A stretch of DNA of 64,000 nucleotides from NCBI RefSeq assembly GCF_000024725.1, contig NC_013960.1:3582001-3646000 (forward strand), given 5' to 3'. Under the pieces are notes generated by a model that was given only the letters and a program-made list of their open reading frames with translations, ran no database searches and was not told where the DNA came from. Of this stretch, positions 1-64,000 are shown piece by piece. The translations under genes and the position numbers were made by a program. Each line of letters starts with the position of its first letter. The first letter of the stretch is position 1. Source of the stretch: Nitrosococcus halophilus Nc 4 (lineage in GTDB: Bacteria; Pseudomonadota; Gammaproteobacteria; Nitrosococcales; Nitrosococcaceae).

Positions 1-54
1 CCTGAGGCTTTAGAGGTGGCCTTGGTGGCCGCCCGACTCATGCAAGCATTATAA
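1..54 (+). CDS. C-terminal end of an upstream gene (partial)
   Basis: The first 54 bases read as an open frame with 17 codons before TAA, ending in the residues ARLMQAL. The composition (Glu-Ala-Leu-Glu-Val-Ala-Leu) is typical of a helical protein tail. No start is in the window, and the fragment is too short to name a family. It lies 31 bases upstream of uppP on the same strand, so the two may be cotranscribed. Confidence 0.4.
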   Translation, partial: PEALEVALVAARLMQAL

Positions 55-85
55 TTAACTCATTGAAATAAAGGGGGGGTATCCG

Positions 86-883
86 GTGGAACTTATCCAT
101 ATTTTGGCGCTTGCCATCCTGCAGGGACTGACGGAATTTCTCCCTATTTCCAGTTCCGCCCATCTTATTCTCCTCCCCGTGCTAGCGGGCTGGAACGACC
201 AAGGGATTGCCTTTGACGTGGCCGTTCACCTGGGAACCCTCACCGCCGTCATCACCTACTTCCGGATTGAGCTAACCAAGATAACGCGGGATTGGTTGCA
301 CTCCCTCACTTCAGGCCAAATGATTGGGGAAAGCCGCCTGGCCTGGGCTATTCTCCTTGGCACCGTACCAGTCGGGTTAATCGGCATAACCCTCACCGAA
401 ACAACCCAAGAGTCCCTCCGCTCCCCCCTGGTCATTGCCTGGAGCACGGTAGGTTTTGGCCTCCTCCTGGCCTATGCGGACAGCGTGGGAAAACGGCAAC
501 GAGACGAGTATACCTTAAGCTGGCACGATGTCCTTTTCATCGGCTTTGCTCAAGTCCTGGCCCTGATTCCGGGCACCTCCCGTTCTGGCATCACTATCAC
601 AGCCGGCTTGCTGTTAGGGCTGACCCGTGAAGGAGCCGCAAGGTTTTCCTTCCTGTTGGCCATCCCCGTGATTCTTCTTGCCGGGGCACTGGCGACCTTA
701 GATCTCTTGGATCGAACTGAACCTGTCGATTGGGAAGCTTTGGCCCTGGGCACCTTTATCTCAGGTCTCTGCGCCTATACCTGTATTCACTATTTCCTCA
801 AATTTCTTCAGCGTATGGGCATGCTTCCCTTCGTGGTATACCGATTGCTATTAGGCGGTCTATTATTTTACCTATTTTTATAA
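86..883 (+). CDS. uppP: Undecaprenyl-diphosphatase UppP (BacA family)
   Basis: Integral membrane phosphatase that converts undecaprenyl diphosphate to the monophosphate, recycling the lipid carrier for peptidoglycan and O-antigen. The 265-residue length is normal for the family. Visible signatures are the N-terminal QGLTEFLPISSSAH segment (Glu and Ser/His active-site region, residues about 13-26) and the second motif PGTSRSGIT near residue 161, followed by LTREGAARFSFLL. About eight hydrophobic segments are apparent. The start is GTG at 86, preceded by a G-rich Shine-Dalgarno run at 71-79. It stands just upstream of the rplM promoter. Family assignment is secure. Confidence 0.95.
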   Translation: MELIHILALAILQGLTEFLPISSSAHLILLPVLAGWNDQGIAFDVAVHLGTLTAVITYFRIELTKITRDWLHSLTSGQMIGESRLAWAILLGTVPVGLIGITLTETTQESLRSPLVIAWSTVGFGLLLAYADSVGKRQRDEYTLSWHDVLFIGFAQVLALIPGTSRSGITITAGLLLGLTREGAARFSFLLAIPVILLAGALATLDLLDRTEPVDWEALALGTFISGLCAYTCIHYFLKFLQRMGMLPFVVYRLLLGGLLFYLFL

Positions 884-912
884 GATACTCAGCTTGAGAA
901 AGGGCTGCTGTA

Positions 913-941
913 TTGACAGTTTATGCAGCAGGCCATAAAAT
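913..941 (+). promoter_or_regulatory. Sigma-70 promoter of the rplM-rpsI operon
   Basis: TTGACA at 913-918 and TAAAAT at 936-941 are separated by exactly 17 bases. The -35 box is perfect and the -10 box differs from consensus by one base. It lies 45 bases upstream of the rplM start, in the gap after uppP. Confidence 0.75.
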
Positions 942-986
942 TTCCTGTTTTTTTAGGCCCTCAGCCAATTGCTGGAGCGATAACGG

Positions 987-1415
987 ATGAAAACCTTCAG
1001 TGCCAAACCCGAAGAAGTACGGCGCGACTGGTATCTAGTGGATGCCGATGGCAAAACCCTGGGGCGCTTGGCAAGCGAGATTGCCCGGCGTCTGCGAGGC
1101 AAACATAAAGCTACTTACACCCCCCATGTCGATACCGGGGATTACATTGTGGTGGTCAACGCGAAAAAAATTCGCTTTACAGGTAGGAAATTAGTTCAGA
1201 AACGCTATTATCGGCATACCGGCTATCCTGGTGGGATTAAATCACTCACCCTAGAGCAACTTCTCGAAAAAGCCCCAGAGCAGGCCATAGAGATAGCCGT
1301 TAAGGGCATGTTGCCAAAAAACCCCTTGGGCCGCGCAATGTTCCGCAAACTCAAGGTCTATAGGGGCGGCGAACATCCCCATACTGCCCAACAACCCCTA
1401 CCCTTAAAGATTTAA
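987..1415 (+). CDS. rplM: 50S ribosomal protein L13
   Basis: Large-subunit assembly protein L13, 142 residues as in Escherichia coli. Diagnostic stretches are the N-terminal [17 protein letters not shown], the central [12 protein letters not shown], and the C-terminal [10 protein letters not shown] followed by the YRGGEHPH(T)AQQP tail. It is followed after 18 bases by rpsI, the standard rplM-rpsI pairing, and the promoter at 913-941 should drive both. The start at 987 aligns with the family N-terminus (MKTFSAKP). Confidence 0.97.
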
Positions 1416-1433
1416 AATTTGAGCATCTAAACC

Positions 1434-1823
1434 ATGGCAGAGACATATTACGCGACCGGCCGCCGCAAAACTTCCACCGCCCGTGTCTACTTGACCAGCG
1501 GTAGCGGCAACATCCTTATCAATAACCGTAGCATTGAAGATTATTTCGGCAGGGAAACCGCACGGATGATTGTCCGCCAGCCCCTAGAACTTGCGGAATT
1601 AGACGAGAAATTAGACACACGGATTTTCGTCCATGGGGGTGGGAATAGCGGTCAAGCTGGCGCCATTCGCCATGGCATTGCCCGGGCTCTGGTGAACTAT
1701 GACGAAACCCTCAAACCCGAACTGCGTAAGGCAGGTTATATTACCCGGGATGCCAGGGCTGTAGAGCGCAAGAAAATTGGCCTCCACAAGGCCCGCAAGG
1801 CACCCCAATACTCCAAGCGTTAA
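1434..1823 (+). CDS. rpsI: 30S ribosomal protein S9
   Basis: Small-subunit protein S9, 129 residues. It begins with [16 protein letters not shown] and ends with the conserved basic tail [11 protein letters not shown], which reaches the ribosomal P site. [19 protein letters not shown] in the middle is the family signature. It is cotranscribed with rplM. tRNA-Gln starts 11 bases after the stop codon and may be part of the same transcript. Confidence 0.97.
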
Positions 1824-1833
1824 CGGTTTGTCT

Positions 1834-1907
1834 TGGGGGATCGTCTAGTGGTAGGACAGCGGACTCTGACTCCGTCAACCTAGGTTCGAATCCTAGTCCC
1901 CCAGCCA
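1834..1907 (+). tRNA. tRNA-Gln (anticodon CTG)
   Basis: A 74-base cloverleaf with an encoded CCA end. The acceptor stem TGGGGGA pairs with TCCCCCA-type 3' bases, the D arm contains TAGTGGTAGGAC, the anticodon loop is CTCTGAC giving anticodon CTG, and the T arm contains GGTTCGAATCC. It follows rpsI closely and is followed by a strong terminator. The DNA just 3' of this tRNA (1941-6290) is accessory in character. Confidence 0.95.
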
Positions 1908-1916
1908 AGGAAAGCA

Positions 1917-1946
1917 AAGGCCCGCAGTAATGCGGGCCTTTATTCG
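1917..1946 (+). terminator. Rho-independent terminator after tRNA-Gln
   Basis: A 10-bp perfect stem, AAGGCCCGCA (1917-1926) with TGCGGGCCTT (1931-1940), has a GTAA loop and a T-rich tail. It ends the rplM-rpsI-tRNA unit. Its right arm runs up to the stop codon of the convergent antitoxin gene at 1940, so it may serve both strands. Confidence 0.85.
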
Positions 1947-2254
1947 TTGAGCGACATGTTAGGCTTACCCTGCGCTAATGCTCTAAGAACTGCCTTGGGT
2001 TCTCTGGCTACTACATTAAGTAAAACTAATGCGGGTCCATGAGGCTTGCGGTCACCCCGCTCCCAATGCCTCAGCGTACCCAGACTAATACCAAAAGAGG
2101 CTGCAAACTCAGTTTGCGTCATGCCTACCTTTTCACGGATAGCTTTAACATCTACGGATTCAGGCTTGTGCACAATTGCCTTTACCGGCTTACCTTCCAC
2201 GTGCTCAATGGCCTCCTGTAAACCCTGTTTTATACTTTTAAATACTTCATTCAC
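1940..2254 (-). CDS. XRE-family antitoxin (HigA/NadS type) of a decayed RelE-like locus
   Basis: A DNA-binding antitoxin of 104 residues. The N-terminus ([17 protein letters not shown]) matches the usual start of NadS-like antitoxins. A helix-turn-helix lies at about residues 48-85 ([28 protein letters not shown]). The GTG at 2254 is preferred over GTG 2263 because the Shine-Dalgarno AAGGAGG lies about 10 bases before 2254 but only one base before 2263. The reading frame is intact. The upstream toxin gene, which it overlaps by 8 bases, is broken. The antitoxin may persist as a transcriptional regulator or as protection against related toxins; that is inference. Confidence 0.85.
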
Positions 2255-2516
2255 GGCTAGCACTCCTCCTTTGAACCAGGAGCCGAACCAGCTTAGCTAA
2301 TTCGTTACGCTCCGTTTTGCTTAGATTCGCCTTCTCGCCTTTGCCAAAAACAGTAAGTAAATACAAAGGCATCTGCTCGTTATGGAAATAGTAGATAACG
2401 CGAACACCACCACTTTTAAAGGCAGCTAGATAATCAATGATCGCTTGGCGCGCAGTCTCGGAAAGTAACCGTCCAGCTCAGCGGCTGTACTCTGGCATTT
2501 CGGCGATAGTTTGCAT
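2247..2516 (-). pseudogene. RelE/HigB-type toxin pseudogene (in-frame stop plus internal deletion)
   Basis: Reading the minus strand from ATG 2516 gives MQTIAEMPEYSR, then TGA at codon 13, then in the same frame [20 protein letters not shown] fused directly to [20 protein letters not shown] and the tail of a RelE/HigB-like mRNA-interferase. Family members normally carry roughly 20-25 more residues between the YLA and GGVRVIYY segments (a Gly-rich loop and an RKLRW strand). These are missing here without a frame change. The gene therefore has two independent lesions. It overlaps the intact antitoxin by 8 bases, the standard toxin-then-antitoxin order. The missing segment is inferred from family memory, not from an alignment. 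Confidence 0.8.
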
Positions 2517-2576
2517 ATACCAAAGTGTAATCCAATGGATTAGCTTTGGCTACAAAAGTTCAATTGCTGGTTTTAA

Positions 2577-2653
2577 CCCTAAGCCCCGCTTGAAACGCCG
2601 CCGAGTAAAGCACGTAGCGCTTTACGAGGCGCTTTTCAAGCGGTTGCTAGGGG
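2577..2653. repeat. Large imperfect palindrome
   Basis: The arms CCGCTTGAAA (2586-2595) and TTTCAAGCGG (2634-2643) are perfect inverted repeats. They extend outward through CCCTA...TAGGG and inward through CGCC/GGCG and GTAAAGC/GCTTTAC, so almost the whole 77 bases can fold into one hairpin. It lies between the broken RelE-like toxin and the higA-like gene. It could be a REP/MITE-type element. No function is established. Confidence 0.55.
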
Positions 2654-2961
2654 GCATCCAATGGTTTGATCCGTGCAATCTCCTTCTTCAGCGCTTGAGC
2701 CGCATCCCACAGGTCGACCGCCCTCTGAGCATTCAGCCAGAACTCGGGCGAGTTACCAAACAAGCGCGCGAGCCGCAGTGCCATCTCCGGACTGACCGCC
2801 CGGCGCTCACGCAACAGCTCATTAATGGACTGGCGTGAAACACCAATGGCTTCAGCCAAACTAGAAACGGTAAGCCCATAATCGGGCAGGAAGTCCTCCC
2901 TCAGAATCTCACCCAGATGAGTAGGTCGGCGTTTCATTCCGGCTGTATTTGGAATGCCCAT
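2647..2961 (-). CDS. higA: HigA-family antitoxin (VapI-type HTH)
   Basis: A 104-residue antitoxin of the HigA/VapI family. The start of the conserved region, MKRRPTHLGEILREDFL, precedes a helix-turn-helix (LAEAIGVSRQSINELLRERR) and the typical family tail ALRLARLFGNSPEFWLNAQ. ATG 2961 is chosen because GAGG lies 7 bases upstream; TTG 2976 has no such site. In this family higB normally precedes higA. Here only the last 29 codons of higB remain (2973-3062), so this is an orphan antitoxin. It probably still binds DNA as a repressor. Confidence 0.9.
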   Translation of the reverse strand: MGIPNTAGMKRRPTHLGEILREDFLPDYGLTVSSLAEAIGVSRQSINELLRERRAVSPEMALRLARLFGNSPEFWLNAQRAVDLWDAAQALKKEIARIKPLDAP

Positions 2962-2972
2962 ATTGAACCTCG

Positions 2973-3062
2973 TCAATGATAGTCGCAGATTTCTACATCG
3001 TAGGCGTCACCGTCCACGAACCGAAAACAGATACGCCACTGATCATTGATTGAGAAGGGCTC
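2973..3062 (-). pseudogene. Remnant of HigB toxin (C-terminal 29 codons)
   Basis: The minus strand reads EPFSINDQWRICFRFVDGDA then YDVEICDYH and TGA, the unmistakable C-terminus of HigB (consensus NDQWRICFRW...DVEI.DYH). An in-frame TAG lies directly upstream (3063-3065), and no N-terminal half is found before the next gene. It ends 12 bases before the higA start, the normal higB-higA spacing. The toxin is lost while its antitoxin is intact. Confidence 0.8.
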
Positions 3063-3128
3063 CTATGTGTATAAATAGCTATTATTTTATACATCATAGC
3101 CTGGGTTTAAACTGCAATCAGGGCACCC

Positions 3129-3344
3129 ATGAAACGGCGAAAGAAAATCAAATACGTGCATGAAGGGCGGTACGTAGCCGAAGTAAACGTCGAGCTGATG
3201 GAGAATGAGAGCAACTGGTCTCCCTACCTCAGGGTTGATGATGCCTATAAGCTGGATGACGTACGCCATGCGCTCCGCCCAGGTGATCGAGCTTTGGCTT
3301 CACCATATGGGCGAATCTACGAGCTTCAGCCGGTAGCACATTAA
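3129..3344 (+). CDS. Small conserved hypothetical protein
   Basis: A 71-residue soluble protein starting MKRRKKIKYVHEGRYVAEV. It has a basic N-terminus, a predicted beta strand VAEVNVELME and a helical middle (VDDAYKLDDVRHALRPGD). I recall similar short proteins next to toxin-antitoxin genes but can assign no function. It is transcribed away from the higBA remnant. There is no Cys/His metal motif, signal peptide or membrane segment. Confidence 0.6.
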   Translation: MKRRKKIKYVHEGRYVAEVNVELMENESNWSPYLRVDDAYKLDDVRHALRPGDRALASPYGRIYELQPVAH

Positions 3345-3502
3345 TAAGCTAAATAATCATCGGATAGGGGGAGTTTCTAATTACCGCTCCAGAGCTAACC
3401 ACAACTAACTAGTTGGCAATCCCCTACTTTCGGTTAGCTTTAGCCGATGGAACTTAAAACTTCCTATCAGGCGGGTGAGCATCCGGTGGAACCGGCACAA
3501 TC

Positions 3503-3527
3503 AGCAAAAGACAAGACTTGACCCCTT
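3503..3527. repeat. REP-like repeat, copy 1 (core CAAGACTTGACCCC)
   Basis: The core CAAGACTTGACCCC with AGCAAAA upstream is shared with 4541-4563 in the same orientation (one mismatch over the first 23 bases). It directly abuts the end of the truncated haloperoxidase gene. GGGGTCAAGTCTTG-type motifs are known companions of REP-associated tyrosine transposases, one of which is in this window (59626-60474). Confidence 0.65.
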
Positions 3528-3529
3528 TA

Positions 3530-4018
3530 CTACAGCACTGCCTGAGCGATTCGCTCGCCAGAGCGCACCGCTAGCCAGCTGAGTCCGGGGTTGTCAGACA
3601 GCCAGGAGAGTTGCTCACGGTAGAGTGCTTCAAAGGAGTCTTTTTCAGCCGGGTACAGGGTAGACAGTATAGTATAGGCTGCGGTAGCTGCGGCGGCTTC
3701 CAGAAATATCAACTTGGGTCGTGTCCCGTCAACAAGGAACGGGCTATACTCCGAATGAACGCCGTTAATAGCGTCAAACATGGCAATGTGTACCATAGCC
3801 ATCAATCGGCTGCCGAACTGGCCAGCAGGTATATTTTTTCCTTTTATTAGGTTCAGCGTCGCCAGGTTCCACTCCATGACTACATTCGGAGCTGTCCACC
3901 CACCCGCACCAGCATTTCCTTGCGCCAGGGATATTCCTGGCATCATGGTCAGTAAAAGCACAACCACCGCTAACCATACAAACAATTTCCGATGAAAGAT
4001 TCTGAGCATTTCACGCAT
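3530..4018 (-). pseudogene. Truncated vanadium-dependent haloperoxidase / PAP2-family protein (N-terminal part)
   Basis: The 162-residue frame has a clear signal peptide (hydrophobic core about residues 13-27, cleavage near SLAQG). It is followed by sequence typical of exported vanadium-haloperoxidase/PAP2-like proteins: VVMEWNLATLNLI, then MAMVHIAMFDAINGVHSEYSPF. Full proteins are about 400-500 residues, and the catalytic His/Arg residues lie in the missing C-terminal two thirds. The frame stops with TAG immediately before the repeat at 3503-3527, so the 3' end was lost in a rearrangement at that repeat. A short exported product could still be made but should have no phosphatase or peroxidase activity. 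Confidence 0.7.
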
Positions 4019-4298
4019 CCTAAAAAATTGGGGCTACCCACTTACAGGAAAAAAATAGCGGTACATCCTTGTACCGCAACGACTGCAACGAACTAAAGGG
4101 AGAGTAGAGAAAAGCCATCATTGAGTTCATCTTCTGAGCTACAAATAATCAATATTGATGCCAAAATGTAATTATTCAATAAAAACATAATATTGGAGAA
4201 AAATAGAGAAACTATAAAAGAGCACTAATCAGGGATTTCACGCAACGAATTCGGCATATGACGAATAAATTTAGGCTCTTGGAAAATTAGGAAAATCA

Positions 4299-4314
4299 GG
4301 GTCAGTTCTAACAT
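4299..4314. repeat. Degenerate copy of the RAYT element end
   Basis: GGGTCAGTTCTAACAT differs by one base from 16 bases of the 17-base inverted end GGGGTCAGTTCTCACAT found at 59602-59618 and 60502-60518. It is an isolated copy about 55 kb from the transposase gene. Confidence 0.55.
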
Positions 4315-4540
4315 AACTATATCGCTCTCGGTTATTTTGTTCCATTTGTCCCGCAGTTCGTTCATAAAAAAGCGCCCGCAAAACTAGCTTAGTTGCCTAT
4401 CCACATATAGCCACAATCATCAACAGAGAGCTGTTTTATCGACCATGGCGGCTCGCAGCGAATTCAACATCACAGCTCTTAACCCTAGAAATAAAGAGTT
4501 AAGTTTTAATTAAATGCTTTCCCTTGAGCTTGATAAAAAT

Positions 4541-4563
4541 AGCAAAATACAAGACTTGACCCC
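4541..4563. repeat. REP-like repeat, copy 2 (core CAAGACTTGACCCC)
   Basis: A direct repeat of the sequence at 3503-3525 with one mismatch in 23 bases. The 1.04 kb between the two copies holds the haloperoxidase fragment and noncoding DNA. Confidence 0.65.
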
Positions 4564-5025
4564 ATTTATGTCGCGCAGCTTCCATTCATCCCCGTCAACG
4601 CAACCGAAGTCACTATCCATTCGTTGCTAGACCCGCCCAACATGAAATAGCCTGACCAACCTGTATTTTATTACACGCAACCGGCTATTGGCCAATACCT
4701 ATTTCTACCCTTATATCAAAGAATTACTCATTCTGTCAGCCCCTATTAGTTTTGGCAAATATCCACATCAACTCTATTTTTCGTTTTGCGATTTGCGTCT
4801 TATAAGGCGCATGCCAACTCTCAAAATAGAGAAATAATTTCTTATATCCATCCATTTAGCTAAAGTAATTTCGATGTTTTTAACATGCTCACTTCGCCCC
4901 TATAAATTTTTCCAAAAACTTGAGCCAACCCCCTGCGATAGACTCAATGTGGTGACAGCTACTAACCCCATAAAAGGCAGCACCTTGCTTCTTGGCAGAT
5001 ACCGCCATCTCAACCAAAACGTGCC

Positions 5026-5397
5026 CTAAAACAGTCCAACGTATTGAAGAAAAGCACCCAAAAGAAATGCGCCGAGGCCACCAAAAAACCAATACTTTAT
5101 CGGGATTCCAATAAATGTTCCGGGCGTGGGTTGATACTCGCCTTCTAAAACTTTCCTTAGATGCATACCCGCCAATAGCCAAGCTACTCCACCCAGGGCG
5201 ACTGGAAATAGGATTGCGGCGGGCGGTAGGCCATGGCTCACCACATAAGCCGTAAGCAAAGGGTATCCAAAAATATAGGCCACCGTTCGCTTGGCCTCTG
5301 TCGATTTATTTTTGGTTTTTAAAAAATCGTAAAGCTCCGCCGCCAGCCAAAACAAAAATAACAAAGTTAGCAGAGTGGTTAGAATGACTCCTCTCAT
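5026..5397 (-). CDS. Small integral membrane protein, unknown function
   Basis: A 123-residue protein with hydrophobic segments at about residues 4-24, 42-57, 60-77 and 102-122, separated by a basic loop (KTKNKSTEAKRT) and the segment HLRKVLEGEYQPTPGTFIGI. I recognise no family. It starts at ATG 5397, has codon use like a real gene, and stands alone between the AT-rich region and the Phd-type antitoxin gene, transcribed away from the latter. Confidence 0.6.
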   Translation of the reverse strand: MRGVILTTLLTLLFLFWLAAELYDFLKTKNKSTEAKRTVAYIFGYPLLTAYVVSHGLPPAAILFPVALGGVAWLLAGMHLRKVLEGEYQPTPGTFIGIPIKYWFFGGLGAFLLGAFLQYVGLF

Positions 5398-5637
5398 AGC
5401 ATCGGCTCCTTCATTCGACTATCTGCCCTATAACCTGGCGATATAGGATCTGACCGCTTGCCCTTACGACTGGCCGTATCTTATGTTTCACCGCTTAGCC
5501 GGTAGCCCTGGTCCAAGTATCGCACAAGGTGTGATCGGGTCGGATATGGACGTCCCGTGCCCAGTCTACTAGGATAAGATCGGCTGTGGGATTGTCTGTG
5601 TCTAGTCCATATCACTGTGGTTGCATTGGGAGGTCCT

Positions 5638-5868
5638 ATGTCGATCCAAATCCAGGCTAGGGAGTTCAAGGCCAAATGCCTGAAGCTGATGGAGCAGGTG
5701 CAGCAAACCCGGGAGGAGATCGTGATCACCAAGCATGGTAAGCCTGTCGCCAAGCTAGTTCCCTGCGAGGAGCCTGCGCAGCCAATATTCGGCTTCCTGG
5801 ATGGGACGGTCCAGCTCAAGGGAGACATCATCGCCCCCATCAACGAAGCTTGGGATGCCGACGCCTGA
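5638..5868 (+). CDS. Phd/YefM-family antitoxin
   Basis: A 76-residue antitoxin. The start of the fold, IQAREFKAKCLKLMEQVQQT, followed by EEIVITKHGKPVAKLVP, is the Phd/YefM DNA-binding signature. The C-terminal half (FGFLDGTVQLKGDIIAPINE) is the toxin-binding part typical of partners of PIN toxins. ATG 5638 is chosen because GGAGGT lies just upstream at 5630-5635. It overlaps the PIN toxin start by 14 bases. The antitoxin is intact; the toxin is frameshifted twice. Confidence 0.9.
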   Translation: MSIQIQAREFKAKCLKLMEQVQQTREEIVITKHGKPVAKLVPCEEPAQPIFGFLDGTVQLKGDIIAPINEAWDADA

Positions 5869-6275
5869 GCTGCTGCAACTCGATACCCATGTCTGGTTAT
5901 GGCTGGTCCAGGGCGAACGGCAGTTCTCGGATGAGAACCTGGCGCTGATCGAGCAGGCGGCCGGTGAGCGCGGCTGCGGGTGTCGGCCATTTCGATTTGG
6001 GAGGTAGCGATGCTAGAGGCCAAGGGTCGAATTGCCCTGAGCCTGGACTGCCACACCTGGGTACGGCGGCTCTGGCCGCGCCTGAGCTGGGCCTGGCCAC
6101 CTTGGAACCGGATATCCTGATCGACAGCAGTCGGCTGCCAGGGGCCTTCCACGGTGATCCGGCGGACCGAATCATCGCCGCGACAGCACGGGACCTCGGA
6201 GCCTGCTTGTTAACCCGGGATGGGAAGATCCTGGAATATGCAGCACGTGGATTCCTGGCGGCGAAGGCAATCTGA
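5855..6275 (+). pseudogene. VapC-type PIN-domain toxin pseudogene (two frameshifts)
   Basis: Three reading frames in succession give one PIN protein. From ATG 5855: LLQLDTHVWLWLVQGERQFS to about 5973. From about 5974 in another frame: LRVSAISIWEVAMLEAKGRI to about 6067. Then in the third frame: ALAAPELGLATLEPD through GDPADRIIAATARDLGACLL to TGA at 6275. These cover the conserved PIN acids (LDTH, WEVA, DPADR, TRD). Each junction is explained by a single missing base in a G/C-rich run near 5971-5974 and 6064-6068. Without the shifts the protein would be about 140 residues, normal for the family. Sequencing error is the alternative explanation. Confidence 0.85.
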
Positions 6276-6298
6276 GTGGGATTATCAGACAGGACACC

Positions 6299-8149
6299 AT
6301 GGAAGCCAACTTAACTCTTACTTTTTCACTGATTATCATGCTCGGAATCGCCGCCCAATGGCTAGCATGGCGCATGCATATCCCGGCCATTGTGCTGCTG
6401 TTGATGGCCGGTTTTGCAACCGGTCCGGTTTTAGGCTGGCTCAATCCAGCGCAAGACTTTGGTCAAGTCCTCCCTCCCTTAATTGGCCTCTCGGTCGCCA
6501 TCATTTTATTTGAAGGGGGCCTCAACCTACAGTGGCATGAATATAAAGAAGCTGGCGTTGATGTGAAACGCTTGGTCAGTTTGGGCTTGCTTTTAACTTG
6601 GACCCTTAGCACAGCAGCAGCCCACTTTATTGGCGGACTCTCTTGGCCGATTGCCACCCTCTTTGGCGCCATTAGCGTGGTAACCGGCCCCACTGTGCTC
6701 ATGCCATTGCTGAAACATGCCAGACTGCAGCGCCATACGGCGGCACTTCTCAAGTGGGAAGGGATTATTAATGATCCGCTAGGCGCATTGCTTGCTATTT
6801 TAGTTTTCGAGTATTGGACAGTGTGGTATTGGACCATAGAGTCCCCTGAGCATGGCCTACTCACAGTGCTGGGAAATCTCAGCCTTAGCTTACTGGTCGC
6901 TACCGGCTCGGGAATCGGTCTTGGCTACTTGCTAAGCTGGGCTTTTCACAGAGAACACGTCCCGGAATTCCTTAAATCCCCGGTGATGCTAGGCGCTGTG
7001 CTCTTGCTCTATGTGGCCGTCAATGGAGTGCAAGAAGAAGCGGGGCTGCTGGCTGTGACCGTCGCCGGAGTCGTCGTGGCCAACCAACGGCTACGGAATA
7101 TTGAAGAGTTACGCCGTTTCAAACAATACATCACCCTCGTGCTGGTTTCAGTAGTTTTTATCGTATTGACCGCCAATATTGAGCTTGAAGTGCTGGCCAA
7201 CCTCGACTGGCGCAGCCTTGCCTTGCTGGGTACGGTGATCTTTTTGGTACGACCGCTATCCGTGTATCTATCCACCCTGGGAACAGGCATGAAATGGCAG
7301 GAAAAATTGCTCATTGCCTGGATTGCACCCCGAGGCATTGTCGCTGCCTCAATGGCAGGTTTGTTGGCTTTTCCCCTGACCCACCAAGGCTTTGGCGGCG
7401 CTGACCAGTTGTTGCCCTTGGTCTTTGCACTCATCGCAACCACTGTTATCTTGCACGGTCTGACCATCGAATGGCTGGGTCGTCTCCTGGGCCTTGCCTC
7501 TCGCAATCCCAGCGGGATACTCATCGTTGGCGCTACCCCCTGGTCAATTGAACTGGCCCGTTTGCTTAAAGAGCTGGGCGTCCCGGTGATTGTCAATGAT
7601 ACTTCATGGCATCATTTACGCCCCGCGCGCATGTCGAATCTGAAAATATACCGGGGACAAATATTGTCGGAAACCGCAGAAAGCTCCCTTGAACTCCATG
7701 AAATCAGCCATGTGCTGGCCGTTACCGCCAATGACGCCTATAACGCCCTGGTGTGCACCCGTTTTGCGCCGGAGTTGGGTCAAAATCAAGTATTCCAACT
7801 CCCCTCCCTATCAGCCTCCAAACAGGAAGATAAAACTCTCGCCCGCACGGTAAGAGGAAGAATCGCCTTTGACGAAAGCACCCAATATGAAGATTTTATG
7901 CGGCTCTATTATCACGGTTGGGAATTCCGCAAAACCCAACTCACGGAAGCATATACCTATCAGGATTATCTTCAGGATCACCAGCAGGAAACCCTATTAA
8001 TCGCTGTGGTGACCCAACACGGTCAGGTGATGTTCTACCCCCTTGTCGACTTGGATTCCCTGCAAACGGGGGATATCGTCATTAGCTTTGGCCCGTCCGA
8101 TCTGGAAAACAAGTCTGAAAAACATAGAAAAATTCCGAACAGAAATTGA
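6299..8149 (+). CDS. Na+/H+ antiporter, CPA1 family, with C-terminal TrkA-N-like domain
   Basis: A 616-residue inner-membrane cation/proton exchanger. The first ~400 residues hold about 12 membrane segments with the CPA1 hallmarks FEGGLNL (about 74-80), the VTGPTVL motif near 128-134 and INDPLGALLAI near 156-166, which supplies the ND pair for ion exchange. Residues about 400-500 form a Rossmann-like domain (GILIVGATPWSIELARLL), suggesting nucleotide control. The rest is a cytoplasmic tail. ATG 6299 lies 24 bases after the VapC pseudogene. In a marine or halophilic organism it would serve pH and sodium homeostasis. Confidence 0.9.
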   Translation: MEANLTLTFSLIIMLGIAAQWLAWRMHIPAIVLLLMAGFATGPVLGWLNPAQDFGQVLPPLIGLSVAIILFEGGLNLQWHEYKEAGVDVKRLVSLGLLLTWTLSTAAAHFIGGLSWPIATLFGAISVVTGPTVLMPLLKHARLQRHTAALLKWEGIINDPLGALLAILVFEYWTVWYWTIESPEHGLLTVLGNLSLSLLVATGSGIGLGYLLSWAFHREHVPEFLKSPVMLGAVLLLYVAVNGVQEEAGLLAVTVAGVVVANQRLRNIEELRRFKQYITLVLVSVVFIVLTANIELEVLANLDWRSLALLGTVIFLVRPLSVYLSTLGTGMKWQEKLLIAWIAPRGIVAASMAGLLAFPLTHQGFGGADQLLPLVFALIATTVILHGLTIEWLGRLLGLASRNPSGILIVGATPWSIELARLLKELGVPVIVNDTSWHHLRPARMSNLKIYRGQILSETAESSLELHEISHVLAVTANDAYNALVCTRFAPELGQNQVFQLPSLSASKQEDKTLARTVRGRIAFDESTQYEDFMRLYYHGWEFRKTQLTEAYTYQDYLQDHQQETLLIAVVTQHGQVMFYPLVDLDSLQTGDIVISFGPSDLENKSEKHRKIPNRN

Positions 8150-8275
8150 ATCCACCAATCTTGAAACACAGGACTTAGAGTGGCCCTAGACATGCTTTCC
8201 CCTATAAGCTATGAAAAAGAGTAGCTAATCAAAAAAAGAAAAACTTAAAATCGTCTACCGAACTGAGGCCCTTTC

Positions 8276-9178
8276 ATGACCATTAGCCACACGATTTTGG
8301 ACGCCATTGGCAAGACACCTTTGCTGGATATGGGGGATGGCATTTTCGCCAAATGTGAATTTCTGAATCCCTCCGGTTCTATCAAGGCGCGGATGGCCAA
8401 GTATATGATTGAGAAGGCGGAGGCGGAAGGTTTGCTAAAGCCGGGTGATACCATTGTCGAAGCCACCAGCGGCAACACCGGAAATGCCATGAGTATGGTC
8501 GCCGCTATCAAAGGCTACCACATGATAGTGGTGATGCCGGCGGGATATACTTCCGAGAGAGTCAAGATTTCCCGTGGACTGGGGGCCGAAGTCAAATTCG
8601 TTGGGCGCTTCCAAGTCAATGATGCTTTGCGTACGGCGCGGGAACTCGGCGCCCAGAAAGGCTATTTTTGTCCTCGACAATTCGACAATGAATGGAATGT
8701 GGAGGAAAACCGGGAATGGTTAGGCCAGGAGGTCATTGCCCAGCTCCCCGAAGGGATGCGGATCGATGCCATCGTGCAGGGGGTTGGCACCGGCGGGACG
8801 CTGATCGGCGTGTCCCAAGCCTTGCGTCAAGGGCACAATGATCGAATCAAAGTTTACGCCATGGAGCCCACGGAATCCCGCACTATTGAATGTTGTATCG
8901 TGGCCGATCACCAGATTGAAGGCATTTCCGACGGCTTTATTCCAACCATTTATCAGCGCCATCGGGATGAGATCGATGAAATTATCCATGTGGAAAGCGA
9001 AACGGCGATTGAGGTCTCCAAACGACTAGGACGGGAACGGGGTCTATTTGTGGGCCCCAGCTCAGGGGCGAATGTTTGGGCAGCCCAGGAACTCAAACGG
9101 CGCGATCCGGGAATCAAAACCGTCCTCACCTTCCTCTGCGATGAAGCTGAAAAATATCTGTCCCTCATGTATAGCTAG
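8276..9178 (+). CDS. Cysteine synthase-family PLP enzyme
   Basis: A fold-type II PLP enzyme of 300 residues, like O-acetylserine sulfhydrylase. The PLP lysine lies in NPSGSIKARM (about residue 41), the substrate loop is EATSGNTGNAMS, and the phosphate-binding loop is GVGTGGTLIG. The C-terminal GPSSGANVWAA supplies the serine near the pyridine nitrogen. The N-terminus is short but complete (ILDAIGKTPLL). The sequence departs from housekeeping CysK (for example KCEFLNPSGS), so substrate could be O-acetylserine, O-phosphoserine or another beta-substituted amino acid. It converges on soxG, overlapping it by 14 bases. Confidence 0.85.
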   Translation: MTISHTILDAIGKTPLLDMGDGIFAKCEFLNPSGSIKARMAKYMIEKAEAEGLLKPGDTIVEATSGNTGNAMSMVAAIKGYHMIVVMPAGYTSERVKISRGLGAEVKFVGRFQVNDALRTARELGAQKGYFCPRQFDNEWNVEENREWLGQEVIAQLPEGMRIDAIVQGVGTGGTLIGVSQALRQGHNDRIKVYAMEPTESRTIECCIVADHQIEGISDGFIPTIYQRHRDEIDEIIHVESETAIEVSKRLGRERGLFVGPSSGANVWAAQELKRRDPGIKTVLTFLCDEAEKYLSLMYS

Positions 9179-9677
9179 CGACCAACCACTCCCCCAAAGA
9201 GGAAGCATAGCTGCGAAGGGTATAAACATCGAAACATTCTTCCTCTACCCTATGCAACACGATATAGATATCGTCCCAGGCACAGGGCACACTTCGGCCC
9301 GGTTTAAAAGCAGAAGGATGCAAATCAAGACTCACCCCGGCGCTTAACACATCGCGAACCTCAGGTCCCCTCATCCGAAAACGGAAGCCACCGTGACTCA
9401 CATCGGTCAACGCCGCATTTTCGGTTTCTAGGGCGCGGGTTAACTTTTCAGTCAGTTCTTGGGGCGGCTGGTTCTCGGAGACCACCCACCACTTATGGGG
9501 TCCCAACCAGAGAACGGCCTCATCCGGCACGGCAGCCTTAATCCCATCTTCATGAACCCCTGCAACCGTGATGATAGCGGTAGGCTGGGGTGTGGACAGC
9601 CCCTCTGGAGGGCTATTGAGCCCCGCAGCCAACGCGCTACAACGATTTGTAAATTTTTCTGCAATAGAATGAGCCAT
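9165..9677 (-). CDS. soxG: Sarcosine oxidase, gamma subunit
   Basis: The gamma subunit (170 residues) of heterotetrameric sarcosine oxidase, last gene of soxBDAG. Recognisable features are WLGPHKWWVVSE, the helical segment LTDVSHGGFRFRMRGPEVRDVL and the C-terminal YDVYTLRSYASSLGEWL-like tail. The ATG at 9677 overlaps the last base of the soxA stop codon (TAATG), suggesting translational coupling. The gene ends within the 3' end of the convergent cysteine-synthase-like gene. Confidence 0.9.
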   Translation of the reverse strand: MAHSIAEKFTNRCSALAAGLNSPPEGLSTPQPTAIITVAGVHEDGIKAAVPDEAVLWLGPHKWWVVSENQPPQELTEKLTRALETENAALTDVSHGGFRFRMRGPEVRDVLSAGVSLDLHPSAFKPGRSVPCAWDDIYIVLHRVEEECFDVYTLRSYASSLGEWLVASYT

Positions 9678-12616
9678 TATCCTTTCATCCGCTCACCCTT
9701 GGGATCATAAAAGTGAGGTGAGGTCACCATGACCTCAGCCTGCTCACCTGTCACCGGAGACACCGCATACACTGGCCGGTCATAGGCCTCCATCCCCCCT
9801 GCAATCAGGCCCAGGGCGATAGGGACCTCTCGCACCGGGCTGTAGGCTCGAGACGTAATTCGGCCCAGACTTTTTTGCGGTGTATCCTTCTTAAAAGGTT
9901 CGGCCAGCAACTGGGCACCGGCGGTGATCATGGTTTTTCCGTCGGTGGACACAAAACCCGCCAGCTTCAATCTTTCTTTCCCATGAAAGGCGGGTTTTTC
10001 GAGAGAACGGCGGCCAATAAAATCCTTATTTTGACTACACAGGCCCCCCAGGCCGAGGTCATAGGGCGACACCCGGCCGTCAATATCCGCACCCACCACT
10101 AGATGGCCTTTTTCGATCCGCAAGTAGTCCATGGCTTCAAGGCCATAGGGCAGGATAGCCAATGGTTTTCCCACCTCCAGCAGGGCTTCCCATAACGCCA
10201 ATCCGTAATCGGCAGGCACCGCAATTTCATAGGCCCGCTCGCCGGAGAAACTAAGGCGCGCAATCCGGGCCTGCACCCCATGCAATTCTGTCTCCATTAC
10301 ACCCAGGAAGGGTAAAGCTTGGTTACCCACATCCCGCCTCTCAAATAGACCTTCTAGCACCGCCCGGCTATTGGGTCCGGCCAGGGCAACCACAGCCCAG
10401 TGATCGGTAACGGAGGTGATTTTCACATCCAGATCGGGCCAAATCATTTGCTGATAAAATTCCAAATGGGACTGTACCGCCGAGGCATTGGTCGTGGTGG
10501 TGCTCATCAGGTAATGATTTTCAGCCAGCCGCGCGGTGGTGCCATCATCGAACACATAACCATCCTCTCGCAACATGACGCCATAACGGGCCTTGCCTAC
10601 CGCTAGCTTACTCCAGTGATTGATATAAACCCGATTGAGGAATTCCGAGGCATCTGCTCCCTGAATATCGATTTTTCCTAGGGTGGAGACATCGGCAATG
10701 CCCACATTGTGGCGCACGTTTCGGGCTTCACGGGTAGCGGCTTCCACCAATTCAACGCCCTGGATTCGATAATAATGGGGCCGCCACCACAGACCGGATG
10801 GCATGAAAACCGCGCCGTTTTTCTCATGCCAAGGGTGTATCGGCGAACGCCGCAGGGGCGCTATAGGGGTTTCGCTTTTCCGGCCTGCAACCGCCCCTAG
10901 GGTCACCGGTGTCCAAGGGGGCCGAAAGGTGGTGGTGCCCACCGTGGAAAGAGGTCGAGAGAGGACTTCAGCCGCCAGGCGCGCGCCATTGATATTGGCG
11001 GTACGGCCCTGGTCCGTGCCCATACCTAAGGTGGTATACCGTTTTACCTGTTCAATGGAACGGTACCCTTCCCCCAGGGCCAACTCGATATCCTCCACTT
11101 TGACGTCATTTTGCAGATCCACAAAACGTGGCCCTTTCTTTCCGGGAATAATGGGGGAGATATCGGGCACGGTGACCGACCATTCTTCCGTTACTCCCTG
11201 GGGAGGGATAATCTCCGGTTTTTTCGGGGAGGGAAATCCAACGGCCTGCACTGCCTTGAAACCGGCTTCCAGGCCCTGCCGCCAACAGGCTTCGAGACCG
11301 AAGACCCCACTGGCCGCCCCGGCGACTTGCAAACCCTCTTGGGCCGAGTCTGGAACCCAAGCCCCCAGGGAAGCCTCGTAGCGGGTCTGCCCTGGACTGT
11401 GGGCAAAAAGATGCAGCGTGGGACTCCATCCCCCGGAAATACAGAGCAAATCGCAATCCAACCTCCGCCGCAGGCCATTCGTTTCCACTTCGACCTCTGT
11501 CATATGACGCCGACCTTTGACATTGAATACCTTGGCGCCTGTCAACACTTCAATCTCCTTGGGAACCGGCACCGCAGGCGGTTGCGGGCGCAGATCCACA
11601 ATCATCTTTACCGCAATGCCAGCGTCCATTAAATCTTGGGCAGCGGCATAAGCGCTGTCATTATTGGTGAAGAGGACGGCATCTCGACCGGGTTGGACGC
11701 CATAACGGTGGAGATAGCGGCGAGCGGCAGAAGCCAGCATGACACCGGGCCGATCGTTGTTGGGAAAAACTAATGGACGTTCCATAGCCCCGGTGGCGAG
11801 GATGGCCTGTTTCGCCTGAATCTGCCACAGGCGTTGTCTGACCTTCTGGTTTTCCAAACGCTGGAAGGCAGCAAAGCGGCCTTGCCGATAATGACCAAAC
11901 ACTGTGGTTTGGCGCAAGAGAAAAACATCCGGCAGTGTCACGAGCTGTTCCATGATCTCCCCTACCCATTCCCGGGATTCTTCCCTGTCCAGCAGACTGC
12001 CTCCTAGCAGCGGGTTTTCCTCAGCCACCACTACCCGTGCGCCTGTGCTAGCAGCCGTGAGCGCCGCTGCCAGACCTGCCGGCCCGGTTCCAATCACCAG
12101 AACATCACAATGGAGGTGACGTTTGTCGTAGTCATCTGGATCCGGGGCTTCCGGCGCTTTGCCCAACCCGGCGGCATGGCGAATAAAATATTCGTAGAAG
12201 GGCCAGGCACGACGGCCTGGCCCCATAAACGTTTTGTAGTAGAAACCGGCCGTTAGAATAGGCGCCAGCCATTGAGCAACAGCCCCCAGATCAAAATGCA
12301 GCGAGGGCCAACAATTCTGACTATAGGCTTCAAGCCCATGGGATAAGAGCACTTCCGTAGCCCGGAGGTTAGGCTCGGCATAGGCCCCACTCCCTACCTG
12401 GACCAGGGCATTGGGTTCCTCTACCCCGGCGGTAAAGATGCCCCGCGGCCGGTGATATTTGAAACTGCGGCCAACCAGATGGATACCATTGGCCAAAAGA
12501 GCGGAAGCCAACGTATCGCCTGCATAGCCTTCGAGGCGCTTGCCATTGAAACTAAATGTTAGTCTCTGACTGCGGTCAACCAGACCTCCTTTGGGGAGCC
12601 GAAACGGTTGTCTCAT
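9677..12616 (-). CDS. soxA: Sarcosine oxidase, alpha subunit
   Basis: A 979-residue subunit that binds NAD+ and the tetrahydrofolate site of heterotetrameric sarcosine oxidase, which demethylates sarcosine to glycine with H2O2 and 5,10-methylene-THF. The N-terminal part (SFNGKRLEGYAGDTLASALL) is the Fer2-like domain. VLVIGTGPAGLAAALTAASTGA near residue 175 is a dinucleotide-binding fold. The C-terminal 400 residues are GcvT-like. ATG 12616 is used because the protein then begins MRQPFRLPKGGLVDRS, as in the family, and its ATGA overlaps the soxD stop. A longer frame upstream would run through soxD. Confidence 0.95.
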   Translation of the reverse strand: MRQPFRLPKGGLVDRSQRLTFSFNGKRLEGYAGDTLASALLANGIHLVGRSFKYHRPRGIFTAGVEEPNALVQVGSGAYAEPNLRATEVLLSHGLEAYSQNCWPSLHFDLGAVAQWLAPILTAGFYYKTFMGPGRRAWPFYEYFIRHAAGLGKAPEAPDPDDYDKRHLHCDVLVIGTGPAGLAAALTAASTGARVVVAEENPLLGGSLLDREESREWVGEIMEQLVTLPDVFLLRQTTVFGHYRQGRFAAFQRLENQKVRQRLWQIQAKQAILATGAMERPLVFPNNDRPGVMLASAARRYLHRYGVQPGRDAVLFTNNDSAYAAAQDLMDAGIAVKMIVDLRPQPPAVPVPKEIEVLTGAKVFNVKGRRHMTEVEVETNGLRRRLDCDLLCISGGWSPTLHLFAHSPGQTRYEASLGAWVPDSAQEGLQVAGAASGVFGLEACWRQGLEAGFKAVQAVGFPSPKKPEIIPPQGVTEEWSVTVPDISPIIPGKKGPRFVDLQNDVKVEDIELALGEGYRSIEQVKRYTTLGMGTDQGRTANINGARLAAEVLSRPLSTVGTTTFRPPWTPVTLGAVAGRKSETPIAPLRRSPIHPWHEKNGAVFMPSGLWWRPHYYRIQGVELVEAATREARNVRHNVGIADVSTLGKIDIQGADASEFLNRVYINHWSKLAVGKARYGVMLREDGYVFDDGTTARLAENHYLMSTTTTNASAVQSHLEFYQQMIWPDLDVKITSVTDHWAVVALAGPNSRAVLEGLFERRDVGNQALPFLGVMETELHGVQARIARLSFSGERAYEIAVPADYGLALWEALLEVGKPLAILPYGLEAMDYLRIEKGHLVVGADIDGRVSPYDLGLGGLCSQNKDFIGRRSLEKPAFHGKERLKLAGFVSTDGKTMITAGAQLLAEPFKKDTPQKSLGRITSRAYSPVREVPIALGLIAGGMEAYDRPVYAVSPVTGEQAEVMVTSPHFYDPKGERMKG

Positions 12617-12885
12617 GGACCGCTCCCAGGATTTGCCGCTGCCTCTTTTAGCACTTCGTTGGTGACCGTATTGCGGACCAGCGTAAACCATTGGCGACAA
12701 CCGAGGCTGTGCTGCCAATATTCCCGATGCTCACCGGCCGGATTATCGCGGAAATAAAGATAATCATCCCAGGCCTTATCTCTTATGTGATCCGTATCCG
12801 CCGGCCTTTGGACACGAGCATCACCGCCATAGGTAAACTCGGTTCGGTCCCGTTCACCGCAATAGGGACAAGGAATACGCAACAT
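12613..12885 (-). CDS. soxD: Sarcosine oxidase, delta subunit
   Basis: A 90-residue zinc-binding delta subunit. It begins MLRIPCPYCGERDRTEFTYGG with the CxxC pair. HSLGCRQWF near residue 60 supplies the additional ligands, followed by the family WF.L.RNT.T.E segment. It is second in the operon, 15 bases after soxB, and overlaps soxA by 4 bases (ATGA). Confidence 0.95.
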   Translation of the reverse strand: MLRIPCPYCGERDRTEFTYGGDARVQRPADTDHIRDKAWDDYLYFRDNPAGEHREYWQHSLGCRQWFTLVRNTVTNEVLKEAAANPGSGP

Positions 12886-12900
12886 AAATTTTCTGCTCTT

Positions 12901-14160
12901 TTAATGATACAGCCAAGGTTTAGGTCCCTTACCTTCCTCGGCAATGATATGTCCACTATGGAAACGATCGAGAACGAAGGGGGCCGCCAGTTCAGGGGTT
13001 TCATCTGTGGCCATCATCTGGGCCAATACCTGGCCCACAGCAGGGGTGGCCTTGAAGCCACCGTAGCACCAACCGGCATTAATGTAGAAACCGTCGAGGG
13101 AGGTTTTAGAAAGAATTGGACTGCCATCCATGGACATGTCGACCACACCTCCCCAGGTGCGCATGAGGCGTAACCGGCTAAAAGAGGGAAACAGGGATAA
13201 ACAGGCCCGAATGGCGGCTTCCAAGGGCGGCAATTCACCAAACGTAGAGTAGCGATTATAGCCGTCAATATCGCCCCCCATCACCAATTCCCCTTTATCG
13301 GTCTGGCTAATATAAAAATTGAACAGGCCATGGGTCACGATAGTATTGAGAATGGGTTTGACCGGCTCGGTAACACAGGCCTGCAAAAGGTGGTTTTCCA
13401 GGGGAAGCCGGATTTCAGCCATTTCCGACACTCGACTTGAAGCGCCAGCCACGCATATCCCCACCTTGGGGGTACGGATTCTACCCCGGGTGGTGTCGAT
13501 GCCAATCACTTTCCCCCCCTGACGCACAATGCCGGTGACTTCACAATTTTGCACAATATCGACTCCCCGCAATGCCGCTGCCCGCCCATATCCCCAGGCC
13601 ACAGCATCGTGTCGAGCAGTGCCCGCCCGCCGCTGCATCAATCCCCCCGTTATCGGGAAACGGGCCTCTGGACGGGTATCGAGGCAGGGAACAAGCTGTT
13701 TAATCTGGCCGACGGTGAGCAATTCCGCGTTCACGCCCCGTACCGTCATGGCATTTCCAAGGCGGGCATAGTCGTCAAGTTGGGCGGTGCTATGGGCCAG
13801 ATTAATGATGCCCCGTGGACTAAACATCACATTGAAGTTCAGCTCCCGGCTTAGGTTCTCCCAAAGTTTCAGGGCCTGTTCGGTCAATCTGCCCCGGGCT
13901 TCATGGAAATAATTAGAGCGGACAATGGTGGTATTGCGGGCCACATTCCCCCCCCCAAGCCAGCTTTTTTCCAGCACGGCAATATTAGTGACACCATGAT
14001 TTTTGGCTAGATAATAGGCCGCCGCCAGCCCGTGTCCCCCTCCGCCAACAATAACGGCATCGTATTGATCCTGGGGGGCCACGTCGGGTAAGGCCTGTGG
14101 CCAGTTGCAGTGACCAGAAAAAGCGTTGCGGAACAGACTCCAAATAGAATAATTTTTCAT
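12901..14160 (-). CDS. soxB: Sarcosine oxidase, beta subunit
   Basis: A 419-residue FAD/FMN-binding catalytic subunit of the DAO family. It carries YDAVIVGGGGHGLAAAYYLA near residue 33 (GxGxxG), the ARNTTIVRSNYF segment typical of sarcosine oxidase beta and the C-terminal INAGWCYGGFKATPAVG. It is the first gene of the soxBDAG operon, transcribed divergently from the aldehyde dehydrogenase gene; the 137-base gap between the starts should hold both promoters. Confidence 0.95.
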   Translation of the reverse strand: MKNYSIWSLFRNAFSGHCNWPQALPDVAPQDQYDAVIVGGGGHGLAAAYYLAKNHGVTNIAVLEKSWLGGGNVARNTTIVRSNYFHEARGRLTEQALKLWENLSRELNFNVMFSPRGIINLAHSTAQLDDYARLGNAMTVRGVNAELLTVGQIKQLVPCLDTRPEARFPITGGLMQRRAGTARHDAVAWGYGRAAALRGVDIVQNCEVTGIVRQGGKVIGIDTTRGRIRTPKVGICVAGASSRVSEMAEIRLPLENHLLQACVTEPVKPILNTIVTHGLFNFYISQTDKGELVMGGDIDGYNRYSTFGELPPLEAAIRACLSLFPSFSRLRLMRTWGGVVDMSMDGSPILSKTSLDGFYINAGWCYGGFKATPAVGQVLAQMMATDETPELAAPFVLDRFHSGHIIAEEGKGPKPWLYH

Positions 14161-14297
14161 TTTTCTTGTCTTCTATTTTTTACCCCTAACTATAGTGCAT
14201 CCCAGAACCCTATGATAGTAAAGGACCATTGGTTATGGCTCCTAGGAGTGCTATATCTATATTCAACACCAACCTGAATTTTAAGGAGGTCCACTCC

Positions 14298-15782
14298 ATG
14301 AGCCCGTCAGCCTCATTGCCCCTAACTCACAAAGAACAGGTAGAAGTGCGCCAGACTCGCTTGCTGATTGACGGTGAGTTCCGCGACAGCCTCAGCGGTA
14401 AGACCTTTGCCACCATCGACCCGGTTACCGAAGAAGTGATCGCCCAGGTGGCTGAAGGGGATGCGGAAGATATTGACCTAGCGGTTAAAGCCGCTCGCAA
14501 AGCCTTCGATACCGGCCCTTGGCAGCAAATGGACGCTCGCGAACGGGGCCGCCGGATGTTGAAGTGGGCTGATCTAATCGAAACCCATATGGAGGAACTG
14601 GCTAAGCTTGAAGTCTTGGACAATGGTAAACCCATTAATGAGGCCTTAGGCTATGATATTCCCAGTGCCGCGGCCACCATCCGTTATTTTGCCGGCTGGG
14701 CGGACAAGATCCATGGCAAGACCATCCCCGTTTCCGGTCCTTTCTTTACTTATACTCGCCGGGAGCCCGTCGGGGTTTGTGGCCTCATCATTCCCTGGAA
14801 TTTTCCCTTGGCGATGGCGGCCTGGAAATTAGGCCCTGCCCTAGCCGCCGGCTGCACAACCATTCTAAAACCGGCAGAGCAAACTCCGCTAACGGCCCTT
14901 CGTGCCGGGGAACTGGCCCTGGAGGCAGGAATCCCCCCAGGGGTACTCAATATCGTGCCCGGCTTCGGTCCCACGGCAGGTGCTGCATTGGTACAACACC
15001 CCCTGGTTGAAAAAATTGCCTTCACGGGAGAATATAAAACCGCCCAAATCATCAAACAGGCCACGGTCAATAGCATGAAACGCTTGTCCTTTGAGCTTGG
15101 CGGGAAGAGCCCCAATATCATTTTTAATGATGCCAACCTGGAAGACGCCATCACCGGTTCCTTTGGTGCCATTTTTCTAAATCAGGGACAGAATTGTTGC
15201 GCCGGCAGCCGCGCCTTTGTGCAGGACAACATTTATAATGAATTCGTGGAACGGTTTGCCGATAAGGCGGAAAAGCGCAGGCTGGGAGATCCCTTCGATT
15301 CCAATACCGAACATGGAGCCCAAATCGACAAGGCCCAGTTCGACAAAATCATGCACTATATCGCCCTGGGCAAAGAACAGGGCGCGGCATGCGTCACCGG
15401 CGGCAACCAGGCTTTCGACCGGGGTTATTTTATCCAACCCACCGTCTTTAGTGAGGTCAATGAGAATATGGCCATTGCCACCGACGAAATTTTCGGGCCG
15501 GTGGTCAGTGTCTTGCGTTTCAAAGACATCAATGAAGTGATTGCAAAAGCCAACAACACCATGTTTGGCCTTGCCGCTGCCGTATGGACCCAAGATATTG
15601 ACAAAGCCAATGCGGTGGCCGAAGGCGTGAAAGCGGGGACCGTCTGGGTCAACTGTTATAATATTGTCGATCCAGCCGCCCCTTTTGGAGGCTTCAAAAT
15701 GTCCGGGGTCGGCCGGGAACTGAGTGAACAGGCCCTGGATGCCTATACGGAAACCAAGACCGTCACGGTACTACGGAAGTAA
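14298..15782 (+). CDS. NAD(P)+-dependent aldehyde dehydrogenase (betaine-aldehyde-dehydrogenase-like)
   Basis: A 494-residue ALDH-superfamily enzyme. The general-base glutamate is in FELGGKSPNIIF near residue 266 and the catalytic cysteine is in LNQGQNCCAGSR near residue 300. IIPWNFPLAMAAWKLGPALAAG is the cofactor-binding segment. ATG 14298 is chosen for the AAGGAGG Shine-Dalgarno site at 14283-14289; earlier in-frame starts have none. It is divergent from soxB and heads a four-gene set with threonine aldolase, M20 and M24 enzymes. Likely substrates are betaine aldehyde, an aminoaldehyde or a semialdehyde; the sequence does not decide. Confidence 0.9.
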   Translation: MSPSASLPLTHKEQVEVRQTRLLIDGEFRDSLSGKTFATIDPVTEEVIAQVAEGDAEDIDLAVKAARKAFDTGPWQQMDARERGRRMLKWADLIETHMEELAKLEVLDNGKPINEALGYDIPSAAATIRYFAGWADKIHGKTIPVSGPFFTYTRREPVGVCGLIIPWNFPLAMAAWKLGPALAAGCTTILKPAEQTPLTALRAGELALEAGIPPGVLNIVPGFGPTAGAALVQHPLVEKIAFTGEYKTAQIIKQATVNSMKRLSFELGGKSPNIIFNDANLEDAITGSFGAIFLNQGQNCCAGSRAFVQDNIYNEFVERFADKAEKRRLGDPFDSNTEHGAQIDKAQFDKIMHYIALGKEQGAACVTGGNQAFDRGYFIQPTVFSEVNENMAIATDEIFGPVVSVLRFKDINEVIAKANNTMFGLAAAVWTQDIDKANAVAEGVKAGTVWVNCYNIVDPAAPFGGFKMSGVGRELSEQALDAYTETKTVTVLRK

Positions 15783-15790
15783 GCGCTTCA

Positions 15791-16831
15791 ATGACAAAGT
15801 GTCATTTTGTTAGTGACAATGCAGCGGGTGTCCACCCAGAAGTCATGGCTATGATGGCAAAAGCCAGTCGCGGCCATGCCATTGCCTACGGCAACGATCC
15901 CTTCACAAAGCAGGCCCTGCAACTATTCAAGCAGCACTTTGGAACCCAGACGGAGACGTTTTTTGTGCTGACCGGGACCGCCGCCAATGTCATTGCGTTG
16001 CAAAGTGTCATGGCTTCTTTCGAGGCCGTTATTTGTGCTGACTGTGCCCACCTTCATCGGGATGAATGCGGTGCGCCGGAAAAATTCCTGGGATCAAAAG
16101 TGCTGGTCGCCAAAACCCATCAGGGTAAGCTCAGTGTGGAAACGGTTGCCCCCCTGTTGCGCGGCATGGATATTGTGCACCGCGCTCAACCAAAAGTGCT
16201 CTCCATTACCCAGTGCACAGAATGGGGGACCATTTATACCTCCGAAGAAATACAAACCTTGGCAGACTTTTGCCATGAGCATGGGTTACTGCTCCATATG
16301 GATGGCGCACGGTTGAGCAACGCGGCTGCCCGGCTGAATTTAAGCCTAAAAGAAATTACCGGGGACGTGGGAGTCGATCTGCTCTCCTTTGGCGGAACCA
16401 AAAATGGTCTGCTCGCGGCTGAGGCCATTGTTTTTTTTGATCCCGAGTTGGCAAAAAATGCCCCTTTCTACCGCAAGCAAGGCATGCATCTAGTCTCCAA
16501 AATGCGTTTTGTCTCGGCTCAGTTTTTAGCCCTTTTATCCGATGATCTTTGGAGGAGAAACGCCCAACATGCTAACGGGATGGCGGCGTTACTAGCAGAA
16601 AGGCTCGGGAATATCGCTCAGGTGGAGATCATCGCTCCCGTAGAAACCAATGGAGTATTTGCCCGTATCCCGTCCCCTTGGGTCCCCCGCTTGCAACAAC
16701 ATTATGCTTTTGCAGTTTGGGACCCTGCTAGCACGGTGGTCCGATGGATGACCTCATTTGATACGACGGCTGAGGAGGTACGGAATTTTGAACGAAAAAT
16801 CCAAGATGTGAGTGAGGAAAACCCGCGATAA
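15791..16831 (+). CDS. Low-specificity threonine aldolase (beta-eliminating lyase family)
   Basis: A 346-residue fold-type I PLP enzyme. The PLP lysine is in LLSFGGTKNGLLAAEA (about residue 204), the aspartate is in LLHMDGARLSNAAA (about 168-172), and the N-terminal FVSDNAAGVHPEV is the family's substrate segment. It would interconvert L-threonine or related beta-hydroxy amino acids with glycine and an aldehyde. Glycine is also the product of the divergent sarcosine oxidase, and the adjacent ALDH could oxidise the aldehyde. It begins 8 bases after the ALDH and overlaps the M20 gene by one base (TAATG). Confidence 0.9.
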   Translation: MTKCHFVSDNAAGVHPEVMAMMAKASRGHAIAYGNDPFTKQALQLFKQHFGTQTETFFVLTGTAANVIALQSVMASFEAVICADCAHLHRDECGAPEKFLGSKVLVAKTHQGKLSVETVAPLLRGMDIVHRAQPKVLSITQCTEWGTIYTSEEIQTLADFCHEHGLLLHMDGARLSNAAARLNLSLKEITGDVGVDLLSFGGTKNGLLAAEAIVFFDPELAKNAPFYRKQGMHLVSKMRFVSAQFLALLSDDLWRRNAQHANGMAALLAERLGNIAQVEIIAPVETNGVFARIPSPWVPRLQQHYAFAVWDPASTVVRWMTSFDTTAEEVRNFERKIQDVSEENPR

Positions 16832-17970
16832 TGCCAAACAACCCTACCCATTATCTCCCGATTCTGGAGAAACTGATTGGTTTTCCGACCATCTCCAGGG
16901 AAACCAATCTGCCGCTTATCGACTATAGCGAAGATTTCCTGAGCAGCCAGGGTTTTCAAACCCAACGCTTCTACAATGAGCAGGGAAATAAAGCGAATCT
17001 TATGGCCTGGATCGGACCCGAAAGGGACGGGGGTCTGATGCTGGCCGGACATACCGATGTGGTCCCGGTCGACCAACAGGATTGGACCACCGACCCCTTC
17101 CGCCTGACCGAAAAGAACGGACACCTGTATGGGCGGGGGACCTCGGATATGAAAGGTTTTCTGGCTTTGGCTTTGGAGGCGGCGGCCACTCTCGATAGCC
17201 GCCAGCTACAACGGCCCCTTTATTTATGTTTTACCTACGATGAGGAAATCGGTTGCGGAGGCGCGAAAGCGCTTATAGCCTATTTAAAAACCTTGTCTCC
17301 CTCTCCTCGGTTTGCTTTGATCGGTGAACCCACGGATTTAGCGTTGGTCACCGCCCATAAGGGCATTCAAATCACCACCACCCATATCAAAGGGAAACCG
17401 GCCCATTCAAGCTGTCCCCAGTTGGGCGCCAGTGCGATTGTATTCGCTTCCAAATTGATCGCCGCCCTGGAAGAGCTCCTGCCCCCCGAAGAAAATAGGG
17501 ATTTTAACCCCCCATCGGCCACCTTCAATGTGGGGACCATCCACGGCGGTACCGCCATCAACATTATCCCGGAACATTGTCAATTCGATTGGGAATGCCG
17601 CACCCTGCCCTCCCAAAACACGGCCCAGATCAATCAAGCATGGGAGCATTTGATCCATTCTCTGAGAAAACAAATACAGGACATTGAGGTGGAAAATCAT
17701 ATCAAGACCGCTGTTCCCGGGCTTAAATCCGGGATCAATCGGGAAATCGCCGCTTGGCTGAAGGAATTTCTGGAAGAGGGAAAAATCGGCACTGCCCCCT
17801 TTGTCACCGAAGCAGGACTCTATCAGCAAGCCGGTCTTCCCACTGTAGTCTGCGGCCCAGGCAGCATCCGGGAAGCCCATCAGCCTGACGAAAGCATCGC
17901 CATCCCTAGGATGGAAAATTATCGCGCTTTCCTTCATCAAGTAGTTGGGGATCTAGTAGAACAGAAGTAA
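16831..17970 (+). CDS. M20-family deacylase (acetylornithine deacetylase-like)
   Basis: A 379-residue zinc amidohydrolase of the ArgE/DapE type. The metal ligands appear as LAGHTDVVPVDQQDW (His/Asp), GRGTSDMKGFLALAL (bridging Asp), TYDEEIGCGGAKA (Glu-Glu) and the C-terminal GPGSIREAHQPDE (His). The dimerisation domain includes HKGIQITTTHIKGKPAHSS. The context is catabolic rather than arginine biosynthesis: it is coupled to the threonine aldolase by TAATG and followed by an M24 enzyme. An N-acetyl-diamino acid is a reasonable but unproven substrate. Confidence 0.88.
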   Translation: MPNNPTHYLPILEKLIGFPTISRETNLPLIDYSEDFLSSQGFQTQRFYNEQGNKANLMAWIGPERDGGLMLAGHTDVVPVDQQDWTTDPFRLTEKNGHLYGRGTSDMKGFLALALEAAATLDSRQLQRPLYLCFTYDEEIGCGGAKALIAYLKTLSPSPRFALIGEPTDLALVTAHKGIQITTTHIKGKPAHSSCPQLGASAIVFASKLIAALEELLPPEENRDFNPPSATFNVGTIHGGTAINIIPEHCQFDWECRTLPSQNTAQINQAWEHLIHSLRKQIQDIEVENHIKTAVPGLKSGINREIAAWLKEFLEEGKIGTAPFVTEAGLYQQAGLPTVVCGPGSIREAHQPDESIAIPRMENYRAFLHQVVGDLVEQK

Positions 17971-17972
17971 AG

Positions 17973-17998
17973 CGCCAGAGGACACGTCCCCTCTGGCG
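17973..17998 (+). promoter_or_regulatory. Intercistronic stem-loop between M20 and M24 genes
   Basis: CGCCAGAGG (17973-17981) pairs with CCTCTGGCG (17990-17998) around a short loop, in the 43-base gap between two genes of the same operon. No T-run follows, so it is more likely an RNA-processing or stability element than a full terminator. Confidence 0.55.
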
Positions 17999-18013
17999 GC
18001 AAAGGAAAATTAA

Positions 18014-19366
18014 ATGAGAATTTTGGCGGAACAGGAAATAGAAAAGAGGAATGGACAGGTGATGAGATTTTTTTCGGACAGGGAATTCGAAGAAAGAGTC
18101 CATCAGGTTCGGAAAAAAATGGCAGAGCGGAAGATTGATGCCGTCATTATTACCAATCCTGAAAACATTTACTATCTCACGGGCCTCAATCATCAAGGCT
18201 ATTTTGCCTATACCTCTTTGTTGTTGCCCCTCGACAAGGAACCTGTTCTGATCATCCGGGCGATGGAGAAAGCCATTATCGATGATATGGTAGTTCCCAC
18301 GGTAAAGTCCTACCTCTACTCAGACGGCATTGCCCCTTTGCCCAAGGCCAGACACCGGGACGAAGACCTCACCTTGAGCGCCCCCATGGAGGGTCCCGAG
18401 GCAGGCGGATTGCATCCCTGGTCCATGAGCTTAGGAGTCTCCATTCAAAGCGATGAAGAAGAGCTTAAGGATTATTCGGCGCCGGTGAAGGCCACCTGTC
18501 AAGCCCTCCGTCATTTAGGACTGACCTCTGCCCACGTGGCTTTTGAAAAAAGTAGTTCCTTTCTGCCCTACAAAATCGCGGAGGCCTTCGTGACCAAAAT
18601 GGCCGATGTGAAATGGTCTGACGCGGAGGATCTGGTCACCGAATGCCGGATTGTCCAATCCCCGGCCGAGTTGGAATGCACCCGAAAGGCTGCCGAAATT
18701 TCCGATGCCATGATGATGTCTGGGATTGCCATGGCCGGTCCCGGAGTCTCTAGCCGTAATGTGATGGGGGCCATCTATCAAACCATGATCCTACGGGGAG
18801 GCACCTATCCTGCCTTTGTCCCCCTGGTACGGTCCACCCGCACACTGTCCCACGAACATGGGACCTGGGACGAATGGAACGCAAACATATTACAGGACGA
18901 AGATCTTTTGTTTCTGGAAATGGCCGGCTGTTACTGGCGTTATCATGCGCCCATTGGACGCCTGGTGCATATTGGGAAAATCTCACCGAAGGCAGAAAAA
19001 GCCTATGAGACCTGTCTAGAAGCCTTATATCGTGCAGCAGAAGCCTTAAAACCGGGCGTCACCGCCGATTCCGTCTATAAAGCCTGGCAGCGGCGTGTGG
19101 ATAGAGCGGGATTGTCCCACTACCGCCGCCATCACTGTGGCTATATTGTGGGTATTGGGTTCCCTCCAAGTTGGTCAGGTTCCGGTATCCCCAAGGGGTT
19201 ACGGGAAGGCTCTAACATGATTATTCAAAAAGGTATGGTTTTTCACCTTATGTCCTGGCTGCTGCGAACGGGAGAAGGCGACGCCTTTTTCTCCGATACG
19301 GTCGTGGTGACGGACAAGGGGGGCGAATTTCTCACCAGGACTCCGCGGGAGCTCGATGTGCGTTAG
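18014..19366 (+). CDS. M24-family hydrolase, creatinase/ectoine-hydrolase-like
   Basis: A 450-residue 'pita-bread' protein. The N-terminal creatinase domain contains RKIDAVIITNPENIYYLTG. The C-terminal M24 domain has the motif HHCGYIVGIGFPPSW at about 373-387, seen in ectoine hydrolases and their relatives. The five metal ligands of true aminopeptidases are not conserved: the usual Asp-Asp stretch reads LFLEMAGCYWRYHAPIGR and the glutamate stretch reads VFHLMSWLL. As in creatinase and ectoine hydrolase, a metal-free amidohydrolase is likely. ATG 18014 has AAAGGA upstream; ATG 18062 (MRFFSDREF) is an alternative start. It is last in the ALDH operon. Confidence 0.8.
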   Translation: MRILAEQEIEKRNGQVMRFFSDREFEERVHQVRKKMAERKIDAVIITNPENIYYLTGLNHQGYFAYTSLLLPLDKEPVLIIRAMEKAIIDDMVVPTVKSYLYSDGIAPLPKARHRDEDLTLSAPMEGPEAGGLHPWSMSLGVSIQSDEEELKDYSAPVKATCQALRHLGLTSAHVAFEKSSSFLPYKIAEAFVTKMADVKWSDAEDLVTECRIVQSPAELECTRKAAEISDAMMMSGIAMAGPGVSSRNVMGAIYQTMILRGGTYPAFVPLVRSTRTLSHEHGTWDEWNANILQDEDLLFLEMAGCYWRYHAPIGRLVHIGKISPKAEKAYETCLEALYRAAEALKPGVTADSVYKAWQRRVDRAGLSHYRRHHCGYIVGIGFPPSWSGSGIPKGLREGSNMIIQKGMVFHLMSWLLRTGEGDAFFSDTVVVTDKGGEFLTRTPRELDVR

Positions 19367-19412
19367 CGGTCGGTTTCGCGTGGCTCAACCGGTCCCACGA
19401 GCCGGCAAGTAG

Positions 19413-19499
19413 CGTGCGCTGTGCGCACGAAGAGGCTGGGAAAGCCAATTCCTCAAAACTTCCGTTGGGATACTTACTCCCTCCCAAGAGAGGAGGGAG
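19413..19499. terminator. Two stem-loops after the catabolic operon
   Basis: CGTGCGC-TGT-GCGCACG at 19413-19429 and CTCCCTCC/GGAGGGAG at 19477-19499 are perfect small hairpins in the gap between the M24 gene and the convergent peptide gene. Neither has a long T-run. The first resembles the GTGCGC palindromes dispersed in many proteobacterial genomes. Confidence 0.4.
19451..19480. repeat. Short dispersed repeat, copy 1 (CCTCAAAACTTCCG)
   Basis: CCTCAAAACTTCCG is identical at 19451-19464 and 27809-27822, with weaker similarity for about 15 bases more. Both copies lie just 3' of an operon end on the plus strand. Confidence 0.4.
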
Positions 19500-19559
19500 A
19501 GTTCTCAACATCAGACTAATGGGGGAAGTAAACAGGCCAAGATTGAATTTTCATTGCCT

Positions 19560-19847
19560 TTAAGCTGCGGGTAAGTTAATGGTGTTAATGCTGTCCTCGT
19601 CCAAGGACACATTAGCGCCGGCAGAGTCGATGATGCTAACTACCTGATTTTGGTTCACGATCTGAATTTGATCTGCAAAGTACTGGTTAACCCGGAAATG
19701 CTGGTTGACTTGTAAAGGAAACCCCCTTTGGCCTCCCTGGCGGTAGGGAACAATCCAACCCCACAGCCAACCGCCACGTATCGCAGCCCGCTCCTGGGGA
19801 TCCAAAGTTCTGCTTTCATTCAAATCTCTGATAGTAATGGTTGCCAT
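19560..19847 (-). CDS. Double-glycine-leader peptide precursor (putative bacteriocin/RiPP-like)
   Basis: A 95-residue precursor starting at ATG 19847, with AGGAGAA 7-8 bases upstream. The leader MATITIRDLNESRTLDPQER ends in AAIRGG at residues 21-26, matching the widespread 'DL..S..LD..A...(I/V)RGG' leaders cut after Gly-Gly by C39 peptidase-containing exporters. The rest, about 69 residues, begins WLWGWIVPYRQGGQRG. It then becomes rich in Gln, Asn and Val (VNQHFRVNQYFADQIQIVNQ) and ends with an acidic segment. No exporter or modification enzyme is adjacent, so it would depend on a system encoded elsewhere. The role is not known. Confidence 0.7.
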   Translation of the reverse strand: MATITIRDLNESRTLDPQERAAIRGGWLWGWIVPYRQGGQRGFPLQVNQHFRVNQYFADQIQIVNQNQVVSIIDSAGANVSLDEDSINTINLPAA

Positions 19848-19889
19848 TAATTTTCTCCTGCTCGATAAACCAGCCCAATTTTTATCCAA

Positions 19890-20223
19890 AATGATGCATA
19901 AAGCGCACCATGACAGGAGGATAGAAAGCTAAATCATAACAAAGGCCTGATCTATATAACCTTATCTTTTGTGCATTAATTTTCTTCTTCCTCTAAAAGG
20001 AGCCCTGTTACCACAAAATGTGGGATTTTAAATAAATTCGGCAACTGAATTTGTTGGGAAAAAACTACCATTTCTGTCCTTCTTTCTCAAGAAACCAACC
20101 AAACGTAACGTAATATAAGGATAAATTTGAGGATCCTCTGGAATCTCTGCCGAGGATAAAAACCCAGGAGTCTTGTTAAGACTCCCCGACGAAGAGTAAC
20201 CTTATAATAACTTTATTTTGAAC
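19890..20223. other. Noncoding region between the peptide gene and the csp promoter
   Basis: AT-rich and without a plausible gene. It contains a small perfect hairpin, GGAGTCTT-GTT-AAGACTCC, at 20167-20185. The promoter of the minus-strand peptide gene should lie in its left part. Confidence 0.5.
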
Positions 20224-20252
20224 TTGTAATTGTCCCCTTTGTCTCCTATGAT
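20224..20252 (+). promoter_or_regulatory. Sigma-70 promoter and long leader of the cold-shock gene
   Basis: TTGTAA (20224-20229) and TATGAT (20247-20252) are spaced by 17 bases. Transcription would begin near 20259, giving a 5' untranslated leader of about 165 bases before the csp start. Long leaders of this size are characteristic of cspA-type cold-shock mRNAs. Confidence 0.6.
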
Positions 20253-20424
20253 ACAAAGCGCTAGAGTATTAAGGATCGCGTTTTCGTGTTAGCGTAGTAG
20301 TTTTTGTTTTTCCTTCCGAATTCATATCTGCTCCAACTCGTTCGCCCTGCAATACTCAGTTCTACCCACTGACATTTCCAACGAGAGTGTCAGGCAGATA
20401 CATCATTTTTTTTGAGAGTTTTCT

Positions 20425-20634
20425 ATGTCAGAACAGCAGACAGGAACCGTAAAATGGTTCAATGATTCAAAGGGTTATGGATTTATACAGCGGGAAAGCG
20501 GTGGTGATTTATTTGTGCACTACCGTTCCATCGTTGGTCAAGGTCACAGAACCCTCAAGGAAGGTCAACAGGTTAGCTTTGTTGAAGTACAAGGCCATAA
20601 AGGTCCTCAAGCCGACAATGTTATTGTTTTATAA
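20425..20634 (+). CDS. Cold-shock protein, CspA family
   Basis: A single cold-shock domain of 69 residues that binds single-stranded RNA/DNA. RNP1 is KGYGFIQ and RNP2 is DLFVHY, within the canonical [17 protein letters not shown] opening. The usual FVHFSAI reads FVHYRSI. It is followed by a terminator-like hairpin and then an RRM protein gene and a DEAD-box helicase, a combination suited to RNA remodelling in the cold. Confidence 0.95.
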
Positions 20635-20653
20635 TAAATAATATCCCTTTTGG

Positions 20654-20686
20654 AAGAGGCCGGCTCTGGGAGCCGGCTTCTTCTTC
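20654..20686 (+). terminator. Terminator or attenuator after csp
   Basis: GCCGGCT (20659-20665) and AGCCGGC (20671-20677) form the core, extended outward by AAGAG/CTTCTT pairing to about 12 bp with one G-T pair. A TTCTTC-type pyrimidine tail follows. It lies 20 bases after the csp stop and before the RRM gene. Confidence 0.7.
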
Positions 20687-20712
20687 CCCCCTACTTTTCT
20701 CAGAGAGGCTCA

Positions 20713-20988
20713 ATGATCACACTTTTTGTGCGTGGTTTGCCCGCAAGTACAACCGAGGAGAGCCTTACCGCTTTGTTCGCTGATTACGGTACCGTGCGCT
20801 CTTTGACTCTACGTAAAGATTTATTCACTGGCCAAGCACGTGGCACCGCTCTAATCGATATGGAAGGTCATGAAGCCCGCGCTGCTATAGCGGCGTTGGA
20901 CGGTTCTGAGTTCCAAGGCCGCACCATTTTTGTGGGCCAGAGTAAAGAGAAAAAACGACGCGGCCGCGGTGGCAGGCGCCGCCGCTAA
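20713..20988 (+). CDS. RNA-recognition-motif (RRM) RNA-binding protein
   Basis: A 91-residue protein with one RRM: RNP2 is LFVRGLP at residues 4-10 and the RNP1 region reads GQARGTALIDM near 43-53. The C-terminal tail KEKKRRGRGGRRRR is strongly basic, like the Gly/Arg tails of the cyanobacterial Rbp-type cold-regulated proteins. ATG 20713 begins exactly at the RRM first strand; the frame is open further upstream but that part covers the terminator. It is flanked by csp and a DEAD-box helicase gene. Confidence 0.88.
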   Translation: MITLFVRGLPASTTEESLTALFADYGTVRSLTLRKDLFTGQARGTALIDMEGHEARAAIAALDGSEFQGRTIFVGQSKEKKRRGRGGRRRR

Positions 20989-21098
20989 CTTGTTATTTAA
21001 CTCCTAAACACCTCCACGGGTTTGGGCAGAATTCCCAATACCTGGACGGTGCCCCATTTGCTTTTTACCGAATATTTAGATTACCAGGATTTTATTAC

Positions 21099-22613
21099 AT
21101 GGCATCTTCTCCAGAAGCCCTATCTTTTGATGGCTTTGCTATCAGCGCCCCTATTCTGCAAGCCATCAAACAGGTAGGGTACGAAACCCCTACCCAGATT
21201 CAAGCAAGGGCAATCCCTCATCTTTTAGCAGGCTGTGACCTCATGGGGCAGGCCCAAACCGGCACGGGTAAAACCGCAGCATTTGCTATTCCTATTTTGA
21301 ACCGACTGGCATTGACGCGGAAAGAGCCCCAAGCGCTGGTGTTAGTTCCAACGCGGGAGCTCGCCATTCAAGTGGCAGAGGCATTCCAAACCTATGCCCG
21401 GTATCTGGAAGACTTTCGTGTCCTTCCCATTTACGGCGGCCAATCCATGGGAAATCAGTTGCGCCAACTGAAACGGGGCGTTCACGTCATCGTAGGGACC
21501 CCAGGCAGAATTATGGATCACCTGCGGCGCAAAAGTCTGCTCCTAGATAAGTTGACGACGGTAGTCTTAGACGAAGCCGATGAAATGCTAAAAATGGGGT
21601 TTATCGAAGATGTGGAGTGGATTCTGGGACAAATGCCTGCGAAGCGGCAGACGGCACTTTTTTCCGCAACCATGCCGAGTTCCGTTCGTCATATCGCAAG
21701 CCGCCACTTGCATAGCCCCCATGATATAAAAATTAAGGGAAAAACCGCCTCCCTCCCCGCCATCAATCAGCGCTATTGCCTAGTCTCCGATTTTCATAAA
21801 TTAGATGCGCTTACCCGGATGCTAGAGGTGGAAGAATATGATGCCACGATTATCTTTGTTCGCACCAAGATTGCGACGGAAGAGCTGGCAAAAAAGCTGT
21901 CGGCACGGGGCTATGCGGCAGCAGCACTGAATGGGGATATGGCCCAGGCGCAGCGGGAAAAGGTCGTCGGACAGCTCAAAAAAAATACTCTCGACATCAT
22001 TGTCGCCACTGATGTGGCCGCCCGTGGCTTGGATGTGAAGCGAATCAGCCATGTCGTCAATTACGACATTCCCTACGATACCGGGACTTATATCCACCGT
22101 ATTGGCCGTACGGGTCGCGCAGGCCGCACCGGGACAGCCACCCTGTTCGTTGCCCCCCGCGAACGGCGGATGTTGAGCGCTATCAAAAAAGTAACGGGAC
22201 AACCCCTTTATGAAATGCCATTACCCAGTCACCAGAAAATCATAGACCGGCGTATTGAACAATTTAAACAACAGGTTATGGGAACCTTGGAAAGGGAAGA
22301 TCTGGCTGAATTCCGCCACTTGGTGCAACAATGGGTTGAACAGGAAAATCTCTCCCCGTTGGATGTAGCCGCGGCATTGACCTATTCCATGCAACGCGAA
22401 CGTCCGTTAGTCAAGCCTCCGCTAGCGGAATCGGCTAACCATGATAAAGCACTTCAGCGGCCGGTTAAGAAAAAGGCCAAAAAAATGTCCGCTTTAAAGA
22501 CAACAAGAAGAAGCGAGACAAAAAACAAGAAATTCCATAAAAAGACGATCAAAAAACAAAAAGATTTTCGTCATTCTTATTTCAACAACAGCCACCACCT
22601 TTCCACCCCCTAG
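21099..22613 (+). CDS. DEAD-box RNA helicase (DeaD/CsdA-like)
   Basis: A 504-residue ATP-dependent RNA helicase. The Q motif is around GYETPTQIQ, motif I is AQTGTGKTAA, motif Ia is PTRELAIQV, motif II is VLDEADEML, motif III is SATMP, motif V is DVAARGLDV and motif VI is HRIGRTGRAGRTG. The region after residue ~370 is poorly conserved and ends in a lysine-rich tail (KKKAKKMSALKTTRR). It lacks the full RNA-binding domain of E. coli DeaD. With csp and the RRM gene it forms a cold-adaptation cluster. Confidence 0.93.
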   Translation: MASSPEALSFDGFAISAPILQAIKQVGYETPTQIQARAIPHLLAGCDLMGQAQTGTGKTAAFAIPILNRLALTRKEPQALVLVPTRELAIQVAEAFQTYARYLEDFRVLPIYGGQSMGNQLRQLKRGVHVIVGTPGRIMDHLRRKSLLLDKLTTVVLDEADEMLKMGFIEDVEWILGQMPAKRQTALFSATMPSSVRHIASRHLHSPHDIKIKGKTASLPAINQRYCLVSDFHKLDALTRMLEVEEYDATIIFVRTKIATEELAKKLSARGYAAAALNGDMAQAQREKVVGQLKKNTLDIIVATDVAARGLDVKRISHVVNYDIPYDTGTYIHRIGRTGRAGRTGTATLFVAPRERRMLSAIKKVTGQPLYEMPLPSHQKIIDRRIEQFKQQVMGTLEREDLAEFRHLVQQWVEQENLSPLDVAAALTYSMQRERPLVKPPLAESANHDKALQRPVKKKAKKMSALKTTRRSETKNKKFHKKTIKKQKDFRHSYFNNSHHLSTP

Positions 22614-22634
22614 CCTCCCAACAGGCGGGCAAAC

Positions 22635-22662
22635 CCCGGACCCGGCCAGCAGCGGGTCCGGG
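22635..22662. terminator. Hairpin between convergent genes
   Basis: CCCGGACCCG (22635-22644) pairs perfectly with CGGGTCCGGG (22653-22662) around an 8-base loop. It sits between the ends of the helicase gene and the multicopper oxidase gene and probably terminates both, although neither side has a strong T-run. Confidence 0.6.
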
Positions 22663-22681
22663 CCGGTAGAAATAATGGCCT

Positions 22682-23788
22682 TCAAGGCACAATTTGGTAG
22701 GTTGTACTCATCCCTGCCTCGATATGGTCAGCAACATGGCAGTGGTATAGCCACTCCCCAGGATTATCGGCCTCCATATCGGCCGTAATCATCGAGGCAG
22801 GCAATAATTCCAACACATCCGTCCGTCGCGCCACATGGGGCGCCCCCACCCATACCGTTTCGCCATGCCAGTGGGGGGTATGGAGATCCACTTCATTGCC
22901 CATCCCAAGCACATGCCAACGCACCCGTTCACCTTGCTTTGCAACCAATCCGGGGAGATTTCCAAAAACATATCCATTGATGCCATGCATAAGCCCCGCC
23001 TCTTCACCTCCCTGCTTATCGAAAATAAAGAAAGCTGTCACGAACTCCTGATCCACATCCCTCGGGCTGCCATCCTGATTAGCCATGCCATAACGGGTGA
23101 TAATAATAGGACCTAGAAGACCGGCATTGGTGTCGGCAGGCGTATCCACGTGGGAGTGGTACCACCATACTTTTGAAGACGGATCACCGCTGGCGGGTCC
23201 GCTGTCTTCATCGGCGATCCAGGTATAATCAAAGCATTCACCGGCAGGAATACGGGCTCCTGCTCCTGGGAGAGTGTCGGTCGAATTCACCCCAAAATAG
23301 GGAGCGCCCTCGTCATCTTTCCTATACCGCAGGCCATGGGGGTGCATGCTGTAGGTACCGTTTGCGGTCTGATTGCAAAAATGAACCTTGACGGTGTCGC
23401 CCACCTCCGCGCGGATAATAGGCCCCAAAATACCCAGCCACTCAGGTTGAGGTTTAAGGGTGGTAAAAGTTTCATCCGTGTACTCTACGTAGCGAACTGC
23501 TGGAAAAGTATGGCTATTTGCCCACGGCTCTGGCAAAGAACAGGGATTTTGTCGATCCGAACAATGGAGGAGATTTTGATCAGTGGGCGCAAAATCCCAT
23601 TCCATCTCTTGGGCCGCGATGTAATAATGCCGAACGGTACCTGCTCCGGGAGCAGGACCCGCCGAACTTCCTCTGAAAAAAGGTGAGAGCTGGAACCAAT
23701 GGCTGGCGTCATTCCCACTGACAGGCAGCGACCCTAGCAGCAACAGGCCCCCTAACAGAGCCCCCCCTGGTTTGATATGAAATACCAT
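22682..23788 (-). CDS. Exported two-domain multicopper oxidase (ceruloplasmin/hephaestin-like)
   Basis: A 368-residue precursor with a signal peptide (hydrophobic stretch about residues 8-24). The four copper motifs are present: SMHPHG, KVWWYHSHVDTP, LHTPHWHGE and the C-terminal YHCHVADHIEAGM. EYTDETFTTL and EWLGILGPIIRAEVGDTV resemble vertebrate ceruloplasmin/hephaestin. Two cupredoxin domains in about 370 residues suggest a trimeric two-domain laccase like those of ammonia oxidisers. It may be a ferroxidase or an oxidase of copper, phenolic or nitrogen compounds in the periplasm. A Fur-like box lies upstream. Confidence 0.9.
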   Translation of the reverse strand: MVFHIKPGGALLGGLLLLGSLPVSGNDASHWFQLSPFFRGSSAGPAPGAGTVRHYYIAAQEMEWDFAPTDQNLLHCSDRQNPCSLPEPWANSHTFPAVRYVEYTDETFTTLKPQPEWLGILGPIIRAEVGDTVKVHFCNQTANGTYSMHPHGLRYRKDDEGAPYFGVNSTDTLPGAGARIPAGECFDYTWIADEDSGPASGDPSSKVWWYHSHVDTPADTNAGLLGPIIITRYGMANQDGSPRDVDQEFVTAFFIFDKQGGEEAGLMHGINGYVFGNLPGLVAKQGERVRWHVLGMGNEVDLHTPHWHGETVWVGAPHVARRTDVLELLPASMITADMEADNPGEWLYHCHVADHIEAGMSTTYQIVP

Positions 23789-23802
23789 GACAACCCCCTA
23801 TT

Positions 23803-23827
23803 TATAATAATAATAATTCTCATTAAT
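23803..23827 (-). promoter_or_regulatory. Fur-like operator upstream of the multicopper oxidase
   Basis: Read on the minus strand, AATTAATGAGAATTATTATT contains the TGAGAATNATT core common in Fur sites. It lies 15-40 bases before the ATG at 23788. Iron control would fit a ceruloplasmin-like ferroxidase. It is a sequence match by eye only. Confidence 0.5.
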
Positions 23828-24055
23828 TCTATCGAATACAAACAAGAGAGCGCAACTTGGAACTTAGAACGGTTCCTATTTAAATAGAGCACCATTGGGC
23901 TTGGGACAGAGGGCGGCAAGGGTAAACTGAGACCATGGGTCCGGTGGAGCCATGCAGACCGGTAAACGCCCCTCCCAAGAAGGGATCAGAAGTCTTGAGA
24001 TTTAGCCTGCATCCCTATGGTATTATGAGCGAATTTTTATGAACCACCCCATAGC

Positions 24056-25477
24056 ATGACCCACGGCTTACCTAACTTTACCGCCGCCCAGGTACTGATA
24101 ATTGGCGATGTAATGTTGGATCGTTACTGGCACGGTGCTACCTCGCGCATCTCGCCAGAGGCTCCTGTGCCCGTGGTCCATGTCACCGGCCGAGAGGAAC
24201 GGCCTGGTGGGGCAGGCAATGTAGCGGTCAATGTAGCGGCACTAGGGGCTCAGGCGACACTGCTAGGCTTGATCGGCACGGATGAGGCTGCCACTACGCT
24301 GCGGTCTTTGCTCACTCGCCAGGGAGTCCACTGCCGCCTGGAAGGTGTTTCCAATATGGCCACGATCACCAAACTGCGAGTAATCAGCCACCACCAACAG
24401 CTGCTCCGCTTGGATTTTGAGGACGGGTTAATTCCGGCCTACAGCGAGGCATTACTCCCTGCCTATGGCGTTGCCCTGAACAGCAGACCCGTGGTGATCC
24501 TCTCCGATTACGGCAAAGGGACCCTACAAGCGCCTCAACGATTAATCACCCTCGGCCGGGAAGCCGGCGTGCCGATTCTTATCGATCCCAAAGGCGCTGA
24601 TTTCTCTCGCTATCACGGCGCCAGCATCATCACCCCCAACCTGGCCGAATTTGAAGCCGTGGTAGGGCCTTGCGCCGACGACGCAGCCCTGGTTGAAAAA
24701 GGAGAGCAGTTACGGCGACAACTAGCCCTTGAGGCTTTGCTTATTACCCGCGGCGAACAGGGCATGACCCTGTTACAGCAAGGGCACGCCCCCCTTCATC
24801 TGCCCACCGAGGCGCGAGAGGTCTTTGATGTCACTGGTGCTGGAGATACCGTGATTTCAGTCCTGGGCGCCGCCCTGGCAGCGGGCAACACCTTTAAGGA
24901 GGCTACCACCCTTGCCAATCTAGCCGCGGGGATCGTCGTAGGGAAATTGGGTACGGCCAGTGTGACCCGTGATGAGCTACAAAGGGCTCTCCATCCCATA
25001 ACCACCCGCCGAGGAATTCTCACTGAGGAAGAACTGCTACCTCTCATCCACCTGGCTCGCAGCCGCGGTGAACGGATTGTGATGACCAATGGCTGTTTTG
25101 ATATTCTTCATCCAGGCCATGTGGGCTACTTAGCCGAGGCACGCCAACTGGGAGATCGGCTGATTGTGGCCGTTAACGACGATGCCTCGGTCCAACGCCT
25201 CAAGGGCAAAGACCGACCGGTGAACAATCTTGCCCAGCGCATGGCAGTTTTGTCGGCGCTCCATGACGTGGACTGGGTCGTCCCCTTCTCAGAGGATACC
25301 CCGGCACGGCTAATTGAGCGGGTACTACCCGATATCTTAGTGAAGGGCGGCGACTATACTCCCGAGCAGGTAGCAGGAAGCAAAGCGGTTGTTGCCAACG
25401 GCGGAAAAGCCATCATCCTCAATTACCAGCAAGGTTGTTCTACCAGCCAGATCATTGAGGCTATTCGCAAAGGCTAA
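24056..25477 (+). CDS. hldE: Bifunctional heptose-7-phosphate kinase / heptose-1-phosphate adenylyltransferase
   Basis: A 473-residue cytoplasmic enzyme for ADP-heptose synthesis for LPS inner core. The N-terminal PfkB-type kinase (about 1-315) has [26 protein letters not shown] and the catalytic [12 protein letters not shown]. The C-terminal cytidylyltransferase-like domain (about 340-473) has [15 protein letters not shown] with the HxGH motif. The length is normal for the fusion enzyme. It is followed 12 bases later by hldD, which catalyses the next step. Confidence 0.96.
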
Positions 25478-25489
25478 GGAGGCTCGTTC

Positions 25490-26443
25490 TTGATTATAGT
25501 CACTGGCGGCGCTGGCTTTATTGGCAGCAATATTATCAAGGCCCTAAATCAGCGCGGGCGCGAAGATATTTTGGTGGTTGATGACCTAACCCAGGGAGAA
25601 AAATTTATCAATCTGGCCGACTGTGAGATCTGGGACTATTGGGATAAAGAGCAATTTCTACACGCCATAGAGGCTGAAAAGGGTTTTCCACACCCACCAG
25701 AGGCAATGGTGCATCAGGGCGCTTGCAGTTCCACGACGGAATGGAATGGGCGCTATATGATGGAGAACAACTACCACTATTCCAAGCGCCTGCTACATTA
25801 TTGCCTGGAACGCCGCATCCCCTTCCTTTATGCCTCTAGCGCGGCAGTTTATGGCCATGGCCCGACCTTTCGCGAGCGCCGGAAATTTGAGGCTCCACGC
25901 AATGTCTATGGTTACTCTAAGTTTCTCTTCGACCAATACGTCCGGCGTTGCTTACCAACGGCTCCCAGCCAAATCGTTGGCTTTCGCTACTTCAATGTTT
26001 ATGGTCCCCGGGAAGCCCACAAAGGCTCCATGGCCAGTGTCGCTTACCATGCCCATTGCCAGCTTAAAGATACCGGCCGCATCAAGCTGTTTGAAGGCTG
26101 CGATGGCTACGGGCACGGCGAACAACGACGGGATTTCATCTATGTTGCTGATGTGGCTGCGGTCAGCCTCTGGTTCCTGGAACATCCCCATTGCTCAGGG
26201 ATTTTTAATGTGGGCACAGGCCAGGCCCAAACTTTCAACGAAGTGGCTCGCGCCGTACTTGCCTTTCATGGACGTGGTGAAATTGAGTACATTCCATTCC
26301 CCGACCATTTGCGGGGGCGTTATCAAAGTTTTACCCAAGCGGATATCAGCGCCCTACGGGAAGCAGGCTATACTGCGCCTTTCGCCCCGGTTGAGGAAGG
26401 GGTGAAAACTTACCTGGACTGGCTGAGGGAAAATCAAGGCTAG
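25490..26443 (+). CDS. hldD: ADP-L-glycero-D-manno-heptose 6-epimerase
   Basis: A 317-residue short-chain dehydrogenase/reductase family epimerase that gives the LPS core heptose its final stereochemistry. [20 protein letters not shown] is the NADP-binding glycine motif, and the catalytic Tyr/Lys pair is in [12 protein letters not shown]. The family signatures [13 protein letters not shown] and [11 protein letters not shown] are present. The start is TTG at 25490, preceded by the Shine-Dalgarno AAGGAGG at 25477-25483. It is cotranscribed with hldE. Confidence 0.96.
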
Positions 26444-26473
26444 CCTATTTCCAAACCAGCGGGTTTCCTGTTA

Positions 26474-27775
26474 GTGCCAGTTTCACTTTCAATTTTGCGG
26501 GCCCTCTATAGCCTCTTGTTTTACTTATTCACCCCGCTAGTGGTAATTCGCCTCCTATGGCGAGGTTACCGCGCTCCCGCCTATCTCCACCGCTGGAGAG
26601 AGCGCTTCGGCTTTGCCCCTCCCCTAGCTGGGAAGGCAGTTATTTGGGTCCATGCCGTGTCGGTGGGAGAGGTCCAAGCGAGCTTACCCTTGGTACGGGC
26701 TCTACTGGACCATTACCCCCACCACACAGTGTTGTTGACCACCATGACACCCACCGGCTCGGCCCAAGTGCGAAAGAGCCTGGGAGAACAAGTGGCCCAT
26801 TGCTACCTGCCCTATGATTTAGCCGACGCCACTGCCCGCTTCCTCCAGCGGGTTCAACCCCAATTGGGGGTGATTCTGGAAACAGAGCTTTGGCCCAACC
26901 TCTTGCGCCAGTGCCAACGCCGCAGGATCCCGGTAATACTCGCCAATGCCCGCCTTTCGGAACGTTCGGCGCGAGGCTATTCCCGCTTGGGAGCGTTCTC
27001 CCAGGATATGTTGTCTGATCTCGCCTTTATTGCGGCCCAGGGAAAAGCCGATGCCGAACGCTTTATTGCCCTCGGAGCGCCCCCTGAGCGAGTCCAGGTA
27101 ACCGGTAATCTCAAGTTTGAACTCAAACTCCCCTCCCCTCTGGAATCTCAGGGAGCCCTATTAAGGCGCCAATGGGGTCAGTCACGCCCCCTTTGGATTG
27201 CCGCCAGCACCCATGAAGGGGAAGAAGAACAAATCCTAACTGCCTTCAAACAGGTGCAACAATCCTACCCATCAGCCCTACTGGTTCTGGTGCCAAGGCA
27301 TCCCGAACGATTCGGTCGCGTCCATCACTTATGCCAACGGCAAGGCTTTATTACCCAACTTCGCAGTGAACAACGAGCTTGCGATCCAGCTACGGAGATT
27401 TTCATCGGTGACACTATGGGGGAGCTCCCCTTATTCTTCGCGGCCTCTGATGTCGCTTTTCTCGGTGGCAGCCTAGTCCCTGTGGGGGGACACAACCCTT
27501 TGGAACCGGCCGCCCTAAAACGGCCCGTTATTCTCGGGCCCCATATGTTCAATTTTTATGAGATCAGCCAACGGTTACTGGCAGCCGGCGCAGCCATTCA
27601 AGTTGAAACCATTCAGGAGCTGGCCCAGACTGTTCAGCACTATCTTGGCAATCCCCAACTCCGTGCGAAAGCAGGCGAAGCGGGACAGCAAGTAATTGCC
27701 CAAAACCAGGGAGCATCAAGCAAAATACTACAACTCATCAATACCTTACGAGCCAACAGCACGAAAGAGGCGTGA
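26474..27775 (+). CDS. waaA: 3-deoxy-D-manno-octulosonic acid transferase (Kdo transferase)
   Basis: A 433-residue GT30 glycosyltransferase, anchored by an N-terminal hydrophobic helix (about residues 7-24), which adds Kdo to lipid A precursors. The N-terminal GT domain shows VIWVHAVSVGEVQASLPL and ETELWPNLLRQC. The C-terminal donor domain shows VPRHPERF, FLGGSLVPVGGHNPLEPA and GPHMFNF. GTG 26474 is the apparent start. It lies 30 bases after hldD in an LPS core operon and converges on tolC. Confidence 0.95.
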   Translation: MPVSLSILRALYSLLFYLFTPLVVIRLLWRGYRAPAYLHRWRERFGFAPPLAGKAVIWVHAVSVGEVQASLPLVRALLDHYPHHTVLLTTMTPTGSAQVRKSLGEQVAHCYLPYDLADATARFLQRVQPQLGVILETELWPNLLRQCQRRRIPVILANARLSERSARGYSRLGAFSQDMLSDLAFIAAQGKADAERFIALGAPPERVQVTGNLKFELKLPSPLESQGALLRRQWGQSRPLWIAASTHEGEEEQILTAFKQVQQSYPSALLVLVPRHPERFGRVHHLCQRQGFITQLRSEQRACDPATEIFIGDTMGELPLFFAASDVAFLGGSLVPVGGHNPLEPAALKRPVILGPHMFNFYEISQRLLAAGAAIQVETIQELAQTVQHYLGNPQLRAKAGEAGQQVIAQNQGASSKILQLINTLRANSTKEA

Positions 27776-27808
27776 ACCGGCTGGGATAAGAAGCCAGAAA
27801 AACTCACC

Positions 27809-27838
27809 CCTCAAAACTTCCGCTAGGGCGCTTATCTA
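27809..27838. repeat. Short dispersed repeat, copy 2 (CCTCAAAACTTCCG)
   Basis: The same 14-base core as at 19451-19464, here in the gap between waaA and the convergent tolC gene. Confidence 0.4.
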
Positions 27839-27851
27839 TAAGGGGCCACCC

Positions 27852-29207
27852 TCAATGCAGCCACTGGTTAATTTGCTCCAAGTCTTCTAGGGTGATAATG
27901 CCAGCCCCTTGCTTCAGACGCAGCGTATTGAGGATATACTCATAGCGGGACCGAGAGTGATCCCGGAGGGCGCGAAACAAATCCCGCCGCACGTTGAGGA
28001 CATCCACCGTCGTGCGGGTCCCCACCTCAAAGCCGGCTTCGGTCGCCTCCAGAGAACTCTCGTTGGAAACAATGGCCTGCTGCAAAGCCTTGACCTGACT
28101 GACTTCGGAGATGACGCCCAAATAAGCCTCACGAGTCTGGCGGAAAACCTGCCGACGGGCCTGTTCCAACTGCTCCAGGGACTGCTCCAGCCGGTGTTTG
28201 GCCTCCCGGGTGCGGGATACCACGGCGCCCCCCTGAAAAAGAGGTAGATTAAACTGCAACCCAATCACATTTTGATCGGTTTGGAAGCCACCAAAGCTCC
28301 CCCCTCCGGTCACATTGGTGGAGTTAGTGCCCACCACATCTAGGGTGGGGTAATGCCCCGATTTCTCCCGCTCAATCTCTTGGCGGGCATTGTCTACCGC
28401 CGCCTCGGAAGCATCAATTTGGGGGTTTTGCTGGAGCGCAGTCTCGGCCCATTGGTCGATGTCCATAGGATCAGGCTGGAGTAAAGGAGCATCCTTTTCC
28501 AAATCTTCCAGTTCCCGAAAGTATTGCCCCGTCACCTCCCGCAACCGCTCATGGGCGTTGGAAAGGGCATTTTCGGCAGCGATTTCCTGGGAAACCGCAA
28601 GATCATAGGCGGCCTGGGCTTCATTAACGTCCACAATAGTATCCAGCCCCACCTCGAAACGCTGCCGAGTCTGCTCCAGCTGCTTATCAATGGCTTCTTT
28701 TTCCGCCCGGGCAAACTCTAGTTCAGCCTGGGCGGTGAGCACATCGAAATAGCGCTCAGCCGCCCGAACCAACAGGGCTTGTTCCTCGGCCACCAAATCC
28801 GCCTGGGCTTGGGCGATGGTGGCATCCGCCTGCTTGAGGCGGACAAAATTTTCCCGTCGGTATAGTGGCTGGGTCAAACTGAGAGTATAACCCCAGTTAT
28901 TAAACGACCGGGTGCCCCCAAAGCCGGGAAAAGGCTGTTGCTCAAGCAACTCAATGGTCTGGAAGGTCCGATCATAGTTGGAGGAAATATCCACAACCGG
29001 TAAAAATAGGGCTCTGGCCTGGGGCTTAGCTTCCAACGCGGCCTGCACCGCCGCCACTTGAGCCCGCAATTGGGGATCATTCGCCCTTGCCAAACGATAG
29101 ACCTCCAGCAAATCGGATGCTTGGACAGACCAGGGGATCACCAGACCAAGGAGGAGCAGCAAGAGACGTTTTTTGATGAAGGACACGAATTTCGGTTCAA
29201 TAAACAA
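27852..29207 (-). CDS. tolC: TolC-family outer membrane channel protein
   Basis: A 451-residue outer membrane efflux/secretion channel. The signal peptide precedes SDLLEVYRLARANDPQLRAQ, the classic TolC opening. Two repeated OEP domains follow, each with long helices (for example LFQGGAVVSRTREAKHRLEQ in the second). The C-terminal TVDVLNVRRDLFRALRDHSR matches the family, and the C-terminal extension seen in E. coli TolC is absent. It is 34 bases downstream of the pcm-like gene, the usual pairing in gammaproteobacteria. It would serve type I secretion and multidrug efflux. Confidence 0.93.
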   Translation of the reverse strand: MFIEPKFVSFIKKRLLLLLLGLVIPWSVQASDLLEVYRLARANDPQLRAQVAAVQAALEAKPQARALFLPVVDISSNYDRTFQTIELLEQQPFPGFGGTRSFNNWGYTLSLTQPLYRRENFVRLKQADATIAQAQADLVAEEQALLVRAAERYFDVLTAQAELEFARAEKEAIDKQLEQTRQRFEVGLDTIVDVNEAQAAYDLAVSQEIAAENALSNAHERLREVTGQYFRELEDLEKDAPLLQPDPMDIDQWAETALQQNPQIDASEAAVDNARQEIEREKSGHYPTLDVVGTNSTNVTGGGSFGGFQTDQNVIGLQFNLPLFQGGAVVSRTREAKHRLEQSLEQLEQARRQVFRQTREAYLGVISEVSQVKALQQAIVSNESSLEATEAGFEVGTRTTVDVLNVRRDLFRALRDHSRSRYEYILNTLRLKQGAGIITLEDLEQINQWLH

Positions 29208-29241
29208 GAGATCTATTTCCTGAGCTAGGGGCTTCCTTTAG

Positions 29242-29880
29242 CTAAAAAATGAATTTTGGCTTGGGCTCACTGTGAAGCAGCGGCGGTATGACCGTTTCAA
29301 ACAACCCCTCACGGGACCACTCCTTCTCCCCCACACGGGTGATCAACACCGCTTCCATCACCGGCGCCTGGCCCAAAACCACAAACAAACGCCCCCCCAA
29401 TTTGAGTGCTTCCAGAAAAGCATGGGGCTCACTGGGGAGAGAGCCCGTCACGGCAATGGCATCAAAAGGTCCACCCTGAGCCCAACCTCGGGATGCATCC
29501 CCCACCTGCAAAGAAATATTCTTGAGCTGCCACTCAGCCAGGCGCTGCAATTCAGGAAAAATATCAACGCTAGTCACGTGTCCGGCCAGACCTGCCATGA
29601 CCGCTGTCAGGTAGCCGGTTCCTGTCCCTATTTCCAGGACCGAATCCTGTTCTTTAAGCTCCAATGCCTGCAGCAAACGACCCTCAATTTTGGGCGGCAA
29701 CATCACCTGCCCCTGCCCGATGGGTATTTGAATATCAGCGTAAGCCAGGTTCCTATATACTGGTGGAACAAAATCTTCCCGAGGTACGGCAGCAAGCCGA
29801 TCCAATACTCGCTGATCGAGCACCTCCCAAGGCCGGACCTGCTGTTCCACCATATTGAAGCGAGCTTGCTCCAGGTTCAT
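29242..29880 (-). CDS. Protein-L-isoaspartate O-methyltransferase family protein
   Basis: A 212-residue SAM-dependent methyltransferase of the Pcm type. The SAM-binding motif I is SVLEIGTGTGYLTAVMAGLA near residue 80, and VPPVYRNLAYADIQIPIGQG precedes it. It is the divergent form found next to tolC in many gammaproteobacteria rather than the Pcm that pairs with surE, so repair of isoaspartate is presumed, not shown. It is probably cotranscribed with tolC. Confidence 0.85.
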   Translation of the reverse strand: MNLEQARFNMVEQQVRPWEVLDQRVLDRLAAVPREDFVPPVYRNLAYADIQIPIGQGQVMLPPKIEGRLLQALELKEQDSVLEIGTGTGYLTAVMAGLAGHVTSVDIFPELQRLAEWQLKNISLQVGDASRGWAQGGPFDAIAVTGSLPSEPHAFLEALKLGGRLFVVLGQAPVMEAVLITRVGEKEWSREGLFETVIPPLLHSEPKPKFIF

Positions 29881-29968
29881 CGACTCCTCACCTTAAATAA
29901 CTGTAGGGTGCCTAAGAGTAAGGGCTTTTTTCAGGCGGCGCAACAAAGGACATTCAAATTAATGTCAT

Positions 29969-30211
29969 TTATCTACTGCTTATCCGCTTACGGATCACGA
30001 AATGGTACTGGCCTTCTTCCTCACGGGCTTCCAAAAGCTCGTTCTCGGTAATGCGGGCAAAGGCCTCCACATCTTTTAAAGAGCCTGGATCCGTAGCCAC
30101 CACATAAAGGGTTTGTCCACCTTCCAGAGTTTCTAGCGCTTTACGAATCCGCAACACGGGCAAAGGACAGGGTAAACCAATAGCATTGAGCTCGGCATCG
30201 TAATCAGACAT
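29969..30211 (-). CDS. TusA/SirA-family sulfur-carrier protein
   Basis: An 80-residue protein with the family CPxP motif in AIGLPCPLPVLRIRKALE (Cys about 15), then VVATDPGSLKDVEAFARITEN. The cysteine would carry persulfide sulfur for tRNA thiolation, molybdenum cofactor or sulfur oxidation. It stands alone, 89 bases upstream of the Pcm-like gene. Chromatiales often carry several TusA paralogues, so the exact role cannot be read from the sequence. Confidence 0.9.
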   Translation of the reverse strand: MSDYDAELNAIGLPCPLPVLRIRKALETLEGGQTLYVVATDPGSLKDVEAFARITENELLEAREEEGQYHFVIRKRISSR

Positions 30212-30369
30212 AGTGGTTTGACTCTGGAATAATGGATAGCAACCCGTTTTTTTGGTTAAAAAAAGGCTAAATTATAAACTAATAGCACTAGGATAAAAGA
30301 GAGATGGAGGGGTGAGCTGAACCGGGCCGGTTACGCTGAGTCTATGATTTAATATTGACATTATCAGGG

Positions 30370-31824
30370 ATGCGGAAATTACCAGTGCAATTGCTGAGCA
30401 CAGTATTATGGGCCGTCATTTTATTGACGGTTCCAACCCTCAAGGCCGATGAAATTGAACTACCGGAAATCGGTGATCATTCAGGAGTCGCCCTATCACC
30501 AGAACAAGAACGCAGCATTGGGCAGGCTTTTATGCGCCGCCTGCGTAATTCGGTAACGATTATTGAAGATCCAGAGGTAGCGACTTATGTCCAATCATTA
30601 GGGTATCGGCTGGTTGCGAATAGCGATAACCCAGGGCAAGGATTCACTTTCTTTGTCATTCAGGATCCGACTATCAATGCCTTCGCCGCCCCCGGAGGGT
30701 ATATTGGAATCCATTCCGGACTGATTGAAAATTCCCAAACAGAAAGCGAACTAGCGGCGGTACTGGCCCATGAAATTGCCCATATCACCCAGCGCCACTT
30801 GGCCCGTGCCTTTGAGCAACGCCGCCGCTTGAGCCTACCCATGACCGCCGCGATAGTGGCTGCTATCATTCTGGGCACCCAGAGCCCTGATGCCGGTCTT
30901 GCTGGGCTAGCCGCCGCCCAGGCCGGTGCTGCTCAACTCCAAATCAATTTTACCCGTTCCAATGAAAAGGAAGCCGACCGGGTAGGAATGCAAACCCTGG
31001 TACGGGCCGGCTTCGACCCTTTTGCCATGCCCGCTTTCTTCGAGCGCCTCCACCAGGTCAGCCGTTACTACGGAACCCGGCCGCCGGAATTTCTCAGCAC
31101 CCACCCGGTGACCAGCAACCGTATTGCGGATGCCATGGGCCGTGCCGAAACCCTCAATCCCCATCCTGTAAAGGATCATCTCCAGTTTCATCTGGTACGG
31201 GCTAAACTCCAAGTTCTGGCTAGTGATAATCATGAACAAACGGTGCGCCAGTTTAAAGAGGCCCTGGAGAATGGCCGCTACCGGAATGAAGCGGCCACCC
31301 GCTATGGCTATGCCCTAGCGCTAGTCGCCACTGGAGACTCGAGCGAAGCGCGACGGCAAATTTTACAGTTGCTTAAAAAAGACGGTGACAATCTCGCCTA
31401 CCGGCTCGCCCTCGCTCGAGTGGAAGCAGCCGCTGGTCGTTTTGAAACCGCTTTTAAAGTCTATAAGGAAGCCCAAGCGCTATATCCCAACGACTATGCC
31501 GTCGTCGTCAACTATGCCAATGCCTTGTTGCAGGGCCACCGTCCCCAGACCGCCCGGGATTTATTAAGGCGTCAGATTCAATCAGGCGTAGGCACGGGAC
31601 AAATCTACCACTTAATGGCCCAAGCGGAAGGGGATGCCGGCAACCGTGCAGAGGCCCACCGTTGGTTGGCGGAGTACCACTATTACAATGGGCAGACTGA
31701 TATGGCGATTAAACAATTACAGCTAGCCAGCAAAGCAGCGAGTAACGATTTCTACGAACGTTCCAAGATCGAAGCCCGTCTGCGGCAGCTGCAAATGGAG
31801 ATCAATGCCGAGGAAGATTCCTAA
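30370..31824 (+). CDS. bepA: BepA-type periplasmic M48 metalloprotease with TPR domain
   Basis: A 484-residue periplasmic protease/chaperone that assists LptD and BamA assembly at the outer membrane. A signal peptide (about residues 1-27) is followed by the M48 domain with LAHEIAHITQRHLAR (HExxH zinc site) and NEKEADRVGMQTL (third zinc ligand). SRYYGTRPPEFLSTHPVTSNRI follows, and the C-terminal ~200 residues are TPR-like helices. ATG 30370 gives a normal signal peptide; the frame is open to TTG 30355. It is divergent from the tusA-like gene. Confidence 0.92.
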   Translation: MRKLPVQLLSTVLWAVILLTVPTLKADEIELPEIGDHSGVALSPEQERSIGQAFMRRLRNSVTIIEDPEVATYVQSLGYRLVANSDNPGQGFTFFVIQDPTINAFAAPGGYIGIHSGLIENSQTESELAAVLAHEIAHITQRHLARAFEQRRRLSLPMTAAIVAAIILGTQSPDAGLAGLAAAQAGAAQLQINFTRSNEKEADRVGMQTLVRAGFDPFAMPAFFERLHQVSRYYGTRPPEFLSTHPVTSNRIADAMGRAETLNPHPVKDHLQFHLVRAKLQVLASDNHEQTVRQFKEALENGRYRNEAATRYGYALALVATGDSSEARRQILQLLKKDGDNLAYRLALARVEAAAGRFETAFKVYKEAQALYPNDYAVVVNYANALLQGHRPQTARDLLRRQIQSGVGTGQIYHLMAQAEGDAGNRAEAHRWLAEYHYYNGQTDMAIKQLQLASKAASNDFYERSKIEARLRQLQMEINAEEDS

Positions 31825-31867
31825 GGCAAAGATTTTTCCGGTCCGAGGGCGCAATATTTAGACCACT

Positions 31868-31890
31868 CACCCCCTACCCGCTAGGGGGTG
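31868..31890. terminator. Hairpin after bepA
   Basis: CACCCCCTA (31868-31876) pairs with TAGGGGGTG (31882-31890) around CCCGC. It lies 43 bases after the bepA stop, with GGTAGGAAAAA following. It is a probable terminator separating bepA from the pqq operon. Confidence 0.5.
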
Positions 31891-32046
31891 GTAGGAAAAA
31901 TCCGGATTTATACTTAGTGAACTTCCTCCGGAATATGATTTAGAATGCTTACTTAATGCCATCGCAAATTTTGCCTCAGCAATTATCTTGCACTTTAGTG
32001 GCAGATAACCAACGCCAGTTAACAACTCAATCAAAGGAGTTTGGGT

Positions 32047-32118
32047 ATGTGGACAAAACCTGCTTACTATGATCTGCGCTTTGGCTTCGAAGTCACCATG
32101 TACATTTGCCATCGGTAA
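32047..32118 (+). CDS. pqqA: PQQ precursor peptide PqqA
   Basis: A 23-residue ribosomal peptide, [20 protein letters not shown] ending CHR. Glu15 and Tyr19, in the invariant ExxxY unit (EVTMY), are the two residues fused by PqqE to make pyrroloquinoline quinone. A Shine-Dalgarno site, AAAGGAG, lies at about 32033-32039. It is first in pqqABCDE and separated from pqqB by a strong stem-loop, consistent with the high substrate-to-enzyme ratio needed. It is too short for ordinary gene callers. Confidence 0.97.
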
Positions 32119-32132
32119 TTAAAACCCCGGTC

Positions 32133-32168
32133 AAGTCTCGCCCGGACCCAAGTCCGGGCGAGACTTTT
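32133..32168 (+). terminator. Strong stem-loop between pqqA and pqqB (attenuator)
   Basis: AAGTCTCGCCCGGAC (32133-32147) pairs perfectly over 15 bp with 32152-32166 around the loop CCAA, and the T-run TTTT (32165-32168) ends it. The pqqB start is only 9 bases beyond. It would allow most transcripts to stop after pqqA. Confidence 0.85.
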
Positions 32169-32176
32169 GACTCCCC

Positions 32177-33112
32177 ATGGCGAGCAAAGCGATGTTAATC
32201 CATGTCCTAGGTTCAGGTGCGGGCGGGGGCTTCCCCCAGTGGAATTGCAACTGCCACAATTGCAGCCGCCTGCGTAAGGGCGAGTTCAAAGGGCAAGCGC
32301 GATCCCAGTCCTCGGTTGCAGCCAGCACCAATGGTACCGATTGGGTGCTTTTCAACACCTCTCCGGATATTCTCAAACAACTCCAGAATTTTCCTGCTAT
32401 CCAACCGGGTCGAGGACTCCGGGATACGGGTATCCGCAGCATTGTGCTCATTGACAGCCAAATCGACCATACCACTGGACTGCTGATGCTGCGGGAACAT
32501 CACCAACCCTTGGAAGTGTACTGCACTGAACCCGTCTACCAGGACCTCACTACCGGTAATCCCCTATTTAAAGTGCTGGATCATTACTGCACGGTGAATT
32601 GGCACCCGATTCGGCTGCCCCGGGAAGATGCGCCCGGCGAGGCTTTTCAAGTGGAAGGGCTGCGCTTAGTGCCGGTCCCTCTACGCAGCGAGGCCCCGCC
32701 CTATTCCCCCCATCGCCATAATTATCATGTAGGGGACACCATCGGCGTGCTGATGGAGGATTTGACCACCCAAAAACGCTTATTTTACGCGCCAGGTTTG
32801 GGACAGATTGAAAACCATGTCCTTTCCTTGATGGCAGAAGCCGACTGTCTGCTTGTCGATGGGACCTTCTGGGCCGAGGATGAAATGGAACAAGCAGGAA
32901 TTAGCCAGAAACGCGCCGCCGAAATGGGCCATCTTCCTCAATCGGGGCCAGGGGGCATGATGAGCACCATGGCTCCCCTCACTAACCCCCGAAAAATCCT
33001 CATTCATATCAACAACACCAATCCCATCCTGGACGAAGAATCGCCGGAGCGGGCCCAACTAGAGGCGGCAGGGATTGAAGTGGCCTTTGATGGCATGAAC
33101 ATTACCCTCTAG
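32177..33112 (+). CDS. pqqB: PQQ biosynthesis protein PqqB
   Basis: A 311-residue metallo-beta-lactamase-fold protein. The N-terminal [18 protein letters not shown] is the family signature with its zinc cysteines. The lactamase-type histidine motif appears as [16 protein letters not shown]. It has been proposed to hydroxylate or process the tyrosine part of the precursor. ATG 32177 is the longest start; ATG 32192 ([12 protein letters not shown]) matches other PqqB starts better and is equally possible. Confidence 0.95.
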
Positions 33113-33128
33113 TTGCAAGGAGAGGAAT

Positions 33129-33851
33129 ATGGCGGAACAAAAACCCTGGAGCCGCGAAGAATTCGAGCAAAAGCTGCGGGAGAAAGAGCGTTTCTACCAC
33201 CTCCATCATCCTTTCCACGTCCTAATGAACAGGGGCGAGTTGAACCAACAACAGGTCCAAGGCTGGGTCGCCAACCGTTTCTACTACCAAACCAGCATCC
33301 CCATCAAGGATGCTGCCATCCTGGCCAACTGCCCCCGACGATCAGTGCGGCGACATTGGGTGCAGCGGATCCTAGACCATGATGGTTATGGAGAAGACGT
33401 GGGGGGTATCGAGGCCTGGTTTCAGCTAGGCGAAGCCGTGGGATTGGCACGGGAAGAACTGGAATCCCAGCAACATGTCTTGCCGGGAGTGCGTTTTGCC
33501 ATTGACGCCTATGTCAACTTTGCCCGCCGTGCCACCTGGCAGGAAGCGGCTTGCTCTTCCCTGACGGAATTGTTTGCGCCTTCGCTTCATCAGCAGCGCC
33601 TAGATAATTGGCCCCGCTATTACCCTTGGATTAAAGCGGAAGGCTACCATTATTTTCGCAAACGCCTTAACGAAGCCCGGCGGGATGTGCAACATGGCCT
33701 AGAGATTACCTTGGATTACTTCCAAAATCGCGCCCAACAGGAACGGGCCTTAGGAATCTTGCAGTTCAAGTTGGATGTGCTGTGGACTATGCTGGATGCC
33801 ATGTGGATGGCGTATATTGAAAACCGTCCCCCCTATCACATGGAGGTCTAA
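33129..33851 (+). CDS. pqqC: Pyrroloquinoline-quinone synthase PqqC
   Basis: A 240-residue cofactor-free oxidase that performs the final ring closure and eight-electron oxidation to PQQ. Family signatures are [36 protein letters not shown] near residues 40-60 and [20 protein letters not shown]. The heme-oxygenase-like all-helical fold and length match known PqqC. It begins 16 bases after pqqB. Confidence 0.97.
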
Positions 33852-33859
33852 CCCGGCCC

Positions 33860-34129
33860 ATGCACGATGACAGCATTCCCACCCTCGCTCCTAGCCACCG
33901 CTTCCAATGGGAAGAGGCGCAAAACTGCTATGTCCTGCTCTATCCAGAAGGCATGGTGAAACTGAACCCCAGCGCCGCCGAAATACTCAAACATTGCGAT
34001 GGAACGCAAACCGTCAGGGCAATTATTGCCGCCTTGCAGCAACAATACCCGGATGTGGACCTAGAAGGTGATGTGCACGAATTTTTAGAGGTCGCTCATG
34101 GAAACGGTTGGCTCTACCCACAAGGCTAA
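33860..34129 (+). CDS. pqqD: PQQ peptide chaperone PqqD
   Basis: An 89-residue RiPP recognition element that binds PqqA and presents it to Pqq[32 protein letters not shown] is the conserved winged-helix core, followed by [21 protein letters not shown]. It overlaps pqqE by 32 bases, so the two are translationally linked. Some bacteria fuse them. Confidence 0.95.
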
Positions 34130-35249
34130 TGACCTCACCGGAAATGAAAGGACGCAACCCCTGTGGCTGTTAGCGGAACTCAGCTATGCTTGCCCCCTGC
34201 AATGTCCTTACTGTTCCAACCCCTTGGATTTTGCCGATCACAGGCATGAACTCACCACCGAGGACTGGCTGCGAGTGTTTCGCGAGGCCCGGGCCATGGG
34301 GGCCACTCAGCTGGGTTTTTCTGGTGGCGAACCCCTGCTACGTCGTGATTTAGAGGTATTGATCGCTGAAGCACGTAAACTGGGCTACTACACCAACCTG
34401 ATCACCTCCGCTGTGGGCATGGATGAAGACCGGGTTGCCGCCTTTAAGGCCGCTCAACTCGACCATATCCAGATCAGCTTCCAAGCGTCCTCCGAAGACC
34501 TCAATAATCAGCTTGCCGGCGCCAATGTCTTTCAGCATAAACTGGCCATGGCCCGGGCCGTGAAAAAGCACGGCTATCCTATGGTGCTCTGCTTTGTCAT
34601 CCACCGTTACAATATTGACCAGATGGAGCAAATTCTGGAGCTTGCCATTGAGCTTCAAGCGGACTATGTAGAATTGGCCACGACCCAATATTACGGCTGG
34701 GCCTGGCACAACCGGGACTCCCTGCTCCCGAATCGGAAACAATTGGCTCGGGCCGAAACCCTTGCCCATCAATACCAGGCCCGCATGAAAGGAAAGATGA
34801 AGATTTACTATGTGGTGCCGGATTATTACGAAAACCGGCCCAAGGCCTGCATGAACGGCTGGGGGAATATTTTCCTCACCATCGCCCCGGATGGGACCGC
34901 CCTTCCCTGCCATGCGGCCCGCCAACTCCCCGGGCTGACCTTGCCTAATGTGAAAGACCATAGCATTGAATGGATTTGGCGGGAGTCGCCGGACTTTAAT
35001 CTGTTTCGGGGCCAAGGGTGGATGAAGGAACCTTGCCGGAGCTGTCCTGAGCGTTTCAAGGATTTTGGGGGATGCCGTTGTCAAGCCTATTTGCTGACGG
35101 GCAATCCCCGCAATACCGATCCTGTCTGTAGCCTTTCGCCTCACCATCAGATTGTGACGGACGCCATTGCTACCGCCAACCGGCAAGCCAGCGAGACCCG
35201 CCCCTGGGTATTCCGTAATCCACAGAATTCCAAAAAATTCTGTACCTAA
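34098..35249 (+). CDS. pqqE: PqqA peptide cyclase, radical SAM enzyme PqqE
   Basis: A 383-residue radical SAM/SPASM protein that forms the Glu-Tyr C-C bond in PqqA. The SAM [4Fe-4S] motif is CPLQCPYC near residues 33-40. The GGEP stretch is [12 protein letters not shown]. Auxiliary-cluster cysteines are in [27 protein letters not shown] and TDPVC. The start lies inside pqqD. The stop overlaps the ABC ATPase start by one base (TAATG). Confidence 0.97.
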
Positions 35250-36190
35250 TGGCCATCCCTGAGAGCAACAAGGGGATTGCCATTGCCATCCAAGCCCAGG
35301 GACTGAGCAAACACTATGGCGCCTTGCAAGCCGTCCAGGATCTTCACCTTAACATCCCCCAAGGCCAATTCTACGGCCTGCTAGGCCCCAATGGCTCCGG
35401 TAAGACCACCACCATCCATATGCTGACCACCCTGGCCCGGCCGACCACCGGCCAGGCCAGGGTGGCCGGTTTTGAGGTGACGACCCAATCCGTGGCGGTA
35501 CGCCAAGCCATTGGTCTCGTCTTCCAAGAATCGGCCTTAGATCCCACCATGACGGTGGCAGAAAATCTTCGCTTTGCCGCCGCCCTCTACAACCTTCCCC
35601 CGCCCTTAGCCAACCAGCGCATTGATGAATTGCTGATGCTATTCAACCTCCAAAATAAGCGCCAGCAACGGCTCACCACCCTCTCCGGCGGTATGCGGCG
35701 GGCCCTTGATATCGCCCGGGGGGTACTGCACCGTCCTCAAATTCTTTTCTTGGATGAACCCACGCTGGGCCTGGATATTCCTAACCGTCGCGCCATTTGG
35801 CGTTTCATCGAGCAACTGCGTCGGGAGGGCATGACAGTATTCCTCACCACCCATTACCTGGAAGAAGCCGAGGCCTGCGACCGAGTTGACTTTCTCAAAC
35901 AGGGCCGCCTGATCTCTGGCGGCATCCCAAAACAGCTTACAGCCAAGCTGGGAGATTATATCCTCGAGTTAGAAGCTGAAGAGATGGATACAGTGGAAAA
36001 CCGCCTTAAGGGTAGACTGGGTTCGGCGTTATGGGAGCCTGGATCCTTAAGTTTTCGAGTGACCGATCCCCAATTCTCCTTTGCCAGTCTTCAAGAGGAG
36101 CTGGGCAATACCGTGAGCGCCATGCGCTGGCGACGCCCTAACTTGAATGATGTTTTCCTTTGGACCTTAAATGATGGAGTGGGAGACTGA
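35249..36190 (+). CDS. ABC transporter ATP-binding protein linked to pqq genes
   Basis: A 313-residue ATPase of the ABC-2/DrrA class. Walker A is GPNGSGKTTTIH, the signature is TLSGGMRRALDIARG, Walker B is ILFLDEPTLGLD and the switch histidine is in LTTHYLEEAE. A DrrA-like C-terminal domain follows. It is translationally coupled to pqqE (TAATG) and followed by its permease after 2 bases. The arrangement suggests export of PQQ or of a PQQ-related molecule, which is inference. Confidence 0.93.
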   Translation: MAIPESNKGIAIAIQAQGLSKHYGALQAVQDLHLNIPQGQFYGLLGPNGSGKTTTIHMLTTLARPTTGQARVAGFEVTTQSVAVRQAIGLVFQESALDPTMTVAENLRFAAALYNLPPPLANQRIDELLMLFNLQNKRQQRLTTLSGGMRRALDIARGVLHRPQILFLDEPTLGLDIPNRRAIWRFIEQLRREGMTVFLTTHYLEEAEACDRVDFLKQGRLISGGIPKQLTAKLGDYILELEAEEMDTVENRLKGRLGSALWEPGSLSFRVTDPQFSFASLQEELGNTVSAMRWRRPNLNDVFLWTLNDGVGD

Positions 36191-36192
36191 CC

Positions 36193-36996
36193 ATGGGTTG
36201 GCGTCCCCTGAAGGCGCTTATCGGTCGCGAGATGGCCAAATTGTTTCGTCAACGGGGCCGTTTGCTATCGGCCATGGTCCGTCCCTTGATTTGGTTACTG
36301 GTCATTGGCTCCGGGATAGGAAGCATGCTAGGCGAGCAAGGGGATAGCGGCTATAGGGAATTCTTGGCCCCTGGCATCATTGCCATGACCCTGCTCTTTG
36401 GCTCCTTGATGGCTTCCCTGACCCTGGTCTACGACAAGGAGCTCGGGATCATGCGGATGCTGATGATCGCCCCTTTTCCCCACTACCAAATCATTATCGG
36501 CAAGTTAATCGCCGGGACCTTAGCTAGCCTGGTGCAGGGGGCATTGCTCATTACCCTTTTGCTATTGGTGGGATATCTCAATCTCAGTGCCGCGCTCTTG
36601 GCTCTCTTTGCTGCCATGGCCTTAACGGCGCTTGCCTGCGCCGCCCTGGGGGTACTCATTGCCGTCTTTGCCAAGGCCTTGGATAATTTCGCGGTCATCA
36701 TGAACTTTGTCATTTTTCCGGTCTTTTTCCTTAGTGGCGCCCTCTATCCAGTGGCTCCCCTCCCCCCTGTGCTACGGGCTGTCGCCACCGTCAATCCCTT
36801 TAGCTATGGAGTCGATTTACTAAAACACGCCCTTCAAAGGAATGCCCCCCACCCCTTTGGACCCGACTTTACCCTGGTGGCCGATCTTGCTGTGCTCGTG
36901 ACATTTACACTAGTAGCAGTAGCCATTGCCTGCCTACGGTTCTCCCTTGAAGCGGTGCACGCGCCCCTCATCCACCGTCTCACTAAGCGTTCTTAG
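36193..36996 (+). CDS. ABC-2 type transporter permease
   Basis: A 267-residue membrane protein with six hydrophobic segments of the ABC2_membrane family. GIIAMTLLFGSLMASLTLVYDKELGIMRMLMIAPFPH contains the conserved cytoplasmic loop, and FPVFFLSGALYPVAPLP the late signature. It is the partner of the preceding ATPase and the last gene of the pqq transcription unit. Confidence 0.93.
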   Translation: MGWRPLKALIGREMAKLFRQRGRLLSAMVRPLIWLLVIGSGIGSMLGEQGDSGYREFLAPGIIAMTLLFGSLMASLTLVYDKELGIMRMLMIAPFPHYQIIIGKLIAGTLASLVQGALLITLLLLVGYLNLSAALLALFAAMALTALACAALGVLIAVFAKALDNFAVIMNFVIFPVFFLSGALYPVAPLPPVLRAVATVNPFSYGVDLLKHALQRNAPHPFGPDFTLVADLAVLVTFTLVAVAIACLRFSLEAVHAPLIHRLTKRS

Positions 36997-37091
36997 GGCA
37001 GCCTAAGCCCCACTAATTGCCCCAGATCAACCCACCGATTAAGTTGCACGCCCTTGACTGGAGAGCCTTTGAGTCTCGCTGGGCGCAACGG

Positions 37092-37277
37092 CTAAGAGGA
37101 GGACCGTGGCCCCAACAAGAACCAAAGGATAAAACCCAGTAATGGCAGCACCAGCACCAATACAATCCATACGGCTTTTCCCCCCGTAGAACTACGACTT
37201 TGAAAAATATTCAAAATCGCCCAAACGTCCGCAACCAATAACAGTAAGCCAAAAAGGCCGCCTACTTCGATACCCAT
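37092..37277 (-). CDS. PLDc_N-domain small membrane protein
   Basis: A 61-residue protein with two membrane helices (about 6-22 and 34-54) joined by FQSRSSTGGKAVWI. It ends GFILWFLLGPRSS, the classic 'phospholipase D N-terminal' membrane hairpin (consensus W.LLV..LP..G.ilYL..GPR). Such peptides occur alone in many proteobacteria and their role is unknown. ATG 37277 fits. Confidence 0.85.
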   Translation of the reverse strand: MGIEVGGLFGLLLLVADVWAILNIFQSRSSTGGKAVWIVLVLVLPLLGFILWFLLGPRSSS

Positions 37278-37604
37278 GGCTTAATCCTTTGGTAAAAGTT
37301 TAAACTGAAATGTTACCCTCAAATTCTGGGAGAATATATGGCTAACGGCAATACCGAGTTATTTGCAAAACATCATGAAATTTCGGCAAAGTCATTGTGC
37401 TTGGAACGAGTATCCTTCTCCATATTGGCGGCTTACTCCCTTCCAGCGTCACTTTAAGCTGATAAATTTTTCGGAGTTGTTTAACTGCCATTATCTCTGC
37501 CCCTTTTAGTTACCCTCTTCGTTGCGTACCTTAAATCTCTTTCCCTCTTTCCCGCGACTGCTAAACTTTCTGAATAATCGCAACAGCTCAAAGGAAAGCA
37601 GCAA
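37278..37604. other. Intergenic region upstream of the Kelch gene
   Basis: 327 bases between divergent genes, AT-rich in the middle. A weak Shine-Dalgarno AAAGGAAAG lies just before ATG 37605. No further gene, repeat or clear promoter is seen. Confidence 0.4.
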
Positions 37605-38528
37605 ATGAGACTTAAAAAAAGCCACTTGGGCGGGCTACTGTTGAGCCTCTCATTCCTAGCATACTCTGCACCGGAGCAATGGCAACAACTCTCCCCCATG
37701 CCCACCCATCGCTCGGAAATGTCGGCAGCCTATCTCGACAGCAAAATCTACGTGCCCGGAGGGTTAGGGGGACAGCGCCAGTTTGAAGCCTATAATGTCA
37801 CTACCAATACCTGGGAGCAACTAGCGCCGCTGCCCGCACCTCGCCACCACCTCATGGTGACCGCTCATCAAGGGAAAATCTATATTTTTGGGGGCGGCGA
37901 TCGGGATTGGTCCCCCACAGCGACCGCCTGGGTTTACGATTCCCACACCTCTCAATGGCAAACCTTAACCCCCATGCCTGAACCCCGCTATGCTGGGGAT
38001 GCGGTCTCAATGGGAGATTTTATCTATGTCGTCGGCGGCAAAGGTCCCAGCAACAAGCTGCTCCGCTATGATCCGAAGCAAGACTCCTGGACCTTCCTCA
38101 AGGGGATGCAGGAGCGCCGGGAACACACCCGTAGTGTTGTATTTGAAGGCAAAATCGTCGTTATTGCCGGACGTTACCAGGTAGCCGGTGAACTACGCTC
38201 GGTGGAAATCTATGATCCCGTAACCAATACTTGGCATGAGGGTCCTCCCTTGAATACAGCACGGGGCGGCCATGGAGCCGCAGTTCATCAGGGAAAAATC
38301 ATGGTCTTTGGCGGCGAGGTTATCATGACCGGACGGGACACCCTGGCCAATTCAGAGAGTTTGGAAAATCTATCGGGAAAATGGCAACAAGGCCCTAGCT
38401 TGCCTGTAGCCTTGCACGGGATGCCGGCCATCAGCACCGGTCCCCATTTGTATATTCTGGGTGGCTCGGAACGGGCGGCGGCCAGCATCAACCGGGGTCG
38501 TGTCTATCGCCTGATAAAAGCCCGTTAG
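37605..38528 (+). CDS. Exported Kelch-repeat beta-propeller protein
   Basis: A 307-residue protein with a signal peptide (residues about 8-22) followed by five to six Kelch repeats. These are recognised by recurring YNVTTNTWEQLAPLP, YDSHTSQWQTLTPMP, YDPKQDSWTFLKGM, YDPVTNTWHEGPPL and the G-G doublets (IYVPGGLGG, IYIFGGGD, IYVVGGKG, IMVFGGEV, LYILGGSE). A periplasmic six-bladed propeller is expected. Ligand and role are not known; a PQQ site is not evident despite the neighbouring pqq operon. Confidence 0.88.
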   Translation: MRLKKSHLGGLLLSLSFLAYSAPEQWQQLSPMPTHRSEMSAAYLDSKIYVPGGLGGQRQFEAYNVTTNTWEQLAPLPAPRHHLMVTAHQGKIYIFGGGDRDWSPTATAWVYDSHTSQWQTLTPMPEPRYAGDAVSMGDFIYVVGGKGPSNKLLRYDPKQDSWTFLKGMQERREHTRSVVFEGKIVVIAGRYQVAGELRSVEIYDPVTNTWHEGPPLNTARGGHGAAVHQGKIMVFGGEVIMTGRDTLANSESLENLSGKWQQGPSLPVALHGMPAISTGPHLYILGGSERAAASINRGRVYRLIKAR

Positions 38529-38565
38529 CCTCAACTTTGGCCACAAATTGTCTCTAGGGACCGCG

Positions 38566-39609
38566 CTATTCGTTTTTCTCTTGCTCCAGCGCCTTAAGCC
38601 GCTGTTCCAGCTCATGGACCTTCTTTCGTAAACTCGAAAGCCGGTTCATCTCCGCCAATGCTCGGCGGTTTTCAATCATCGGTTGGGCGGGACTGCCAGT
38701 CACGATGGCCTTAGGCGGCACGTCTTTGGCCACCCCCGACTGGGCGGTCACAATAGCCCCATCACCCACTTGAATATGACCCACAAGGCCCACCTGGCCC
38801 GCCAAGGTCACCCAGTTACCGATTTTGGTGCTCCCGGAAATACCCACCTGACTGACGATAATGCTATGCTCGCCGATCTCTACGTTATGGCCAATTTGAA
38901 CCAGATTATCAATTTTGGTGCCCCGGCCGATTCTGGTGGCACCTAGCGCCCCCCGGTCAATGGCCGTATTGCATTGCACCTCTACATCATCGGCAATTTC
39001 TACCCGCCCCACTTGCGGCACCTTGAAATAGCCTTGCTGGGGATCAGGCGCGAACCCAAAGCCATCGCCACCGATAATCACCCCGGAGTGAAGAATCACC
39101 CGATGACCAATACTCACCCGCTCCAGCAAGGTCACCCGGGGGTAGAGCAAGCAATGTTCCCCCAGCGTAGCCTTAGCCCCCACATAGCAAAAAGGAAACA
39201 AGACGGTATGAGCTTTGATAGTGGCGCCGTTTTCGATCACACAGTAGGCGCCAATACTACATCCCTCTGCTATTTGCACCCCCTCCCCCACAATAGCCGT
39301 GGGATGCACACCGGGTGCCGGGCGATAGGGCCGATTGAACCATTTATCCACGACCCTAGCGAAATCACGGTAGGGATTATCTGAAATGAGCAGGGGATGC
39401 CCCGGAAACTGTTCCCGATCATCAGCACCCACTACAAAAGCGGCTGCTTTTGATAACCGGGCTCGAGAGATATATTTGCGGTTAGTATAAAAGCTCAAAT
39501 CATCTGCTTGCGCCTGATCTAGGGGTGCGACCCCCCGGATGAGGGTTTCCCCATCGCCCTCAATGACACAACCCAAAAAACGGGCGATCTCCCAGAGACG
39601 AATTTCCAT
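38566..39609 (-). CDS. lpxD: UDP-3-O-acylglucosamine N-acyltransferase
   Basis: A 347-residue left-handed beta-helix acyltransferase, third step of lipid A synthesis. The N-terminal uridine-binding domain (about 1-100) is followed by hexapeptide repeats (for example VQIAEGCSIGAYCVI). The catalytic histidine lies in LVQIGHNVEIGEHSIIVSQ near residue 243. The C-terminal coiled helix RRALAEMNRLSSLRKKVHEL is normal. It is monocistronic here, away from the usual bamA-skp-lpxD-fabZ cluster, so it may be an additional copy. Confidence 0.95.
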   Translation of the reverse strand: MEIRLWEIARFLGCVIEGDGETLIRGVAPLDQAQADDLSFYTNRKYISRARLSKAAAFVVGADDREQFPGHPLLISDNPYRDFARVVDKWFNRPYRPAPGVHPTAIVGEGVQIAEGCSIGAYCVIENGATIKAHTVLFPFCYVGAKATLGEHCLLYPRVTLLERVSIGHRVILHSGVIIGGDGFGFAPDPQQGYFKVPQVGRVEIADDVEVQCNTAIDRGALGATRIGRGTKIDNLVQIGHNVEIGEHSIIVSQVGISGSTKIGNWVTLAGQVGLVGHIQVGDGAIVTAQSGVAKDVPPKAIVTGSPAQPMIENRRALAEMNRLSSLRKKVHELEQRLKALEQEKNE

Positions 39610-39666
39610 GCCCCCCCACTCGACTTAGTTTTTTTCTACGCTATAAGAATGAAGCAAGCGTTACCA

Positions 39667-40086
39667 TCAAAAGGGCTTCACCACTACTAGGATCACTGCT
39701 CCAATTAAGATTAAAACCGGGAATTCATTGAACCAGCGATAATAAACATGGCTGTGGCGATTGCGCTCCTCCCGAAAGGCAACCAATAACCGGCCACAAT
39801 AGAGATGATAGACAATCAAAACCAGAACTAGGGAAAGTTTGACATGGAGCCACCCTGCGCTCAACCAAGAGGGCATTAAATAAAGCAACCACACCCCGAA
39901 CCCCACGGCTAAAATAGCGCTTGGATGCATAATGCCACGATAAAGCTTGCGCTCCATGATTTTAAAACGCTCCCGCCCCGGCTTATCCTTGCATTGAGCA
40001 TGGTAGACAAATAACCGTGGCAAATAAAACAAGCCGGCAAACCATGTCACCACAAAAATAATATGAAAGGCCTTGACCCAAAGCAT
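39667..40086 (-). CDS. hemJ: Protoporphyrinogen oxidase HemJ
   Basis: A 139-residue membrane protein with four helices, catalysing the penultimate heme step in bacteria lacking HemG/HemY. VKAFHIIFVVTWFAGLFYLPRLFVYHA carries the conserved heme-ligand histidine near residue 8. GIMHPSAILAVGFGVWLL and WLHVKLSLVLVLIVYH carry further conserved histidine/lysine residues. The length is normal. It starts at ATG 40086. Confidence 0.92.
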   Translation of the reverse strand: MLWVKAFHIIFVVTWFAGLFYLPRLFVYHAQCKDKPGRERFKIMERKLYRGIMHPSAILAVGFGVWLLYLMPSWLSAGWLHVKLSLVLVLIVYHLYCGRLLVAFREERNRHSHVYYRWFNEFPVLILIGAVILVVVKPF

Positions 40087-40417
40087 GCTATTTATCGCTC
40101 CAAGTTAAGATTAATTATTATTTATCCAGCCCCAACGCTCTGGTAGATGGTCAAACTTTAGCATAGCTGCTGCTGCCAGTCTCAAGGAAGCCCCGCGCAA
40201 AAATACCCCCACCACCGAATACCATCATCAAATCTATCGCCAATTATGCCGAAATCGAGCTCGTCTGGGAGGAATTATAAGAAATAGTAAATATTTTTAC
40301 TGTCTCTTAGGGCATTGATAGCTTGGCATGGAGAAAATAACGAAATATCATGGGGATAAGAATCAGGTTTGCCCTTTATCAATACAGGCCCTACAGAAAC
40401 TTATAGAGGTGATATCA
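40087..40417. other. Upstream region of the hicAB-secB-like operon
   Basis: 331 bases without a gene. It contains the inverted repeat AGTAAATATTTTTACT at 40287-40302, a possible operator, and the AGAGGTGAT Shine-Dalgarno sequence of the leader ORF at about 40405-40413. Confidence 0.4.
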
Positions 40418-40468
40418 ATGAAAGTTTTCTTGAAAATGGTCGACAATGACCCTATATATAGTGTCTAA
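40418..40468 (+). CDS. Candidate 16-codon leader ORF overlapping the hicA start
   Basis: ATG 40418 follows a good Shine-Dalgarno sequence (GAGG at 40406-40409) and encodes MKVFLKMVDNDPIYSV. Its TAA (40466-40468) overlaps hicA's ATG as TAATG. hicA has no Shine-Dalgarno site of its own, so termination-reinitiation coupling is plausible. It may be a chance ORF: the sigma-70-like promoter at 40430-40458 lies inside it. Confidence 0.4.
   Translation: MKVFLKMVDNDPIYSV
40430..40458 (+). promoter_or_regulatory. Sigma-70-like promoter close to hicA, with internal inverted repeat
   Basis: TTGAAA (40430-40435) and TATATA (40453-40458) are spaced by 17 bases, and the spacer contains GGTC-GACAAT-GACC, a small inverted repeat that HicB could bind. 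Transcription would start about 40465, practically at the hicA ATG (40468), giving a leaderless message. Confidence 0.5.
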
Positions 40469-40764
40469 TGGAAGGGGAGACAATACTCCAGGAGATAATT
40501 GATCGCCTGGAGTCATCTCCTTCGTCTATACGCTGCCGAGAGATGGCTCAATGTCTGGAAAGGCTCGGCTTTGAGGTGCGCGATGGTAAAAAACAGGGGC
40601 ATAAGATTTTCGTCCATCATGGCATCGCCATCTTTTCTTCCGGCGCCTACACTTGCGGACACGGCAGCAATCCAGAAATTAAACCCGTCTACATCAAGAA
40701 GGTTATCAAACTGCTGAAACAATACAAAGCTGAATTGATTCAGTACTTAGGAGAAATCAGATGA
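40468..40764 (+). CDS. hicA: HicA-family mRNA interferase toxin
   Basis: A 98-residue toxin, longer than the minimal 60-residue HicA. The double-stranded-RNA-binding-like fold shows REMAQCLERLGFEVRDGKKQGHKIFVHHG with the conserved Gly44-His45 of the active site, then KPVYIKKVIKLLKQY as the usual final helix. The N-terminal extension MEGETILQEIIDRLES is helical. It overlaps hicB by 4 bases (ATGA). The gene is intact, unlike the three toxins at 2247-6275. The target would be translated mRNA. Confidence 0.85.
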   Translation: MEGETILQEIIDRLESSPSSIRCREMAQCLERLGFEVRDGKKQGHKIFVHHGIAIFSSGAYTCGHGSNPEIKPVYIKKVIKLLKQYKAELIQYLGEIR

Positions 40765-41249
40765 GCATCGATCCACATGCCTACAACATTAGCATCCGTC
40801 GCGATAACTTCGACGGAGAGGTGTTGTTTGAAGCACGGGTAAAAGAACTACCGGATCTAGTAGAGTACGGCGAGAGCTACCAAGAAGCCTATGACTTGGT
40901 AGTGGACAGCATTGAGACGGCAGCCGCAGCCTTTGCGGAAAAGGGACGTACCTTTCCCGCTGCCACTGTTCCAACGGATGATTTCAGTGGCCGGGTAACC
41001 CTGCGTTTACCTCGCAGCCTTCATCGTGTGCTGGCCGAGACGGCGGAATCTGAGGGAGTGAGTCTTAACCAACATCTGGTCAACGTGCTGAGTTATTTCT
41101 CCGGCTTTGCCGCTGGAAATCAAGGGGAAGACTTGTCTTCCTGGCGCACCGTATCATCAGTGCAAAAAACAAAGAAAACGACACGTCCATCCCATCTACG
41201 TCTTGTCCGCAGCGACGAATTGGAAAGTCTCAAAGCAAGTTGGGGCTAA
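40761..41249 (+). CDS. hicB: HicB-family antitoxin with C-terminal extension
   Basis: A 162-residue antitoxin. Residues 1-70 are the HicB partial RNase H-like domain (YNISIRRDNFDGEVLFEARV, then ELPDLVEYGESYQEAYDLV). Residues about 72-112 are a ribbon-helix-helix DNA-binding domain (SGRVTLRLPRSLHRVLAETA, then SEGVSLNQHLVNVLSYF). A tail of about 50 residues follows, with hydrophobic spots (FSGFA, LSSWRTV) in a polar, basic setting. In chaperone-controlled systems such a tail is the chaperone-addiction segment. The SecB-like gene begins 3 bases after the stop. Confidence 0.85.
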   Translation: MSIDPHAYNISIRRDNFDGEVLFEARVKELPDLVEYGESYQEAYDLVVDSIETAAAAFAEKGRTFPAATVPTDDFSGRVTLRLPRSLHRVLAETAESEGVSLNQHLVNVLSYFSGFAAGNQGEDLSSWRTVSSVQKTKKTTRPSHLRLVRSDELESLKASWG

Positions 41250-41252
41250 AGG

Positions 41253-41738
41253 ATGAATAAAGCCTTACAGAAGGCTATCGATTGTCTTAAGATACGCGAT
41301 GTCTATTTGCACTCTTCCCGCGCCTCCCTGGAGGATGCGTTTGAGCCAAAATACGACTCTGATCTGGACAAACTGGAGGTACAGTTCAAGCACGTTGTTA
41401 CCCGCTCAAGCGTATTAGAGCTGGACGAAGGCAACCGTACCATTAACCTGTTTAGAGTATTCGTAGAGTTGGGGACCCGCTGGATTATATCCGGTGAAAG
41501 GAAAAACGGCGATAAGGCTCTTGAGGTCAAGGCCTACATTGAAGGCACCATGGTCGCTGAATACTTGATGCTGGATGATCCTGGTCCCGAGGCGCTAAAT
41601 CAGTTCGCTATGAAGAATGCGAGCTTCCATATCTGGCCCTATTGGCGCGAGTATCTAACCAGCCAGAGTGTAAGGATGAACCTGCCGAAGCTGGTGATGC
41701 CTACCGTACAGTTTGCCAGCAACCAAGACTCTGACTGA
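41253..41738 (+). CDS. SecB-like chaperone of a HicAB toxin-antitoxin-chaperone (TAC) operon
   Basis: A 161-residue acidic protein. It shows the SecB layout: an opening strand LKIRDVYLHSSRASLEDAF, four-stranded sheet segments (LEVQFKHVVTR, NLFRVFVELGTRWII, ALEVKAYIEGTMVAEYL) and the SecB-type C-terminal helix and strand. The helix reads SFHIWPYWREYLTSQSVRMN, followed by LPKLVMPTVQF, parallel to 'LFPYARE..S.L..RG.FP.L.L.P.NF' of SecB. It is not the housekeeping SecB. Placed 3 bases after hicB, it is best read as the chaperone that stabilises HicB. It converges on radA with a 7-base gap. Confidence 0.75.
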   Translation: MNKALQKAIDCLKIRDVYLHSSRASLEDAFEPKYDSDLDKLEVQFKHVVTRSSVLELDEGNRTINLFRVFVELGTRWIISGERKNGDKALEVKAYIEGTMVAEYLMLDDPGPEALNQFAMKNASFHIWPYWREYLTSQSVRMNLPKLVMPTVQFASNQDSD

Positions 41739-41745
41739 GGAAAAC

Positions 41746-43116
41746 TCACTCCCGAAGCGCCTCCAACACCTCAGCTAGACGGCTTACCGGAACAATGGTG
41801 ATATTCTCAACCGACCGTCTCGGGGTATTTCCCTGGGGCAGAATGGCCTTTTTAAAACCATGCTTGGCAGCAGCGGCCAAACGTTCTTCCCCCCCGGGCA
41901 CGGGGCGGATTTCCCCGGTCAAGCCCACTTCTCCGAACAATACCAACTCCTGGCCTAGAGGCCTATCCCGCAAGCTGGAAACAATAGCGGCCAGGACCGC
42001 CAGATCAGCGCCCGTTTCGTGGACTCGCACTCCCCCTACCACATTGACAAACACATCCTGGGCTCCTGGCATAACCGCCCCATGGCGGTGCAGAATGGCC
42101 AGCAACATAGCTAAGCGATTGGGCTCCAAACCCACCGTGACCCGGCGGGGGTTGGCAAGATGGCTGTCATCCACTAAGGCCTGGACTTCCACCAGCAAAG
42201 GACGGCTGCCTTCCCGGATCACGGTGACGGCGCTCCCGGGAACCGCTTCCTTCCCCCGGGAGAGAAAGATGGCTGAGGGATTGGTCACGCCCCGCAGCCC
42301 CCGCTCGGTCATGGCGAAAACTCCCAGCTCGTTAGCCGCGCCGAAGCGATTCTTTGCCGCCCGCAGCACCCGAAGCCGTTCTCCCCCATCGCCCTCGAAG
42401 TAAAGCACCGTATCGACCATATGCTCCAGGACTCGAGGTCCCGCCAACGCCCCTTCCTTGGTCACATGGCCCACTAGGATTACTGCAGTCCCGCTTTGCT
42501 TAGCAAAACGCAGCAATTGTCCGGCGCTTTCCCGCACTTGAGTCACCGTTCCCGGTGCTGATTGTAACTGCTCCGTATATAAAGTCTGAATAGAGTCGAC
42601 CACCATTACCTCGGGCCGCTCTTGCTGGACAACGGCCAGGACCCGCTCCACTAGAGTATCCGCCAGCAAACGTACCGGCGCGGTTCCCAATCCCAAGCGC
42701 TGGGCCCTGAGGCTGATTTGGGCCAGGGATTCCTCCCCGGTTAAATACAGCACCCGACCCTCTTGGATAGTCCCCAATTTCGCTAAAGCCTGTAATAACA
42801 AAGTGGATTTGCCAATCCCGGGATCTCCGCCAATGAGCACCACTGAGCCAGCCACTAACCCTCCCCCCAAGACCCGATCCAACTCGGATAGGCCCGTCGA
42901 CAGGCGCACCTCACCCTCGACCTGAACCTCCGCCAAGGGCTGCACCGTACTCAGCGCACCAGCATAATGGGCATAGCGCCCAGTCCGCTTCGGTAATTGG
43001 GCTCTTAGTTGCTCCTCCAGACTATTCCAGGCGCCGCAGCCGGGGCATTGGCCGGCCCAACGAATCGTCTCGGCACCACATTGATTGCACTGATAAACAG
43101 TTTTGGACTTTCCCAC
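41746..43116 (-). CDS. radA: DNA repair protein RadA
   Basis: A 456-residue RecA-like branch-migration ATPase. The N-terminal zinc finger is CNQCGAETIRWAGQCPGCGAW, Walker A is GGDPGIGKSTLLLQ, the RadA-specific motif is KNRFGAANELGVFAM and the C-terminal Lon-protease-like domain runs from about residue 290. GTG 43116 is chosen: the protein then starts VGKSKTVYQCNQC as in other RadA proteins, with AGGGAG upstream. A longer frame would run into alr. It starts 4 bases after the alr stop codon. Confidence 0.95.
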   Translation of the reverse strand: MGKSKTVYQCNQCGAETIRWAGQCPGCGAWNSLEEQLRAQLPKRTGRYAHYAGALSTVQPLAEVQVEGEVRLSTGLSELDRVLGGGLVAGSVVLIGGDPGIGKSTLLLQALAKLGTIQEGRVLYLTGEESLAQISLRAQRLGLGTAPVRLLADTLVERVLAVVQQERPEVMVVDSIQTLYTEQLQSAPGTVTQVRESAGQLLRFAKQSGTAVILVGHVTKEGALAGPRVLEHMVDTVLYFEGDGGERLRVLRAAKNRFGAANELGVFAMTERGLRGVTNPSAIFLSRGKEAVPGSAVTVIREGSRPLLVEVQALVDDSHLANPRRVTVGLEPNRLAMLLAILHRHGAVMPGAQDVFVNVVGGVRVHETGADLAVLAAIVSSLRDRPLGQELVLFGEVGLTGEIRPVPGGEERLAAAAKHGFKKAILPQGNTPRRSVENITIVPVSRLAEVLEALRE

Positions 43117-43120
43117 CTTC

Positions 43121-44191
43121 TTACTCCCTAATTCGTGGCACCCGGGCGGTGACTTGGCACAGCAACTCATAGGGAATAGTGGCGGCATGGCAGGCGATCT
43201 CCTCTACTGGCAAACCAGCGCCCCAAACAATCACCGGATCACCGACTTTCGCCTCCGGCTGGCTGCGCAGATCAAGGGTTACCATATCCATAGAGACTCG
43301 CCCCACCAGGGGTACGGGCCGACCATTTACCAGCAGCGGCGTTCCCGGCGCGGCATGACGGGGATAACCATCGCCATAGCCTATGGCCGCTACGCCGACA
43401 GCCATCGCCTCGGGACAAACCCAGGTGGCGCCATAACCAATGCTATCGCCCGGATGGAGATGATGGATAGCGATAAGGCGGGTCTTGAGGGTCATGACGG
43501 GTTTGAGCCCTACGGCAGCACCCGTACAGTGGGCAAAAGGCGAGACTCCATAGAGCATAAGCCCTGGGCGCACCCAGTCAAAATGGGCTTGAGGACAAGC
43601 AATAACGGCTGCTGAATTGGCCATACTGCGCCACAATCCCGGCACCGTTATCCTTTCAAAAGTCTCCAATTGGATAGCAGTGAGTGAATCCTCAGCCTGA
43701 TCCGCATTGGCCAGGTGACTCATCAAGCCAACGACGGCAGCAACCGCTGGACAGCGGCGTAAGCTGGTCACCGCTTCAGCCACCCGTTCTGGTGGAAAAC
43801 CTAGACGATGCATGCCGGTATCTACTTTAAGCCAAACTGAAAGCGGTGCGTTCACCGGAGCTTGCCATAACAAGTCCAATTGGGTGGCTTCGTGAACCAC
43901 TAGGGTCAAGTGGTAGGCAGCGGCAAGCTGTAATTCTTCTTTATCGGCAATGCCTTCTAGTAAAACAATATCGCCTCGGTATCCTGCTTGGCGCAGCACC
44001 AAGGCTTCCCCTAGCCGTGCCACCGCAAAAGCATGGGCTTCTGCCAGCACTTGGGCTATCCTTTTTAGCCCATGACCGTAACCATCCGCTTTCACCACAG
44101 CCATGACTCGGCTGCGGGGAACCAACTCCCGGACCCGTTGCAGATTATGGCGTAGGGCGCTAAGGTCAATAATAGCCTGAGGAAAATTCAA
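43121..44191 (-). CDS. alr: Alanine racemase
   Basis: A 356-residue fold-type III PLP enzyme making D-alanine for peptidoglycan. The PLP lysine is in VMAVVKADGYGHG near residue 34, and the catalytic tyrosine is in GDSIGYGATW near 252. VDTGMHRLGF is also a family signature. It lies between dnaB and radA, as in other gammaproteobacteria. Confidence 0.96.
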   Translation of the reverse strand: MNFPQAIIDLSALRHNLQRVRELVPRSRVMAVVKADGYGHGLKRIAQVLAEAHAFAVARLGEALVLRQAGYRGDIVLLEGIADKEELQLAAAYHLTLVVHEATQLDLLWQAPVNAPLSVWLKVDTGMHRLGFPPERVAEAVTSLRRCPAVAAVVGLMSHLANADQAEDSLTAIQLETFERITVPGLWRSMANSAAVIACPQAHFDWVRPGLMLYGVSPFAHCTGAAVGLKPVMTLKTRLIAIHHLHPGDSIGYGATWVCPEAMAVGVAAIGYGDGYPRHAAPGTPLLVNGRPVPLVGRVSMDMVTLDLRSQPEAKVGDPVIVWGAGLPVEEIACHAATIPYELLCQVTARVPRIRE

Positions 44192-44243
44192 GGAAGCTGC
44201 AAGACGAGATATATAGCTCGCTAATCAGTTTTGTCTACACCGC

Positions 44244-45644
44244 CTAAGCGGTCCCGCCCCCTGCGCCGTAGACGTCCTGAACATAATTTTCAAAGCGGGT
44301 ATACTGGCCGCGGAAGGTGAGACGCACGGTTCCAATAGGACCATTACGTTGCTTACCAATGATAATCTCAGCCGTTCCCCGATCAGGGCTATCCTCATTA
44401 TAGACCTCATCGCGATAGATAAACACGATAAGGTCGGCATCTTGCTCGATGGCACCGGATTCCCGCAAATCCGACATCACTGGCCGTTTGTTAGGCCGTT
44501 GTTCCAGGCTGCGGTTAAGCTGAGAGATGGCTAACACCGGGACATTGAGTTCCTTGGCCACGGCCTTGAGATTACGTGAAATCTCGGAGATCTCAGTGGC
44601 CCGATTCTCCCGGTGACCGGGCACCTGCATCAGCTGTAAGTAATCAATGAGGATCAGGCCAAGGCCATCCTGTTCCCGCATCAACCGCCGTGCCCGCGCC
44701 CGTAGCTCAGTAGGGGAAAGGGCCGGGGTATCGTCGATAAAAAGCGGCGCCTCGGTCAGCAAACTAACCGCCGAGGTCAAGCGCGGCCAATCATCGTCTT
44801 CTAGGCGGCCCGTCCGTATCCGGTGCTGATCAATATACCCTAAAGAAGACATCATCCGCATGGCCAATTGTTCGCCAGGCATTTCCATGCTAAACACGGC
44901 CACGGGCACCCGATGCTTAATGGCCACATGTTCCGCAATATTCATGGCGAAGGTAGTCTTACCCATGGAGGGCCTGCCGGCGGCAATAATTAAATCCGCC
45001 GGCTGGAGACCAGAAGTTAGGGCATCAAAATCCGTAAAGCCCGAGGGAAGCCCAGTAATCGGACTATCCTGTTCGAACAGGTGGTCGATCCGATCCACCA
45101 CCTTACCTAGCAGGTTCTTTATGTTGACGAAACCTTGCCGGCCGCGGGCACCTTGTTCGGCAATTTCGAATACCCGCTTTTCGGCTTCGTCGAGCAGCTC
45201 CCCACTATTCCGCCCCCCCGGCTGATAGGCATTACCGGCAATATCAGTGCCCACCCGGATAAGCTGGCGCAATACCGAACGCTCCCGGACCACCTCCCCA
45301 TAGGCCTTGATGTTGGCCGCCGTCGGCGTATTGCGGGCTAAACTCGTGAGATAGGCTAAGCCGCCCACTTCCTCCAATACTTGCTTGTCCTTTAACCATT
45401 CGGAGAGGGTCACCACATCACAGGGTTGTGAGCGTTCAATCAACTCACCCATAGAGTGGAATAAGAGGCGGTGGTCCTGGCGATAGAAATCCTCCACGCT
45501 AAGAATATCAGCGATCTGATCCCAGGCCTGATTATCTAATAATAATCCGCCTAATACCGATTGCTCGGCCTCAATGGAATGGGGAGGAACCTTAAGTCCA
45601 TCGACCAGTTCGTCTTTCTGCTCTTGGTAGGCGAGTCCCGGCAT
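44244..45644 (-). CDS. dnaB: Replicative DNA helicase DnaB
   Basis: A 466-residue hexameric helicase. The N-terminal domain (PPHSIEAEQSVLGGLLLDNQ) and the linker precede the RecA-like domain with Walker A GRPSMGKTTFAMNIAEH and Walker B LGLILIDYLQLM. QLNRSLEQRPNKRPVMSDLRESGAIEQDADLI follows. No intein is present. It is downstream of rplI in the same orientation. Confidence 0.97.
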   Translation of the reverse strand: MPGLAYQEQKDELVDGLKVPPHSIEAEQSVLGGLLLDNQAWDQIADILSVEDFYRQDHRLLFHSMGELIERSQPCDVVTLSEWLKDKQVLEEVGGLAYLTSLARNTPTAANIKAYGEVVRERSVLRQLIRVGTDIAGNAYQPGGRNSGELLDEAEKRVFEIAEQGARGRQGFVNIKNLLGKVVDRIDHLFEQDSPITGLPSGFTDFDALTSGLQPADLIIAAGRPSMGKTTFAMNIAEHVAIKHRVPVAVFSMEMPGEQLAMRMMSSLGYIDQHRIRTGRLEDDDWPRLTSAVSLLTEAPLFIDDTPALSPTELRARARRLMREQDGLGLILIDYLQLMQVPGHRENRATEISEISRNLKAVAKELNVPVLAISQLNRSLEQRPNKRPVMSDLRESGAIEQDADLIVFIYRDEVYNEDSPDRGTAEIIIGKQRNGPIGTVRLTFRGQYTRFENYVQDVYGAGGGTA

Positions 45645-45725
45645 CCATCCTCTCCTGATGAGCTAATTGCCGGGGCCTATGCCCGGCACAAGCACGCCTG
45701 TCTCAGCCCCGTACGCCGAGAAACA

Positions 45726-46178
45726 TTATTCCCCGCCCGTCACGATTACCTTGACAGAAGTTTCTACATTAGGGTGTAAATGAAGCCCGACCTCGTATTC
45801 GCCAACCTGGCGCAAAGCCCCTTCAGGTAGCCGTACTTCCTTCTTGACCACCTCTACCCCGGCTTTGGTCAAGGCCTCGGCAATATCCGCGGTCCCTACC
45901 GAACCAAACAACTTGCCTTCGGTACCGGCCTTGGCTGCAATAGTAACGCTGTCCAAATCCGCCAACGCCTGTTTACGCCTTTCCGCTACCGCAACCTTCT
46001 CACCGGCAGCCTTTTCCAATTCGGCCTTGCGAGATTCAAAATAGGCCTCGTTTTCCTTGGTTGCGGTCACCGCTTTCCCTTGAGGTATTAGGTAATTGCG
46101 GGCATAACCGGCTTTCACCGACACTTTGTCTCCAAGTCTGCCTAGATTCAGCACTTGTTCCAGTAATATTACTTCCAC
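45726..46178 (-). CDS. rplI: 50S ribosomal protein L9
   Basis: A 150-residue two-domain protein. The start [21 protein letters not shown] and the following [14 protein letters not shown] are the L9 signature. A long connecting helix (about 40-75) and the C-terminal RNA-binding domain follow. It is third in the rpsF-rpsR-rplI order. Confidence 0.97.
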
Positions 46179-46285
46179 TTTCTATCCCCCACTCTCATCG
46201 CCGCCCAAAGCTAACGTCACTCTGCATTGATAGCTCAGGATACAGGATATAACCCGTAACCACTGCTCCAAAAATCTATTTAATG

Positions 46286-46510
46286 TTAATGGCGGTCGCA
46301 GTAAGGAAGTAACGCTAAGTAACGGGCCCGCTTGACTGCCCGGGACAACTGCCGCTGATACTTAGCTTTGGTGCCGGTAATCCGGCTCGGTACAATCTTG
46401 CCAGTCTCGGTAATGTATTCTTTAAGGGTAGCAAGATCTTTGTAATCAATCTCTTTGACTCCCTCAGCTGTAAAGCGGCAAAATTTTCTACGCCGAAAAT
46501 AACGTGCCAT
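46286..46510 (-). CDS. rpsR: 30S ribosomal protein S18
   Basis: A 74-residue protein with the signatures [21 protein letters not shown] and [20 protein letters not shown]. It binds S6 in the platform of the 30S subunit. It is separated from rpsF by 168 bases with no priB gene between them. Confidence 0.97.
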
Positions 46511-46678
46511 AATTCACCTTCGAATAAGTTAATTTATCACAGAACCCAGCCAACAACCGGGCCATTTTTATCAATTTAAAAATATGCCAGTCCGTTGTTG
46601 GCAACGACCATCAATTCAATTGGGTCCTATCATCATTGCTAATATTCTAAAACAAGATAAGACCAGAAAGCTCCCGTT

Positions 46679-47125
46679 TTAATCTGATTCCTTTTCCTGT
46701 TCGCCTTTGTCTTCCGATTCACTTTCAGATGACTTATTTTCAGATTCATCCCTCTCTTCCCTATCCCTGGAGGGGCGGGAACTGTCATAACTGCGGCTAC
46801 CGGATTCCTCTCCCTTGGCCAACGGCGAAGGCTCCGTAACGGCTTCCTCCCGCCGCATCACCACATCCCGTAGCACCGCATCATTGAACCGAAAAGCGCT
46901 TGTGAGCTCTTCAATCGCCTGGGGCGTACATTCCACATTCATCAAAACATAGTGGGCCTTATGGACCTTTTGAATGGGGTAAGCAAGCTGGCGCCGGCCC
47001 CAATCTTCCAAACGATGGATACGTCCCCCATCGGTTTCAATAAGCTGACGATAGCGCTCTATCATAGCAGGGAGCTGCTCACTCTGATCCGGGTGAACTA
47101 AAAACACAATTTCATAATGCCGCAT
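46679..47125 (-). CDS. rpsF: 30S ribosomal protein S6 with acidic C-terminal extension
   Basis: A 148-residue protein. The S6 core (about 1-95) has [20 protein letters not shown] and the [17 protein letters not shown] strand. It is followed by about 50 residues rich in Ser, Glu, Asp and Arg (for example [18 protein letters not shown]) ending in an acidic stretch. E. coli S6 also has an acidic tail, extended by RimK, but here it is longer and gene-encoded. A near-consensus promoter lies upstream. Confidence 0.95.
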
Positions 47126-47129
47126 TGAT

Positions 47130-47192
47130 ATGACTCCTTACGGTCTCGGCAGCCGCCCCACAGGGAACGGCAAGGAGGTTAGTAAAAAGGTG
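47130..47192 (-). promoter_or_regulatory. Candidate S6:S18 ribosomal leader
   Basis: The 5' leader of rpsF contains GGGGCGGCTGCCGAGACCG, with the CCGAG element near 47142-47148 that is typical of autoregulatory S6:S18-binding leaders. Flanking sequence (CTCCTTGCC...GTAAGGAG) can pair to close a helix that includes the Shine-Dalgarno site. This was identified by eye, without a covariance model. Confidence 0.4.
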
Positions 47193-47196
47193 CAAG

Positions 47197-47225
47197 ATTA
47201 TACGCCAGCTATCAGGGGATCACAA
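47197..47225 (-). promoter_or_regulatory. Sigma-70 promoter of the rpsF operon
   Basis: On the minus strand TTGTGA (47225-47220) and a perfect TATAAT (47202-47197) are spaced by 17 bases. It lies about 70 bases upstream of rpsF. Confidence 0.7.
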
Positions 47226-47261
47226 AATAGATCTCCAATAATTTAAGATAGGGTCCGCCAC

Positions 47262-48071
47262 TCAGGCTAAATCAAAGCCACGCTGGCGCTGGGCCTCGAA
47301 GAGACACACTCCCGCGGCAACCGAGACATTGAGGCTGCCAACTGCGCCTTGCATGGGAATCTGAACCAGGCAATCGCAGTGCTCTGCCGTTAGCCGCCGC
47401 AGACCCCGATCCTCGGCGCCAAGCACCAAACCAAGAGGGCCCTTGAGATCGGTGTTATAAAGGCTTCCTCCCCCCTTCACCACCGTCCCGACCAACCATA
47501 GCCCCCGTTCACGCAGCTTGCGCATTAGCCGGGCTAGATTAGTCACTCGCACAAAAGGGACCCGTTCCGCTGCACCGCTAGCGACTTTGCGCACCGCAGC
47601 AGTCAAACCCACCGCCCGATCTTTAGGGGCGATCACCCCATGGACCCCCGCCGCCTCCGCTGTACGCAGACAGGCCCCTAGATTATGGGGATCTTGAACC
47701 CCATCGAGGATCAGCAACAAAGGAGGCGCCTTTAAATTGTCCAAAAGGTCAAATAGTCCCTCCTCTGTAAACGTCGGCTGCGCTGAGCAATGGGCCACGA
47801 CCCCTTGGTGGCGAACCCCAGGAACTAGGCTATCCAGATCTTCCCGATTCACGGGATAGAAATCTAAGCCTTGTTCAAGAGCAAGCTCGGTAATTTCCTG
47901 AATCGCTCGATCCTTGCGACTTTGATCCAACCATAGGGAGATGATCTGAGTCGCGGGCTGTTCCAAAGCCGCGCGGACAGCATGCAATCCATACCGCAAT
48001 TCGCTGCTCACGCTGTCCTCATGCCCGATTTTCCCTGAGCTGAGGTTCTCAAACCTGCGCTTTTTACCCAC
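47262..48071 (-). CDS. rlmB: 23S rRNA (guanosine-2'-O-)-methyltransferase RlmB
   Basis: A 269-residue SpoU-type SPOUT methyltransferase that modifies G2251 of 23S rRNA. The N-terminal substrate-binding domain (RYGLHAVRAALEQPATQI) precedes the knotted domain with the three motifs: LDGVQDPHNLGACLRTAEAAG, LVLGAEDRGLRR and IPMQGAVGSLNVSVAAGVCLFEA. It lies directly upstream of rpsF. Confidence 0.95.
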   Translation of the reverse strand: MGKKRRFENLSSGKIGHEDSVSSELRYGLHAVRAALEQPATQIISLWLDQSRKDRAIQEITELALEQGLDFYPVNREDLDSLVPGVRHQGVVAHCSAQPTFTEEGLFDLLDNLKAPPLLLILDGVQDPHNLGACLRTAEAAGVHGVIAPKDRAVGLTAAVRKVASGAAERVPFVRVTNLARLMRKLRERGLWLVGTVVKGGGSLYNTDLKGPLGLVLGAEDRGLRRLTAEHCDCLVQIPMQGAVGSLNVSVAAGVCLFEAQRQRGFDLA

Positions 48072-48169
48072 GGCCGTTTACCTTAGCGTTTCCCGAAAAA
48101 TAGGATACAAACATCAATCTACCAGGACCTTAACTTCTCAGCCTAACTATACTCTATCTATTAAGGGAT

Positions 48170-48298
48170 TTTAGCCGCGAATGCAGGCGAATAAACGCTT
48201 ATAAAACAATGCATTGAATAATTTCCTGGCGGGTAAATTCTTGTCTGTCTCTGAGTCATTGGAATATTTGGGTTCATAGGCGTTAATTCGCGGCCAAA
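48170..48298. repeat. Inverted-repeat-bounded noncoding element
   Basis: TTTAGCCGCGAAT (48170-48182) and ATTCGCGGCCAAA (48286-48298) are inverted repeats with one mismatch, enclosing about 100 AT-rich bases. Short GCGAATAAACGC-type units beside the arms resemble dispersed repeats. A MITE-like or REP-pair element is possible. Confidence 0.45.
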
Positions 48299-48345
48299 TG
48301 CTTTAATTCAGGAAAATTCTAAGAATTTTTAGGTTCCTTAATTAG

Positions 48346-49140
48346 TTAATAAAGGGAAATAGTCGAACCATCAGGGAGCACACCAGCAGGCTGCTTGCGG
48401 TAACAATCGAAGCCAAAAAGGCGCTGATACTGGGGCATTAAGAACCATAGCCACCACCTCCAACGGAATTCCTTCCCAGGGACTAAGGGAGAAACTTGGC
48501 CAGATGTTTTCCATGGACTTAGAATCTGGTGATAGGCAGCAGCGCTCTGCCGCCGGAGAATATGGATGGGATCAAAGCCGTACCACTCTGGGCGTTGCTC
48601 GATAAACGTCGCCCCTTGCTCCTGACAAACTTCCCATAAGGCCTGGTTCACTCCACGGACCCGTTCCAACGCCTGCTCCCAGGTAAGACTTTGGCCTGGG
48701 AACAGCAATGTCCGAAAGATATAGTATTGCCAAGGAGTCAACTGTTCAAGACGAAAGAGGGGTAAACCGGTAATCACCGTCCTGGCCTTGTAGTCTGCCA
48801 GCCGTTCCAGGCACCAGCACACCCAGCGCATTAGCTTCTCGGGAGATTGTTCATAAGCAATGTCATTCCCCAAATCGGTCAGTAGGGCAAAAGTAGGCCC
48901 CGGGGCTTCCAGGACGAGGTCTTCCCAGAGACCACATTGGGTGATGCCCGGCAAACCACGGCACCCCACCCGGCTATAAACTCCAAAGGATCGGCCATGG
49001 CCAGCCGCAACGAGGAACCGGCTTGGCCGACCACAAATGAGCTGAGCTGTGGCCATTACCCGAGGAAGTAAACGGCTGAGGTTGCTGGCACCGAGTAATA
49101 CAATTTGGTTGACAGGCCGAGGTTGCTCCCAGCTATTCAT
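48346..49140 (-). CDS. SGNH-hydrolase-like protein
   Basis: A 264-residue protein with SGNH (GDSL) esterase landmarks. VLLGASNLSRLLP near residue 18 stands in place of GDS, TDLGNDIAYEQ near 88-98 supplies the Gly-Asn block, and YGFDPIHILRRQSA near 200 supplies the Asp-x-x-His block. The serine nucleophile in GASN is preserved. There is no signal peptide. Tryptophan-rich segments (EFRWRWWLWFLM) near 220-230 are unusual. Substrate is unknown. It appears monocistronic. Confidence 0.7.
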   Translation of the reverse strand: MNSWEQPRPVNQIVLLGASNLSRLLPRVMATAQLICGRPSRFLVAAGHGRSFGVYSRVGCRGLPGITQCGLWEDLVLEAPGPTFALLTDLGNDIAYEQSPEKLMRWVCWCLERLADYKARTVITGLPLFRLEQLTPWQYYIFRTLLFPGQSLTWEQALERVRGVNQALWEVCQEQGATFIEQRPEWYGFDPIHILRRQSAAAYHQILSPWKTSGQVSPLVPGKEFRWRWWLWFLMPQYQRLFGFDCYRKQPAGVLPDGSTISLY

Positions 49141-49424
49141 GGATTACAGTCGAATTGAATACCATCGCCTTAAACATTGCACCAAGCCTCACTGAAGATA
49201 ACGAACCTTCTGCTTTAATCAACTGATCTACAGTAGCGGGCTAACGTAGCGGCAAATCGCTGCCGACACCCATTGGCAAGGCGTTGACGCTCTTATGACA
49301 GCCCTATAAAGTTGCAAGAAAATATCCCACTTCCATCATTGCTACCCTCACCTTCATAATCCTCTTGGGTACCGAACCAACGATCTGGGGTAGTTCGGTC
49401 GGTAAACGGGAGGGCAGATAAAAT

Positions 49425-51515
49425 ATGTTAAAAGTCCAAGATCACTCTTCTGCCTGGTTGCTGTCACTTTGTAGCCTACTGGCAGCCATCATTCTGCTGA
49501 TAGACCTCCTGATACCCTTAGGGGTAGCGGGTGGCGTTCCTTACATAGCAGTCATCTTATTGGCCTCACGATTACCCAAGAGGGACTACCTGTGGGGCTT
49601 TGCCATCCTTTGCACCGCACTCACGCTCCTGGGGGCCTTTCTTTCCCCGCCTGGTGGAGAACTATGGCAAGTGGCTACCAACCGCTTCCTGGCCCTCACC
49701 GCCATTTGGATTAGCGCAGTGCTCTTGCTTCAGCGCCAGCGGGATGAAGTGGCGCTGGTGCATGCTCATGATGAGTTGGAAGGCCGCGTTCAGAAACGCA
49801 CCGCTGAACTCACCACGGCCAATCACCAACTTCAGCAGGAGATTGCCGAGCGCCAGCAGATAGAACAGGCTTTGCAGGAAAGCGAAGCACGCTACCGTTC
49901 CCTGAGCGACGATATCCTGGACACCTCGCGAGTCGGGGTCTTTATCCTTGATGCCGAATTCCGGGTAGTCTGGGTGAACCAGGCAATCGCCGACTATTTT
50001 GGATTACCCAGAAAAACGCTCCAGGGAGCGAACAAACGACAGCTTATTCAGGAACAACTCAAGGATTGTTTTGAACAGCCAGAGGATTTCGCCAAAACCG
50101 TACTCGCAACCTATACTGATAATAGCTACATTGAGCAGTTTGAGTGCCACCTGCTGCCTAATGGCGAGCGCCAGGAACGTTGGCTTGAGCATTGGAGCCA
50201 GCCGATTGGCAGCGGACTGTACGCCGGCGGGCGCATCGAACACTATTATGATATTACCGAGCGCAAACGGGTAGAGTTCGAACTCCGTACCCGGGCGCGC
50301 CAGCAAACTGCCGTGGCAGAGGTGGGACGGCGGGCACTCAGGGGAGGCAACCTCGATACGCTGCTTGATGAAACCCTGGCCCTGTTAGCACGAATTCTCG
50401 ACGTAGCCTACGGTCAAGTGTTGGAGCTATTGCCTGACCGTAAAACTTTTTTGCTCCGCGCCAGTGTGGGCTTTAAGAGAAGCATTCAAAGACAGGCTAC
50501 CGTCAATGTTGAACCCGATACCCTAGCCGGCTACACCCTGCTTTCCCTAGAGCCGGTTATCGTGGAAAATCTGAGCACAGAACATCGCTTTCGCCCTGAA
50601 TCACTGCTACTTGAGCACGGTCTCGCCAGCGGGGTAAGTCTAATCATCCCAGGACGGGAGCGGCCTTTTGGCATCTTGGGTGTGTATACCCCTCAGCCGC
50701 GAAACTTCAGTCATGAGCTTTGCTTTCTCCAGACCGTCGCCACCCTGCTGGCCACAGGGATCGAACGCCAGCGAGCTGAGGAGCAGACCCAGTTGCAGCA
50801 GGCGGAGCTTGCCCATATCGCGCGCCTAGGTTTGGCCAGCGAACTCACCGCCGGCTTAGCCCATGAACTCAACCAGCCCCTCACCGCCATTACTACCAAT
50901 GCCCACACCTGCCTGCAACTACTGCACTCGGGAATGGTCAATATGGAGAAGTTTGAGGAAATCCTCGAAGAAGTCACCCGGCAGAGTGAACGAGCCGGTG
51001 AAATTGTCCATCATCTAAGAGCCCTGGTCCGCAAAACCGAGTACCGGAAAACCGCGGTAAATCTTAACGACCTAGTCCACGAAGTCGCCCGCTTGGCCAA
51101 TATCGAAGCCCGCCAACAAGGGGTCCAACTGCGGCTGGAATTATTTGCTTCCCTGCCCCCAGTATGGGGCGATAACATCCAACTTCAGCAGGTCATTTTG
51201 AACCTGGTCTGTAACAGCATCGAAGCCATGGGGGAAACCTCGGACGGAAAACGGGAACTCACTATCCAAACCTCCCCCGTTGATTGCGGCGCGGTGGAGG
51301 TGACCGTGTCCGACACGGGACCCGGCCTGTCTCCAGAAGCAATGAAGCAGTTATTCCAGCCCTTTTTTACCACCAAACCCACCGGCATGGGCCTCGGCCT
51401 ATCCCTGAGTAAATCCATCGTCGAAGCCCATGGTGGGGAAATTTGGGCTACCCCTAACCCCAGCCGGGGGGCTACCTTCCACTTTACCATCTCGACCAAG
51501 ATAGGAAATCGCTAG
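49425..51515 (+). CDS. Membrane sensor histidine kinase with PAS and GAF domains
   Basis: A 696-residue kinase. The N-terminal ~105 residues form three to four membrane segments. A coiled coil (AHDELEGRVQKRTAELTTAN) links to a PAS domain (about 155-285), then a GAF domain (about 285-445). HisKA has the phosphoacceptor His480 in AGLAHELNQPLTAITTNA. HATPase_c has NLVCNSIEAMG (N box), DTGPGLSPEA (G1) and GMGLGLSLSKSIVEAHGG (G2). The architecture resembles FixL/DctB-like kinases. The next gene, one base after the stop, is its likely receiver partner. Confidence 0.9.
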   Translation: MLKVQDHSSAWLLSLCSLLAAIILLIDLLIPLGVAGGVPYIAVILLASRLPKRDYLWGFAILCTALTLLGAFLSPPGGELWQVATNRFLALTAIWISAVLLLQRQRDEVALVHAHDELEGRVQKRTAELTTANHQLQQEIAERQQIEQALQESEARYRSLSDDILDTSRVGVFILDAEFRVVWVNQAIADYFGLPRKTLQGANKRQLIQEQLKDCFEQPEDFAKTVLATYTDNSYIEQFECHLLPNGERQERWLEHWSQPIGSGLYAGGRIEHYYDITERKRVEFELRTRARQQTAVAEVGRRALRGGNLDTLLDETLALLARILDVAYGQVLELLPDRKTFLLRASVGFKRSIQRQATVNVEPDTLAGYTLLSLEPVIVENLSTEHRFRPESLLLEHGLASGVSLIIPGRERPFGILGVYTPQPRNFSHELCFLQTVATLLATGIERQRAEEQTQLQQAELAHIARLGLASELTAGLAHELNQPLTAITTNAHTCLQLLHSGMVNMEKFEEILEEVTRQSERAGEIVHHLRALVRKTEYRKTAVNLNDLVHEVARLANIEARQQGVQLRLELFASLPPVWGDNIQLQQVILNLVCNSIEAMGETSDGKRELTIQTSPVDCGAVEVTVSDTGPGLSPEAMKQLFQPFFTTKPTGMGLGLSLSKSIVEAHGGEIWATPNPSRGATFHFTISTKIGNR

Positions 51516-51516
51516 C

Positions 51517-51891
51517 GTGACCCTTCAGCCGACTGTATTCATCGTCGACGACGACAAGGCCGTGCGGGATGCGGTACATCTTCTATGCGAGGTCCACGGT
51601 TTGCAAGTGGAAAGTTACGCCTCAGCCCAGGCTTTCCTTGACGACTATATTCCTACTCGAAGGGGGTGTCTGGTATTAGACCTTTGCATGCCAGAAATGG
51701 ATGGCCTAGAACTTCAGGCACATCTAGCGGCCCGCCAGATTGAACTGCCCATCATTTTTATCACTGCCCATAGTAGCAATGGTGAAGCCAAACGCGCACT
51801 CAAAGCCGGTGCCCTGGATGTCCTGGAAAAACCTTTTCAGCCTCATGTGCTGATCGAGCGTATCCACACTGCTTTCAAATCGATAAAGTAA
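51517..51891 (+). CDS. Single-domain response regulator (FixJ/TodT-like receiver)
   Basis: A 124-residue CheY-like receiver. The acidic pocket is FIVDDDKAVRDAV, the phosphoacceptor Asp is in CLVLDLCMPEMDGLEL (about residue 56), the conserved Thr/Ser is in IFITAHSS and the lysine is in VLEKPFQP. The sequence is of the FixJ/NodW type, but the stop follows the receiver directly and no HTH output domain is present. Signal output must go through another protein or phosphotransfer. The start is GTG at 51517. Confidence 0.9.
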   Translation: MTLQPTVFIVDDDKAVRDAVHLLCEVHGLQVESYASAQAFLDDYIPTRRGCLVLDLCMPEMDGLELQAHLAARQIELPIIFITAHSSNGEAKRALKAGALDVLEKPFQPHVLIERIHTAFKSIK

Positions 51892-51903
51892 ACCTTTGCC
51901 CAT

Positions 51904-53856
51904 CTATTTACCCGGTCGAGCCAATACCATAAAAGCGTAGGGTTCCAAGCTCAACTCGTGGGTAGCGGTGATGGTTTTACCCGCAAAAAGGTCGACTTCC
52001 GTTTTACGCAGTCCTAGCATGCGCAACCGCCGGGCCTCCAGGTGCTGAGTGGAGTCGCTGAAATTCGCCAGTATCAGTACCGTGTGTTCATCATGGTTGC
52101 GGAAATAGCCAAACACATGATGGTTACCGGTATCGACAATTTCCGTTTCAGCCCGAGTAAAGGCCAAATTTTGCTGGCGGATTTGGATCAACCTCAGCAA
52201 ACCTTGGTAAAGCCGACCAGGAACGGTGTTGGAGTCCCAGCGCTGCTCGGCCCGCGCCCAATCGAAGGGCAGCCGGTGCAGCCAGCGAGTATCACCAATT
52301 TTAGCCGGATCTTTTTCGTAACTATAATCATTCAAAGTGCCGATTTCGTCGCCCAAATAAATCAACGGTATGCCGCCGATAGTCAAAATCACCCCGTGCA
52401 GGAGCAGGATCTTGCGGATGGCGTAGTCAATTTCCATCTCATCGTTGTTATGGAGACCCTTTTCCAATCCCGCCAAAGAGGCGCAGGTGCCGGATACCCG
52501 GGCATCCCCCGTGACCAGGTTTTCTTGGAAAGGCATTCCCCGGGCAAAACTGCCTTCAAACTGCGCAGTATAAAACTGGGTGAGAAAGCGGCGATGGGCT
52601 TGGGGATCGAGACCAAGGGCGCGGACATCATCATCGGAAAATGTCCACCCAATATCGTCGTGGCAACGCACATAGTTCACCCAAGCACAACCAAAGGGAA
52701 GGGCAAAGCGCTGCTGCAAGGCATAGCGTAGAAGACGAATATCCCGGCTTGCTAAGGCATCCCATAAAAGGGCCATAAGCTGCGGATTGTAAGAAAGTTG
52801 ACATTCTTTTTCACTAATATATTTTCCCACCTCATCCGGGTGCACAATGGCTTCGGATTTAAAAACCATGGCTGGCGCGGCAACACGCACCAAAGCATTA
52901 AAAGCTTGAATAATGGTGTGCGCTTCGGGCAAATTTTGGCAGCTGGTCCCCAACTTCTTCCAGACAAAGGCCACCGCATCCAGGCGCAAAATCTCTACCC
53001 CTTGATTGGCGAGAAAAAGCATCTCTTCCAGCATCCGATTGAAAACCACGGGATTCTCATAGTTCAAATCCCACTGATAATTGTGGAAGCTGGTCCAAAT
53101 CCACTTGCGGATACGGTGACGGTAAGTAAATGTTCCTGGGTGTTCATCGGGGAAGATGGGATTGAGACTACGCTCATAGAGATCGGGTAGTTCCCGATTC
53201 GGGAACATGCGGTAGTACTCTTGGTACTCGATGTCCCGGGCCAGGGCGCGGCGAGCCCATTCGTGCTCATCGGAGGTATGATTGAACACGAAATCCAAGC
53301 AGAGGGAAATGCCTCGATAGCGTAATTCGTCGGCAAGCCGAGCCAACTCTTCCATGGTTCCCAAGCGGGGATTGACTTCACGATAACTACTGACCGCATA
53401 GCCACCATCATTATCCCCTTCGGGCACCTTAAATACCGGCATTAGATGGAGGTAGTTGACCCCCAGCTCGGTTAAATAGGGGATGTGCTCACGTACCCCC
53501 GCCAGATCGCCCGCAAAAAGATCCACATAGCACATGGCGCCCACCAAGCGGTGGGATTGGTACCAATAGGGATCAGCGCTCCGGAGGGCATCCAGCGCCT
53601 TGAGTTCGGTTGGCCGCACCAACCACATCTCCGTCGCCGATGCCAGAATACTTTCTAGATGAAAGAAAAAGTCATATTGCTGACCGTAGAGGCGGTGCAG
53701 GCAATCGAACAATCGCGGAAAGTGAACTTCCAGGCGCTGGACGTAACCTTGCCACTCGTCAGGATCGACCTGCGCTTTGAATCGTGCCTCCAGGCGAGGC
53801 ATGAGGCGCCTAAGGGAGGCGGTACTGTGCCGTTTGAGCCACTGGGCGTCATTCAT
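51904..53856 (-). CDS. Amylosucrase (GH13)
   Basis: A 650-residue glucansucrase that polymerises glucose from sucrose into alpha-1,4-glucan with release of fructose, or isomerises sucrose. It shows the amylosucrase N-terminal helical domain, then the TIM barrel with CLDFVFNHTSDEHEWA, the nucleophile in GVEILRLDAVAFVWKK, the acid/base Glu in AMVFKSEAIVHPDEV and YVRCHDDIGWTF. The length equals known amylosucrases. It would act in glycogen-like storage or turnover of sucrose as a compatible solute. No sucrose synthesis gene is adjacent. Confidence 0.9.
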   Translation of the reverse strand: MNDAQWLKRHSTASLRRLMPRLEARFKAQVDPDEWQGYVQRLEVHFPRLFDCLHRLYGQQYDFFFHLESILASATEMWLVRPTELKALDALRSADPYWYQSHRLVGAMCYVDLFAGDLAGVREHIPYLTELGVNYLHLMPVFKVPEGDNDGGYAVSSYREVNPRLGTMEELARLADELRYRGISLCLDFVFNHTSDEHEWARRALARDIEYQEYYRMFPNRELPDLYERSLNPIFPDEHPGTFTYRHRIRKWIWTSFHNYQWDLNYENPVVFNRMLEEMLFLANQGVEILRLDAVAFVWKKLGTSCQNLPEAHTIIQAFNALVRVAAPAMVFKSEAIVHPDEVGKYISEKECQLSYNPQLMALLWDALASRDIRLLRYALQQRFALPFGCAWVNYVRCHDDIGWTFSDDDVRALGLDPQAHRRFLTQFYTAQFEGSFARGMPFQENLVTGDARVSGTCASLAGLEKGLHNNDEMEIDYAIRKILLLHGVILTIGGIPLIYLGDEIGTLNDYSYEKDPAKIGDTRWLHRLPFDWARAEQRWDSNTVPGRLYQGLLRLIQIRQQNLAFTRAETEIVDTGNHHVFGYFRNHDEHTVLILANFSDSTQHLEARRLRMLGLRKTEVDLFAGKTITATHELSLEPYAFMVLARPGK

Positions 53857-53891
53857 ATCGCTGTTTCAGAATTGTTCCAGGCCTCGGAATA

Positions 53892-54386
53892 TTGACTAAA
53901 ATTATTAGCAGGAAGATCTTAGCAAAGAACAGCACCTTGAAAGAAACGGCGCAAATTCTAAACACCATTCAGGAATTACTTTCTTCCCAGAAACTGGCGG
54001 TTTTAGGCACCCAGGACCGGGGCCAGCCCTGGGGGAGCTTGGTGGCCTTTGTCTCTACCCCTGACCTAAAACACCTTACTTTTGCCACGCCCCGCAGCAC
54101 CCGCAAATACGACTATCTGGCCAAAGATTCCAGAGTCTCTATGGTCATCGACAATCGAGAAAATTTAGCCCGTGATTTTCATGCGGCCATGGCCGTCACG
54201 GCCATTGGGCAGGCGGCAGAGATCGAGTCCCAGGAAGCCCAAGCGCTTACGGAACTCTACCTTGATAAGCACCCTTACCTGAAAAATTTTTTGGCCTCCC
54301 CTAGCTGCGCCCTGGTGAAAATTCGGGTAAAAAAATACAGCTTGGTCAGGCGCTTTCAGGAAGTAATGGAAGTGTACCTGGAATAA
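53892..54386 (+). CDS. PNPOx-fold flavin-binding protein
   Basis: A 164-residue protein with the pyridoxamine-phosphate-oxidase-like split-barrel fold. SSQKLAVLGTQDRGQPWGSLVAFVSTPDLKHLTFATPRSTRKYDYL is the standard flavin/heme-binding opening, followed by SRVSMVIDNRENL. The start is uncertain: TTG 53892 is the longest, and TTG 53937 (LKETAQIL) is also possible. It overlaps the following dikinase-like gene by one base (TAATG), so the two are coupled. It may reduce a small molecule or bind F420/FMN; the substrate is unknown. Confidence 0.8.
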   Translation: MTKIISRKILAKNSTLKETAQILNTIQELLSSQKLAVLGTQDRGQPWGSLVAFVSTPDLKHLTFATPRSTRKYDYLAKDSRVSMVIDNRENLARDFHAAMAVTAIGQAAEIESQEAQALTELYLDKHPYLKNFLASPSCALVKIRVKKYSLVRRFQEVMEVYLE

Positions 54387-56557
54387 TGAAAGCCGTTATT
54401 CCGCTCTCTGCCGCCCATGACTCATTGTCCCCCCATATCGGCGGTAAAGCGACCGCCCTTGCCCACCTTTTTAAAAATGGCTTCCCAGTGCCGGATGCTA
54501 TTTTTATCAGCACCCAGCTATACCATGCTTTCCTTGATCAGGGGGGCGTTCGCGAGCGGATTGCCATGGAACTTAATCGGAAAAACCTCAATGAGATGCG
54601 CTGGGAAGAAATCTGGGACACGGCACTGCGCATCCGCCATATTTTTTTAACGACCCCCTTCCCGGACCCCCTCCGTCAAGCACTGGCCAATTCCATTGAA
54701 GCGTACTTCGGCCATAAAGCGGTCGTGGTCCGCTCTTCCGGCGCAGGAGAAGATTCTCCCGCAACTTCTTTCGCCGGACTCCATGAATCCTATGTCAACC
54801 TCCAGGGTACCGATTCTATCCTGGAACATATTCGTCTGGTGTGGGCCTCTTTGTGGTCCGATCGGGCCTTGCTTTACCGGCGGGAGCTGGGGCTGGATAT
54901 CGCCAGCAGCGCAATGGCCGTGGTGGTGCAAGAAATAGTGGCCGGGGAGTGTTCCGGGGTGATCTTCAGCCAAAACCCCAATGATTCTTCCCAAAGCGTC
55001 ATCGAAGCGGTTCATGGGCTTAATCAAGGACTTGTTGACGGCACGGTAGCGCCCGATCGCTGGCTGCTTGAACGTTCATCAGGACGGCTCATCCAACATC
55101 TTTCAGTACCCAGGAAACACTATCTGGTGCCTTCCGCCACCGGGGTTCATCTTACCCCCCTGCCCCCCCCAAAAACCCGCTCGCCTCCCCTCAACGAAGC
55201 CCGAGTCCAGCAGGTTTTTGCCCTCGCCCAACAGGCGGAAGCCGTTTTCGGGGTACCCCAGGATGTGGAATGGACCTTCCGAGGTGATCATCTCTATCTC
55301 TTACAATCCCGCCCCATCACCAAGCTCGCTCAAGATGCCTCAGAAGACAAACGCCCCTGGTATCTCAGCTTACACCGGAGTTTCGAAAACCTGGAAGCAC
55401 TTCGTTTTAACATTGAACAGCAGTGGCTCCCTGCCATGGACGAAGAAGCGGCAAGACTGGCTGAGGAAAATCTAGCACCACTTTCCAATGGGGATCTGGC
55501 CCAAGCCATTAGTCACAGAAACCAAATTTACGAAAAATGGAGATCGGTTTATTGGGAGGAGTTCATCCCTTTTGCCCACGCCATCCGTCTTTTTGGGCAA
55601 TTTTACAATGACACTATCCAACCAGAAAATCCTGATGAATTTTATAAGCTTTTAAAGACAACCGATATGCTCAGCCTCAAACGCAATCAAATGCTGACCC
55701 AAATGGCGGATTACATTCGTTCTCAGCCCCAATTGGCTACTGCCCTACAACAGGGGAACGACTACCCAGTTGATCAAGTACTGTTAACCAAAGTGGATGA
55801 TTTCCTAAGGGAGTTTTCAGGGCTCTCCTGGAAAGATAGCCCCTGTTTCCCCAACCGGGAGGCGGTGCTTCGGGTACTATCAAAAATGCTGCCAAACCCA
55901 TCCAAGGGAGAAAACCAGAAAATTGATAACACAACGCAACTCACCGAGTGGTTTCTTAGCCACTATGAGGGTGAGCAGAGAATCTTTGCCGGTAAGCTGT
56001 TAGCGCTTGCTAGAGCGAGCTACCGACTCCGGGACGATGACAATATTTTCCTTGGCAAAATAGAAGCTCAGGTCATCAGAGCCCTTGAGGAGGGCAGGCG
56101 GCGCCTCAAAGAACGGATTCCATTCGACCCTCAAAGACTGACCAGCAATGATCTAGTCAGGATGTTGAGAGAGCCCGATTTTATTCCGAAGAAACGCCGC
56201 TCCAAGAAAAAAACAATATTTTCATCACCTTTAAAGGCACGCCAGATAATTGGCCAGCCCGCAAGCGCGGGGGTTGCTTTCGGGAAGGCGCGAGTCCTCA
56301 AAAAAACCGCTGATCTATTCCAGTTCGAGGCAGGAGAAATCCTCATTTGCGAGGCCATCGATCCCAACATGACATTCATCGTACCCCTTGCGGCGGGGAT
56401 CGTAGAATGCCGCGGCGGCATGCTTATCCATGGCGCTATCATTGCCCGAGAATATGGTATTCCCTGCGTCACGGGCATCGGGAAGGCCACCTCCCGTATC
56501 CACACCGGTGACCGGGTCACTGTAGATGGTTACTTGGGAATTGTCACACTGGGCTAA
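54386..56557 (+). CDS. PEP-synthase-related dikinase, rifampicin-phosphotransferase-like architecture
   Basis: A 723-residue protein. Residues about 15-320 are a PPDK/PEP-synthase ATP-grasp domain (GGKATALAHLFKNGFPVPDA, VVVRSSGAGEDSPATSFAGLHES, DVEWTFRGDHLYLLQSRPI). Residues about 330-620 form a helical middle domain. The C-terminal ~100 residues are the swivelling phosphohistidine domain, with the conserved His in CRGGMLIHGAIIAREYGIPCVTG. The C-terminal pyruvate/PEP-binding barrel of PEP synthase is absent. This ATP-grasp, middle and His-domain order is that of rifampicin phosphotransferase, so it probably phosphorylates an unidentified small molecule. Confidence 0.85.
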   Translation: MKAVIPLSAAHDSLSPHIGGKATALAHLFKNGFPVPDAIFISTQLYHAFLDQGGVRERIAMELNRKNLNEMRWEEIWDTALRIRHIFLTTPFPDPLRQALANSIEAYFGHKAVVVRSSGAGEDSPATSFAGLHESYVNLQGTDSILEHIRLVWASLWSDRALLYRRELGLDIASSAMAVVVQEIVAGECSGVIFSQNPNDSSQSVIEAVHGLNQGLVDGTVAPDRWLLERSSGRLIQHLSVPRKHYLVPSATGVHLTPLPPPKTRSPPLNEARVQQVFALAQQAEAVFGVPQDVEWTFRGDHLYLLQSRPITKLAQDASEDKRPWYLSLHRSFENLEALRFNIEQQWLPAMDEEAARLAEENLAPLSNGDLAQAISHRNQIYEKWRSVYWEEFIPFAHAIRLFGQFYNDTIQPENPDEFYKLLKTTDMLSLKRNQMLTQMADYIRSQPQLATALQQGNDYPVDQVLLTKVDDFLREFSGLSWKDSPCFPNREAVLRVLSKMLPNPSKGENQKIDNTTQLTEWFLSHYEGEQRIFAGKLLALARASYRLRDDDNIFLGKIEAQVIRALEEGRRRLKERIPFDPQRLTSNDLVRMLREPDFIPKKRRSKKKTIFSSPLKARQIIGQPASAGVAFGKARVLKKTADLFQFEAGEILICEAIDPNMTFIVPLAAGIVECRGGMLIHGAIIAREYGIPCVTGIGKATSRIHTGDRVTVDGYLGIVTLG

Positions 56558-56660
56558 TCACCCACTCTAAACCCATAAATCTTATAGAGCTAGTAGGACG
56601 ACACTGAACTTAACGCTTTTACCCCAGGTCGATTCTGGAAATAAGCTTAAAGAGTGAACA

Positions 56661-58016
56661 ATGTCCTCCCATTTTCATACCCTAGTCATTGGTGGCGGTT
56701 GCCTAGGCTGCGCCTGCGCCTTTTCATACCAATTTCATGTAATTTTGCATTGTATAGATGCAGTCTAAACAAGCACTTAAAGCCTTAATAAATTGCATTC
56801 TTTGATTAAATTGGTATCAATTGCCCGCAAGCTCAATAAGTCTGCCAATACAGTGGCTCTCTTGGAGAAAAGGATTCTGGGGGCAGGGTTAAGTTCCCGC
56901 CACAGCGCCATTATCCGATCGGCCAATGCTGCTCCCATGGCAGCCCGCATGGCTCAGCTGGCGACCCAACATTGGAAAAATATGAATCCCTTGTGGGGAG
57001 TAGAAATCCCTTTTGAGCAACCGGGGGCTCTCTGGATAGCCCCGGAGGCCGGTCAAAAAAATGATAACCAGTGGCGCCAACTAGAACACTCTTTGCAGCA
57101 AGAAGGCATTGAGTTTCACAGTCTTACCCACACTGAAGCTGCAGAGCTTGGCCAACACGCCATCAAAATCAACCAGGACGAGATTTATTTCCATGAACCA
57201 GAAGCCCTCCAATTAGATCCTGCAGACATTCTCAATGCCTTGCAAAACGCTGCCACCCTCAATGGCATTGAAGTCATGGAACACACCCAAGTAACGGGTT
57301 TTGATGTGGATAGCAACGGACGAATTAGCGCAGTCCACAGCAATCATGGAAGCATCACCTGCGACTATGTCATAAATGCAGCCGGTGCTTGGAGTCCAAA
57401 GTTATTTGCACCACTGAATATTCCCATCCCCATCAGTTTGGAGCCGGTTTACGTGGCTAATTTTTTAGTGGGTACTCGGGACATTCCAACTTCGTTACCC
57501 ATCATTGCCGATTTTGTTCATCACGCCTATTTTCGCCGCTGGCGAGGCAGTATTTTACATCTGCATCAACCCCGGGCTCGTAGCAGCGAAGCGATAGCCC
57601 AGGCCTTTTCCAGAGGACTGATGAATCCCGCAGGCGCCAATATTATTTATGATCCCTCAAATTATGTGCTTAATTTCGACCAGTTAGAAGCTTATTTGGG
57701 CAAGGTTAAAAATCGATTTATCAAAGCCAGAACCCCCCTCTATGCAGGGGGCTATGTTTCTTTTTTTGATATTACCCCAGACTTAAGATTTATCCTCGGA
57801 AAGGATAGCAAAATTGAAAATTTGGTCCATGTTCTAGGGGCAGGTCAGGCGCTAAAGTATGCCCCTATCTTTGGGGAAATCATCAGCGATATTATCCTCA
57901 AAGGCCAGGTTCAACATTCTCAAATTGACATCAGTGAGTTTTCCATTGGACGTTTCTCGGATCAGGCATTCGATCAATTTTGGTCTGCCCATAAAAGGGC
58001 AGAAAATAGCCTTTAA
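56661..58016 (+). pseudogene. FAD-dependent oxidoreductase (DAO family) split by a MITE-like insertion
   Basis: ATG 56661 begins MSSHFHTLVIGGGCLGCACA, the FAD-binding GxGxxG motif, and then runs into a 90-bp insert that adds TAA after 15 codons. The gene resumes at 56820 with IARKLNKSANTVALLEKRIL and GAGLSSRHSAIIRSANAAPM and continues to 58016 with a full DAO fold (for example INAAGAWSPKLFAPLNIPIP). Removing 56727-56819 restores one 421-codon frame without loss. A downstream start such as TTG 56793 would lack the FAD-binding glycines. It is a recent, single-event inactivation. The substrate was probably an amino acid or amine. Confidence 0.85.
56724..56819. mobile_element. 90-bp MITE-like insertion with 3-bp target duplication
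   Basis: The element at 56727-56816 begins TACCAATTT and ends AAATTGGTA (9-bp perfect terminal inverted repeats, with weaker pairing further in). It is flanked by TCA at 56724-56726 and 56817-56819. Deleting one TCA and the element restores the host reading frame exactly. It is AT-rich and encodes nothing. Confidence 0.85.
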
Positions 58017-58063
58017 ATTAGGGTAGGTTAAGGCATGTTAGCACCGTACCCACCCTAATTTAA
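58013..58063. terminator. Perfect 12-bp inverted repeat between convergent genes
   Basis: TTAAATTAGGGT (58013-58024) pairs with ACCCTAATTTAA (58052-58063). It overlaps the stop region of the oxidoreductase pseudogene and lies before the convergent nfi gene. It could terminate both strands. Confidence 0.6.
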
Positions 58064-58115
58064 CCTTTCTGGCCTGCTCCACCCTACGCTGACAACAAAG
58101 TTCTCCAACAACTTC

Positions 58116-58781
58116 TTACTTTCCAGAACCGCTGGCCAATTTATCGGCGGCACGGGTGGTCTCCGGAAGCCGGTAGCGGGTAGTACAGACCATCACATAG
58201 TGAAGGGCAGTGACAAGGCTAATCCGGTGCCCTACTGAAATAAAGATAGGATTAACTCCAGTGCGGGTGCGCAGCACCGCCCCTACCGTCTCACCTTTAT
58301 CCACCAAGGGGATCCAACCGCCGCGTTCATCCGGTACCGGTCCATGTTGGCCCACCAATCGGGTCTTAGCAACCCCAATGCTCGGCAAATCGGTAAGCAC
58401 CCCTAGATGGCAGGCAATGCCAAAACGACGGGGATGGGCAACCCCTTGACCATCGCAGAGAAGTAGGTCCGGCATCACAGTTAATTTCTCTAAAGCAGCC
58501 AATACCGCGGGACACTCCCGAAATGACAACAATCCGGGGATATAGGGAAAACGGGTAGGCTGCCGGGCAACAGCCTGCTCCACCAGGCTCAGATCGGCGA
58601 GCCGGAGCACCACCACGGCGGCTCGAGTTATTTTGCCCTGCTCTTCAAACCCCACGTCGACCCCGGCAACGGAATGGATTTGATCCAAGCGATCTTCGGT
58701 AATCACCTGGGCCGCAAGCCGTCGTTGCAGGGCCACGGCCTCCTGAGGGGATACATTCCAAGAATGAGTTTTCACCAACAC
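58116..58781 (-). CDS. nfi: Endonuclease V (deoxyinosine 3'-endonuclease)
   Basis: A 221-residue repair nuclease that cuts near deoxyinosine. [13 protein letters not shown] carries the first catalytic aspartate (about residue 43). [14 protein letters not shown] carries the conserved Glu. [22 protein letters not shown] carries the second Asp and the substrate loop. [26 protein letters not shown] is the family signature. Length is normal. It is divergent from moaB. Confidence 0.95.
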
Positions 58782-58823
58782 ACCAGTGCTATACTAAAGA
58801 TAATTTGAAATATCATAACCATA

Positions 58824-59345
58824 ATGTCCATGGAAAGAAATTTCACACCTCTTAGTATCGCGGTGCTTACTGTCTCTGACACCCGCACAGAAGAGACCGA
58901 CCGCTCTGGTAAGCTGCTGGTGGAACGGCTCCAGACAACAGGGCATCAGCTTGCCGAGAAGGCGATTGTTGCCGATAATATTTATTATATCCGCGAGATC
59001 GTTTCCCGCTGGATCGCCGATAACCAAATACAGATTATCATCACAACGGGTGGAACCGGTGTCACGGGTCGCGATAGCACACCGGAGGCCATCGCACCTT
59101 TGCTTGACAAAACCATCGAAGGTTTCGGTGAATTGTTTCGTGCTCTTTCCTATGAGGAAATCAAAACTTCGACCGTTCAGTCACGAACCCTGGCGGGGGT
59201 GGTCAACGGGACCTTTATTTTCTGTTTGCCTGGCTCCTCCGGAGCCTGCCGTACCGCTTGGGACAACATTCTTAAGGATCAACTCGACAACCGCCATCGG
59301 CCGTGCAACTTTGCTGAATTAATCCCCCGATTACATGAACACTAG
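58824..59345 (+). CDS. moaB: Molybdenum cofactor biosynthesis protein B
   Basis: A 173-residue MoaB/MogA-fold protein thought to adenylylate molybdopterin. [21 protein letters not shown] is the N-terminal signature. [19 protein letters not shown] is the MPT-binding motif. [21 protein letters not shown] completes the family pattern. It starts at ATG 58824 and overlaps the next gene by 11 bases. Confidence 0.94.
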
Positions 59346-59583
59346 CTCGACTCGACTCATTCTCTACCATACCGCAGGCTGCCATCTATGCGACGAGGCG
59401 CGTCAACTATTGACGCGAATTCCTGAAATTACCGTTGAAGAAGTGGAGATTGGGGATGATCCCCTGCTGACTGAACGTTACGGCACTCGGATTCCTGTTC
59501 TTTTGCAACCAGAATCAGGGTTAACTTTAGACTGGCCCTTCACCCTCCAGGCCATCCAACAGTGGATTGGCCCCATACAGTGA
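59335..59583 (+). CDS. Glutaredoxin-like protein (DUF836 family)
   Basis: An 82-residue thioredoxin-fold protein with the redox motif CHLC in LILYHTAGCHLCDEARQLL and the cis-proline in YGTRIPVLLQP. It overlaps moaB and is probably cotranscribed with it. The substrate is unknown. Confidence 0.88.
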   Translation: MNTSSTRLILYHTAGCHLCDEARQLLTRIPEITVEEVEIGDDPLLTERYGTRIPVLLQPESGLTLDWPFTLQAIQQWIGPIQ

Positions 59584-59601
59584 TCTTCCCCAGAAGATTA
59601 T

Positions 59602-60518
59602 GGGGTCAGTTCTCACATCTCAACATTATTTTGGGTTATGCTGTTCAAATCGCCGCACCGCTCGGCTCACCGTCATATAGTGAACCCCGAAATATTCACC
59701 AATCTCCAACATCGTGTAGGCACCAGATAAATAGGCCCGGGCCATCGCCTCATCTCTATGCTCATAGCGGTCTCGATACTCCTCCAGCGACATCGCCAAG
59801 GCGCGCCGATGGGCTTTGGAAACCTCCCGCAGTTCTTCGGGCCTTTTATCCTGCCGATACCGCTTCACAAAAGCTTCATCCCCCAACACTAATTGATGAC
59901 GGGTCTGCTCCAGCGGACTGGACAGCCCTTTACCTTCCATCACAAAGCGACGATAGGACTCAATCGCCCTTTTCCGTTGCCTGCCGAAGTGACCTAGTAA
60001 CCCCTCCACATCCAACCATTTCGGCACACTCGCCTCTCCTATCATGGCCAGATAACTGCTCCAAGGCCAATCCTCCAGTTTTTCCACTAATCCCCCTCGC
60101 AGCGGATTCAATACCACATATCTGGACAGCTCCAGCAAGTAGTTTTCCTTTTGGACTAAAATCGCCTTATAACGACCTTGATACAGATGACCCACCAAGT
60201 CATGGCGGCGATTAAAGCGCTGTGTATACACCCCATTGAGCTGCCGCATCCCCTTCGAGAGGTTCCCCTCCACCGTTTCCACCACCAAATGATAATGGTT
60301 GTTCATCTGACAATAGGCCCACACCACCCAGTTGAAGCGGTGGCAGACAGTGCCCAATACCTCCAACCAGGCCTCTCTATCCTCCTCTCCCAGATAGATG
60401 TCTTCGCGCCGGTCTCCTCTTGAGGTCACATGGTACAGCGCGCCTGCAAATTCCACTCTTAAAGGTCTTGCCATATTTTCAGTATAGCATCGAATACTGG
60501 AATGTGAGAACTGACCCC
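59602..60518. mobile_element. RAYT element bounded by 17-bp perfect inverted repeats
   Basis: GGGGTCAGTTCTCACAT (59602-59618) and ATGTGAGAACTGACCCC (60502-60518) are exact inverted repeats that enclose a single REP-associated tyrosine transposase gene. A related end sequence recurs at 4299-4314. The 917-bp unit is the size of a solitary RAYT with its REP ends. Confidence 0.8.
59626..60474 (-). CDS. REP-associated tyrosine transposase (RAYT, IS200/IS605-related Y1 family)
   Basis: A 282-residue single-strand DNA transposase. ARPLRVEFAGALYHVTSRGD, QMNNHYHLVVET (the HUH-type His-x-His metal motif), GHLYQGRYKAILV and YVVLNPLRGG are RAYT signatures, with the catalytic tyrosine in LLELSRYVVLNP. 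A C-terminal HTH (MLEIGEYFGVHYMTVSRAVRRFE) is of the long RAYT type. ATG 60474 (MARPLRV) fits the family start; the open frame extends upstream into the inverted repeat. RAYTs usually act on REP sequences rather than move themselves. Confidence 0.92.
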   Translation of the reverse strand: MARPLRVEFAGALYHVTSRGDRREDIYLGEEDREAWLEVLGTVCHRFNWVVWAYCQMNNHYHLVVETVEGNLSKGMRQLNGVYTQRFNRRHDLVGHLYQGRYKAILVQKENYLLELSRYVVLNPLRGGLVEKLEDWPWSSYLAMIGEASVPKWLDVEGLLGHFGRQRKRAIESYRRFVMEGKGLSSPLEQTRHQLVLGDEAFVKRYRQDKRPEELREVSKAHRRALAMSLEEYRDRYEHRDEAMARAYLSGAYTMLEIGEYFGVHYMTVSRAVRRFEQHNPK

Positions 60519-60566
60519 TTTTCCTCGACAATAGGGAAAATTTTTTTTAACGCCCTTGATTAACCC

Positions 60567-60905
60567 TCACTCTGTCGGCTTGATAAAATCATGGATCGAT
60601 TCTTTGATTTTTTTATTCTGAAAAACACGGAACTCGGAATAATCAAGTTTATCATCATTATTCTTATCAACCTGATTGAACTTGTTGTCTACGCTTAAGT
60701 CACTCCACGCTTCTGCTTCATCTTTACTAATAAAGCCATCTAGATTTTTATCTAATTCTGTAAAAGTTGGCTGTCGTGTCCCCCATCGCTCCTCCTCATC
60801 ATCAGCGGCTAAGAGACTACCTGGGAGGAAAAATAATAAAGCAGCAAAGAACACAAACACCCTACTTTTCTTTATCTGCATAATACGTAAAATTAGGTCA
60901 TTCAT
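60567..60905 (-). CDS. Exported EF-hand calcium-binding protein
   Basis: A 112-residue protein with a signal peptide (hydrophobic core FVFFAALLFFLPGSLLA) and two EF-hand loops: DKNLDGFISKDE and DKNNDDKLDYSE. All canonical Ca-binding positions are filled. ATG 60905 is the longest start; an internal Met (MQIKKSRVF) nine residues later gives a more typical signal peptide. A periplasmic calcium sensor or buffer is likely; the partner is unknown. Confidence 0.85.
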   Translation of the reverse strand: MNDLILRIMQIKKSRVFVFFAALLFFLPGSLLAADDEEERWGTRQPTFTELDKNLDGFISKDEAEAWSDLSVDNKFNQVDKNNDDKLDYSEFRVFQNKKIKESIHDFIKPTE

Positions 60906-60998
60906 ATCAATTATTCTCGTTTATTTTCTAATAAAAATGAAGTCTAAATTAAGACTTTACCCTTATATGTAATATAAATACATAGCGAAGAGCGGCTA

Positions 60999-61024
60999 CC
61001 AGTCGACTTAAACCTATCGACTGG
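60999..61024. terminator. Hairpin after the DUF4168 gene
   Basis: CCAGTCGA (60999-61006) pairs with TCGACTGG (61017-61024). It lies just 3' of the minus-strand gene at 61039-61452. No long T-run follows. Confidence 0.4.
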
Positions 61025-61038
61025 CTCGCCTATTATCC

Positions 61039-61452
61039 TCACCAACTGTGCTGTGACTGTTCCATTAATTTCCGTATCTTCTGGCCTAACTTAGGATTAG
61101 TAGATGCAGCTTGCACTATAGCATTATAGGTCTCCACGTCTAAGTTCTCCTCCGCTTTGATTGCTTGGACCATGGCATTGCTGGCCTCCTGCTGAAGTTC
61201 TAGAGCCCGATCCCGATCCTGGGTCTGTTCTATGCGTGGGCGATACTTCACACTAATTTCATTCACTTTCTTGGAAGCGGCAGCAAAAGCCTCCAATTGA
61301 TCATCACTAAATTGGGTTTGCCCAGATGGCCCCTGACCCATCCCACGACCAGAGGGAGCGCCGCTTTGGGCAGACGTTAGCGAAGCCCCCATTAAACCCA
61401 ATACAATAAAAGCAACCACAAAAATGTTCTTTATCTTAAGCACGTTTTGCAT
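61039..61452 (-). CDS. Exported DUF4168-family protein
   Basis: A 137-residue protein with a signal peptide ending near ASLTSAQS and a Gly/Ser/Gln-rich linker (APSGRGMGQGPSGQ). A helical domain follows, TQFSDDQLEAFAAASKKVNE, then LDVETYNAIVQAASTNPKL, the hallmark of DUF4168. These short periplasmic helical proteins have no established function. It starts at ATG 61452 with GGAGG-like sequence upstream. Confidence 0.85.
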   Translation of the reverse strand: MQNVLKIKNIFVVAFIVLGLMGASLTSAQSGAPSGRGMGQGPSGQTQFSDDQLEAFAAASKKVNEISVKYRPRIEQTQDRDRALELQQEASNAMVQAIKAEENLDVETYNAIVQAASTNPKLGQKIRKLMEQSQHSW

Positions 61453-61743
61453 TGGTTCCTCCGTTAAACTTAAGAAGTTTGCATAAGCCCCTCAAGACTC
61501 ACCAAGCCACTTTATAGCCTAGCTAAATATTTTTTAGGCAAATACAGTGCCATCCTCCTTGCCAATGCCCCAGAATTACCTTTGCTATTTTTATAACTAG
61601 TAGATTCATAAATAAATTTTTAAAACAACATGGAAGCAACGCTAATTCATGTGGCTCTCGCCTGCTAGGTTATGGGGTTAACTAAGAGGAGTTTATGGTG
61701 TGTTAAAATGACACATGTGCCATGAATAAAGAATGGTTCCCCC

Positions 61744-63252
61744 ATGACTATTCAATTATTCCGAAACGCTTATAGCCTACGTGCCGCCCTCACGCTTTTC
61801 ATGGTGGTGCCTCTGGTTTCCATCCTCGCCATAACCGGTTATCTCAGTTTATCTGAGTTAGAAAAACAAACTGAAAAGCGAATGCAGGAGGACGTCGAAC
61901 TTATTGCCCGAGCGATTTACCTTCCCCTCAGTCATGCCCTAGAACAAGGCCGGGAAGGGGACGTCAAGCAAGCCATAAATTCTGCTTTCCGCATCGATCG
62001 GGTCTATGGAGCATATGTCTATAATGCTCAAGGCAAGAAAGTGGCTGCCACAGGCGCCAAGGAGCCTAGCATGCAGAGCCACGAATTAACCCAGCTGGCG
62101 GCCGAGGGAAACCGGCGCGGGCAATATGGTGAATTTGACGGTGAGGAGATCTATTCCTATTTCGTACCTTTAACCAATTCCAGTGGACTCATTATTGGTC
62201 TGTTACAGCTTACCCGCCAGGGTAGTGATTTTCAGGACTATCTTGGCCAGGTGCGCTGGCAGGGTCTATTTCTCTTGGTGCTTCTTGCCCTTCTTCTCAC
62301 CGGCGTCGTGATCTATGGCCAATATAGAGCTGTTGGCCGGTATCTTGCTGCTTTGATGAATACCATGGCAATGATAGAGCAAGGTGACCGCACCCATCGA
62401 GCGCCTTTGCAAGGGCCACGGGAACTGGTCGTCCTGAGTGCTTGTATGAATAACATGCTCGACAGCATTGCCCATTCAGAGGCGGAGATCTCCCGTCGGC
62501 GTGCCGAGCAATCAGCACTAGAGAACCGTTTGCGGCAATCCCAGAAAATGGCAGCCATCGGTCAACTGGCGGCCGGCACCGCCCATGAGTTGGGCACGCC
62601 ACTCAGCGTAGTAGACGGCAAGGCCCAACGGCTGTTGCGCTTGCGAGATCTACCTCTACGGGTCACAGAGGGATTACAGGAAATCCGGGATGCGGTAAAG
62701 CGGATGGAACATATTGTCCGCCAACTTATGGATTTTGGACGTGCCACCCCCTTAAGTCTGCACCCGGAGATGGCGGATCGGCTAGCCCAGGCTGCCGTTT
62801 CCCAGGTCAGAGACGAGTTTGCCCATGCCGGAATGCAGTTAGAACTTGCTGGACCCCACCCTGCTCCCCTTATGCTCGTCGATCCGGTACGTATTGAACA
62901 AGTATTGACCAACCTGCTGCGCAATGGAATGCAGGCAAGCCCTGGCGGTCATGTGCGACTTTCCTGGCTTCAGGAAGGAGAATTAACAGGGTTTTGCGTA
63001 GAAGACGATGGTCCCGGCATTGACGATGATATTTATTCCCGGTTATTCGAACCATTTTTCACGACTAAACCCGTCGGTCAGGGTACCGGCTTAGGACTTT
63101 CTGTCGTCCACGGAGCCATAGAAGAACACCATGGCAGCATTGAGGTGGGACGCAGTCTGCTTGGCGGAGCCGCGTTTTATATCTTTTTCCCTCCCCTGCC
63201 CAAACCACTCCAAGGAGACTATTTGAGTGACAAGAGAAGAGATTCGTCCTAA
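61744..63252 (+). CDS. Membrane sensor histidine kinase (NtrB/ZraS-like)
   Basis: A 502-residue kinase. Membrane helix 1 lies at about 14-34, followed by a periplasmic sensing domain to about 170 and helix 2 at about 176-196. A HAMP-like linker follows. HisKA has the phosphoacceptor His281 in LAAGTAHELGTPLSVVDGKA. HATPase_c has NLLRNGMQASPGG (N box), EDDGPGIDDD (G1) and GQGTGLGLSVVHGAIEEHHG (G2). It overlaps the sigma-54 response regulator gene by 26 bases, so the two form a coupled two-component system. Confidence 0.92.
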   Translation: MTIQLFRNAYSLRAALTLFMVVPLVSILAITGYLSLSELEKQTEKRMQEDVELIARAIYLPLSHALEQGREGDVKQAINSAFRIDRVYGAYVYNAQGKKVAATGAKEPSMQSHELTQLAAEGNRRGQYGEFDGEEIYSYFVPLTNSSGLIIGLLQLTRQGSDFQDYLGQVRWQGLFLLVLLALLLTGVVIYGQYRAVGRYLAALMNTMAMIEQGDRTHRAPLQGPRELVVLSACMNNMLDSIAHSEAEISRRRAEQSALENRLRQSQKMAAIGQLAAGTAHELGTPLSVVDGKAQRLLRLRDLPLRVTEGLQEIRDAVKRMEHIVRQLMDFGRATPLSLHPEMADRLAQAAVSQVRDEFAHAGMQLELAGPHPAPLMLVDPVRIEQVLTNLLRNGMQASPGGHVRLSWLQEGELTGFCVEDDGPGIDDDIYSRLFEPFFTTKPVGQGTGLGLSVVHGAIEEHHGSIEVGRSLLGGAAFYIFFPPLPKPLQGDYLSDKRRDSS

Positions 63253-64000
63253 GGAACGGGTACTGATTGTCGAAGACGATGAAGCCCTGCGTCGCCTGCT
63301 AGAGGAAGAACTGACCGATTCAGGTTTGCAAGTACGCACTGCCGGGGAGGTGGATTCGGCTTGGCAGATACTCAAAACCTGGCTGCCTGAATTGATCCTT
63401 AGCGACTTATACTTGCCGGGTGCCAATGGCGTGGAATTACTAGAACGGGTACGTACCCACCCTGTTCCCCCTGGATTCATTATGATCACGGCATTCGGAA
63501 CCATCAACCAAGCAGTCGAGGCGCTCAAACTAGGCGCTGACGATTTTCTTACTAAGCCCCTGGATCTCGACCATTTGATGCTCTGCGTTATCCGTATCCT
63601 GGAGAATCGACGCTTAAAAGAAGAAGTGCAACATTTTCGAGAACTGCTGAACGACGATAACTTTCATGGCATTATCGGCCGCAGCATCCCCATGCAAACC
63701 CTTTTTGCAACCATTCGCCAACTAGCCCACGCGGCAGGTCCAGTATTAATTACCGGGGAGAGCGGCGTAGGCAAAGAATTAGTAGCACGGGCTATTCACC
63801 GGGAAAGCGGGCGGGCCGGAGGCCCCTTCATCGCTGTCAACTGTGCGGGCATCCCCACCGAACTGTTAGAGAGCGAATTTTTCGGGCATGCCGCAGGGGC
63901 TTTCACCGGCGCCAACAATGCCCGTAAGGGGTTATTTGCGGAGGCAGAAGGAGGAACGCTACTCTTAGATGAGATTGCAGAAATGCCGTTAGCACTGCAA
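63227..64000 (+). CDS. Sigma-54-dependent response regulator, NtrC family (partial, runs off the window)
   Basis: The first 258 codons are present. The receiver domain (about 12-125) has VLIVEDDEALRRLL, the phosphoacceptor Asp in LILSDLYLPGANG, MITAFGT and the lysine in FLTKPLD. The AAA+ domain starts near 145: GIIGRSIPMQTLF, Walker A GESGVGKELVARAIH, the sigma-54 loop ESEFFGHAAGAFTGA with an intact GAFTGA, and Walker B TLLLDEIAEM. GTG 63227 is preceded by AAGGAGA 8 bases upstream and lies inside the kinase gene. The C-terminal HTH is outside the window. Confidence 0.93.
   Translation, partial: MTREEIRPKERVLIVEDDEALRRLLEEELTDSGLQVRTAGEVDSAWQILKTWLPELILSDLYLPGANGVELLERVRTHPVPPGFIMITAFGTINQAVEALKLGADDFLTKPLDLDHLMLCVIRILENRRLKEEVQHFRELLNDDNFHGIIGRSIPMQTLFATIRQLAHAAGPVLITGESGVGKELVARAIHRESGRAGGPFIAVNCAGIPTELLESEFFGHAAGAFTGANNARKGLFAEAEGGTLLLDEIAEMPLALQ

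Follow-up and report, generated by a model that had tools for sequence, protein, structure and literature searches.

The question raised by the locus at positions 19560-19847 is how a small double-glycine (GG) leader peptide would leave the cell, and what it might do outside, when no transporter gene lies within the 64-kb stretch analysed (the window; positions 3,582,001-3,646,000 of the 4,079,427-bp chromosome of Nitrosococcus halophilus Nc 4, whose genome also has a 65,833-bp contig). The original prediction gave the gene, here called P0001, these exact coordinates but omitted the strand, which is the minus strand. The reading frame comprises 95 codons plus a stop (TAA, 19560-19562). Its ATG at 19847 is preceded, with a 7-nt gap, by a Shine-Dalgarno sequence, AGGAG (19855-19859, minus strand), unlike the alternative TTG start of a longer ORF (19889), which lacks such support. 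Residues 1-26 (19770-19847), MATITIRDLNESRTLDPQERAAIRGG, make up the leader, with cleavage predicted after G25-G26. The remaining 69 residues (19563-19769) form the predicted exported core, 23% of which are Asn or Gln. The features initially ascribed to this product (GG leader, 69-residue core, WLWGW start and repeated V-N-Q units) are all present, with three VNQ triplets, a number reached by 1 in 10,000 shuffles.

Comparison indicates that P0001 is a real gene. Its ortholog in the sister species (G003) is 97% identical and lies in the same gene neighborhood; between the two, 3 codons have changed non-synonymously and 7 synonymously (binomial p 0.0035, the neutral expectation being 75%). To this substitution pattern is added the lengthwise alignment of 38 distinct family members (see below). 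Pfam and NCBIfam searches with P0001 and its relatives gave nothing above any cut-off; matches to LcnG-beta and TIGR04149 were dismissed as weak and mostly due to leader resemblance. Pattern searches of the genome contigs with P0001 and with alignment A1 returned no loci, the patterns being too strict for the family, and a match to P0001 at locus L005 was rejected as a chance match and not a peptide gene. An AlphaFold single-sequence model (pLDDT 47.5) was uninformative on the fold, and an Rfam scan found nothing near P0001. The segment upstream of a nearby cold-shock gene (20425-20634, plus strand) is 94% identical in the sister species over 216 nt (20209-20424) and has no Rfam match at the gathering threshold; the rest of the intergenic region, from there towards P0001, cannot be aligned with the sister species.

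Relatives of P0001 were found in genome G660 (41% identity over 80 residues, E 6e-15), where the gene adjoins a PP2C gene, and in G219 (E 1e-7), where it adjoins an autotransporter homolog. A profile of this peptide type, designated P, matches 65 of 258 relatives of G660 (G660 included); because the named plasmid matches belong to Caballeronia spp. and Burkholderia stagnalis, the group was read as Burkholderiaceae. Alignment of 38 distinct P peptides, including P0001, revealed shared residues in the leader (D8, L9, L15 and G25) and throughout the core (W27, G30, W31, I32, P34, N48, Q62, N65 and Q66). The core signature W..GWI.P[YF] maps to W27-x-x-G30-W31-I32-x-P34 in P0001 (19746-19769, minus strand), its W27, G30, W31, I32 and P34 being invariant in all 38 members. 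A hidden Markov model of the Burkholderiaceae cores scored the P0001 core at 25 bits, the best of 1000 shuffles reaching 10.9; by this measure, the kinship is one of the core and not of the leader alone. The homologues also keep the cleavage site, with Gly at -2 in 38/38 and GG or else GA/GS at -2/-1.

The original prediction held that the partner transporter is encoded elsewhere. A PF03412 search of the genome returned two C39 proteins above cut-off, encoded at 147 kb and 847 kb; P0001 lies at 3,602 kb. One of the two fits as an exporter. The 847-kb protein (hereafter the PCAT) is 1016 amino acids long and carries, besides its C39 domain, two cNMP-binding domains, ABC_membrane and ABC_tran. 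The C39 domain keeps the catalytic Q, C, H and D residues, and the association of a cNMP region with these residues and with ABC domains places it among long-type C39 exporters, as HetC and PteB. Its neighbors encode PpiC, HlyD, OEP (an outer-membrane channel) and a two-FHA protein; a sigma-54 activator, an FHA/sigma-54/Fis-HTH regulator and a PP2C; an autotransporter beta-domain protein and a Sel1/caspase-like protein; and a Ser/Thr kinase as well as a VWA/FHA protein, next to whose gene, at 833,962, a GG peptide is encoded. The gene for the latter protein, which joins Sel1 repeats to a caspase (C14) domain (L046, 404-3073), is conserved alongside the export genes of G219 and G252. PADLOC matches to kinase, cNMP, ABC and caspase domains were set aside as generic domain matches that are not evidence of defence. 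The 147-kb C39 protein is 228 amino acids long and starts with a signal-like stretch. Its surroundings (145.8-149.6 kb; L045, 9835-13595) encode, besides this periplasmic peptidase, a coiled-coil/barrel outer-membrane protein and three small proteins with a Sec signal and 'MD.VTAG' near the N-terminus, one of them rich in A, Q and N. This Fap-like locus may be a functional-amyloid system in its own right, in which a FapD-type cleavage motif is visible.

Is the PCAT the partner? Two partly overlapping genome samples, of 369 genomes (class) and 279 genomes (phylum), were used to compare the distribution of leaders and transporters. Some C39 match is present in 153 of the 369 class-sample genomes. 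Leaders at E<1e-8 are confined in this sample to the present genome (G000), G219, G252 and G261, and the three highest-scoring C39 domains are those of G219, G252 and G000, in ORFs of about 1030-1050 amino acids. These three transporters are 70-73% identical over about 1015 residues and have the same neighbor genes. The association of leader and close PCAT is significant (Fisher p 4.8e-7; 5.7e-5 if all listed C39 ORFs of 1000 amino acids or more are counted). Since "close PCAT" was defined only after the scores were known, the phylum sample was used as a second one and queried with the N-terminal 430 residues of the PCAT. The only close relative was that of G660 (66%), seven others showing 29-38% identity, and leaders at E<1e-4 occurred only in G660 and in the present genome (p 2.6e-5 with the present genome counted, 0.0036 without). 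All six leaders of G660 are on the PCAT contig, within 23 kb around the PCAT gene. Within the genus, two Nitrosococcus species have both peptides and C39 proteins, and two congeners have no leader peptide and no C39 peptidase over cut-off. The seven distant cNMP-C39 transporters (G591, G521, G548, G462, G465, G575 and G552; L136-L142) are about 1070-1100 amino acids long, one being in a 732-codon open frame, and their host genomes lack a leader of the P0001 class; presumably, these transporters export other substrates. An exception to the pairing is G261, a draft of 190 contigs, which encodes two GG-leader peptides of the same class (L127, 1132-1338 and about 873-1097) and has no C39 match at E 1e-5 or better; its exporter is either missing from the draft or different.

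Synteny in Burkholderiaceae points the same way. The PCAT gene (68-72% identical) is present in 20 of 20 fetched P loci, accompanied by PP2C, sigma-54, PpiC, HlyD and FHA genes unless cut off by the limits of the 15-20 kb fetched. P and PP2C genes are separated by 16-134 bp in the 14 loci measured, and an A-type peptide gene (see below) lies upstream of the OEP gene, on the same strand and within 800 bp, in 14/14 measurable loci. The designation of P0001 as an orphan is thus true of the window but not of the biology of a family that is syntenic with its transporter in Burkholderiaceae. Co-occurrence and synteny together support the proposal that export is by a C39-type ABC transporter whose gene lies outside the window. 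Two observations had been named in advance as counting against this proposal, a genome devoid of a C39-type exporter and homologues devoid of the GG site; neither was made, since the exporter is present and the homologues keep the site.

The leader of P0001 was originally described as textbook. Substrates of PCATs have hydrophobic residues at -4, -7 and -12, the -7 residue forming a knot with the peptidase (PMC6959990). The P family as a whole follows this rule, with Met at -7 in 36 of the 38 members. In P0001, the GG is present and Leu at -12 and Ile at -4 fit C39 recognition, but the -7 position, where a hydrophobic residue is expected, is an atypical Arg, so that the word textbook does not quite apply. 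From what is known of the family, P0001 would be cut after GG and exported by the PCAT.

Upstream regions were scored for the sigma-54 (-24/-12) pattern TGGCACG-N4-TTGCW, using weights that we set from the known consensus. For 36 of the 38 P genes, a site was found that outscored 98% of shuffles, and at least 12 of these sites are perfect; they are located 53-87 nt before the ATG, and near-consensus forms are found upstream of Burkholderiaceae P genes. In the present genome, a score of 13.7 or more was reached by 9 of the 12 peptide genes or sets of such genes, compared to 2 of the 97 controls (p 2.7e-9). The candidate site of P0001, TGGTGCGCTTTATGCA (19895-19910, minus strand; GG-N10-GC), begins 63 nt upstream of the ATG and scored a modest 12.9 out of 16.4, a value that about 3 of the 97 controls reach and that makes it weaker than the sites of related genes. 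The site at the same place in the sister species, TGGCGCACTTTATGCA, scored 13.7. A sigma-70 scan gave nothing convincing directly upstream of P0001. The B and C peptide genes (see below) have no clear -24/-12 site of their own; in this genome, the B genes closely follow A genes. The excess of -24/-12 sites over controls supports the assignment of the P and A peptide genes to the sigma-54 regulon.

P0001 is one of about 16-17 GG-leader peptides scattered in the genome. A search with a leader-only profile (A2), of the kind that the original prediction had called for, yielded 16 at E<1e-10, and 16 peptides were found in the sister species at E<1e-8. In nearly all the peptide genes of the genome, the ribosome-binding site is purine-rich and resembles AGGAG or GAGGA. 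The P core type is represented by P0001 only. The A type is present in seven copies (WGP.GD.F..VNP.Q.I.QFQG..N.VGNNVANFG..NTNTQNQ.AQNNVNVG) and the B type in three, each adjoining an A gene; divergent core types include that of the peptide at 833,962. Two adjacent GG peptides are encoded at 1038.5-1039.1 kb (L084, 8532-9066), one with a PGPTFP repeat core and the other with a glycine-rich, amphipathic-looking, bacteriocin-like core. Asn and Gln account for 21-26% of the P, A and B cores; among 1251 stretches of 69 residues from proteins of the window, the mean was 8.1% and the maximum 21.7%. None of the P, A, B and C types matched Pfam or NCBIfam above cut-off. In particular, no curlin or Fap repeat family was matched by the A, B or P types, and for this reason the peptides were not filed as curli or Fap.

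Genome comparison demonstrates a family, a predicted partner and a predicted promoter type for P0001, and suggests how the system might work. FHA-domain proteins, including the sigma-54 activator, would read Ser/Thr-kinase/PP2C signalling, as the gene content suggests. Sigma-54 would then transcribe the P gene and the genes of the A type from -24/-12 promoters, in line with the sites described above. The peptidase of the cNMP-cNMP-C39-ABC transporter would bind the leader and cut after Gly-Gly, and the transporter, working with HlyD, the OEP channel and the PpiC-type foldase, would export the mature core; co-occurrence, synteny, the intact catalytic residues and family knowledge all argue for this step. 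Here the P gene, being remote from the transporter, would work in trans. Sigma-54 transcription with cleavage and export by the PCAT is very probable for the family and probable for the P0001 copy itself. Outside the cell, the P, A and B cores would most likely serve as an adhesive or fibre-forming surface or matrix polymer, with the multicopy A type as bulk subunit and the single-copy, highly conserved P type as adaptor or nucleator. Composition and analogy bring this polymer role close to, though still short of, an even chance. Of the three roles first envisaged for the core (bacteriocin, signal or matrix component), matrix or surface is the favored one. Taken whole, structural role included, the interpretation of P0001 as the precursor of a P-type substrate in a dedicated, sigma-54-controlled type I peptide-export system seems to us evenly balanced between right and wrong. 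Counting against it are the Arg at -7, the weaker -24/-12 site, the broken PCAT locus of the sister species (see below) and the leaders of G261. Somewhat less likely than not is a bolder reading, that of a proteobacterial system whose PCAT, controlled by phospho-signalling and sigma-54, exports a fixed N/Q-rich set (P, A and B, plus the shorter C) that co-assembles extracellularly into a surface polymer through a functional-amyloid route independent of curli/Fap or Sec, P being the conserved nucleator or anchor.

The best experimental analogue of the system proposed here appears to be that of Synechococcus elongatus, where the GG-motif proteins EbfG1-4, which belong to the biofilm matrix, are exported by the C39 ABC transporter PteB (PMC4997328) and three of the four, EbfG1-3, form amyloids (PMC9981879). 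In both cases, several small GG-leader proteins are served by one C39 ABC transporter, and the domain organization of PteB is said to resemble that of HetC. The likeness seen is one of systems and not of cores; in the present genome, the substrate genes are dispersed, with promoters of the sigma-54 type, and the transporter gene is accompanied by genes for kinase, phosphatase, FHA, caspase-like and autotransporter proteins. Cyanobacterial bacteriocin clusters of groups I and II (Wang et al. 2011) likewise combine a long N-terminal extension of the C39 transporter with HlyD and a rotamase/SurA-type protein (PMC3140520). Their precursors are NHLP, N11P, HetP and others, and Gly, Cys, Ser and Thr abound in the NHLP/N11P cores, whereas the types found here are P, A, B and C, of which P, A and B are N/Q-rich, and have no Pfam or NCBIfam match above cut-off.

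A GG leader and a C39 ABC exporter form the classic export route of class II microcins and bacteriocins, such as colicin V with CvaB, and P, A and B might accordingly be multi-component antibacterial toxins. The adjacent A/B pairs recall two-peptide bacteriocins, and one peptide of the genome has the glycine-rich, amphipathic-looking core SLAIGGLVGGITAAALGEKVG. However, inspection of the ORFs beside the P and A/B genes revealed no evident small membrane, immunity-like product and no immunity gene was recognized; the locus is rich in signalling genes; and the cores are polar and N/Q-rich, occur as repeated copies of one type within the genome and, in the case of P, have been kept across distant families and not diversified. 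We regard the toxin interpretation as unlikely. The peptides might alternatively be pheromones, perceived by a surface or cytoplasmic receptor that feeds the kinase/phosphatase/FHA/sigma-54 circuit. The wealth of signalling parts at the PCAT locus would accord with such a role, as would the requirement for the related exporter HetC in cell differentiation (PMC10986499). HetC of Nostoc PCC 7120 is likewise an exporter of the cNMP-C39-ABC kind, and its cNMP domain, which binds ppGpp, is essential (PMC10986499); HetC has no known substrate and no membrane-fusion gene nearby, whereas a full export set and candidate substrates are found here. A pheromone would nonetheless be expected to be smaller than these cores of about 70 residues and to occur in fewer coexisting types and copies; among the genes, none was recognized as a receptor, and the N/Q enrichment suggests assembly, so that a signalling role, too, appears improbable.

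A different possibility is that P0001 is a fading remnant, moved away from its transporter and inefficiently exported, of a family that is functional elsewhere. The Arg at -7, the weakened -24/-12 site and the remote location would all be in keeping with this, and so would the decay of the transporter locus in the sister species. There, 8 of the 13 genes of the PCAT locus (L082, L131), including the PCAT gene, are broken by in-frame stops or frame changes, and the peptides are intact all the same. Genes elsewhere in the fetched stretches of that species are mostly intact (8 of 50 broken, or 5 of 47 without partial matches; p 0.002 or 0.0004), which makes sequencing error a disfavored cause. 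The decay of the locus suggests that the Nitrosococcus branch may be losing the system, even though its peptides persist. On the other hand, the ORF of P0001 and its Shine-Dalgarno sequence are intact, its few codon changes are mainly synonymous (3 non-synonymous against 7), W27, G30, W31, I32 and P34 are all kept and the genome encodes a transporter with intact catalytic residues; we therefore doubt that P0001 is a remnant. Least probable is processing by the periplasmic FapD-like peptidase at 147 kb, which was suspected at first: the enzyme is unbroken in both peptide-bearing species, has a coiled-coil/barrel protein and 'MD.VTAG' proteins with a Sec signal as neighbors and is 10-14 kb from some peptide genes. 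It was set aside because the periplasm is where FapD-type enzymes work (PMC5557850), a Sec signal is lacking in the GG peptides and the Burkholderiaceae synteny is with the PCAT. The Fap system (FapC/FapD/FapF) also has a C39-type peptidase and N/Q-rich extracellular subunits (PMC5557850), but its FapD is periplasmic and carries a Sec signal.

The interpretation preferred here, of P0001 as substrate of a dedicated, regulated exporter, concerns a system found in Nitrosococcus, in many soil relatives of Burkholderia and in a few other bacteria. Judging from the open-access literature, in which we found no paper joining the peptide, exporter and regulator genes, it appears to be undescribed. Four matching plasmid records list no gene at the peptide (the PLSDB gene table is incomplete), so such a system may be easily overlooked. 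The finding connects a family of peptides that lacks annotation with one particular exporter, with regulators and with promoters, in Burkholderiaceae as well as in Nitrosococcus and other Gammaproteobacteria. Through the predicted tie between peptide and exporter, the substrates and the role of a long-type (HetC/PteB-like) C39 exporter would become testable in ordinary soil bacteria.
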